Positions 1 through 33,508 of a DNA stretch of 33,508 nt are shown here, one piece after another (within the stretch, counting starts at the first letter, position 1; each line of letters opens with the position of its first letter). The position numbers were made by a program, and so were the translations under genes. The stretch is from positions 1 through 33,508 of the forward strand of contig JAADHJ010000022.1 of assembly GCA_013151915.1 (NCBI GenBank). Reading direction: 5' to 3'. Origin of the DNA: Deltaproteobacteria bacterium. Lineage in GTDB: Bacteria; BMS3Abin14. The notes beneath the pieces were generated by a model. It worked only from the letters and a program-made list of their open reading frames with translations. It was not told where the DNA came from and did not search any database.

Positions 1-115
1 CATCAAAGCGCCCGCTTAGGGGCGCTCAAATCGAAGATTTGTGAGGGAAGTGAAAATGACATTTTTCGCTTTCCGTTGAGTAAAAAGCCATGGATGGACT
101 TTTTACGACCCTATA
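1..115 (+). repeat. Five-hairpin element, copy A (cut by window edge)
   Basis: The first hairpin is mostly outside the window; only the end of its right arm (CATCAA) remains. The other four hairpins are visible: a GC-rich one (GCGCCC/GGGCGC), CAAATC-gaa-GATTTG, a long GGGAAGTGAAAA/TTTTCGCTTTCC stem with G-U pairs, and GTAAAAAG/CTTTTTAC. It ends at CGACCCTAT, three bases before the ATG of tolQ. The same unit recurs at 891-1026, 1461-1599 and 29522-29668. Confidence 0.85.
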
Positions 116-118
116 AAA

Positions 119-889
119 ATGGAGGTTCTGAATTTGATAAACTCTTTTTTTCTGGCGCCTTTGCTCCTCTCCCAACCGGGCCAGGAGGTCCAATTCGGCG
201 TATTCGGCATGGTTCTGAGGGCGGGCTGGATGGTCAAGGGAGTTCTCCTGATCCTCCTCTTCATGTCGATGATGACCTGGGCCATTATTTTTTACAAGTT
301 GCGGATGTTCAAACGTGCCCAGGCGGAGGACAGGAGATTCAACCAGCTTTTTCTGCGGCAGCAGAGGCTCAGTGTTATCCACGAGGCGGCGGATGGGTTG
401 AATTTATCTCCCGTGGCTTCAATCTTCAGGGCCGGCTATATTGAGCTGATAAGGGTTTCCAAGTGCAAATCCGAAAATCCCGCAACCTTTACGGACGACC
501 CCTCCTCTATCTCCACGGAAGTGTTCGGGATCGAGAACATATCCCGGGCCATGTCCAAGGCATCAGAAACGGAACTAACCCGGCTGGAAAAAGCATTGCC
601 CTTCCTGGCCACAACCGGTGGAACCGCTCCTTTTATCGGTCTCTTCGGGACAGTATGGGGGATCATGACGGCCTTCAGGGTAATCGGACTGGCGGGCAGC
701 GCCAGCCTGGTCTCCGTTGCACCCGGGATCTCGGAGGCCCTCGTGGCGACGGCCGGCGGACTTGCCGCCGCTATCCCGGCGGTTGTCGGGTATAATTACT
801 TCATCCAGCGGATCCGTATTCTGGACAACGACATGAAGACCTTCACCGCTGAATTTCTCAATATTGTGGAACGGCATTTCAGGAGATAA
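119..889 (+). CDS. tolQ: TolQ, Tol-Pal proton-channel subunit
   Basis: Inner-membrane protein of the TolQ/ExbB/MotA family. With TolR it uses the proton gradient to energise TolA and keep the outer membrane attached during division. The 256-residue protein has an N-terminal membrane segment (about residues 37-58) and two more in the C-terminal half. The family signature is clear (PFIGLFGTVWGIM, then APGISEALVATAGGLAAAIPA). Length is close to the usual 230-240. The ATG at 119 has no Shine-Dalgarno sequence; a GGAGG overlapping it would suit the in-frame TTG at 134, so the true start may be five codons later. It is followed directly by a full repeat element and then tolR. ExbB is the main alternative, but tolB and pal downstream favour TolQ. 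Confidence 0.93.
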   Translation: MEVLNLINSFFLAPLLLSQPGQEVQFGVFGMVLRAGWMVKGVLLILLFMSMMTWAIIFYKLRMFKRAQAEDRRFNQLFLRQQRLSVIHEAADGLNLSPVASIFRAGYIELIRVSKCKSENPATFTDDPSSISTEVFGIENISRAMSKASETELTRLEKALPFLATTGGTAPFIGLFGTVWGIMTAFRVIGLAGSASLVSVAPGISEALVATAGGLAAAIPAVVGYNYFIQRIRILDNDMKTFTAEFLNIVERHFRR

Positions 890-890
890 T

Positions 891-1026
891 GTTGATGACT
901 TCGCAAAGAAGTCATCAACGCGCCCACTTAGGGGCGCACAAATCGAAGATTTGTAAGGAAAGAGAAAATGACATTTTTCGCTTTCCGTTAAGTAAAAAGC
1001 CATGAATGGACTTTTTACGACCCTAT
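891..1026 (+). repeat. Five-hairpin element, copy B (complete)
   Basis: Begins one base after the tolQ stop and fills almost the whole tolQ-tolR gap. Hairpin 1 is a perfect 12-bp stem (891-902 with 908-919, GTTGATGACTTC). Hairpin 2 is GCGCCC/GGGCGC (920-925, 932-937). Hairpin 3 is ACAAATC-gaa-GATTTGT (938-954). Hairpin 4 pairs 957-968 with 975-986, with one mismatch. Hairpin 5 pairs GTAAAAAG (992-999) with CTTTTTAC (1011-1018), with CCAT/ATGG inside. It ends GACCCTAT, 21 bases before the preferred tolR start. Confidence 0.93.
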
Positions 1027-1047
1027 GAATACTCAGAGGAACCGGGA

Positions 1048-1458
1048 ATGGCCCTTAACGGCGGTGCGGACCGCAAGATGATGTCGGAGATCAACGTTAC
1101 CCCCCTCGTGGATGTGATGCTGGTCCTGCTGATAGTCTTCATGGTAACGGCGCCGATGCTTCAGTCGGGGATCGATGTCCAGCTTCCAACCGCCGGAACG
1201 GCGCCCCTCAATAAAAGCGAGAAGGCGGTGACCATAACCGTGGACAGGGATGGAATGATCCATCTCAACCGGCACGCCTTCACTATCAAACAGTTCCGAC
1301 TCAGAGCGCCCACTCTTCTCTCTGAATTGGGCGGCAGACCCGTTTATATCAGGGGGGATTCCAGGATCTCGTATGGAACGATCATCTCTGCCATGGCGGC
1401 CCTCAAAGCCGCCGGTGTCGAAAGGGTCGGGCTCGTAACGGAACCCCTTCGGGATTGA
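1048..1458 (+). CDS. tolR: TolR, Tol-Pal proton-channel subunit
   Basis: ExbD/TolR family. It has a short cytoplasmic tail, one membrane helix (about residues 18-38) carrying the proton-binding aspartate (D22 in TPLVDVMLV), and a periplasmic domain. The family motif EINVTPLVDVML is intact, and the 136-residue length is normal. The reading frame is open back to an ATG at 1006, but that start lies inside the upstream repeat and would add MDFLRPY. The ATG at 1048 has AGAGGA seven bases upstream and gives a family-typical N terminus, so it is preferred. The gene sits between two full repeat copies, which is unusual because tolQ and tolR are normally almost contiguous. Confidence 0.93.
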   Translation: MALNGGADRKMMSEINVTPLVDVMLVLLIVFMVTAPMLQSGIDVQLPTAGTAPLNKSEKAVTITVDRDGMIHLNRHAFTIKQFRLRAPTLLSELGGRPVYIRGDSRISYGTIISAMAALKAAGVERVGLVTEPLRD

Positions 1459-1460
1459 AC

Positions 1461-1599
1461 AATGATGACTTCGTAAGAAATCATCATTGCGCCCACTTGA
1501 GGGTGCGCAAATCGAAGATTTGAGAGGAAAGTGAAAATGACATTTTTCGCTTTCCGTTGAGTAAAAAGCCACGCATGGACTTTTTACGACCCTGTCAAC
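1461..1599 (+). repeat. Five-hairpin element, copy C (complete)
   Basis: Fills the tolR-tolA gap, starting just after the tolR stop. The order of hairpins is the same as in copy B. Hairpin 1 is diverged (ATGATGACTTCGTAAGAAATCATCAT) but still pairs. Hairpin 4 is GGAAAGTGAAAA/TTTTCGCTTTCC, 12 pairs with one G-U. Hairpin 5 keeps GTAAAAAG/CTTTTTAC. It ends CCCTGTCAAC, giving terminal GATGA/TCAAC-like ends, nine bases before the likely tolA start. Confidence 0.92.
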
Positions 1600-1607
1600 A
1601 TGGGAGC

Positions 1608-2468
1608 ATGGTCCTGAACACGGCATTTTTCATTCCTCCGGATGACGTTTCCCTACGCCCCCTGCGCGACCCGGCGTTCAGGAAATTTTTTATCCTTTCA
1701 CTTTCGGTGCATGTCGTTCTCCTGGCCCTGGCGGGAACGGCCGTTCTCTTCCACGTACCGGTCAAGTCTTATACTCCAGCCTATACCGTGGACCTCGTGA
1801 CGCTGCCCCCCTCTTCCGTCGGCAAACGCGTAAAGGTCAAGGCCCCCGTACCTGTTGTTCGGACGGACAGACCTGCTGTAAAACGGGAAATCGCTCATCC
1901 TCCGGCCAGGTCTGTCCAGGCTGCGGAGAAGGAACCGCCCACAGTTATTCGACCCCCTGAACCCGCTCCGGGGGATGAGACGGCACGTATGGAGCGGCAA
2001 AAAAAGCTTAAAAATCTTGAGGAAGAGGCAGCCCGCCTGTATGAGTCGTTCAGGGCCGAGGGGATGACAAAAACCTCTGCACCGTCTTCGGTGGAAAACA
2101 GGGACCGACCGGCCGAATCCACTGTCGGAAGAATATCGACCGGACCTCCGATCGCGGGGACAGGGGGAGGGTCTGCCGATATCCGGTTTAAAGCCTATTA
2201 TGACAGGGTAGTGGCCAAAATCCACGCCGCCTGGGTTCTTCCAAGGGGAGTGGCTGCAAAGGAGAACAACCTCCTGACGGTGGTGGGCATCCGAATTTCC
2301 GCTACGGGTGTCATCGAATCCCGGTGGGTCGAAAAGGAGTCAGGGAATATCTACTACGACCAGTCCGCCCTGAGGGCTATCGGCAGGGCAAGCCCCCTGC
2401 CGCCACTGCCGGAGGGTCTCGGGAAAGAGTCGCTGAAGGTGGGGATCAACTTCAGGGTCCCCAAGTAA
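1608..2468 (+). CDS. tolA: TolA/TonB-like energy-transducing protein
   Basis: Envelope-spanning protein that should connect the TolQR motor to TolB/Pal. It has a short cytoplasmic N terminus and one membrane helix (about residues 27-46, in FFILSLSVHVVLLALAG with a TonB-like S/H pair). A long proline- and charge-rich periplasmic stretch follows, with an AEKEP- and RMERQKKLKNLEEEAARLYESF-type helix, then a C-terminal TonB/TolA domain (AYYDRVVAKIHAAWVLP to the end). Length is about 286 residues, shorter than enterobacterial TolA. The frame opens at TTG 1557 inside the repeat; ATG 1608 is preferred although its GGGAG is very close. Position after tolQR supports TolA over TonB, but the C-terminal domain does not separate the two. 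Confidence 0.82.
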   Translation: MVLNTAFFIPPDDVSLRPLRDPAFRKFFILSLSVHVVLLALAGTAVLFHVPVKSYTPAYTVDLVTLPPSSVGKRVKVKAPVPVVRTDRPAVKREIAHPPARSVQAAEKEPPTVIRPPEPAPGDETARMERQKKLKNLEEEAARLYESFRAEGMTKTSAPSSVENRDRPAESTVGRISTGPPIAGTGGGSADIRFKAYYDRVVAKIHAAWVLPRGVAAKENNLLTVVGIRISATGVIESRWVEKESGNIYYDQSALRAIGRASPLPPLPEGLGKESLKVGINFRVPK

Positions 2469-2520
2469 CCCATGGGTTTAAATAATGGGTTCATCCGGCT
2501 AAAGGGTACCTTTGTTTTTA

Positions 2521-2556
2521 TGTCATTGCGAACTGATAAATTTGTGAAGCAATCCA
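2521..2556 (+). repeat. GTCATTGCGA...GAAGCAATCC dispersed repeat
   Basis: GTCATTGCGA and GAAGCAATCC flank a short spacer, with ATTGC and GCAAT able to pair. A related sequence lies at 13214-13246 (GTCATTGCGAGG ... GGCAATCTC). I recognise this type as a common intergenic repeat in many bacterial genomes; its function is unknown to me. Confidence 0.6.
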
Positions 2557-2584
2557 GTAGAACTGCGCCAGTTGAGCCAGGGTC

Positions 2585-2732
2585 AAAAGCTTTTAACACG
2601 GCGCAGCCTTTCACAGACTGCTCCACAGGGTGTTTAAAGAGGGTTTGACAAAGAAACTAATTTGCAAAACTCTGTGAAACCCTGTGTACTCTGTGTACCC
2701 TGTGTTAAAGGTTTTTTTCTATCCCGGTATTA
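2585..2732 (+). repeat. TIR element copy 1, with 9-10-mer array
   Basis: Imperfect terminal inverted repeats (AAAAGCTTTTAACAC on the left, GTGTTAAAGGTTTTTT on the right) enclose a conserved core (GCGCAGCCTTTCACAGACTG, GTTTAAAGAGGGTTTGACAAAG). Next comes a degenerate array of units resembling CTCTGTGTA and CCCTGTGTA. An inverted copy at 20396-20526 matches almost end to end but has about two fewer units, so unit number varies between copies. No reading frame crosses it. With the repeat at 2521 and the tail at 2768 it accounts for most of the 349-bp tolA-tolB gap. Confidence 0.85.
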
Positions 2733-2767
2733 ACCCAGGTATGCATTATTGTGATGACCCAATAATA

Positions 2768-2788
2768 TTGGATTTTTTACGACCTTAC
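2768..2788 (+). repeat. Five-hairpin element, copy D (right-end remnant)
   Basis: TTGGATTTTTTACGACCTTA matches only the right arm of hairpin 5 and the CGACCCTA terminus. It lies about 30 bases before the tolB start, the same position that complete copies hold before other genes. Confidence 0.55.
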
Positions 2789-2817
2789 TAATAATGCAAT
2801 GTGAAGGGAAAACAGCT

Positions 2818-4128
2818 ATGAAAAATATCGTCGGGAAGGTGGCGGTGCTCTGTTTTATCCTCTGGGCGGCCATCCCTTCGCCCTCATGGGGAAAGGTATA
2901 CCTCGACATATACGCCCCTTCCATGAGGCTTCTGCCCATCGCCATACCCGTCCCCATCCCTCTGGAAGGCACGGCCCCCCATCCCCGCATATCCGGGGAG
3001 GTTCGGGAAGTTTTGGCGGGGGACCTGAACTTTTCCAGTGTCTTCAGAGTCCTCGATCCTGTTCTTTACCTCGAGGATGAGGAGAACAGCGGAATTCGCC
3101 CGAAAACTTTTGGTTTCGACGATTGGGAGTTGATTAACGCAGAGGCTCTTATTAAGACAGGTTACGCTGTCATGGAAAATGGGAACGTGGAACTGGAGTT
3201 CCACCTGTACGACGTATTCCAGAAAAAAGAGCTGATCGCAAAAAGGTGGAAGGGAAAACCGGCGCAGGTCCGACGTATGGTCCACCTGTTTACCAACGCC
3301 GTAATGAAGAAAATAACCGGCGAGGATGGGATCTTCCTGACCTCGGTGCTTTACGTTAAGGCCGGCAGTAGGGGAAAGGATATCTATCGAATGGATTTCG
3401 ATGGGGCCAACGTCGAGAGGGTGGTTCACAATGGGTTTCTCAACCTGTCACCGGCCTGGTGGCCGGACCGCAGAGGACTGGTCTATACTTCCTACAAGAA
3501 AGGAGCCCCTGACCTTTTTTCCAGGGCCTTCGGCGGACAGGAGAGGCGCCTTACCCTGGGGTCCGGGGTTGATGTGGGCGTAAGTTTTTCTCCAGATGGA
3601 CGTTACATCGCCTTCATGTCCTCTGTAAATGGAAATCCGGATATCTACCGATCGGACAGGAACGGCGGGAACCGCGTTCGCCTGACCAGACTTCGCAGCG
3701 TCGAGGCATCACCCACGTGGTCACCCGACGGAAAACGTATAGCCTTCGTTTCTGACCGTTACGGTTCTCCCCAGATATTTACAATGAACGCGGACGGATC
3801 AGATCCCATGAGGGTCACCTATGAGGGGTCCTACAACGCTTCCCCCGCATGGTCGCCTGACGGTAAATTTATCGCCTATGCATCCCGTGTGAATGGAGGA
3901 TTCGGCATATTCCTGGTTGATCCCGATACCCTTGAATCCCGTCCTCTGGTTGGAGAGGCGGGAAACAATGAGGACCCGTCATGGGCACCGGATGGCAGGT
4001 TCATAATTTTCTCTTCCAACCGGAGCGGTACCTACCAGCTTTACGTTGTGGACAGGGAAGGACGAAAGGAGATAAGAATCACCTCAGGCAGGGGCGACAA
4101 GACCTCTCCTTCCTGGTCGCCCAGGTAA
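2818..4128 (+). CDS. tolB: TolB, periplasmic beta-propeller protein
   Basis: Periplasmic TolB, which binds Pal and takes part in outer-membrane maintenance. The ATG at 2818 begins a good Sec signal peptide (MKNIVGKVAVLCFILWAA...SWG) and has GAAGGGA about nine bases upstream; an in-frame ATG at 2794 would place extra charged residues ahead of the signal. The N-terminal domain (about residues 25-150) is followed by a six-bladed propeller whose blades show repeated SPDG(R/K)xIAF strands, for example SFSPDGRYIAF, TWSPDGKRIAF, AWSPDGKFIAY and SWAPDGRFIIF. At 436 residues it has normal length. The long repeat-filled gap upstream suggests separate transcription from tolQRA. Confidence 0.95.
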   Translation: MKNIVGKVAVLCFILWAAIPSPSWGKVYLDIYAPSMRLLPIAIPVPIPLEGTAPHPRISGEVREVLAGDLNFSSVFRVLDPVLYLEDEENSGIRPKTFGFDDWELINAEALIKTGYAVMENGNVELEFHLYDVFQKKELIAKRWKGKPAQVRRMVHLFTNAVMKKITGEDGIFLTSVLYVKAGSRGKDIYRMDFDGANVERVVHNGFLNLSPAWWPDRRGLVYTSYKKGAPDLFSRAFGGQERRLTLGSGVDVGVSFSPDGRYIAFMSSVNGNPDIYRSDRNGGNRVRLTRLRSVEASPTWSPDGKRIAFVSDRYGSPQIFTMNADGSDPMRVTYEGSYNASPAWSPDGKFIAYASRVNGGFGIFLVDPDTLESRPLVGEAGNNEDPSWAPDGRFIIFSSNRSGTYQLYVVDREGRKEIRITSGRGDKTSPSWSPR

Positions 4129-4193
4129 GGTCCCGCTTTTTCGAGCCCTGCGACGGCATTGGCCCGGGCCCCTATTCGGTTTACAACCAGCGG

Positions 4194-4221
4194 TTGATAC
4201 TGTATATTTTTCCGTTATATC
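4194..4221 (+). promoter_or_regulatory. Possible sigma-70 promoter for pal
   Basis: TTGATA (4194-4199) and TATATC (4216-4221) are separated by 16 bases, in the 228-bp gap between tolB and pal. The match is moderate and untested; it would give pal a leader of about 130 bases. Confidence 0.35.
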
Positions 4222-4356
4222 GGCATCTCGGGCTTTTGACGGTACTGACCATACCGGTTGCTTGCAACTACATAAGGTCCTCTAGTCATTAGGTTCATCC
4301 AGGGGGATGGCCGCTGGATAAAAAGTCAATAATGTCGTTTTCTCGGGAGGTGGATT

Positions 4357-4914
4357 GTGATCCTTAAGAAGAGCAGAATTTTGGTTCCGGTTATATTCGT
4401 AAGTGTTTTGGCTCTCGTAGTTATCGGTGGCTGTTCCAAAAAATCTCCGATGGAACCGCAACCGGCGGTGACGGCTCCTGAGCAGCCCCCGGTTGAGACC
4501 TACCAGCCGCCGGCTCCGCAGCCTGAAGCTCCGGTCCAGCCGACAATAAAACCAGCCGAGGCCCCGGTGACAATTGCAAAAAAGGTCCAGCTTGATGATG
4601 TTTTCTTTGCCTTCGATGTCTATGCCCTGTCGCCCGAGGCCAGGAAGATCCTTTCGGCCGATGCCGATGTGCTGAGCGAAAATTCCGATGCGCAGATCCT
4701 TATTGAAGGACACTGTGACGAGCGCGGCACGAGGGAGTACAACCTGGGATTGGGTGAGCGTCGCGCCAACAGCACTAAAAATTACCTCGTATCTCTGGGC
4801 GTGGATGCATCCAGGATCCAGACGATCAGCTACGGTGAGGATCGCCCCTTCGCTTTTGGGCACAACGAGAATGCGTGGAGCCAGAACAGGAGAGCACACA
4901 TTTTTGTCCGCTAG
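4357..4914 (+). CDS. pal: Pal, peptidoglycan-associated lipoprotein
   Basis: Outer-membrane lipoprotein that binds peptidoglycan and TolB. It starts at GTG 4357 with a strong GGGAGGTGG upstream. The signal peptide ends in a lipobox (VIGGC). A proline-rich linker rich in PQP and PAPQPE segments follows. The C-terminal OmpA-like domain (about residues 75-185) has the peptidoglycan-binding signature (EGHCDERGTREYNLGLGERR, then SYGEDRP and NRRAHI). Length is 185 residues, typical of the family. It is followed after 81 bases by the coiled-coil lipoprotein gene. Confidence 0.96.
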   Translation: MILKKSRILVPVIFVSVLALVVIGGCSKKSPMEPQPAVTAPEQPPVETYQPPAPQPEAPVQPTIKPAEAPVTIAKKVQLDDVFFAFDVYALSPEARKILSADADVLSENSDAQILIEGHCDERGTREYNLGLGERRANSTKNYLVSLGVDASRIQTISYGEDRPFAFGHNENAWSQNRRAHIFVR

Positions 4915-4933
4915 GTTCTTGCGCTTCCGTAAG

Positions 4934-4982
4934 TGATAGGGTCGTAAAAAGTCCATTGATGACTTTTTGCGAAGTCATCATA
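4934..4982 (-). repeat. Five-hairpin element, copy E (internally deleted, reversed)
   Basis: Read on the minus strand, it is hairpin 1 (GATGACTTCGCAAAAAGTCATC) running straight into the right arm of hairpin 5 (AATGGACTTTTTACGACCCT). The junction falls where the two hairpins share AAAAAG(T/C)CATC, as expected if an internal segment was lost by recombination between those short direct repeats. It sits 14 bases before the next gene's start, but in the opposite orientation to most other copies. Confidence 0.85.
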
Positions 4983-4995
4983 ATTGGGTGAAATA

Positions 4996-5424
4996 ATGAG
5001 GATAACCGCTTTTTTCCCGGTAGCCTTGGCGGCGGTACTGTTTGCGGGCTGTGCTACAGCCGTGGATGTGGAGTCCGTCACGGGCAGGCTGAACAAACAG
5101 GAGGTCCGGATCGCGGCCCTGGAGCGGAGCGCTGGGCAAAAACCGGAGATCTCCGTTGAGACCCAAAAAAAGCTCCACCAGATGGAGACGGACCTGAAAG
5201 CCCTTAGGAAGTCCTTTGCGGATTCGAAAGTCATTCTTGACACCCTCTCGGAGAAAGTTGAGGCGCTTGAGGCATTTATGAAAGAGGTGGACCGTTCCTT
5301 GGTCCAGTCGCGGAAAAAGGGGATTGAGATCGATCGGTCAGTGGAAGACATGGCAAACAAGGTTGGGGCTGAGGTGCGGGCCCTGACGGAAAAACTGAAA
5401 AAACTGGTTGAAGAAGGCCGATAG
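4996..5424 (+). CDS. Short coiled-coil lipoprotein in the cpoB/ybgF position
   Basis: Predicted lipoprotein of 142 residues. The signal peptide (MRITAFFPVALAAVLFAGC) ends in a lipobox, and the rest is almost entirely heptad-like coiled coil (about residues 30-140, many L/K/E repeats). Its place after pal is where cpoB/ybgF normally lies, and CpoB begins with a trimerising coiled coil. This protein has no TPR domain afterwards, so it is either a reduced CpoB-like protein or an unrelated lipoprotein. ATG 4996 is chosen over TTG 4984 because it begins the signal peptide directly. The frame is intact, so I see no evidence of a frameshift. A strong terminator follows. Confidence 0.8.
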   Translation: MRITAFFPVALAAVLFAGCATAVDVESVTGRLNKQEVRIAALERSAGQKPEISVETQKKLHQMETDLKALRKSFADSKVILDTLSEKVEALEAFMKEVDRSLVQSRKKGIEIDRSVEDMANKVGAEVRALTEKLKKLVEEGR

Positions 5425-5449
5425 GTTCCATAACCAAAAAACATTACCA

Positions 5450-5480
5450 GGCGGTTTCCTCAGGGGACCGCCTTTTTTTT
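5450..5480 (+). terminator. Rho-independent terminator ending the tol-pal cluster
   Basis: GGCGGTTTCC (5450-5459) pairs with GGGGACCGCC (5463-5472) around a TCA loop, ten pairs including two G-U, followed by eight T (5473-5480). It lies 25 bases after the coiled-coil lipoprotein stop. Confidence 0.9.
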
Positions 5481-5493
5481 GAAACGGCACCGT

Positions 5494-5528
5494 TCCAGAG
5501 TCCAGAGTCCAGAGTCCAGAGTCCAATG
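5494..5528 (+). repeat. Heptamer array TCCAGAG x4 plus TCCAATG
   Basis: Four perfect tandem copies of TCCAGAG (5494-5521) and one variant. A hairpin-prone sequence of the CCGTCGCT...GGCTATGGCG type follows (about 5538-5562). The same combination appears at 29313-29390 and 33158-33235. Confidence 0.85.
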
Positions 5529-5631
5529 CTTGCCACCCGCCGTCGCTTTTGGCTATGGCGTGGTAAACTGGCGCAGTCCGCAGGACAAAGATGGGTCCAA
5601 CGGGGAAAAATAGCTGGAAACTGGAAAAATG

Positions 5632-5660
5632 TTGAAAATATTGCCGAGCTATGCTAAATT
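5632..5660 (+). promoter_or_regulatory. Likely promoter of the rpiR-type regulator
   Basis: TTGAAA (5632-5637), 17 bases, then TAAATT (5655-5660) preceded by TG one base upstream (extended -10). The regulator's start codon is 32 bases downstream. Confidence 0.5.
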
Positions 5661-5691
5661 GCAATAAATTCTGCACTATCTTGCCGCAAAG

Positions 5692-6555
5692 GTGGAAACC
5701 TTGCTCAATCTCAAGGAGATTTTCGACGTTAAACGGGAGGACCTTACCCCAACCCAGAAGCGGGTTCTTGAGTTTATCCTGAAGTATCCGGAAGAGGCCG
5801 TCTTCCTTACCGCCTCTCGCCTTGCCCTGAGGCTGAATATCAGCGATACCTCCATTGTTCGTATGGCCCAAGCCCTTGGATTTGATGGATATCCTGATCT
5901 TCGGCGGAAGCTTCGGCGTGTTGTACAGGACCGGCTCTCGACTGTTGATCGCCTGGATGCAACCGCGGGGGAAGTCGAAACCGTCGAGGATGTTTTTGCA
6001 AATGTTCTCCTGCGGGATGTGGCCAACCTCCGGAGCGCCCTTCGGGATATTGATCCCGCGGTCTTCGCCGGGGCCGCGGACTCCCTGGATAATGCAGGTA
6101 GGGTTTTCGTCATCGGATTGCGGTCCGCCAACTGCCTGGCAGTGTTCCTGGTGAGCGCCCTTCGTTTCCTGTCCCGGAAGGTCGTTCATCTTTCGCCCGG
6201 CACAGGGGAGATGTGGGAGCAGATCAGGGACATGGGTCCCGATGATGTTGTGGTATGCTTTTCCTTCCCACGCTATACTAAAGTGACCGTTGATGTTGTT
6301 CGGTATGCAAGCGAGATGGGAGCTGAGGTTGTTGCCGTCACCGACAGTGACCTTTCCCCGCTTGCCGCTTCCGCGCAATGGACTCTAACGGTCCCCTTCG
6401 AGGTGGATTCCTTCATGGAGTCGTTTACCGCGGCGTTGAGCCTGGTCAATGCTTTGGTGACCGCAATCGCTTTCAAGAATAGGCCGATGACAATGGAAAC
6501 TTTAAAAGAGATGGAGGGATCCTGGGCTTCCCGGGGTGTTTACTGGGATGGTTAG
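5692..6555 (+). CDS. MurR/RpiR family transcriptional regulator (HTH + SIS)
   Basis: A 287-residue regulator. The N-terminal RpiR-type helix-turn-helix spans about residues 1-78 (LTASRLALRLNISDTSIVRMAQALGFDGYPDLRRKL). The C-terminal SIS domain spans about 125-265 (GRVFVIGLRSANCLAVFL ... DVVVCFSFPRYTKVTVDVVRYA). Family members usually sense phosphosugars through the SIS domain; the ligand here is unknown. The neighbouring TRAP transporter genes are the obvious regulatory targets. GTG 5692 lacks a Shine-Dalgarno sequence; AAGGTGG at 5689-5695 would serve the in-frame TTG at 5701 equally well, so the start is uncertain by three codons. Confidence 0.92.
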   Translation: METLLNLKEIFDVKREDLTPTQKRVLEFILKYPEEAVFLTASRLALRLNISDTSIVRMAQALGFDGYPDLRRKLRRVVQDRLSTVDRLDATAGEVETVEDVFANVLLRDVANLRSALRDIDPAVFAGAADSLDNAGRVFVIGLRSANCLAVFLVSALRFLSRKVVHLSPGTGEMWEQIRDMGPDDVVVCFSFPRYTKVTVDVVRYASEMGAEVVAVTDSDLSPLAASAQWTLTVPFEVDSFMESFTAALSLVNALVTAIAFKNRPMTMETLKEMEGSWASRGVYWDG

Positions 6556-6651
6556 GACCGCTTTTATTGCCCGGAGTCCGGGGTGTTTCCCATGCGAAAG
6601 GGGGTGTTGGTCTTTTCTTAATGGAAGGGACGTTTAGAAGTATTGGGTCAA

Positions 6652-6657
6652 TATAAT
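6652..6657 (+). promoter_or_regulatory. Candidate -10 box for the TRAP operon
   Basis: A perfect TATAAT in the 196-bp gap before the substrate-binding protein gene, without a good -35 at the usual spacing. That would fit an activator-dependent promoter. The following leader contains CCTCC (6684-6688), which can pair with either GGGGAGG (6661-6667) or GGAGG (6698-6702). Confidence 0.4.
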
Positions 6658-6751
6658 ATGGGGGAGGACCGGGAGAAATTGCGCCTCCCCGACTCGCGGA
6701 GGTGGGGATAGCTGCTTTTTGCGAGGTTATCTTAAAACGAAGGAGGAGAAG

Positions 6752-7738
6752 ATGAGAAAAGGTACCCTGTTTGTTGTTGCAGTTGTTGCTCTGTCAATGA
6801 TGGTGATCGGGATCGGCCCGACACCCGCCATGGCCAAGTCCAATATCCAGTTCTACACCATTGGGACGGGCGGCGTGACGGGTGTTTACTACCCGACGGG
6901 CGGCGCCATTGCCAGAATGGTCAACAAGAAGAGAGCCGAGTACGGGATGCGCTTCACCGTCGAGTCCACGGGCGGGTCAGTGTACAATGTCAACGCCGTT
7001 ATGTCCGGCGATCTGGACTTCGGGATCGTCCAGTCGGACCGCCAGTACCAGGCATATAACGGCCTTGCCGAGTGGAAGGGAAACCCCCAGAAGGACCTGA
7101 GAGCGATTTTTACCATACACCCTGAGAGCATAACCCTCTGCGTGGCGGTTGACACCGGGATTAATTCTATCCAGGACCTGAGGGGCCATGAGGTCAACAT
7201 CGGCAACCCCGGTTCCGGACAAAGACAGAATTCCATCGACGCGCTCGCCGCCGTCGGGCTCGATTGGAAGAAGGACATCAAGGCCGAGAGTCTGAAGGCC
7301 GCCGAGGCCCCCGGGATGCTCCAGGACGGCCGCATCGACGCCTTCTTCTACACTGTGGGCCACCCCTCCGGCGCCTTTAAGGAGGCGACCAGCGGGACGA
7401 GGAAAGTCAAGTTCATCTCCATCGTTATGCCCGATTCCTTTTACAAGAAGTTCCCCTACTATGCGGCCAGCAAGATACCCATCAAGTTCTACCCGGGAGC
7501 CGCCAACACGGAAGACGTACCCACCTTCGGTGTGAAGGCAACTTTCCTTACGTCAAAGAAGGTGTCGGCGAAGGCAGTCTATGCCGTCACCAAGGAGGTC
7601 TTCGATAATCTTGACTCATTCAAGAAACTGCACCCTGCCTACTCCGTCCTGACCAAGAAGAACATGCTGGAAGGTATGTCCGCTCCGATCCACAAGGGCG
7701 CCATGAAGTATTATAGAGAAACCGGCATGATGAAGTAG
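6752..7738 (+). CDS. TRAP transporter substrate-binding protein, TAXI family
   Basis: Periplasmic receptor of a TRAP transporter. ATG 6752 has a strong AAGGAGGAG upstream and begins a classic signal peptide cleaved near residue 28 (PAMA-KS); the frame is open further back to 6719 but without a signal. The mature protein has TAXI-family hallmarks near its N terminus (FYTIGTGGVTGVYYPTGGAI) and a glycine-rich NIGNPGSGQRQN segment. Length is 328 residues, normal. Characterised TAXI receptors bind glutamate, glutamine or related carboxylates; the ligand here cannot be read from sequence. The permease gene follows after 121 bases and an intervening hairpin. Confidence 0.95.
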   Translation: MRKGTLFVVAVVALSMMVIGIGPTPAMAKSNIQFYTIGTGGVTGVYYPTGGAIARMVNKKRAEYGMRFTVESTGGSVYNVNAVMSGDLDFGIVQSDRQYQAYNGLAEWKGNPQKDLRAIFTIHPESITLCVAVDTGINSIQDLRGHEVNIGNPGSGQRQNSIDALAAVGLDWKKDIKAESLKAAEAPGMLQDGRIDAFFYTVGHPSGAFKEATSGTRKVKFISIVMPDSFYKKFPYYAASKIPIKFYPGAANTEDVPTFGVKATFLTSKKVSAKAVYAVTKEVFDNLDSFKKLHPAYSVLTKKNMLEGMSAPIHKGAMKYYRETGMMK

Positions 7739-7746
7739 TCCTTTTC

Positions 7747-7772
7747 GGGCTGCGGGGAATTCCCCGCAGCCC
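7747..7772 (+). terminator. Strong hairpin between receptor and permease genes
   Basis: GGGCTGCGGGG (7747-7757) pairs perfectly with CCCCGCAGCCC (7762-7772) around AATT, an 11-bp GC-rich stem. No T-run follows, so it is more likely a partial attenuator or mRNA 3'-end stabiliser that makes the receptor more abundant than the permease than a full terminator. Confidence 0.65.
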
Positions 7773-7859
7773 GGCTATACCCTGTAACCATGTAATTGAA
7801 AAAAGTGGTCCCGATGCGCTGTGGGAGGTGGGAAGCACTTTAGGCCGGGAGATCAAAGT

Positions 7860-10007
7860 ATGGCTATGGACGAACGACCGGAAGAAACCCGGGAGGAGGC
7901 GAAGAAGGAGGGGGCCGTTTCCGTATTAGAGGATAAATCCCTCGTGGGGGATGTCGAAGATGCCATGCGGATCGCCGCCGAGGAGGAAGGCAGTTATCGG
8001 TATCTGTCCGGGTTCTCAAAGTATGTTGTCCCGACCATCGCCTTCATCTGGTGCCTTTTCCAGCTTTCAATAGCAAGCTGGTGGTTGCTTGACACGGTCT
8101 ATATAAGGGCCATACACCTCGGTTTCGCCATGCTCATCGCTTTTTTGAGCTACCCCGCACTGAAGAAGCCCCGGAAAGGGGTTTTTTCCTTCCTGTCCTC
8201 GAGGACCACCATCCCAATTTCTGATTATGTTCTGGCTGTCCTGGCCTGTCTGGCCTCGGTGTACATACTCATCGATTACACGGGAATGTCGTTGAGAATG
8301 GGTGCCCCCATATTCCGCGACGTTTTCATAGGATTCGCCCTGGTCATTCTTCTCCTGGAGGCGGCGCGGAGGGTCATAGGGCCTGCCCTGACGGCTATCT
8401 CGGGGCTCTTCACCCTGTACGTTTTCTTCGCTGCGAATATGCCGGAGTTCATGGCGTTCAAGAGTTCCTCCATCGCCAAATATGTCGGGAAAATTACCAT
8501 GCAGACCGAGGGGATATACGGTATCCCTCTCGATGTCTCCGCTACCATCGTGTTCCTTTTCGTCCTCTTCGGGACCATGCTCGACCGGGCCGGGGGAGGG
8601 AAGTTCTTCATCGAACTGGCCCTGAGCCTGCTGGGAAGGTTTAAAGGTGGGCCCGCCAAGGCAGCCATTGTCGGGTCCGGCCTGACGGGGCTGATCTCCG
8701 GGTCATCCATCGCCAATATCGTGACCACGGGAACCTTTACCATCCCGCTTATGAAGAAGGTGGGCTACCCTGCGACAAAGGCCGCGGCTATCGAGGTGGC
8801 TGCCAGTACCGACGGACAGCTTGCCCCACCAATAATGGGCGCTGCCGCGTTCATTATTGCAGAGTACCTCGGTGTTTCATACCTGGATGTCATCAAGGCG
8901 GCGGCCATTCCTGCCTTCGTCTCCTATGCGACCCTGTTTTTCATCGCCCACGTAGAGGCCTCAAAACTTGGCCTCAGGGGTCTTACCAAGGAGGAAATCC
9001 CTCATTTTTTCAGAGTTCTGAAGGGTGGACTTCACTACCTTTTTCCCATCGGGGTGCTCGTATGGGAGTTGGTTGTGCCCAGACACTCGCCTGAGCTTTC
9101 GGCCTTCAGGGCCATAATCGCCATGTTATTTGTCATGATCCTGCAGGGTCCCATCAGGAGCTACTGGAATAAAGAGCCCATAGCGCCTGCGTTTAGGGAA
9201 GGCCTGAAAAATATTGTCGAGGCCATGTCCGCGGGGGGACGGAACATGGTCACTGTGGCCATAGCCACCGCTGCCGCCGGCATAATCGTCGGTGTGGTGA
9301 CCATGGGAATCGGCGGCATTATCGCCGACATGGTGGAATTCCTGGCCCGGGGGAACATCTTCGCTCTCGTAGTCATTACCGCCATAGCCAGTCTCCTGTT
9401 GGGGATGGGGCTTCCCACCACTGCAACCTACATTGTCATGGCGGCATTAACGGCGCCTGTCCTTGTCAGCGTGGGGATGTCCAACGGGTTTATCATTCCC
9501 CTCATGGCGGCACACCTGTTCTGCTTTTACTTTGGTATCCTGGCCGATGATACGCCGCCTGTCGGACTGGCGGCCTATGCCGCCGCGGCATTGGCCAAAT
9601 CACCCCCCATAGCCACGGGTATTCAGGGGTTCATGTACGACATCAGGACCGCCATGATAGCCTTCATGTTTATCTTCAACCATGATCTTATCCTCGATGG
9701 CATCAACAGCTGGTGGCTGGCCGGGCTGATTTTTACCATGGCATGCGTGGGTAACTTTGCCTTTGCCTCGGCCACCCAGGGCTGGCTCATGAACAAAAAC
9801 AGGTGGTACGAGCTGCCTTTTCTCCTGTTGGTAACCTTTATACTCATGCAGCCGCACTATTCGGCCCAGTTTGTCGGTTTCGGGAACGAGTATGTCATGT
9901 ACGTGGCAGGTGTCGCCCTCTTCGGCCTGATCCTGTTTAACCAGTGGAGAAGGAGACCCGCTTCCGGAACCCCGGACCGTGTACCGGCCTTCGGTGGGCA
10001 TCAGTGA
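7860..10007 (+). CDS. TRAP transporter fused permease (4TM/12TM)
   Basis: Inner-membrane permease of about 715 residues combining the small (DctQ-like, 4 TM) and large (DctM-like, 12 TM) TRAP subunits, the arrangement normally paired with TAXI receptors. The N terminus has an acidic cytoplasmic stretch, then membrane segments starting near residue 53. The DctM-like half shows the glycine-rich loops GLISGSSIANIVTTGTFTIPLMKK and LLLGMGLPTTATYIVMAAL, and DDTPPVGLAAYAAAALAKSPP near the end. It imports the receptor's ligand, driven by a sodium or proton gradient. ATG 7860 has GGGAGA upstream; the frame is open back to 7821 without conserved sequence. Confidence 0.95.
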   Translation: MAMDERPEETREEAKKEGAVSVLEDKSLVGDVEDAMRIAAEEEGSYRYLSGFSKYVVPTIAFIWCLFQLSIASWWLLDTVYIRAIHLGFAMLIAFLSYPALKKPRKGVFSFLSSRTTIPISDYVLAVLACLASVYILIDYTGMSLRMGAPIFRDVFIGFALVILLLEAARRVIGPALTAISGLFTLYVFFAANMPEFMAFKSSSIAKYVGKITMQTEGIYGIPLDVSATIVFLFVLFGTMLDRAGGGKFFIELALSLLGRFKGGPAKAAIVGSGLTGLISGSSIANIVTTGTFTIPLMKKVGYPATKAAAIEVAASTDGQLAPPIMGAAAFIIAEYLGVSYLDVIKAAAIPAFVSYATLFFIAHVEASKLGLRGLTKEEIPHFFRVLKGGLHYLFPIGVLVWELVVPRHSPELSAFRAIIAMLFVMILQGPIRSYWNKEPIAPAFREGLKNIVEAMSAGGRNMVTVAIATAAAGIIVGVVTMGIGGIIADMVEFLARGNIFALVVITAIASLLLGMGLPTTATYIVMAALTAPVLVSVGMSNGFIIPLMAAHLFCFYFGILADDTPPVGLAAYAAAALAKSPPIATGIQGFMYDIRTAMIAFMFIFNHDLILDGINSWWLAGLIFTMACVGNFAFASATQGWLMNKNRWYELPFLLLVTFILMQPHYSAQFVGFGNEYVMYVAGVALFGLILFNQWRRRPASGTPDRVPAFGGHQ

Positions 10008-10022
10008 AAGTGAGGAATCTGT

Positions 10023-10526
10023 ATGAGTACCCCGGTCAAAACAATTCTTTGTGCCGTCAGCCTCACTGAGGCCTCGAAAGTTGTTCTGATGGCCGCGTTC
10101 CGGGAAGCCTGGTCCCACGACGCCAAGGTGCATCTGCTTCATGTCATCCCCGGTTTCGACGCGGCCATGGCGATCCCCATCGCCTCCTTCATCGGTGAAG
10201 AAAAATTTGCCCGTCTCATGAAGGAGAAGAGGGACGAGACCACGGTTCTGATCCGGCAGAAGATCAAGGGTCTGAAGGATCAGATTATTCAGGAGAGGGA
10301 CAGATACACGGAAGAAATGATAGCGGCCCTTCACGTTTTTGATGGGGACCCGGCCATCCAGATTCTCAATATGGTCGGAGCGCTGAAACCCGATATGCTT
10401 GTAATTGGATCCCATGCGAAGGGGTTTACCGAGCATACCTTTATGGGCAGCGTTGCCACAAAGGTGTTGAAAAGGATACGGATTCCTTGCCTGGTTGTTC
10501 CTCCAATCAATCAACAGGGCCACTAG
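10023..10526 (+). CDS. Universal stress protein, UspA family
   Basis: A 167-residue single UspA domain. It has beta-1 VKTILCAVSLTEASKVVL, an acidic/lysine-rich helical insert around residues 55-95, and a C-terminal nucleotide-loop region ending GSVATKVLKRIRIPCLVV. The glycine loop reads GSHAKGFTEHTFMGS, in which one of the usual ATP-loop glycines appears to be alanine, so nucleotide binding is uncertain. It starts 15 bases after the permease stop and is probably co-transcribed. UspA proteins are repeatedly found next to TRAP permeases and are thought to regulate them; that role is inferred here. Confidence 0.92.
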   Translation: MSTPVKTILCAVSLTEASKVVLMAAFREAWSHDAKVHLLHVIPGFDAAMAIPIASFIGEEKFARLMKEKRDETTVLIRQKIKGLKDQIIQERDRYTEEMIAALHVFDGDPAIQILNMVGALKPDMLVIGSHAKGFTEHTFMGSVATKVLKRIRIPCLVVPPINQQGH

Positions 10527-10554
10527 CCGGACCGAGGGGGGATGATCTGCGGCC

Positions 10555-11934
10555 ATGGACGATCCATTCTCAGCTGGAATAGCGCTCGATCCGAAAAAAT
10601 ATTACTTCCTTTATATCGGTGAAATCAAAGCGATAGACCTGAATCGCTTCATGCGCGGACCCGTGGAGATCCGCAGCGGGAAACCCGCGGACTTCATAGC
10701 CGTGGTGCCTGATGTTCTTTCAAGGTATCCTGAGGGTAACACCATCGTGGTTAATTCCGCGGCCCGCGAGGCCCGGGAGAGGTCCGGCCTGCTCCACAAC
10801 ATCCGGATCACTGCCGGGCGGTTCGCTGAAGAGGTTAGCCGGGACCGGCGTGTTCTTGCTCTCGTGGACAGGCTGATAGATGCTCAGGGAGAGCTTTTTG
10901 TCAACATGTTCGAGTCGAGACCCGAGTTGGCATTTGCCGACGGGAGGAAGGTGAAAATCCTGGGGCCGGCCCCCGATCTCGCCCTGACATTCAACAGTAA
11001 ACTGACACAATATGGGATGGCCATACAACTGGGTATCCCTGTCCCTTCCGGTGGGATTTCCCGATCCCTGGATGAAGCCGTCGGAATTGCAGAGGGCTTT
11101 TTCAGCAACGGCCAGAGGGCCTTTGTATCCGAGGAGTACAGCGCGGCAGGGGCCAATTCAATAGTCGCTTCAAACGCTGCGGAAATAAGGGTGCGATTCA
11201 AAGGTACCAATGGTCACCTACTCGTGACCCATTTTGTGGATCATGAATATGATCCCACCGTTCTCGGGATCATCGCGGGGCCGGAGGATGTGTACATTGC
11301 CTCCGTAGCGGATCAGAATATTGAAGGGACCAGGTTCAAAGGGTCAACCTATCCCACGGTACTCTCCAGTAGGTGTGTGGAGGATCTTAAGGAGATGACC
11401 AGGGCACTGGGGCACCACCTGGGCGGGCTCGGATACAGGGGAGCCTTCGGTTGCGACTACATTGTGGACCAAAGCGGCCGCATCTATTTTATTGAGATCA
11501 ATGCCCGAAAGCAGGGGACCACAATGGAGACAACGCTTACCATGAAACACCATCTTCCCGGCCACCCCTATTTCCCGGAATTGGAATTTTACGCGGTGGT
11601 GGACGGGAAGTTCCCGGATGGGGTCCTTGAGATGGATTCCAGAAGGGAGGGGCTGTGCTGGGGGACCTACAATTTCAAAGTATCCCGGGACGTCGTGGTC
11701 ACGGCCGATCTTCCTCTTCCAATGGACCAGCCGGAGTTTTTCGCCAGGGCCGCCAACGGATCAATCGAGGAAAACTACATTGTGATGGATTACGTGGGCG
11801 CAGGTGTCCGGCTCCACTCCGGAGGATTTCTGGGAAGGGTCATCGCGGCATCATCCAGCCCTGAAAAGATGAGGGAAGCCTTGAAAGAGGGAGTTGAGAG
11901 GGTCGCCGAAACCTGCGGGGATATCCTGCTCTGA
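10555..11934 (+). CDS. ATP-grasp ligase of unknown substrate
   Basis: A 459-residue ATP-grasp enzyme. An N-terminal domain (residues 1-135) is followed by the ATP-grasp fold: a nucleotide-lobe lysine in FNSKLTQYGMAIQLGIPVPSG (K149 region), VSEEYSAAGANS, and the metal-binding end FGCDYIVDQSGRIYFIEINAR (D301, E314, N316). A C-terminal domain (about 340-459) resembles the biotin-carboxylase-C type found after some ATP-grasp cores. Such enzymes join a carboxylate to an amine or thiol using ATP; neither substrate is evident. Its stop overlaps the start of the M20 peptidase gene (TGATG), so the two are translationally coupled. A Shine-Dalgarno at usual spacing is not obvious. It is not a clear match to a named ligase. 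Confidence 0.85.
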   Translation: MDDPFSAGIALDPKKYYFLYIGEIKAIDLNRFMRGPVEIRSGKPADFIAVVPDVLSRYPEGNTIVVNSAAREARERSGLLHNIRITAGRFAEEVSRDRRVLALVDRLIDAQGELFVNMFESRPELAFADGRKVKILGPAPDLALTFNSKLTQYGMAIQLGIPVPSGGISRSLDEAVGIAEGFFSNGQRAFVSEEYSAAGANSIVASNAAEIRVRFKGTNGHLLVTHFVDHEYDPTVLGIIAGPEDVYIASVADQNIEGTRFKGSTYPTVLSSRCVEDLKEMTRALGHHLGGLGYRGAFGCDYIVDQSGRIYFIEINARKQGTTMETTLTMKHHLPGHPYFPELEFYAVVDGKFPDGVLEMDSRREGLCWGTYNFKVSRDVVVTADLPLPMDQPEFFARAANGSIEENYIVMDYVGAGVRLHSGGFLGRVIAASSSPEKMREALKEGVERVAETCGDILL

Positions 11935-13121
11935 TGGAAGAAAAAAGAGATCTGAACTTACAGGCATCACGTATCGCGGCAGCGACCGAAGATTTCCGGG
12001 AGGAGATCTTCAGCTTTCTTAAATCCGCTGTCGATATCAACAGCCATTCCAGCAATCCCGATGGGATCAACCGTATTGGCGAGATGGTCGTAGATCTCAT
12101 GCCCGACAGCCTGGGACATAGGGTTGTTGTCGACAGGAACGGTGTCAACCACCACCTCTTCAGCAACTGTTCGGAAAATGGCAGCCCCGTAGTGCTTGTC
12201 GGCCACCTTGACACGGTCTTTCCACCCGATTCCCCATTCCAGAAATTTTCCGACCTCGGGAACAGGTTTCAGGGGCCCGGCGTCGCCGACATGAAGGGTG
12301 GGATAGCTGTGTTGGTCTTTGCCCTGCGGGTACTGGATGGCCTGGGCTGCCTGTCAGACATCCCGGTGCGCTGCATGATAAACGGGGATGAGGAAACAGG
12401 TTCCCCCTACTCTGAGGCGCTTATCAGGGAAATGGCACAGGGGGCTGCCTGTGGCCTGGTCTTCGAGTGTGGCGGCCTTCAGGGGGAGATAGTTAACCTC
12501 CGCCGGGGGATCAGGCGGTATAAGCTCAAGGTGACCGGGCAGGCTCGCCATGCCGGGGTCAAGGGTGGACCCAAAGCCAGCGCCCTCGTGGAGTTGTCCC
12601 GAATGGTCCTGGCGCTGGAAGACCTTAATAATATCGATGCGGAGATCTCGGTCAATGTGGGGCGTATGTCAGGGGGAATGGTCACCAATATAGTTCCCGA
12701 TTACGCGGAGGCGTATTTCGAAACGCGTTTCTGGGACATGGAGGCAGAAAAACAGGCTGTGGGGCGGATCGAGGAACTCGCGGAGAAGGCTATGACTCCC
12801 GGGTGTTCCGTTGAGCTCAGGTGCCACCACCGGAGGCCCGCCAGCCGAACGGTTGACGGCCAGGATGCTCTTTTGACCCTGGTGTCAGAGTCGGCCGATG
12901 ATCTGGGGCAGGCGGCACGCTTTGAGAAAAGGGGGGGCACCTCCGACATGAATTTCCTGACCGATGAAGGTGTTCCTGCCCTGGACGGCCTGGGGCCGGT
13001 GGGAGACAAGGATCATACCCACGATGAATTTATCTTCAAGGAGTCGCTCATGGAGCGGACGGCCCTGACAGCATTGACGCTGGCCAATTTCCAGCGCCGG
13101 TCGCGGGACTTCTCCCCCTGA
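11934..13121 (+). CDS. M20 family zinc metallopeptidase (carboxypeptidase G2/ArgE-like)
   Basis: A 395-residue M20/ArgE/DapE/CPG2-family hydrolase with two-metal active-site motifs all present: GHLDTV (H91, D93), GPGVADMKGG (D119), GDEETGS (E153/E154), FECGG (E178) and a C-terminal HTHDEF (H361/H363). The lid dimerisation domain (about 185-300) begins RRGIRRYKLKVTGQARHAG, typical of the CPG2-like branch. Expected activity is hydrolysis of an amide bond next to a free carboxylate, for example an N-acyl-amino acid or dipeptide. It overlaps the ATP-grasp gene by one base, giving an amide-forming and amide-breaking pair beside an importer. The substrate is unknown. Confidence 0.93.
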   Translation: MEEKRDLNLQASRIAAATEDFREEIFSFLKSAVDINSHSSNPDGINRIGEMVVDLMPDSLGHRVVVDRNGVNHHLFSNCSENGSPVVLVGHLDTVFPPDSPFQKFSDLGNRFQGPGVADMKGGIAVLVFALRVLDGLGCLSDIPVRCMINGDEETGSPYSEALIREMAQGAACGLVFECGGLQGEIVNLRRGIRRYKLKVTGQARHAGVKGGPKASALVELSRMVLALEDLNNIDAEISVNVGRMSGGMVTNIVPDYAEAYFETRFWDMEAEKQAVGRIEELAEKAMTPGCSVELRCHHRRPASRTVDGQDALLTLVSESADDLGQAARFEKRGGTSDMNFLTDEGVPALDGLGPVGDKDHTHDEFIFKESLMERTALTALTLANFQRRSRDFSP

Positions 13122-13129
13122 CCCCCCTG

Positions 13130-13213
13130 TGTCAGAGACAGGGATGGATACCAACGTTCAAAGTTCAATGTTCAACGGGGTAAAGAACGTTCAAAGTTCA
13201 ATGTTCAATGACC
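13130..13213 (+). repeat. Heptamer arrays TTCAANG, twice
   Basis: GTGTCAGAGACAGGGATGG followed by ACG-TTCAAAG-TTCAATG-TTCAACG (about 13154-13180), then a second run (about 13187-13210). The unit is a degenerate TTCAANG heptamer. The leading sequence recurs at 13741-13789 together with its own TTCAANG run. Confidence 0.85.
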
Positions 13214-13266
13214 AGCGAAGTCATTGCGAGGAACGTCGAGGGAGACGAGAGTGACGCGGCAATCTC
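13214..13266 (+). repeat. GTCATTGCGAGG...GGCAATCTC dispersed repeat
   Basis: Same type as 2521-2556; ATTGC and GCAAT form the outer stem, with a purine-rich GAGGGAGACGAGAG middle. Confidence 0.6.
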
Positions 13267-13285
13267 ATGCGGAGCTGAAAAGGTC

Positions 13286-13599
13286 AAAAGCTAATTTACC
13301 ACAGCGTGACCACTTGTAGGTCACACCACAGAAGGGTTTTAAAAGAGGGTTTAACAGAGGAGACCTATAAACCATAAGGTCCTGGTTTTTAACTTCGCGA
13401 AACTTCGTTAACTTCGCGGTCCTTTGCGGCAGCGCCTGAGAGTGGCGCCCTCTGCGGCCCTCTGCGATAAAACCTGTGTTTTAGAGCTGTAACGCAGAGT
13501 TACGCCCTTCGACGCACTGACGTTTGCTCAGGACAGGCAAAGGCGGCTCGATGGTAGGCCGCATCACGCCAATGGCGTGACTGTGTTAAATTAGCTTTT
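13286..13599 (+). repeat. TIR element copy 3 (long, 314 bp)
   Basis: Terminal inverted repeats AAAAGCTAATTTACCACAG (left) and CTGTGTTAAATTAGCTTTT (right) match over about 19 bases with one mismatch. The interior has a hairpin GTGACC/GGTCAC (about 13305-13323), GTTTTAAAAGAGGGTTTAACAG resembling the core of copies 1 and 2, a degenerate ACTTCGCGA/CTCTGCG array of 9-10-base units, a sequence of the CCTTCGAC...GCTCAGGACAGGC type, and CACGCC-aat-GGCGTG just inside the right end. It has no credible coding frame, so it looks like a non-autonomous mobile or nested repeat element. Confidence 0.75.
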
Positions 13600-13713
13600 C
13601 ACAAAATCTGGTCATACTTCAGGTACTCATTTCCAGGATGATCCAAAGGCTTCCGTCTTCGTTCCCTGAGCCACGACGTGACAGGTCGAAGTTTCCTAGA
13701 CACCCAGACCCAG

Positions 13714-13845
13714 GATCCTAGACCCTGCTTTTAGGAAAAGGTGCCAGAGACAGGGATGGATACCAACGTTCAAGGTTCAATGTTCAACGTGATAAAATAG
13801 CTAGATCCTAGACCCTGCTTTTAGGAAAAGGTGCCAGAGACAGGG
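13714..13845 (+). repeat. 42-bp direct repeat with heptamer array between
   Basis: The sequence starting GATCCTAGACCCTGCTTTTA and ending GCCAGAGACAGGG occurs at 13714-13755 and again at 13804-13845, 90 bases apart and essentially identical. A TTCAANG array (about 13766-13789) lies between. This suggests a recent local duplication. The rest of 13600-14056 is AT-rich without a gene. Confidence 0.85.
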
Positions 13846-13987
13846 GTGGGAGCACCATTTTGGCTATTCCCTTATTGGGCTAAATTAGGTTGAAAAATAC
13901 CCTTAAGATGAAAAATATTTCCCAAGTTCGGTTATGCTCTCGGTACCAAATCTAAAAATATCCCTTTAAAAGCAACAACATAATGAA

Positions 13988-14005
13988 TCGGCAAGGTATT
14001 TGCTT
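13988..14005 (+). promoter_or_regulatory. Sigma-54-like promoter before the zinc-ribbon gene
   Basis: TCGGCAAGGTATTTGCTT carries GG (13990-13991) and GC (14002-14003) with exactly ten bases between, plus the favoured GGCA and TTGC contexts. The predicted transcript would start about 40 bases before the ATG at 14057. Confidence 0.6.
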
Positions 14006-14056
14006 TATTTCTGTGCAGAAATTGAAGGCGTCCTAAACTTTGAGGAGGATCCCGGT

Positions 14057-14227
14057 ATGAAAATCGTTATGGATTGTCCCAACTGTGGGCAGGAAATATC
14101 AAGCGTAAAATCACGTGAACAGGACTGGTTCTACTGCCAGACCTGTTCATCCATCTTTTTCTCAAATGAGAGCTTAAGGAAAAACTGGCCTTCGGTTTAC
14201 GAGGCCCTCGTTGCCAAAAGGTTGTAA
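14057..14227 (+). CDS. Small zinc-ribbon protein
   Basis: A 56-residue protein with two CxxC knuckles (C7/C10 in CPNCG and C27/C30 in CQTCS), 16 residues apart, followed by a basic and aromatic tail. GAGGAGGAT lies just upstream of ATG 14057; the frame continues back to 14000 but that part overlaps the promoter. It probably binds zinc and may contact nucleic acid or another protein. It lacks the acidic EDWGE-like C terminus of LysW carrier proteins. I do not recognise a specific family. It is isolated between repeat DNA and glnS and has its own sigma-54-like promoter. Confidence 0.75.
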   Translation: MKIVMDCPNCGQEISSVKSREQDWFYCQTCSSIFFSNESLRKNWPSVYEALVAKRL

Positions 14228-14362
14228 ACCGCTTTTCTTGCCCTCCCCATCTCTACGATCATACCACACTGCGATGTGCTCCGCCTGCTCATGCCCGAAG
14301 GCAAAGGTATCTTGCACTAGTTTTCCGGTTGATGTAATTATTACCAAACGGAACAGCCCCAT
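14174..14362 (-). CDS. Possible small protein or gene remnant, minus strand
   Basis: A 62-codon frame starting at ATG 14362 with GGAG eight bases upstream on its own strand. The first 45 residues (MGLFRLVIITSTGKLVQDTF, FGHEQAEHIAVWY) look protein-like, whereas the last part overlaps the zinc-ribbon gene antisense and looks arbitrary. It could be a truncated gene whose true 3' end was lost. I do not recognise the family and it may be spurious. Confidence 0.3.
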   Translation of the reverse strand: MGLFRLVIITSTGKLVQDTFAFGHEQAEHIAVWYDRRDGEGKKSGLQPFGNEGLVNRRPVFP

Positions 14363-14379
14363 TGCCGGGTCTCCAACCT

Positions 14380-14445
14380 TGATGACATTTTTCGCTTTCC
14401 GTCGAGTAAAAAGCCATTGATGGACTTTTTACGACCCTATCAACC
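14380..14445 (+). repeat. Five-hairpin element, copy F (right half)
   Basis: Begins within the loop of hairpin 4 (ATGACATTTTTCGCTTTCCG) and continues through hairpin 5 to CCCTATCAAC. It ends 37 bases before the glnS start and has the same orientation as the gene. Confidence 0.85.
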
Positions 14446-14482
14446 TTGTCTTGGCCCGCAGCTGTAGACGGAAGGAATTTTC

Positions 14483-16180
14483 ATGAGTACCGACGCCCCA
14501 AAGACAGCCGGTCTTGATTTCATTCGCCGGATCATTGCCGATGACCTGGCCTCGGGAAAGCACGATACCGTGGTTACCCGGTTTCCTCCCGAACCCAACG
14601 GCTACCTTCACATCGGTCATGCAAAGAGTATCTTCCTGAATTTCGGCCTGGCAGCTGAGATCCCCGGCGGCCGGTGCCATCTCCGTTTCGACGATAGCAA
14701 CCCGGAGACGGAGGACATGGAGTATGTGGAGTCCATCAAGCTGGATGTCAGGTGGCTGGGCCTGGACTGGGGCGATGACCTTTATCACGCGTCCGACTAT
14801 TTCGAGCAGCTCTATGGATTCGCCGTCGCGCTCATAAAAGCGGGCAATGCCTACGTTTGCAGTCTCTCCGAAGAAGAAATCCGCAGATACAGGGGTACTG
14901 TAACCCATCCGGGGACCGACAGCCCCTACCGTAACCGTTCAGTCGAGGAGAACCTCGACCTGTTCGAGCGCATGCGCGGGGGTGAGTTCGCCGACGGGCA
15001 GCATGTCCTTCGCGCCAAGATAGACATGACTATGGCCAACATGAAGATGCGTGACCCGCTTTTGTATCGCATTCGTCACGTACGCCACTATCGTACAGGC
15101 GATACATGGTGCATTTACCCCATGTACGATTTTGCCCACTGTCTTTCCGACGCGATCGAGGGCATTACCCACTCTATCTGCACGTTGGAATTTGAAAACA
15201 ACCGCGAGATTTACGACTGGATTCTGAACAACGTTCCGGCGCCGTGTCACCCACGGCAGATTGAGTTCGCCCGGCTGAACCTCAGCTATACGGTGATGAG
15301 CAAGCGTAAGCTCTCCGAACTGGTGGATGCCGGGCATGTCTCCGGCTGGGACGACCCACGACTGCCAACCATTGCGGGTCTGAGGCGTAGGGGGGTAACA
15401 CCCGAGGTCATACGGAACTTTTGCGATCGTATCGGGGTGGCAAAGGCAAACAGCACGGTGGATGTGGCGTTGCTGGAGCACAGCATCCGCGAAGATCTCA
15501 ACACCAGGACGCCGCGGGTCATGGGGGTCCTCGATCCGCTGAAGATGGTGATCGTCAACTATCCTGAAGGGCAGGTGGAGGAATTCGAGGCGCCATATTT
15601 TCCTGACAATCCTCCCAAGATGGGATACCGCAAGGTTCCTTTCAGCCGGGAGCTATACATCGAACGGGGAGATTTTATGGAGAACCCGCCACGCAAATTC
15701 TTCCGGCTGGCGCCTGGCAGGGAGGTGCGTCTGCGATGGGCCTACATGGTCACCTGTGTGGACGTGAAGAAAAATGAGCAGGGCGAGATCATGGAGGTGC
15801 ACTGCCGTTACGACCCCGATACACGGGGAGGTGACGCGCCCGACGGCCGCAAGGTGAAGGGGACCATCCACTGGGTATCGGCCTCCAACTCCATTAGCGC
15901 CGAGGTGCGGCTCTACGACCGGCTTTTCATTGACCCGAACCCTGACGGCGGCAAGGACTCAGATTTTATTTCGCACCTCAATCCCTGCTCACTGGTGGTG
16001 GCCGGCGCCAAGGTGGAGCCCAGCCTGCGGGATGCCGGTCCCGGAGAGAGATTTCAGTTCGAACGCACCGGATACTTTTGCGCTGATCCGGAGGATCACA
16101 CCGCGCACCGACCGGTGTTCAACAGGATTGTGCCTCTTCGGGATTCCTGGGCCAAGATCGCGGCCAAGGCCAAGAACTAA
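14483..16180 (+). CDS. glnS: Glutaminyl-tRNA synthetase
   Basis: Class Ic synthetase charging tRNA-Gln with glutamine. The 565-residue protein has the [15 protein letters not shown] start of the Rossmann domain (HIGH at 43-46), the [10 protein letters not shown] and [12 protein letters not shown] segments typical of GlnRS, the KMSKS-equivalent VMSKRK (272-276), and a full C-terminal anticodon-binding beta-barrel region (from about 340). Length agrees with the family (about 550). The ATG has GGAAGGAA upstream. Presence of GlnRS together with a separate GluRS (gltX at 20581) suggests direct Gln-tRNA synthesis. Isolated from neighbours by repeat copies F and G. Confidence 0.97.
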
Positions 16181-16191
16181 CCTGGCCACGT

Positions 16192-16236
16192 TAAGTAAAA
16201 AGCCATGGATGGACTTTTTACGATCCTATCATAATT
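16192..16236 (+). repeat. Five-hairpin element, copy G (right end)
   Basis: GTTAAGTAAAAAGCCATGG through GGACTTTTTACGATCCTATC is hairpin 5 plus the right terminus only. It lies 12 bases after the glnS stop and upstream of purM. Confidence 0.8.
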
Positions 16237-16362
16237 GACACTCAAGATAATATGCGTTAACTTGACTTTCGCTCTTATTAACAGGGTTTTTGCCGGATTT
16301 TTTCCTTAAGTTCTTGCCTTTTCCGGCCCAGTGGATTTCTCTTTGGGGGTTGGGCGCATCAT

Positions 16363-17400
16363 ATGAAAACAACCCGATACTCCGATGCCGGAGTAGATAT
16401 AGCAGCAGCCAATGAGGCCAAGAAGCTCATCTCTTCTGCCGTTAATTCCACCCATGGCCCCTCGGTGCTCGGGGGAATCGGGGGGTTTGGCGGTCTCTTT
16501 TCCACCGAGGGTTTCCCCCCCGATGCCGTTCTGGTATCCAGCGTAGATGGTGTCGGCACCAAGCTCAAACTGGCCTTTCTTCTTAACCGGCATGGATCCG
16601 TCGGCATTGATCTGGTAAACCACTGTGTAAACGACATCCTGGTTCAGGGCGCCCGTTCCATCTTCTTCATGGATTACCTGGCGACGGGGCGGCTTAACCC
16701 CGACACAGTCGGAGAGATAGTCAGCGGCATGGCCGCGGCCTGCCGGGCCGCCGGTTGCGCCCTTTTAGGTGGTGAGACGGCCGAGATGCCCGGCTTTTAC
16801 GCGGAAGGGGAGTACGATCTGGCCGGGACCATTGTCGGAGTGGTGGGCCGCAACGATCTCATCACCGGGAAAACCATCGGTGATGGCGACGTTATCATCG
16901 GGTTGGGTTCTTCCGGACTTCACACCAACGGATATTCCCTGGCACGCAAGGTCCTCCTCGAGGATGGGCGGCTTTCCCTCCATGAGGTCCACCCGGACCT
17001 CGGAAGAGACCTCGGAACCGAACTTCTTGAACCGCACCGCTGCTATGCCGCCTCCGTTCTACCAATTCTGGGTGGATTCGACATCAGAGGGATGGTCCAT
17101 ATTACGGGAGGCGGATTTGCAGGGAATATTCCAAGGGTAGTGCCCGGTAATCTGACCGCGGTCATGGTTAAAGGAAGCTGGCCCGTTCATCCTGTCTTTG
17201 CCCTCATCGCCGGCATGGGAAATGTGCCTGATGATGAGATGTACAGGACCTTCAACATGGGGCTGGGTCTCCTTCTGATCGTCCCGCCTGGTGACGCGGA
17301 TGGGGTGTCTAAAGCCCTGGCCGGTGCGGGCGAACAGGTCTACCGCGCAGGCAGTATCATCAGGAGGAAAAGCGAGGACCCACCGGTTATATTCGATTAA
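16363..17400 (+). CDS. purM: Phosphoribosylformylglycinamidine cyclo-ligase (AIR synthetase)
   Basis: Fifth step of de novo purine synthesis: ATP-dependent closure of FGAM to aminoimidazole ribonucleotide. The 345-residue length equals the usual family size. Conserved features include DAGVDI at the N terminus, the glycine-rich GGIGGFGGLF, SSVDGVGTKLKLAF, NHCVNDILVQGA, GGETAEMPGFY and GLGSSGLHTNGYSL. Start at ATG 16363 is supported by alignment with the family N terminus. purN follows after 49 bases containing a hairpin remnant, so the two form a purMN unit. Confidence 0.97.
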   Translation: MKTTRYSDAGVDIAAANEAKKLISSAVNSTHGPSVLGGIGGFGGLFSTEGFPPDAVLVSSVDGVGTKLKLAFLLNRHGSVGIDLVNHCVNDILVQGARSIFFMDYLATGRLNPDTVGEIVSGMAAACRAAGCALLGGETAEMPGFYAEGEYDLAGTIVGVVGRNDLITGKTIGDGDVIIGLGSSGLHTNGYSLARKVLLEDGRLSLHEVHPDLGRDLGTELLEPHRCYAASVLPILGGFDIRGMVHITGGGFAGNIPRVVPGNLTAVMVKGSWPVHPVFALIAGMGNVPDDEMYRTFNMGLGLLLIVPPGDADGVSKALAGAGEQVYRAGSIIRRKSEDPPVIFD

Positions 17401-17402
17401 AG

Positions 17403-17438
17403 TTGATGACTTTGCAAAAAGTCATCAAGGCACCCATG
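17403..17438 (+). repeat. Five-hairpin element, copy H (left end)
   Basis: TTGATGACTTTGCAAAAAGTCATCAA is hairpin 1 with a trace of hairpin 2 (GGCACCC). It sits between purM and purN, 12 bases before the purN ATG. Confidence 0.75.
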
Positions 17439-17449
17439 GGAAACGACTC

Positions 17450-18079
17450 ATGAAAAAAATCGCCGTGCTGATTTCAGGTGGAGGCAGTAATCTCCAGTCG
17501 ATTATCGACTCCGTTGAATCCGGAAGTCTGAACCTGAAAATAGCCGTGGTCATCAGCAACAAGAATGATGCGTACGGCCTCACCAGGGCCAGGAACCACG
17601 GGATTCCGACCCAGGTTGTCCGGCATGGGGATTTTGACAGCCGGGAGGAGTTCGAATCCAGGCTCATTTCGATTCTGGATGGCCATAAAGTGGATCTCGT
17701 GGCTCTTGCAGGGTTCATGAGAGTGCTGACACCGACCTTCGTCCGACATTACCATCACAGGATCATCAACATCCATCCGGCCATCCTGCCTTCATTCCCG
17801 GGTACCCACGGCCAGCAGCAGGCCTTCGACTATGGGGTGCGTTTCTCGGGATGCACCACCCATTTTATTGACGAGGGGACCGATACCGGGCCGATTATTC
17901 TGCAGGCGGTCGTTCCGGTTCTCCCGGACGATACGGTGGATTCGCTGGGGGCAAGAATCCTCAAGGAGGAACACCGTATTTATCCCGAATCCCTCCGTCT
18001 TTGGGTCGCGGGACGTCTCAGAATCGAAGGCCGGAAGGTCCGAATCCTGCCTGATAGTCAATCAGGCAGCGTGGAATAG
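17450..18079 (+). CDS. purN: Phosphoribosylglycinamide formyltransferase
   Basis: Folate-dependent GAR transformylase, third step of purine synthesis. The 209-residue protein begins MKKIAVLISGGGSNLQSI (phosphate-binding loop) and has the catalytic trio N107, H109 (INIHPAILPSFPG) and D145 (DEGTDTGPII). The reading frame extends upstream to 17291 inside purM, but ATG 17450 starts the family-typical sequence. Length matches the usual 190-215. Confidence 0.96.
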   Translation: MKKIAVLISGGGSNLQSIIDSVESGSLNLKIAVVISNKNDAYGLTRARNHGIPTQVVRHGDFDSREEFESRLISILDGHKVDLVALAGFMRVLTPTFVRHYHHRIINIHPAILPSFPGTHGQQQAFDYGVRFSGCTTHFIDEGTDTGPIILQAVVPVLPDDTVDSLGARILKEEHRIYPESLRLWVAGRLRIEGRKVRILPDSQSGSVE

Positions 18080-18094
18080 AGCCAACTGCCCGCC

Positions 18095-19555
18095 ATGACA
18101 GAAACCCATCATCTGGCACTTATCGGGGCCCGATATCCCCAGTTGGCCCTTGGCACCCTTATGGCCAAACGGGGGTTTCGGGTTCTGGTCGTAGATCAGA
18201 ACGTCGGACAAGCACAGACGCCGGGGGAAGACGGCAATCAATATGCTTTCAGGAGACGGCCCGCCCCGCTCTTCGGCCTTGATTCCAATGGCCTTCTCAG
18301 GCGATTCCTTGATGAGATCGGTATCGGCCGCATGCTCGTCCGGCGGTCCTATCCGCCCAATCCGGTAAGCTACCAGGTGGTCCTGCCGCGCCACCGGATC
18401 AATATCTATCCTCAAAGGGATGCCACCATGGAGGAGCTATCACGGGAGTTTCCGGGGTCCGTTGACTCGTTCCGGACGCTGTACGATGAACTGGACGGCC
18501 AATCCGACAGGTGGTACGAGGGCTACGCCGATCTCCCGTCTCTCGAACGAGGGTGGGGTTCCCTGGCCAGGATATGGAACCGGGGCAAGGCCGTCTGGCA
18601 ATTCAGACAGGCCGGCTCCACCCTTAACAGTTTTAACGGGATGGAACAGGAAACAGCGTTTTTGCATCTCCAGCATCATTTCCTCGGGGGCTACCCTTTC
18701 CAGACCCAGACGAAGCCGACAGTTCTTTCCGCCGCCCTGATGCACAGCATTGGGAGTAGAGGGACCTTCCGGGAGCCTGTCGGAACCACTTCAATCACAT
18801 CCCTGATGGCCGACCGGTTACAGGAGTACGGGGGGGAGATCCTCCATGGCGCGAAGGCGGCGACCGTCCGGAACGGCCCCGGGAACTTAGTCACAATTAT
18901 CCTGGACGGGGGGCGGGAGATCCAAACAGCCTGTCTGGCAATCACCTCCGATATCGCCGGATTTGTGGAGGGTTTGAGCCAAAGGGCGGGGAAACCTCAT
19001 GCCGATGACAGCGGCCTTCGGGTTCCCGTCCGCTTCTTTCTTGGAATAAACGCATCCATCGTACCTGTGGGCATGGAGGACAACCTGTTTTACATGCGGG
19101 ATGACGATGGAGGACCCTTGGGGCTGAAGGCCCTGTATCTCTCCATGGGTCCCCCAGGTTCCGAGGGCCTGCACGATGAGGGCCGGAGACCCTTAACAGT
19201 TACCGCACTTGTGGACCGGGCGATATTGAAGGGAATTACCGGGGAGATCATCGCGGCGGCCGAAAAAGACATCCTGCAAGCCCTGGACGCCGTGATACCC
19301 TTTCTGGATAGGGGATTGAACTTTCTCGGCAGTGATCTTACCGCAGACGTTCTGGAGGCAGCCCCTCGCCCCCTGGGAGGCTGGATCACCTCATGGATAC
19401 CCGCCCTTGTGGGGCGAAGTCGGGTGCTTACCGGAAAGAGGGGAAGGGTTGCCGTAATGGAGGTTCCTCCCTGGGAACTGGGCCTTGAGGGGGAGACCCT
19501 GACGGCCCTCGCCGCCGCTGGAGCCCTCAGAAAAGTACTCGAAAAGGTCAAATAA
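18095..19555 (+). CDS. FAD/NAD(P)-dependent oxidoreductase-like protein with eroded GxGxxG
   Basis: A 486-residue protein with the overall layout of the amine-oxidase/phytoene-desaturase-like flavoprotein fold: an N-terminal beta-alpha-beta (LALIGARYPQLALGTLMAKRGFRVLVVDQ), a substrate domain, and a middle segment suited to a second dinucleotide strand (TSITSLMADRLQEYGGEIL). The normal GxGxxG loop reads GARYPQ, losing two glycines, so FAD binding by the usual mode is doubtful, although the aspartate ending beta-2 is kept. The start at 18095 has no clear Shine-Dalgarno. The next gene starts immediately at its stop, so the pair is co-translated. The exact function is unknown. Confidence 0.7.
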   Translation: MTETHHLALIGARYPQLALGTLMAKRGFRVLVVDQNVGQAQTPGEDGNQYAFRRRPAPLFGLDSNGLLRRFLDEIGIGRMLVRRSYPPNPVSYQVVLPRHRINIYPQRDATMEELSREFPGSVDSFRTLYDELDGQSDRWYEGYADLPSLERGWGSLARIWNRGKAVWQFRQAGSTLNSFNGMEQETAFLHLQHHFLGGYPFQTQTKPTVLSAALMHSIGSRGTFREPVGTTSITSLMADRLQEYGGEILHGAKAATVRNGPGNLVTIILDGGREIQTACLAITSDIAGFVEGLSQRAGKPHADDSGLRVPVRFFLGINASIVPVGMEDNLFYMRDDDGGPLGLKALYLSMGPPGSEGLHDEGRRPLTVTALVDRAILKGITGEIIAAAEKDILQALDAVIPFLDRGLNFLGSDLTADVLEAAPRPLGGWITSWIPALVGRSRVLTGKRGRVAVMEVPPWELGLEGETLTALAAAGALRKVLEKVK

Positions 19556-20383
19556 ATGGAAAATATACGTCAACCCGCCGTGGCCGGGCAGTTCTACCCC
19601 GGCATGGATGATATTCTGGAAAAACAGGTCTCCTCGTTTTTGACTGATGGGGTCGCCGAAACCGGGGTATTGGGGGCGGTCATGCCCCATGCCGGGTATA
19701 TCTACTCCGGATCCGTGGCAGGGGAGACCGTTTCGCACCTTGACGTGCCGGGGAAGGTCATTCTCCTGGGACCCAACCACACCGGAGCAGGGGCGCGGAT
19801 ATCGGTATTCCCTTCCGGGTCATGGTCGATGCCTTTCGGCCGGCTTCCCGTGGATGAGAAACTGGCAGGGTTGATCATTGACGGGATCACCGGGGCCGGT
19901 CCTGACCGGATGGCCCACGTCAGGGAACATTCCATCGAGGTTCAGCTTCCCTTCCTTTACTACAGGAAAAAGGGACCTTTTACTTTCGTTCCCATAACCT
20001 TGTCCATGCTTCCGGAGGATGAATGCCGGGATGTGGGGCTCGCTCTCGCGAGGATCATTCAGAGCTCGGATGATGATATCCTTATTGTGGCCAGTTCCGA
20101 CATGACCCATTACGAGAGCGACGAAAGCGCCCGGAAAAAGGATTCACTGGCCATCGAACGTATGCTCCAACTGGATCCGGCAGGTCTCCTGGAGGTCGTC
20201 CACACCCGCAGGATCTCAATGTGCGGGATCATCCCTGTAGCAGTGATGTTGTACGCCCTCACCGCTCTGGGCGCCGTGAGTACGAAACTTGTCCGTTACA
20301 CCACCTCCGCTGAAGCGAGCGGCGACTACAGTCATGTGGTGGGATACGCCGGGATAATAATAAAAAGTGGGTCATCCGGTTAA
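19556..20383 (+). CDS. amrB: MEMO1 family protein (AmmeMemoRadiSam system protein B)
   Basis: A 275-residue MEMO-family protein related to class III extradiol dioxygenases. It begins RQPAVAGQFYPG, and has MPHAGYIYSGSVAG (first histidine region), LLGPNHTGAG, EHSIEVQLPFL, and SSDMTHYESDESA, all typical. In bacteria this family usually accompanies an AMMECR1 protein and a radical SAM enzyme; neither is seen in this window. The biochemical role is not firmly known. The ATG directly follows the stop of the flavoprotein-like gene (TAA-ATG). Confidence 0.93.
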   Translation: MENIRQPAVAGQFYPGMDDILEKQVSSFLTDGVAETGVLGAVMPHAGYIYSGSVAGETVSHLDVPGKVILLGPNHTGAGARISVFPSGSWSMPFGRLPVDEKLAGLIIDGITGAGPDRMAHVREHSIEVQLPFLYYRKKGPFTFVPITLSMLPEDECRDVGLALARIIQSSDDDILIVASSDMTHYESDESARKKDSLAIERMLQLDPAGLLEVVHTRRISMCGIIPVAVMLYALTALGAVSTKLVRYTTSAEASGDYSHVVGYAGIIIKSGSSG

Positions 20384-20395
20384 TGCGTGTCTGGA

Positions 20396-20526
20396 TTAAT
20401 ACCGGAACAGGAAAAAGCCTTTAACACAGGGTACACAGAGTTTTTTCAAATTAACTTCTTTGTCAAACCCTCTTTAAACACCCTGTGAAGCAGTCTGTGA
20501 AAGGCTGCGCTGTGTTAAAAGCTTTT
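20396..20526 (-). repeat. TIR element copy 2 (inverted relative to copy 1)
   Basis: The reverse complement matches 2585-2732 almost throughout, including AAAAGCTTTTAACACAGCGC, the GTTTAAAGAGGGTTTGACAAAG core and CCTGTGTTAAAGG, continuing into CCGGTATTAA. It is shorter by about two 9-10-mer units. It fills the amrB-gltX gap. Confidence 0.88.
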
Positions 20527-20544
20527 AGCCTTGGTCCCCCGAGC

Positions 20545-20562
20545 GCAATTCTTCGGGATTGC
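20545..20562 (+). promoter_or_regulatory. UUCG-capped hairpin in the gltX leader
   Basis: GCAATTC (20545-20551) pairs with GGATTGC (20556-20562) around a TTCG loop closed by C-G, an exceptionally stable RNA tetraloop. It ends nine bases before the AAGGAT Shine-Dalgarno. It may simply derive from the ATTGC-type dispersed repeat. Confidence 0.5.
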
Positions 20563-20580
20563 TTCGCACAAGGATAATCC

Positions 20581-22014
20581 ATGAGCAACGATGTACGTGT
20601 ACGGTTCGCCCCTTCCCCCACCGGATACCTCCACGTCGGAGGGGTCCGTACTGCTCTTTACAACTGGCTTTTCGCCCGGCACAATGGGGGCAAATTTGTC
20701 CTGAGGCTGGAGGATACTGACCTCGAAAGGTCCACAGACGAGGCTATAGGCTGGATCTTGGACGGTTTGAAATGGCTCCACCTGGACTGGGATGAGGGTC
20801 CTTATCGCCAGACCGAAAGGTTTGACCTGTATAATGAGCACATAGACAGGCTCATTGAACAGGGAAAGGCGTACCGATGCTACTGTACCCCGGAGGAACT
20901 GGAACTAAGGCGGAAAAAGGCCATGGTCAGGGGAGGATCTCCAAAGTATGACGGCCGCTGCCGGCGCCTCAAGGACGGCGATCATTCCGGGCCTTATACC
21001 ATCCGTTTCAAGGCACCCCAGGAAGGCACTATCATAGTGAATGACCTCATCCGTGGCCCCGTCCTTTTCGACGAAAGTCAGATGGATGACCTGATCATCC
21101 GCCGTTCGAACGGCAACCCCACCTACAACCTCACCGTGGTGGTGGATGACGCCCTCATGGGGATCACCCACGTCATTCGGGGGGAGGACCACCTGTCCAA
21201 TACACCCCGGCAGATCCAACTCTACCAGGCCCTGGGCTATGGTCTGCCTCAATTCGGTCACATGCCCATGATCCTCGGCACCGACAAGAAGCGCCTGTCC
21301 AAGCGCCATGGGGCCTCCTCTATTACCGAATTCCGCGAAATGGGCTATTTATGGGAGGCCATGGTTAACTACCTGGTACGGCTCGGATGGTCTTATGGCG
21401 ACCAGGAGATCTTTTCCATCGACGAACTCGTCGATAAGTTTACCCTGGAAAAAGTAAACAAATCAGCTGCGGTTTTCGACCTGGACAAGTTGGTATGGCT
21501 GAATCAGAGCTATCTGAAATCCCTGCCCGAGGAAGAGGTGGCCGGGAGACTTGTTCCTTTTCTCGAAGCAAAGGGGCTGCTGGGCGACGGGCCCGACATT
21601 CCCTGGCTCCCCAAGGCTGTCATTACTCTCAGGGAAAGGACGGGAACCCTTGTGGAGATGGCCGACCAATGTGAATTCTACTTCAGGGAACTGGAGTATG
21701 ACCAGGAAGCGGCTGGAAAGTTCCTTACGAGCGATATCGCCCCACTCCTGGAGAAAGTCTCGGAGCTCATTTCCAGGGTCGAGGTTTTCACCCAGGAATC
21801 CCTCCATGAGGCATTTAGAAGCTTCCTGGAGGCTGAAGGGATCAAACTGAAGGTCATTGCCCAGCCTCTGCGCATCGCGCTTACCTACCGGAGAAACAGC
21901 CCCGGACTTTTCGAGGTCATGGAAGTGTTGGGGAAGGATAAAACTTTGCGGCGAATCCAGCGGGCATGCGACTGGATTCTGGCCTCGATAGGTCGCCATC
22001 CATCTCCACGATGA
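20581..22014 (+). CDS. gltX: Glutamyl-tRNA synthetase
   Basis: Class Ic synthetase charging tRNA-Glu. The 477-residue length is typical. It has VRFAPSPTGYLHVGG (HIGH-equivalent HVGG 18-21), LEDTDLERS, the KMSKS-equivalent KKRLSKRHG (236-244), and an all-helical anticodon-binding C-terminal half. A partial cysteine-containing insert (CYCTPEE) corresponds to the zinc region of many GluRS enzymes. The start has AAGGAT upstream. The stop overlaps the first ATG of the next gene, so a coupled transcript is likely. Confidence 0.97.
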   Translation: MSNDVRVRFAPSPTGYLHVGGVRTALYNWLFARHNGGKFVLRLEDTDLERSTDEAIGWILDGLKWLHLDWDEGPYRQTERFDLYNEHIDRLIEQGKAYRCYCTPEELELRRKKAMVRGGSPKYDGRCRRLKDGDHSGPYTIRFKAPQEGTIIVNDLIRGPVLFDESQMDDLIIRRSNGNPTYNLTVVVDDALMGITHVIRGEDHLSNTPRQIQLYQALGYGLPQFGHMPMILGTDKKRLSKRHGASSITEFREMGYLWEAMVNYLVRLGWSYGDQEIFSIDELVDKFTLEKVNKSAAVFDLDKLVWLNQSYLKSLPEEEVAGRLVPFLEAKGLLGDGPDIPWLPKAVITLRERTGTLVEMADQCEFYFRELEYDQEAAGKFLTSDIAPLLEKVSELISRVEVFTQESLHEAFRSFLEAEGIKLKVIAQPLRIALTYRRNSPGLFEVMEVLGKDKTLRRIQRACDWILASIGRHPSPR

Positions 22015-22043
22015 GACCAACTTTGGCCAATCAGAGGAAACCT

Positions 22044-22751
22044 ATGGTCTCGACAGTTGCCATAGCCGTCATAGGAGACGAAATCCTTTTCGGGGAAGTC
22101 GTCGACCGGAACCTGGCCTGGATCTCCGGAGAACTGTTCAGGTTGGGGGTCGATCTCCGCTACTCCTGTGTCCTGCCCGATGATCTGTCGTTCATCGTCA
22201 ATCACCTGAAGTGGATGAAGAAAACGTTCGAGTGGGTGATAACCACCGGCGGGATCGGCGCCACCCACGATGACCTGACCAGGGACGCTGTAGCCCAGGT
22301 GTTCGATGTACCCCTGATTGAGCACCCTGAGGTAATCGCCGCCCTTGAGGGGAAACTGGGCGCCCCTCTTTCCCCAAGGCTCAGACAGCTGGCCATGCTT
22401 CCCTCAGGAGCGTCCCTGATTCCCAATCCCGGCTCCGCGGCGCCTGGGTTTCTTATGGGCAACGTGGGCGCCCTGCCGGGGATCCCATCGATGGTCCGAT
22501 CCATGTTTCCACATATCAGCCGGAAAATGGCCGGGGAGATTATCCACAGTGAGGAGTTCCTCACCACCCGTTTCGAATCGGAGATAGCCAATGTCCTGGA
22601 AGGGATCCAGGGGGACTACCCGATTGTCAAGATCGGATCCTATCCCGTCACGGCCGGAGGAGAGTATAGAGTGAGGCTTGTGCTCAGGAGCAGATCGTCC
22701 GAGAAGCTGAAACAGGCGTTTGAGGCTGTCAGGAGGAGGATTGACACATGA
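22044..22751 (+). CDS. CinA N-terminal-like (molybdopterin-binding domain) protein
   Basis: About 235 residues, single MoaB/MogA-like domain as at the N terminus of CinA (COG1058 type). Recognisable are AVIGDEILFGEVVDRN, the glycine motif TTGGIGATHDDLTRDAVA, and a PGIPSMV segment. It lacks the C-terminal NMN-deamidase domain of full CinA. The family has been linked to nucleotide (ADP-ribose or NMN) pyrophosphatase activity; that is family knowledge, not visible here. ATG 22044 has AGAGG six bases upstream and is preferred to ATG 22011, which overlaps the gltX stop. It overlaps the following lipoprotein gene by four bases (ATGA). Confidence 0.88.
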   Translation: MVSTVAIAVIGDEILFGEVVDRNLAWISGELFRLGVDLRYSCVLPDDLSFIVNHLKWMKKTFEWVITTGGIGATHDDLTRDAVAQVFDVPLIEHPEVIAALEGKLGAPLSPRLRQLAMLPSGASLIPNPGSAAPGFLMGNVGALPGIPSMVRSMFPHISRKMAGEIIHSEEFLTTRFESEIANVLEGIQGDYPIVKIGSYPVTAGGEYRVRLVLRSRSSEKLKQAFEAVRRRIDT

Positions 22752-23695
22752 GACCTTGCCGGCTCGGCTTTCCATATATTCCGGTAATCCTGGTTCTATC
22801 CACCGCCATGGGTGGCTGCGCCGTCCTCGGGAACGTCAGGACCGGGAAATCCTCTGTTGTGCAGATGGAACAACAGATCAAGACCAGACAGGAACAGTTG
22901 GCCGAACTATCCCCTGGAGCGGTGCTCGTGGCACCCGAGAGCCTTGGCGCCGTCAGGGCGCTGGTGGGTGAGATGGAATTTTTCGGAACCCGGAAAGACT
23001 TCGGCCAGGTCCAGCGGCTTGATGTCAAGGTCGGCCCCCTCCTGGACCGTATTAGAGATGAAATATCCGGCATCGCGTCCGGTGGCAATATTCCTGAGAA
23101 GATTCGTCTTCAGCACCGGCTTACCGCGGCTCGCGCTGAGATTAAGTCCCTTCATGACGATCTGGATGTCGTCAACGGGGTAAGGGAGAGCGAAGCCCAG
23201 GCTTCCACCAGGCGGTTGGCGGCAATGGAAGCCGCGCGGGATAATGCTGTGAGGGAGGTGGTCCGAACCCGTGCCCGCATCCAGGGAATGGCTTCTCCCG
23301 CTGAAGCCGCCGCGATGTTCGCCGAGGCAAGGGTCATTATCGACAGGATGAACGAGGACGCCTTCAATGAACAGGCCAAGGATTATCTTAGCCAAGGCAG
23401 AAAATTCCTTCAAAACGGCAAAAAGGAGATGGAACGTCAGAATCCGGGTGGGGCGGCATACCTCTTTGATCTCATTTCCACGCTCTACGAGTCCTTCCGC
23501 GGCATTGATTCGAAGGTGCTGACAGTCAATACCAGGAAGGTCAACCTCAGAGCGATGCCGAATTCCTCTTCCAAAAAACTGGGGCTGCTGTCACATGGTG
23601 AGAAGGTAACGGGGCAAGAGAAAAAGGGCAATTGGATCCTGGTCAGGACGACGTCGGGTCTCCGGGGATGGATTCATTCGAACTATCTGCAGTAG
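22748..23695 (+). CDS. SH3-domain lipoprotein with coiled coil
   Basis: A 315-residue protein with an N-terminal signal and probable lipobox (STAMGGC), a long helical, charged, coiled-coil-like region (about residues 35-240), and a C-terminal bacterial SH3 domain (about 255-315: VNTRKVNLRAMPNSSSKKLG ... WIHSNYL). Such SH3b domains often bind peptidoglycan or metals. It is likely envelope-anchored. Start overlaps the preceding gene by four bases. Its last 53 bases overlap antisense with the end of the diguanylate cyclase gene on the other strand. Specific role unknown. Confidence 0.85.
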   Translation: MRPCRLGFPYIPVILVLSTAMGGCAVLGNVRTGKSSVVQMEQQIKTRQEQLAELSPGAVLVAPESLGAVRALVGEMEFFGTRKDFGQVQRLDVKVGPLLDRIRDEISGIASGGNIPEKIRLQHRLTAARAEIKSLHDDLDVVNGVRESEAQASTRRLAAMEAARDNAVREVVRTRARIQGMASPAEAAAMFAEARVIIDRMNEDAFNEQAKDYLSQGRKFLQNGKKEMERQNPGGAAYLFDLISTLYESFRGIDSKVLTVNTRKVNLRAMPNSSSKKLGLLSHGEKVTGQEKKGNWILVRTTSGLRGWIHSNYLQ

Positions 23696-25367
23696 AACAG
23701 ACGCAGTTTCTTCCCTCTTCCTTGGCGCGGTACAGGGCCTTGTCGGAGGTCTCCAGAAGTTCATCGAAAGCTGTCCCGTCTTCCGGGGATGTCGCGACCC
23801 CAAGGCTGATGGTGATACGGGTCTTTTCCCCCTCGAGATCGAAAATTCTCTCCTCCACGGCGCGGCGTATTTTTTCGGCCACCTTTAAGGCGCCTTCCTT
23901 GTCCGTATGGCTCATGGAAATGAGAAACTCTTCGCCTCCGAACCGCGAGACGACATCCGTCTCCCTGATGCTGTAGGCGAGAACCTCCCCAAGTTCTTTC
24001 AGCGCCTCGTCGCCCGCGATATGGCCGTATTTGTCATTGTATTCTTTGAAGTTATCGAGATCAGCCATGATGATGGAGAGGTGTTCCCCGGTTCTCTGGA
24101 GAATTTTCATCTCCCTTTCAATGTGATCCGCCATATATCGACGATTGTACATCCCGGTCAGGGGATCGGTAACGCTTATGATCTGAAGCTGGCTGTTAAT
24201 GGCCTGTATTTCCTCCATGCTCAGTTTCAGGCTTGTCGACATGCTGTTAAAAGCACTCACAAGTTCGCCAAGCTCGCCCCCGGCCCTGGATTTAACTTCC
24301 AGCCCTGCCTCTCCCATCCGAATCCTCTTGGACACCCTGTTCAAGTCCTCCAAGGGCAGGATGATCGTCCTGGCCAGGTAAAGGGCCGGGATGAGAAGGA
24401 TGCCCGCCAGCAGGATTGTCATGACGAAGAGCTGGTTGCGGAAGGTGGTAAGAGGTGAAAATGCCTGTTTTCGGGTGGTCTCCGTGATAAGGTACCAGGG
24501 GAGGTGCTCCATCGGATGGCTGGTTCCGATTACCTGTTCACCCTCTATACCCCTGTAGGTGAACGAATTGGCATCTTCGCCCAATGTTTTGATGATCTCA
24601 CTCGCGGGGGCGATGACGGTGGTTTCGGGAACAGGTTTTCCCCTCAGATGGCCTGATTCGTCAACGATGTAGGCGTTAGAGTGGGGGGGGATGTTCTCCG
24701 CGATAATGCCCCTGAGGCGTTCCCCCTTAAGTTCCGCCAGAAAATACGATTTTGGTCCGTCGGAGCCGATTCCCAACTGTTGGGTGACGATGATCCGAAG
24801 TCCGTCGGAATTGGTGGTCTCCTGAAAAACAGGATCCTTGCCTATACTCTGGAGTGTTGCCGGATTATCAGGTTCAGGAAAGGCGTCGGCGGGCCGGCCG
24901 GCCAGGACCTCTCCGCCTGACGAAAAAACGGAGAATCCCACGAATAACTGGTTGTCCTCAAGAAGATAGGTAAGGTATTTATTAATGGCGGAACGGGATT
25001 TTTCCATGGACGCACCGGAGTTTTTTTCCGGCAGTATATGATCCACCTCTTCAGTGAGAAGGTAGGACGAGGTGAATGCCCTAACGTCGGAGGAACGGTC
25101 TGCAAACCAACTGGAAATATTAAGGGAGGTGCGGTGAGTCGTGTCCGAGAGATTCTGATAGACCTGGTCCTCAATAATGTTGTCCAGGTAGTTTATGGCC
25201 AGCATTCCGGCCAGGAACGAGGGGATAAGGACGCTCACGGTTACAAGCCCGAGAACACGGAACCTGATGGTCTGACTCGCGGCCAGCAGGCGTGTAATGC
25301 CGGATGAAAGTTTGCCGACGGCCCTTTTCTGATTTGAGAATGTTTGTAAAGTATCGTTTATTTTCAT
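23643..25367 (-). CDS. Membrane-bound diguanylate cyclase (sensor-HAMP-GGDEF)
   Basis: About 574 residues. TM1 at about 36-60, a periplasmic sensor region (about 61-310, Cache-like in layout), TM2 at about 312-334, HAMP (about 335-385) and GGDEF (about 395-555). The catalytic motif is intact as GGEEF (477-481), and the inhibitory c-di-GMP site RxxD is present as RETD (468-471), five residues before it. It should make c-di-GMP in response to a periplasmic signal and be product-inhibited. The frame is open upstream to 25577, but that extension runs through repeat sequence (VVVKSHQQS); ATG 25367 begins a natural N terminus. Shine-Dalgarno is weak. Confidence 0.93.
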   Translation of the reverse strand: MKINDTLQTFSNQKRAVGKLSSGITRLLAASQTIRFRVLGLVTVSVLIPSFLAGMLAINYLDNIIEDQVYQNLSDTTHRTSLNISSWFADRSSDVRAFTSSYLLTEEVDHILPEKNSGASMEKSRSAINKYLTYLLEDNQLFVGFSVFSSGGEVLAGRPADAFPEPDNPATLQSIGKDPVFQETTNSDGLRIIVTQQLGIGSDGPKSYFLAELKGERLRGIIAENIPPHSNAYIVDESGHLRGKPVPETTVIAPASEIIKTLGEDANSFTYRGIEGEQVIGTSHPMEHLPWYLITETTRKQAFSPLTTFRNQLFVMTILLAGILLIPALYLARTIILPLEDLNRVSKRIRMGEAGLEVKSRAGGELGELVSAFNSMSTSLKLSMEEIQAINSQLQIISVTDPLTGMYNRRYMADHIEREMKILQRTGEHLSIIMADLDNFKEYNDKYGHIAGDEALKELGEVLAYSIRETDVVSRFGGEEFLISMSHTDKEGALKVAEKIRRAVEERIFDLEGEKTRITISLGVATSPEDGTAFDELLETSDKALYRAKEEGRNCVCSTADSSNESIPGDPTSS

Positions 25368-25412
25368 GGCAGAACCATAACTGAATGAAACGCCAAAATC
25401 AAATGGCATGGA

Positions 25413-25445
25413 TTGTTGATGACTTTTTACTACGACCCTATCATT
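25413..25445 (+). repeat. Five-hairpin element, copy I (minimal, deleted)
   Basis: GTTGATGACTTTTTACTACG and CGACCCTATCA join the left terminus (hairpin 1 left arm) directly to the right arm of hairpin 5. It lies between the divergently transcribed cyclase and receiver genes. Confidence 0.7.
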
Positions 25446-25447
25446 GT

Positions 25448-25476
25448 TTAACTTGTGAGGTCTTCTGTGATATAAG
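25448..25476 (+). promoter_or_regulatory. Possible promoter for receiver/kinase genes
   Basis: TTAACT (25448-25453), 17 bases, TATAAG (25471-25476), in the gap between the divergent cyclase and receiver genes. Moderate match only. Confidence 0.35.
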
Positions 25477-25592
25477 ACGACAATCATGTGTTTAAGTGCT
25501 TTTGTCTGCTTAATATGCCGTGGTCGGCGCAGGCAGGGGCAGTTCACCTGACGTGGGTTGCATCGCGGGTTATTCATTCATGGAGGAAACAG

Positions 25593-25967
25593 ATGGTAAC
25601 AGCAGGAAAAACCGTCCTTGTGGTCGAGGACAAGGCATCCCTGACACAGATGCTTCAGTTCCTCTTCCTTTCCCGGGGGCTTAACGTTCAGATCGCCTAC
25701 AACGGGGAAGAAGCCCTTGCCAAGGCGAGGGAACTTTGCCCCGACCTTATCCTTCTGGATATCATGATGCCGAAAATGGATGGTTTCGAGGTCCTGGAGA
25801 GGCTTCGGGAAAGTGAGAGCACCGCAACCATACCCGTGATAATGCTCACCGCCCGGAAGAGCCGTGAGGATATGAATAAGGCCACCGAGCTTGGGGCTGT
25901 GGAATACATTACAAAACCTTTCAAGGCCGTGGAGGTGGTCGATAAGGTACTAAGACACCTGGGGTAG
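25593..25967 (+). CDS. Single-domain response regulator (CheY-like receiver)
   Basis: A 124-residue receiver with all expected residues: acidic pair in VLVVEDKAS, phospho-acceptor aspartate in LILLDIMMPKMDG, a conserved threonine in MLTARK and the lysine in YITKPF. There is no output domain, so it probably acts by phosphotransfer or protein contact. ATG 25593 has GGAGGAAA upstream. The kinase gene follows three bases after the stop, giving a tight kinase-receiver pair. Confidence 0.95.
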   Translation: MVTAGKTVLVVEDKASLTQMLQFLFLSRGLNVQIAYNGEEALAKARELCPDLILLDIMMPKMDGFEVLERLRESESTATIPVIMLTARKSREDMNKATELGAVEYITKPFKAVEVVDKVLRHLG

Positions 25968-25970
25968 CAA

Positions 25971-27536
25971 ATGTTCAATCCCATCGAGTGGATCAGGTCA
26001 AGTATCCGCAGGAAGGCCATCATCGGCCTCCTTGTTATCCTGTTGTCGGCTGTCTTCCTGACGGGACTTTCCATTGTCAGCCAGGCCAGAAAATTCATCA
26101 TCCTGGAGGCCCAACGCAGGGCTTCCTCCGTTGCGCGCTTCGTGGGCAACAATCTCGGTGCCACCGTGGTTTCCTACAATGACTCGGCCAAAATAAAACT
26201 GGCCATGGACAGTATTTGCGCCGATTCCAGCATCCTCTACGCGACATTCTTCGATGAAAAGGGAAACATCCTTGCATCGAGCTGTTCAAAGGGCCGAGAC
26301 CTGGGTTCGGGATCCCTTCCGCTTAGTGAACTTTATGACCTGCCGGAGGGGGGCAACCGGTTTCACCTGTATGGCGACGTACTTGAGGTATACAGGCGTG
26401 TCACCCTTAAGGCCGGTGGGGAAAAATCGTTTCTCCTGCTGGGGCTGAACGTATCCGAGGTCCGGGCCGTTACCTCCAAAATCACCCGGCTTATCGCCGT
26501 TAACGCCTTTATTGTCTACATTATCAGTCTTTTGGTCCTCATTGTGGCCGTGAACCGGTTTGCGGAACCCCTGGAAACGTTGACTGATGGGATCAGGGAC
26601 GTTGGCGAGGGACGGACACCTCAGCCAGTCGCCGTACAGGGGCACGATGAGGTCGCTTCTTTGACCATCGCCTTCAATCAGATGATCACCGATCTGGAGA
26701 GGTCCAGGGAAGAGGTGCAGCGCTACCATGAGCATCTGGAGGGGATGGTCCAGGATCGGACGGAGGCGCTCAACAGGGCCAACAACGAGCTGGTTGAGAT
26801 CAACGTCACTCTCAAGTCGGCAAATGAGAAGCTCCTGGAACTGGATAAACTGAAGTCAAACTTCCTGGGCATCGCCACCCACGAATTGAAGACCCCCCTC
26901 GCAGTTGTGGAAGGTTACCTTGATTCCCTCAAGGACGGTTTTGCCGGCGACCTGTCGGAAACCCAACTCGGGGTGGTAAACGAGACCCTGCATTCATGCG
27001 GACGCATGGGTGACCTGATAAGCGACATGCTCGATTTGACAAAGATCGAGGCGGGCAAGATGCCCATTGAAAAGAGGACGGTACCCATTATCCGGCCCGT
27101 GGAAAAAGTAGTCGGGCAGATGGTACCCCTCGTACAGAAGAAAAAGCTGACGTTGGATGTCGTGGACGAGAACATGGGAGTTACAGCCGTTTTCGATGAG
27201 GACAGGATTATCCAGGTACTCGTCAACCTGATCGGAAACGCCGTCAAGTTTACCCCCGAGGGGGGTACTATCAGAGTCTATGCGGAACCTCACCCTGAAA
27301 TGCAGCCGCCGGTCGTCGCTGTCTCGGTCATGGATACCGGGATCGGGATCAGTTCGGATGAACTGCCCCACGTTTTCGAGGAGTTCGCACAGGTCGGGCC
27401 TCCCGGGAAGGAGGAGGGGACCGGTCTCGGGCTTGCTATATGCAAGAGGATCGTTATTGCCCACGGCGGCGAGATATGGGCCGAGAGCAAGCTTGGCCGG
27501 GGAAGCAGGTTTACGTTTACCATCCCGCTGGGTTAA
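25971..27536 (+). CDS. Membrane sensor histidine kinase
   Basis: A 521-residue kinase: TM1 at about 15-36, a periplasmic sensor region (about 40-170), TM2 at about 172-195, HAMP (about 196-250), coiled coil, and HisKA with the phospho-acceptor H304 in [10 protein letters not shown]. The HATPase_c domain has N box [15 protein letters not shown]1 DTGIGI and G2 GTGLGLAI. It should phosphorylate the preceding receiver. The signal is unknown. Its gene converges on the HD-GYP gene with only 29 bases between. Confidence 0.95.
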
Positions 27537-27565
27537 AATGGGGAGCGGCCTAGCGGGAACCGCCT

Positions 27566-29056
27566 CTACGCGTACATCGATGCCATGGCCCCGCTGGAAG
27601 CCATGGCATCCACTATCTTCCTGAGGACGGCGACCACCTCGGGGTCGAACTGGGTTCCCACGCAGTTTTCCATCTCCTTCATTGCCGCGTCGAGACTGAG
27701 AGGATCACGGTAGGGCCGCTTTGTAGTCATAGCGTCGAAGGCGTCTGCGGCGGCCAGAATTCTCGCCTCCAGGAGAATTTGGTCAGACCGGTAACCGTTG
27801 GGATATCCCTTCCCATCGGGCCTCTCGTGGTGCTGAAGTACGGCCAGTTTGACCGTTTCATTAAAATCGATGGGTTGAAGGATACGATAGCCCACGTCAG
27901 GGTGGATCTGGATTTTCCGATATTCATCCGGGTTAAGACCGGTCGGCTTGTTTAGAATGGCGAGTTCCACGGTTATTTTCCCTATATCGTGAAGAACCCC
28001 GGCCTGCTGGATAATCTCCATCCGATCCAGCGGAAAGTTCATCTGTTCAGCGATCAGGAGGCTGTACTGTGTGACCCGCTCGGAATGGCCCCTGGTGTAG
28101 ACATCCTTGGCTTCAACGGCGGTGATGAGAGACTGGACCATTGCGAAATAGCTCTTCTGGACCTTTTCGAGAAGGAGGACGTTGTGAAGGGCCATGGCCG
28201 CTTCCGAGGTCATGGTCGCCAGTAATGTACGTTCGGCCTCCACGAAAGGCTGGCCGTTGTCCTTATTGATCAGTGTGATGACCCCAATGAGATCGTCCCT
28301 GATCATGATGGGGGCGGAGATGGCCGTCTTTCTCCTGTAGCCGATGCTGCTGGTGGCGGAGAAAAAATCCTGGGATGAGAAATCCTTTACGAGCAGGGGC
28401 TTTTTATTTTTTGCCACCCATCCCGCCATCCCATTGCCCACCTTGACCCTGCGCCTGTCGCCGGGGCTCTCCTTCAACCCCTGGGAGTATTCCATGACCA
28501 TCTCGTCCTTATCCCTGTCATAAAGAAGGATGTGGCCGATCTCGGCGCCCATGAGTTCTCTGGGCAGGGCTACGAGCATTCGATAGATCTCCCGGCGGTC
28601 GTGTTCAATGCCCAGCATGCGGCTGATCTGATTGAGTGCCGACAACCTGTTGATAGCCTCATTGAGGCTTCTATTTTTTTTCTCCATGTCGGTGTTCAGG
28701 CCGGACACGACCCCATGGGCATTCCGTACCTCTTTGAGTTGTTTTTCCAGCTGCCTGGACAGGTCTTCCTTTTCAAGGATGTGCTCCATCTCCTTCTTTT
28801 CGTACGCGTGCATTCGCTGCTGGTATTTTTCCAGATGATTCAGGTCGGAAACGGCGTTGTGAAAGAAACGGTAATGCTGACTGGCTTCCTTTAGAAAGGG
28901 AAATCGGATCAGCGGTACGTCAACCGATCCGTCGCCTTTTCTGAGGGCCGAGGCGACACGGTTCAACCTGTGAAGAGAAACAAGAAAATACACCAATACG
29001 GCAAGGCAGACGAGGCCCAGCAGGATTGCGGGAACTGTCATATTTTGAAGACTCAT
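27566..29056 (-). CDS. GAF/HD-GYP protein, predicted c-di-GMP phosphodiesterase
   Basis: A 496-residue protein with one N-terminal membrane helix (about 7-27), a coiled coil (about 65-140), a GAF domain (about 145-295) and an HD-GYP domain (about 300-480). The metal-binding HD (LHDIGK, 355-360) and the hallmark HHERPDGKGYP (409-419) are both intact, so hydrolysis of c-di-GMP is expected. It starts at ATG 29056. The region upstream on its strand includes a perfect inverted repeat (29129-29154) that could be an operator. Being next to a cyclase and a kinase suggests a local c-di-GMP circuit. Confidence 0.94.
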   Translation of the reverse strand: MSLQNMTVPAILLGLVCLAVLVYFLVSLHRLNRVASALRKGDGSVDVPLIRFPFLKEASQHYRFFHNAVSDLNHLEKYQQRMHAYEKKEMEHILEKEDLSRQLEKQLKEVRNAHGVVSGLNTDMEKKNRSLNEAINRLSALNQISRMLGIEHDRREIYRMLVALPRELMGAEIGHILLYDRDKDEMVMEYSQGLKESPGDRRRVKVGNGMAGWVAKNKKPLLVKDFSSQDFFSATSSIGYRRKTAISAPIMIRDDLIGVITLINKDNGQPFVEAERTLLATMTSEAAMALHNVLLLEKVQKSYFAMVQSLITAVEAKDVYTRGHSERVTQYSLLIAEQMNFPLDRMEIIQQAGVLHDIGKITVELAILNKPTGLNPDEYRKIQIHPDVGYRILQPIDFNETVKLAVLQHHERPDGKGYPNGYRSDQILLEARILAAADAFDAMTTKRPYRDPLSLDAAMKEMENCVGTQFDPEVVAVLRKIVDAMASSGAMASMYA

Positions 29057-29128
29057 CTTGATATACCCCGTGGTACGGGGGTGTTCTTACCCCTCGGTCT
29101 AACCCTGAGTGGAAAACCGCGCACACAA

Positions 29129-29154
29129 GTATAGTTTCATTTTTGAAACTATAC
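29129..29154. promoter_or_regulatory. Perfect inverted repeat in the HD-GYP divergent region
   Basis: GTATAGTTTC (29129-29138) and GAAACTATAC (29145-29154) around ATTTTT. It lies 73 bases upstream of the HD-GYP gene. On the plus strand CAGAGTTTTTT follows, so it could be an operator or a terminator; no plus-strand gene ends nearby, which favours an operator. Confidence 0.45.
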
Positions 29155-29284
29155 CAGAGTTTTTTCTACAGCACAACGCCTTGCAGCGCCCTTTTTTTCC
29201 AAACCCGACCAGGCAGCTATGTATATTTGAAAGGTTTTTTGTTATGTTTGAAATGAGTGGGGATCGGGTAAAATGAAGTCCCGG

Positions 29285-29390
29285 AATCTGGAATCCAACG
29301 TCCAACGTGACAAAAAGAGTCCAGAGTCCATCCACCTTCGCTCTGCGAGCTATGGCGGACAGGGAGTCCAGTGTCCAGAGTCCAGAGGGG
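29285..29390 (+). repeat. Heptamer array (TCCAGAG/TCCAACG type) with hairpin core
   Basis: TCCAACGTCCAACG, then GTCCAGAGTCCATCC, a hairpin-prone CCTTCGCTCTGCGAGCTATG segment, then TCCAGTGTCCAGAGTCCAGAG. Same composite as at 33158-33235 and similar to 5494-5562. Confidence 0.8.
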
Positions 29391-29441
29391 GAGAGCAGAT
29401 TTGGTCTTTTAAATTTTAAATTTAACCGTATTGACCTTTTT

Positions 29442-29457
29442 GGTATGGTTCTTGTAA
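29442..29457 (+). promoter_or_regulatory. Weak sigma-54-like or sigma-70 promoter before the dual GGDEF/HD-GYP gene
   Basis: TGGTATGGTTCTTGTA differs at two of 16 positions from the PEP-CTERM gene promoter (32278), but the -12 GC is GT. TTGACC at 29433 with TAAGAT 18 bases on is a possible sigma-70 alternative. Confidence 0.3.
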
Positions 29458-29521
29458 GATAACACTCCGGTTTACCATGAGGGGACAAAGGGGATTTCTG
29501 CGTATTGCCGGGGGAGTCATA

Positions 29522-29668
29522 GTTGATGACTTCGCAAAAAGTCATCAACGCGCCCACTGAGGGGCGCCCGAATCAACGGCTTGTCCCGCAAGTCGTTGAT
29601 TCGAGAGGAAAGTGGAAACGACGCTTTTCGCTTTCCGAGGAGTAAAAAGCCATCAATGGACTTTTTAC
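29522..29668 (+). repeat. Five-hairpin element, copy J (complete, enlarged hairpin 3)
   Basis: Hairpin 1 GTTGATGACTT/AAGTCATCAAC (29522-29549). Hairpin 3 is enlarged: CGAATCAACGGCTTG (29569-29583) pairs with CAAGTCGTTGATTCG (29589-29603), 15 pairs with one G-U, in place of CAAATC/GATTTG. Hairpin 4 GGAAAGTGGAAA/TTTTCGCTTTCC uses two G-U pairs. After TTTTTACGA the usual CCCTAT is replaced by GGTG, giving the downstream gene's Shine-Dalgarno. Confidence 0.92.
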
Positions 29669-29681
29669 GAGGTGCAAACAG

Positions 29682-31817
29682 TTGAAACGTGGAGAAAAAT
29701 ACATCGTCCAGGTCGCTCCCGAATTAGATGTCCGGGTTGCGCAGGGGTGGATAAAGAATCTCAATGTCCTGCTCAAGTCCACCATGATCTACAGCCTGAA
29801 TCTCAAGATGTCCTCCGCCCTGAACGTCATGATGGATCTGGTGATGGACATTGTCCCTTACGACCGGGCTCTCTTCTACCTGCTTGACGATGATGAAAAA
29901 CAGTACCACCCATCCCTGGTGAGGGGATTCGAGGAGACCTTTCCCCCTCAACTCAGCCTTGGCAACATCGTCCTGGACTGGACCGTAGAGAACCACCAGC
30001 CAGTCCGGATCGACAACCCTGACACCAAAACCCTGGAAGAACTTGCCTATTACACCGGCTGCCGATCGGCGGTCTCAATCCCCATTTCCCACGACAATAG
30101 GGTAAAGGGGGTCCTCCAGATATTCAAGACGGAAGCCAACAGCTTCAGTGACGAGAATGTAAGAATGCTGTGGATCCTGGCCCTCCAGATGGAAGGGATG
30201 TTCCACCGCCTGTTCAAGGCCCAGTATCCATCGGGTCTGGAGAAGGACCCGTTCACCGATCTGCCGAGGCGCGCCGTTTTCGAGCAGGAGTTGGAAAAGG
30301 AACTCATTCGGTCCCGACGAAACAGCAACCCGTTCAGTGTTCTGCTGGTTGATATCGATGGTTTCAAGGAACTGAAGGTGGCTGTCATGTCCCTGGAAGG
30401 GGACATAATGGTCAGGGAAGTGTCGTCCCTCATCGGTAAGGTAATCCGGCGCATCGACATCATGGCCCGTTATTCCGAATCCTGCATTGGATTGATCCTC
30501 CCGGATGCCGATGCACAGAAGGCAAACGTTTTTGCCAACCGGATCAAAACCATGGTTTCCGCCAACAAGATGAAGGGGATTGCCGGCCATGCCTCCCTGG
30601 GGCTCACCGTCAGTGTGGGCGTGTCCACCTTCCCGGGGTCTGTTACCCAGTTGGAACTGCTTCAGGGCGCCGAAGAAGCTGCCCGGCGCGCCCGTACCCA
30701 GGGCGGAAATGCGGTGGAAAAACACCTGGGCACCCTGGCAAGGGCGCAGGGAGATCCCGTCGCCATCCAGATCCAGGAACTGCTGTCCTCCATGGGAAGA
30801 TTCTTCAACCTGGATGCCCTGCTGGAGCAACTGGTCTATTTCTATTCCCGTGCCGCCCGAGCCGGCAGGGTATCCATCCTCGTTCTCAATGACAACGGGG
30901 CGGCCCTCCGTTTTATCCAGGGAACCGGGTTTCATGGGTTTGAAGAGGATATACGCGCCATGTCCCTGCCCCTGAAGAACAGCATCAGCGGCAGTGTGGT
31001 GCGGACAAAACGCCCACTCCTTATTCAGGATATCGAGCGAACAATCCCCAAAAGGCCGCGGGGGAGGCTCAACTATACATCTCCTTCCTTTATGAGTGTC
31101 CCCCTGATCCACGGCGATGATGTCGTGGGGGTTATGAACCTGAGCAACCCGGTAAATGGAGAGGCGTTTGAAAAGGAGGACCTTGACCATATTCTGCCCA
31201 TGGCCCAGGGCGTGGCGGAACTCATAGCCGAAGGCAAGCGCTTCACCAAAGCCCAGGAGGGCTTCTTCAGCCATACGGCGGATGTACTCCTGGGGGTTGC
31301 CGAGGAGAAGAGCCCATACCTGTCGGGGCACAGTGACAGAGTGGCGCAGTTCTCCCTTGGTCTTGCCAAAAAGATGGGATACTCAGCGGGCGACGCCGAG
31401 GTTCTGGCCAGGTCGGCCAAGTTCCACGACCTCGGCCGCATAGCTATTGACGAGGCGTTGCTAAGCAAGGCGGGGGACCTGGAGGAGGACGAGAGGGAGC
31501 AGGTAAAGGCCCACCCCATCTGGAGTTATCGGATACTGGAGTCCATCCCGGGGATGGATGTGGACCTGGCGTCGGTAAAGGCCCACCACGAGAGGTACGA
31601 CGGAAAAGGGTATCCGGATGGCCTGCTGGGCGAGGAGATCCCCATGGGCGCCCGAATCATGGCGGTGGCAGACTGCTACGACGCCTTGACGAGCGACCGT
31701 CCATACCGCCCCGCCATGAAACGCGAAGATGCGCTGAAAATCATGGACAACAACAACTGGTCACAGTTCGATGGCCGCGTGGTCAAAGCGTTCAAGGCCA
31801 TGGACATTGAGCATTAA
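29682..31817 (+). CDS. GAF - degenerate GGDEF - GAF - HD-GYP protein
   Basis: A 711-residue soluble protein: GAF (about 35-180), GGDEF-like (about 185-350), second GAF (about 365-525) and HD-GYP (about 530-711). The GGDEF site reads SESCI (265-269, in MARYSESCIG), so cyclase activity should be absent, although VDIDGFK before it is kept. The HD-GYP domain has FHDLGR (581-586) and intact HHERYDGKGYPDG (635-647), so it is probably an active phosphodiesterase gated by GAF and pseudo-GGDEF modules. It starts at TTG 29682, with GAGGTG six to seven bases upstream, formed at the repeat's end. Confidence 0.92.
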   Translation: MKRGEKYIVQVAPELDVRVAQGWIKNLNVLLKSTMIYSLNLKMSSALNVMMDLVMDIVPYDRALFYLLDDDEKQYHPSLVRGFEETFPPQLSLGNIVLDWTVENHQPVRIDNPDTKTLEELAYYTGCRSAVSIPISHDNRVKGVLQIFKTEANSFSDENVRMLWILALQMEGMFHRLFKAQYPSGLEKDPFTDLPRRAVFEQELEKELIRSRRNSNPFSVLLVDIDGFKELKVAVMSLEGDIMVREVSSLIGKVIRRIDIMARYSESCIGLILPDADAQKANVFANRIKTMVSANKMKGIAGHASLGLTVSVGVSTFPGSVTQLELLQGAEEAARRARTQGGNAVEKHLGTLARAQGDPVAIQIQELLSSMGRFFNLDALLEQLVYFYSRAARAGRVSILVLNDNGAALRFIQGTGFHGFEEDIRAMSLPLKNSISGSVVRTKRPLLIQDIERTIPKRPRGRLNYTSPSFMSVPLIHGDDVVGVMNLSNPVNGEAFEKEDLDHILPMAQGVAELIAEGKRFTKAQEGFFSHTADVLLGVAEEKSPYLSGHSDRVAQFSLGLAKKMGYSAGDAEVLARSAKFHDLGRIAIDEALLSKAGDLEEDEREQVKAHPIWSYRILESIPGMDVDLASVKAHHERYDGKGYPDGLLGEEIPMGARIMAVADCYDALTSDRPYRPAMKREDALKIMDNNNWSQFDGRVVKAFKAMDIEH

Positions 31818-32277
31818 GGGGTACCCGGAAGTAGGAAAAAGAACGGGGCTATTGAAGAAGTGTTTTCCTCAAAGTGGAAAAGTTTTCCCCAACAACCTCC
31901 AACTGGTTTGATACAACCGTTTTGATATGGTGCAGCCGGGATTATCCAAGTTGATGACCACCCCGGCATCTTTCGGATACGCGTTTCCATAATCTCAGCG
32001 CAATTTGCAATTAGATCCCCCTCGCCCACTGTAAAGTGATGGAAAATTTATAGGAGATGATCGGGGTCAAGTTTCCTGATAACCTCTTGTTATTAAAGGT
32101 ATTTCACAGAATGGACCTGTCCGGGATGTCCAGGCTCAGGAAACTATCGGTGTCATTTACAAAACACGGCCTCGATCCAGCGTATGGTACCTCTGGTCCG
32201 TTCCGGTACGGCATCGGAAGCGCTTTAAAATCAGCCTGTTAGGGTGATTTCATCAACCTCTACCTTTGTGTCCCCAA
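31818..32277. other. Gene-poor intergenic stretch
   Basis: No convincing gene. A 61-codon frame at 32057-32242 begins at ATG 32057, but its AGGAGA overlaps the start and the sequence is not recognised; it could be an unassigned microprotein or chance. No terminator is evident after the gene ending at 31817. Confidence 0.5.
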
Positions 32278-32293
32278 TGGTATCGTTCTTGCA
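32278..32293 (+). promoter_or_regulatory. Sigma-54-like promoter of the PEP-CTERM gene
   Basis: TGGTATCGTTCTTGCA has GG (32279-32280) and GC (32291-32292) separated by exactly ten bases and the TTGCA context. It lies 71 bases before the start codon. Sigma-54-dependent control of PEP-CTERM genes through the PrsK/PrsR pair is known in other bacteria. Confidence 0.65.
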
Positions 32294-32363
32294 AAACTTC
32301 AATTGAAATATAGTTTTCTGGATTCGAGTTTTATTTCGATCGACTTTAAAGGGAATATACGCC

Positions 32364-32999
32364 ATGAGAGTTTTCTTTCAAAAATCGCTTCCTGTCTTCA
32401 TCATTATCATTTTCGTGATGGCCGCATTTTTGGTTTCGGCGGGTCCTGACCATTCCCCCCCTGCCCAGACTATCGTCACCAACCAGGGGGACTTACCCCT
32501 CTACGCCGTCCTGACGGAGAAGAACCAAGCGTCCGTTTTGGACACCTACTACGTCTCGGTTGCCGGGGACGTGACCAACGGCGCTGCTCCATTAGACATC
32601 TATTTTCAAACCTGGGATCCGGGAGATCTTCATGAACACGGCATTTTCCCGGCATATTTTACCCGGTTGGAGTTCGCTTTCGATCCCCTGCAAAAGACGG
32701 GTACCTACAATACTTTAGTTGATAATCCGGGGAGACCGATTGCAGGAGAAGGCGGCTATTGGTATGCTTTCAATTTCGAGGATACCTCGTTTGCCGGGCT
32801 GGAAAACCTCCACTTCGATCTGTACAATGCAAAATTTGCCAGATATGCGTCCAACGATATTCCCAACGATATTGTTGATACGGATCTTTTTGTACCTCCC
32901 TCCGACGATACCCAGAAGGTTCCCGAGCCGTCCACTGTCCTGCTCCTCGGCGCCGGCCTGTTCGGCCTGGCCGGATTCAGGAGGAAGTTCCAGGGATAG
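32364..32999 (+). CDS. PEP-CTERM sorting domain protein
   Basis: A 211-residue exported protein. N-terminal signal (VFIIIIFVMAAFLVSAG), a beta-rich central part without a recognised fold, and a classic C-terminal PEP-CTERM tail: VPEPST, a hydrophobic helix (VLLLGAGLFGLAGF) and a basic RRKF end. It should be processed by an exosortase and released or anchored as part of an exopolysaccharide-associated matrix. No exosortase is in the window. It is monocistronic, with a sigma-54-like promoter upstream and a terminator downstream. The middle shows no enzyme motif I can identify. Confidence 0.93.
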   Translation: MRVFFQKSLPVFIIIIFVMAAFLVSAGPDHSPPAQTIVTNQGDLPLYAVLTEKNQASVLDTYYVSVAGDVTNGAAPLDIYFQTWDPGDLHEHGIFPAYFTRLEFAFDPLQKTGTYNTLVDNPGRPIAGEGGYWYAFNFEDTSFAGLENLHFDLYNAKFARYASNDIPNDIVDTDLFVPPSDDTQKVPEPSTVLLLGAGLFGLAGFRRKFQG

Positions 33000-33029
33000 T
33001 TTTCCGATCATATGATTATTGTCGAAAAG

Positions 33030-33056
33030 GCAGGACCATGTGGTTCTGCTTTTTTT
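33030..33056 (+). terminator. Terminator of the PEP-CTERM gene
   Basis: GCAGGACC (33030-33037) pairs with GGTTCTGC (33042-33049), eight pairs with one G-U, loop ATGT, followed by a T-run to 33056. Confidence 0.88.
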
Positions 33057-33084
33057 AGTTCATTCGACCAATGCGTACCTTATC

Positions 33085-33235
33085 AAGGTCCAACGTCCAA
33101 GAGCAGGCTATAGGGTGAAGATCGTTCAACGTTCAAAGTTCAATGTTCAACGGGGGAAAGCAGTCCAGAGTCCAGTGTCCATCCGCCTTCGCTGAAGCTA
33201 CGGCGCGACAGGGTGTCCAGGGTCCAGAGTCCAGA
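33085..33235 (+). repeat. Composite heptamer arrays
   Basis: TCCAACGTCCAAGAG, then TTCAACG-TTCAAAG-TTCAATG-TTCAACG (33125-33152), then GTCCAGAGTCCAGTGTCCATCC, a hairpin-prone CCGCCTTCGCTGAAGCTACG segment, then GTCCAGGGTCCAGAGTCCAGAG. Both heptamer families sit side by side here. Confidence 0.85.
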
Positions 33236-33508
33236 GGGGAAGAGCGGATGCAGGGACACGGGGAGGATAAGCACAAGGCCTGTCATCGTGCCTGTCCTGC
33301 CATAGCTCGAAGAGCGACGGCGGAAGCGATCCCGTGGGGCGACCATGGGGAGCCGTGAAAATTCTGATTTAACAGGGATAAAGGGGATTAAAGGAGGGTT
33401 TTGGGTTTAAGCCGTAGGGCGCGGGGTTTCTCGCAGATGAAGGCTTTGGGTTGCGGCCGTAGGCCGCCAAAGCGCATTGAAAGGTATGATCTTTGCCCTT
33501 TTCAGTTT
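33236..33508. other. Repeat-like non-coding tail
   Basis: No gene recognised. It holds a reverse-oriented CCATAGCTCGAAGAGCGACG segment like the hairpin core of the heptamer arrays, a degenerate GGGATAAAG-GGGATTAAAG run (about 33374-33394), and a perfect short hairpin GCGGCC-gta-GGCCGC (33453-33467) without a T-run. It may continue into a feature past the window edge. Confidence 0.5.

Follow-up and report, generated by a model that had tools for sequence, protein, structure and literature searches.

The long third hairpin of copy J is a common form of the repeat to which J belongs, and J is neither unique nor chimeric. With a probability of roughly 0.7, we regard J (29522-29668 of the window, that is, of the whole stretch of 33,508 nucleotides analysed here) as a long-form copy of a MITE-like, non-autonomous element, whose hairpin 3 would change in length by 20-nt steps and whose movement would depend on a transposase supplied in trans. 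The parts of J, the features of its site and the other copies found in the window are listed in Table 1.

Table 1. Coordinates of copy J, its surroundings and the other element copies in the window
Feature	Position	Strand	Basis
Copy A, short hairpin 3, truncated by the window start	1..111	+	similarity
Copy B, short hairpin 3	891..1023	+	similarity; fold
Copy C, short hairpin 3	1463..1592	+	similarity
Copy E, hairpin 1 fused to the 3' end	4939..4980	-	model match at 4939-4970; inverted-repeat arms
Copy F, internally deleted (hairpin 4 remnant and hairpin 5), flanks CAACCTTG	14382..14437	+	model match; flanks read
Copy G, hairpin 5 fragment	16189..16226	+	model match
Copy H, hairpin 1 fragment	17403..17439	+	model match
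Promoter-like site upstream of J, 9 of 12	29431..29460	+	consensus scan; 1 found, shuffle mean 0.3
AGTTGA, possible target-site duplication of J, 5' copy	29521..29526	+	read from sequence
J hairpin 1, also the element 5' end	29522..29549	+	fold; 96.8% standard pairs over 126 copies; 9 double-changed cells
J hairpin 2	29550..29567	+	fold; 98.4% standard pairs; 10 double-changed cells
J hairpin 3, long 35-nt two-arm form	29569..29603	+	fold; 92.3% standard pairs; 96 double-changed cells
J hairpin 4	29607..29636	+	fold; 98.8% standard pairs; 32 double-changed cells; five pair types at 29613/29630
J hairpin 5, 3' arm within the element 3' end	29642..29668	+	fold; 95.7% standard pairs; 72 double-changed cells
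GAGGTG, plausible ribosome-binding site in the J tail	29669..29674	+	inferred; 7 nt before the TTG at 29682
AGTTGA, possible duplication, 3' copy, contains the TTG start codon	29680..29685	+	read from sequence
Gene with GAF, GGDEF and HD_5 downstream of J	29682..31817	+	ORF; Pfam

Long and short third hairpins across copies and genomes

The inverted repeat that forms hairpin 3 of J has two 15-nt arms (29569-29583 and 29589-29603) that are 93% complementary (14 positions plus one G-T) around a 5-nt spacer, and it ranks second among the 48 inverted repeats of the window with arms of at least 9 nt lying no more than 60 nt apart. RNA folding of 29520-29680 gave five adjacent hairpins at -75.9 kcal/mol (z -8.85), and none of the 200 shuffled sequences was equally stable. 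Both analyses confirmed the 15-bp stem, TCCCG loop and single G-U pair given in the preliminary description; the predicted structure adds a sixteenth pair, between the T and the G at the two ends of the loop, and so leaves a 3-nt loop. The flanking hairpins were likewise unchanged in form, as had been stated, with hairpin 4 differing by three bases from the common long form. Copy B, folded at 890-1025, also has five hairpins (z -8.96), its hairpin 3 being short. The preliminary description had further taken CAAATC-gaa-GATTTG as the form of the other copies, which holds for the three window copies that keep hairpin 3 (starting at 1, 891 and 1463) but not genome-wide, where long forms are about as common as short ones.

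The copy numbers in J's own genome (2.27 Mb in 60 contigs) are high for both forms. Searches with J and with copy B returned at least 49 and at least 63 matches, respectively, both of which are lower bounds because only 40 candidates were scored in each search (out of 304 and 289 at first look). A pattern for the long hairpin 3, allowing up to three mismatches, was found at 68 places per strand, the places on the two strands being mostly identical because the pattern is nearly palindromic; at least eight of them have a 55-nt form. The short-form pattern was found at 92 places, five of which were judged long, leaving about 87 short ones and about 155 hairpin-3 places altogether. The alignment comprises 93 copies with a minimum length of 110 nt, J being the closer reference for 44 and B for 49; they were picked by similarity to one or the other and are not a random sample. 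Models run on 433.5 kb (the window and 20 further stretches of 20 kb) gave 47 matches, of which 13 were at least 105 nt long and many were fragments, some being the same palindromic hairpin on the opposite strand. Long and short forms also occur side by side in arrays: one (L020) combines a long copy with two short ones, and another (L045) a short with a long copy.

Among the family genomes, J matched 11 of 12 (its own included), among them the metagenome-assembled genomes CSMAG_1715, SZUA-178 and PFL40, and it matched none of the 49 genomes of other families. The only family genome examined that lacked any match to J was G002. A Mariprofundaceae metagenome-assembled genome contained one full copy and three partial matches. 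Long copies were read in all ten other matching genomes, and these, together with the 68 or so long places in the own genome, bear out the second subfamily proposed in the preliminary description. A strict pattern for copies with CGAATC arms found one more in the own genome (C33:10500-10534); such arms are also frequent in G007 and occur in G004 and further genomes. Short forms were seen only in the own genome (G000) and in G001, which belongs to the same genus and had them at three of its ten listed places; this survey rests on listings for G000, G001, G003 and G007 and elsewhere on a long-copy model, which a few short forms might escape. The long form is therefore family-wide, and short forms were seen only in the own genus. 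This distribution suggests that the long form is probably the older one and that the change ran from long to short. The tree of copies, with support values of 0.31, 0.28 and 0.22 around J, was useless for rooting.

That J is mis-assembled or a chance palindrome is extremely improbable. The genome is fragmented, and at least four contig ends lie inside repeat copies; nevertheless, J is interior to its 33.5-kb contig, and many full-length relatives, in other genomes too, share 81-89% identity with it over its whole length. These relatives rule out the single, chimeric or mis-assembled copy without kin that, by the preliminary description, would have counted against its reading. The contig ends in question (C43, C39, C59 and C30 of the own genome) suggest that the assembly probably breaks at repeat arrays, since they fall within copies.

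Some further observations concern copies and other repeats. Composite copies were seen on CSMAG_1715 and SZUA-178 contigs (L061, L063, L066, L072, L074, L077 and L084), in which another, divergent element that lacks hairpin 1 sits inside hairpin 3 of a canonical one; several loci share the junction sequence, as though the composite had spread as a unit. In the window, a remnant of about 25 nt (copy I, 25416-25446) is flanked by two ATTGTT. A second repeat family, CAACGTTCAAAGTTCAATGTTCAACG-like, lies at 13129-13184, 13741-13796 and 33104-33159, and such stretches also adjoin several element copies.

Length steps and paired changes in hairpin 3

Three lengths of hairpin 3 were observed: the 15-nt form (CAAATC-GAA-GATTTG) folds to 6 bp, the 35-nt form to 16 bp and the form of about 55 nt, read in nine copies, to 26 bp. 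In the long form, either 15-nt arm can nearly pair with itself, and there is direct similarity between the two arms as well; in an analysis of 126 long copies, of which 7 were not 35 nt, the observed arm self-complementarity was reached in 0.2-2% of column-permutation trials. Because of this property of the arms, loss of 20 nt leaves a one-arm hairpin, and the length changes in steps of 20 nt. Two predicted deletion products were found: CAAATCGTTGATTTG occurs twice in tandem on contig C42, and CAAATCAAAGATTTG, at G001:C39:73711, is identical to the first arm of a long hairpin located at G001:C39:56692. The preliminary description had argued that random drift would hardly alter both arms in a coordinated way. 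As worded, this was not supported: the long and short forms are separated by one 20-nt indel, so that no coordinated mutation is needed, and of the eight differences between the J hairpin and the long consensus over 35 nt, only the pair 29570/29602 is altered on both sides (A-T to G-C), with the G-T intermediate present in copy L004. A single 20-nt step together with ordinary substitutions is the best account of how J differs from its neighbours in the window.

Under the favoured explanation, the three forms of hairpin 3 would contain a quasi-palindromic arm once, twice or three times, and slippage or recombination between similar arms would gain or lose 20 nt (a 15-nt arm and a 5-nt loop), each such event taking the stem one step along the series 6, 16 and 26 bp. 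One arm may be copied onto the other, sometimes in inverted form, by template switching inside the hairpin, and J would be the two-arm form with stepwise substitutions. According to PMC8794818, a single template-switch event can alter a stem on both sides, insert into it and invert its loop, and inverted loops or whole inverted hairpins are a footprint of the process. In our data, hairpin 3 of copy L008 is the exact reverse complement of hairpin 3 in four other copies, as template switching predicts. Of the 44 copies compared, one had no hairpin 3 by pattern and three of the other 43 were not 35 nt long; the remaining 40 hairpins comprised 34 nearer to the forward consensus, 4 nearer to the inverted one and 2 equally near (J among them). 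Unlike the RNA genes treated in that study, where paired changes with loop inversion are described as extremely rare, the present case concerns a repeat family with few inverted hairpins.

An exchange, in which J acquired its hairpin 3 from another element through recombination or gene conversion, had also been proposed. Compared with its nearest copies, J is less similar in hairpin 3 (0.71-0.79) than in the rest of the element (0.91-0.94), its TCCCG loop is that of the 55-nt form, and long and short copies adjoin in arrays. However, no donor was found: the best match to the J hairpin reached only 0.886 (L002), and this copy is also alike outside it (0.877), with the same CGACGC loop in hairpin 4. 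Thus, we consider such an exchange very unlikely.

The five-hairpin structure was further compared across 126 long copies, comprising 44 from the own genome, 81 from ten family genomes and one from the Mariprofundaceae; some lack hairpin 1, and the 84 copies collected elsewhere were reduced by 2, a composite and a short one. Over the 56 pairs of the J fold, 95.9% of the combinations were standard, as compared with a mean of 92.9% and a maximum of 93.2% in shuffles. The cells changed on both sides numbered 219 against a shuffle mean of 64 and a maximum of 85; these are counts of cells and not of independent events, because kinship was ignored and the structure was derived from J. When the partners were slid by 1 to 3 columns as a control, only 37.4-49.7% of the pairs were standard and 19-77 cells were double-changed. 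The double-changed cells were concentrated at certain pairs, with 54 at 29643/29667 and 26 at 29613/29630. Compensatory changes in the hairpins therefore exceed those in shuffles.

Ends, flanks and the probable insertion site of J

The element is about 135-151 bp long and gene-free. By gene predictions from a simple script, 79 of 94 clusters in the own genome lie outside genes and 15 overlap them, and 7 of 60 clusters in the other genomes overlap predicted genes. Flanking direct repeats of at least 6 nt, typically AATATT, AACATT, AAGGTT or AATGTT, were present in 17 of 49 non-tandem copies and absent in 32, whereas 2000 permutations gave 1.7 such copies on average and never more than 8. Of the 93 aligned copies, this test set aside 7 whose end was unclear, and from the 86 that were left a flank-pattern filter removed 37 as tandem, some of which may be single copies. 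Such repeats were more frequent in long copies (15 of 30) than in short ones (2 of 19; Fisher p 0.006), which suggests that the long copies are younger insertions. In the alignment, the two ends of the element (TTGATGACTTCGCAAAAAGTC and TTGATAGGGTCGTAAAAAGTC) are imperfect inverted repeats of each other. Its size, copy number and flanking repeats give the element a MITE-like appearance, with imperfect ends and no transposase found in the intervals described below. We propose that a transposase supplied in trans would recognise the ends, that insertion would occur between genes, often at AANNTT-like sites, with duplication of about 6 bp, and that a candidate autonomous partner would be bounded by TTGATRNNNTCGYAAAAAGTC.

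Between facing ends, 24 intervals of 0.5-4.5 kb were listed, and Pfam scans of proteins from seven of them, and of three from G275, detected no transposase; of ten proteins encoded between facing ends, seven matched ordinary Pfam families and three matched none. A relationship to REP/BIME repeats mobilised with RAYT was rejected: Y1_Tnp matches occurred in 10 of 14 genomes, but no element copies or end motifs lay near those whose surroundings were examined (7 of 25 matches; a single match at chance level, E 0.85). A known RNA family was also rejected, as Rfam gave no match in the window and only three hits far below the gathering score (E 0.47-0.84).

The ends extend beyond the family. A 3'-end pattern with at most one mismatch was found in 12 of 290 genomes, namely nine family genomes, G051 (1 place), G103 (18) and G275 (81), the last having 382 ends by a related pattern. 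The small repeats of G275 and G103, which belong to other families, share the ends TTGATGNNNTCGTAAAAAGTC as inverted pairs with J's element; they differ from it in having unrelated palindromic interiors, with ends often about 100-170 bp apart, and lack the five-hairpin body (L164-L168, L128). The end pattern also matched four viral contigs. J itself had no match in plasmid and phage collections.

At its own site, J precedes a gene matching Pfam GAF, GGDEF and HD_5, in agreement with the preliminary description; we take HD_5 here to be HD-GYP. Two divergent GAF/HD_5 genes (27566-29056 and 29682-31817) flank J, and this pair is present in G002 too. J adjoins the start of the second, which additionally has GGDEF. 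The G002 orthologue appears to start at the TTG matching 29682, and the divergent HD gene is conserved there as well. No copy of the element was found around six full-length orthologues of the gene downstream of J (45-58% protein identity), which come from other genera and include that of G002; two of these loci contain N runs. The insertion of J seems to have hit the start codon of the GGDEF/HD gene, and the AGTTGA pair may mark the duplicated target, of which the automatic test recognised just four letters (AGTT), short of the 6 nt that it required. We infer that J is probably transcribed at this site and would supply the ribosome-binding site from its tail. A terminator consensus scan found none in J, its sole match lying on the minus strand at 29723-29707. 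Repeats of the AGTCCAGAGTCC type occur at 5492-5534, 29316-29400 and 33167-33249, one block lying directly upstream of J.

Selection, related repeats and significance

A question raised by the paired changes is whether selection acts on each copy, the element being a host-domesticated RNA or single-stranded DNA module and the changes being selected compensations. The compensatory changes occur in several hairpins across genera, and in co-directional gaps of the own genome, sense copies outnumber antisense ones by 46 to 11 (p 3e-6; a first pass gave 43 to 12). In addition, minority letters among the short copies are few in the hairpin-4 loop (25 of 294) and in hairpin 3 (2 of 735), and far more numerous in the hairpin-2 (86 of 288) and hairpin-5 (65 of 293) loops. 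On the contrary, the orientation bias was not significant in other genomes (26 to 17, p 0.22), the copies are many and fragmented, with the gene overlaps noted above and none in G002, the choice of copies by similarity favours conserved regions, and the paired changes are obtainable by template switching alone. Overall, we consider domestication unlikely, and the mobile element with a stepwise hairpin 3 is the preferred reading. The low variation of the hairpin-4 loop and of the short hairpin 3 nonetheless favours some constraint but does not establish a function.

Small repeats of this kind are known from other bacteria. Two reviews (PMC10969869, PMC2229807) describe bacterial MITEs such as Correia/NEMIS, RUP and ERIC, with which J's element shares a size below 200 bp, the absence of genes, many intergenic copies, flanking duplications and stable RNA folds; they also have inverted ends, which are imperfect in J's element. 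According to PMC2229807, most such repeats form stem loops by pairing of their 5' and 3' ends, CIR with its two arms excepted; J's element, unlike these, has five separate hairpins in a row. The BOX elements of Streptococcus pneumoniae, as described in PMC3049150, are likewise modular, with inverted ends, duplications, a middle module that may be absent or repeated and a conserved predicted RNA fold. In contrast to BOX, one hairpin of J's element varies by 20-nt steps, and its sequence and host lineage are different; the resemblance to the boxA-boxB-boxC arrangement is one of organisation. A full-text search for the end sequence ACTTTTTACGA returned no title naming a bacterial repeat, and the family was not found in the portions of the literature on MITEs, hairpins, BOX, Correia and template switching that were searched.

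These findings replace a puzzling coordinated change by a simple and testable ladder of hairpin lengths. The 126 aligned long copies, 125 of which come from eleven genomes of one family, offer a natural data set in which template switching can be set against selection. The findings also suggest that distant bacteria have mobile ends in common, around different interiors. A more speculative thought, which we hold to be doubtful, is that selection maintains the five-hairpin body of this mobile repeat as an RNA or single-stranded DNA module, which would have spread through a single uncultured lineage as a portable leader or a piece between cistrons. Its hairpin 3 would then be tunable, each 20 nt adding 10 bp, or about one helical turn, and thereby setting the strength of its effect, and its ends would be drawn from a wider set that carries different interiors in unrelated bacteria.
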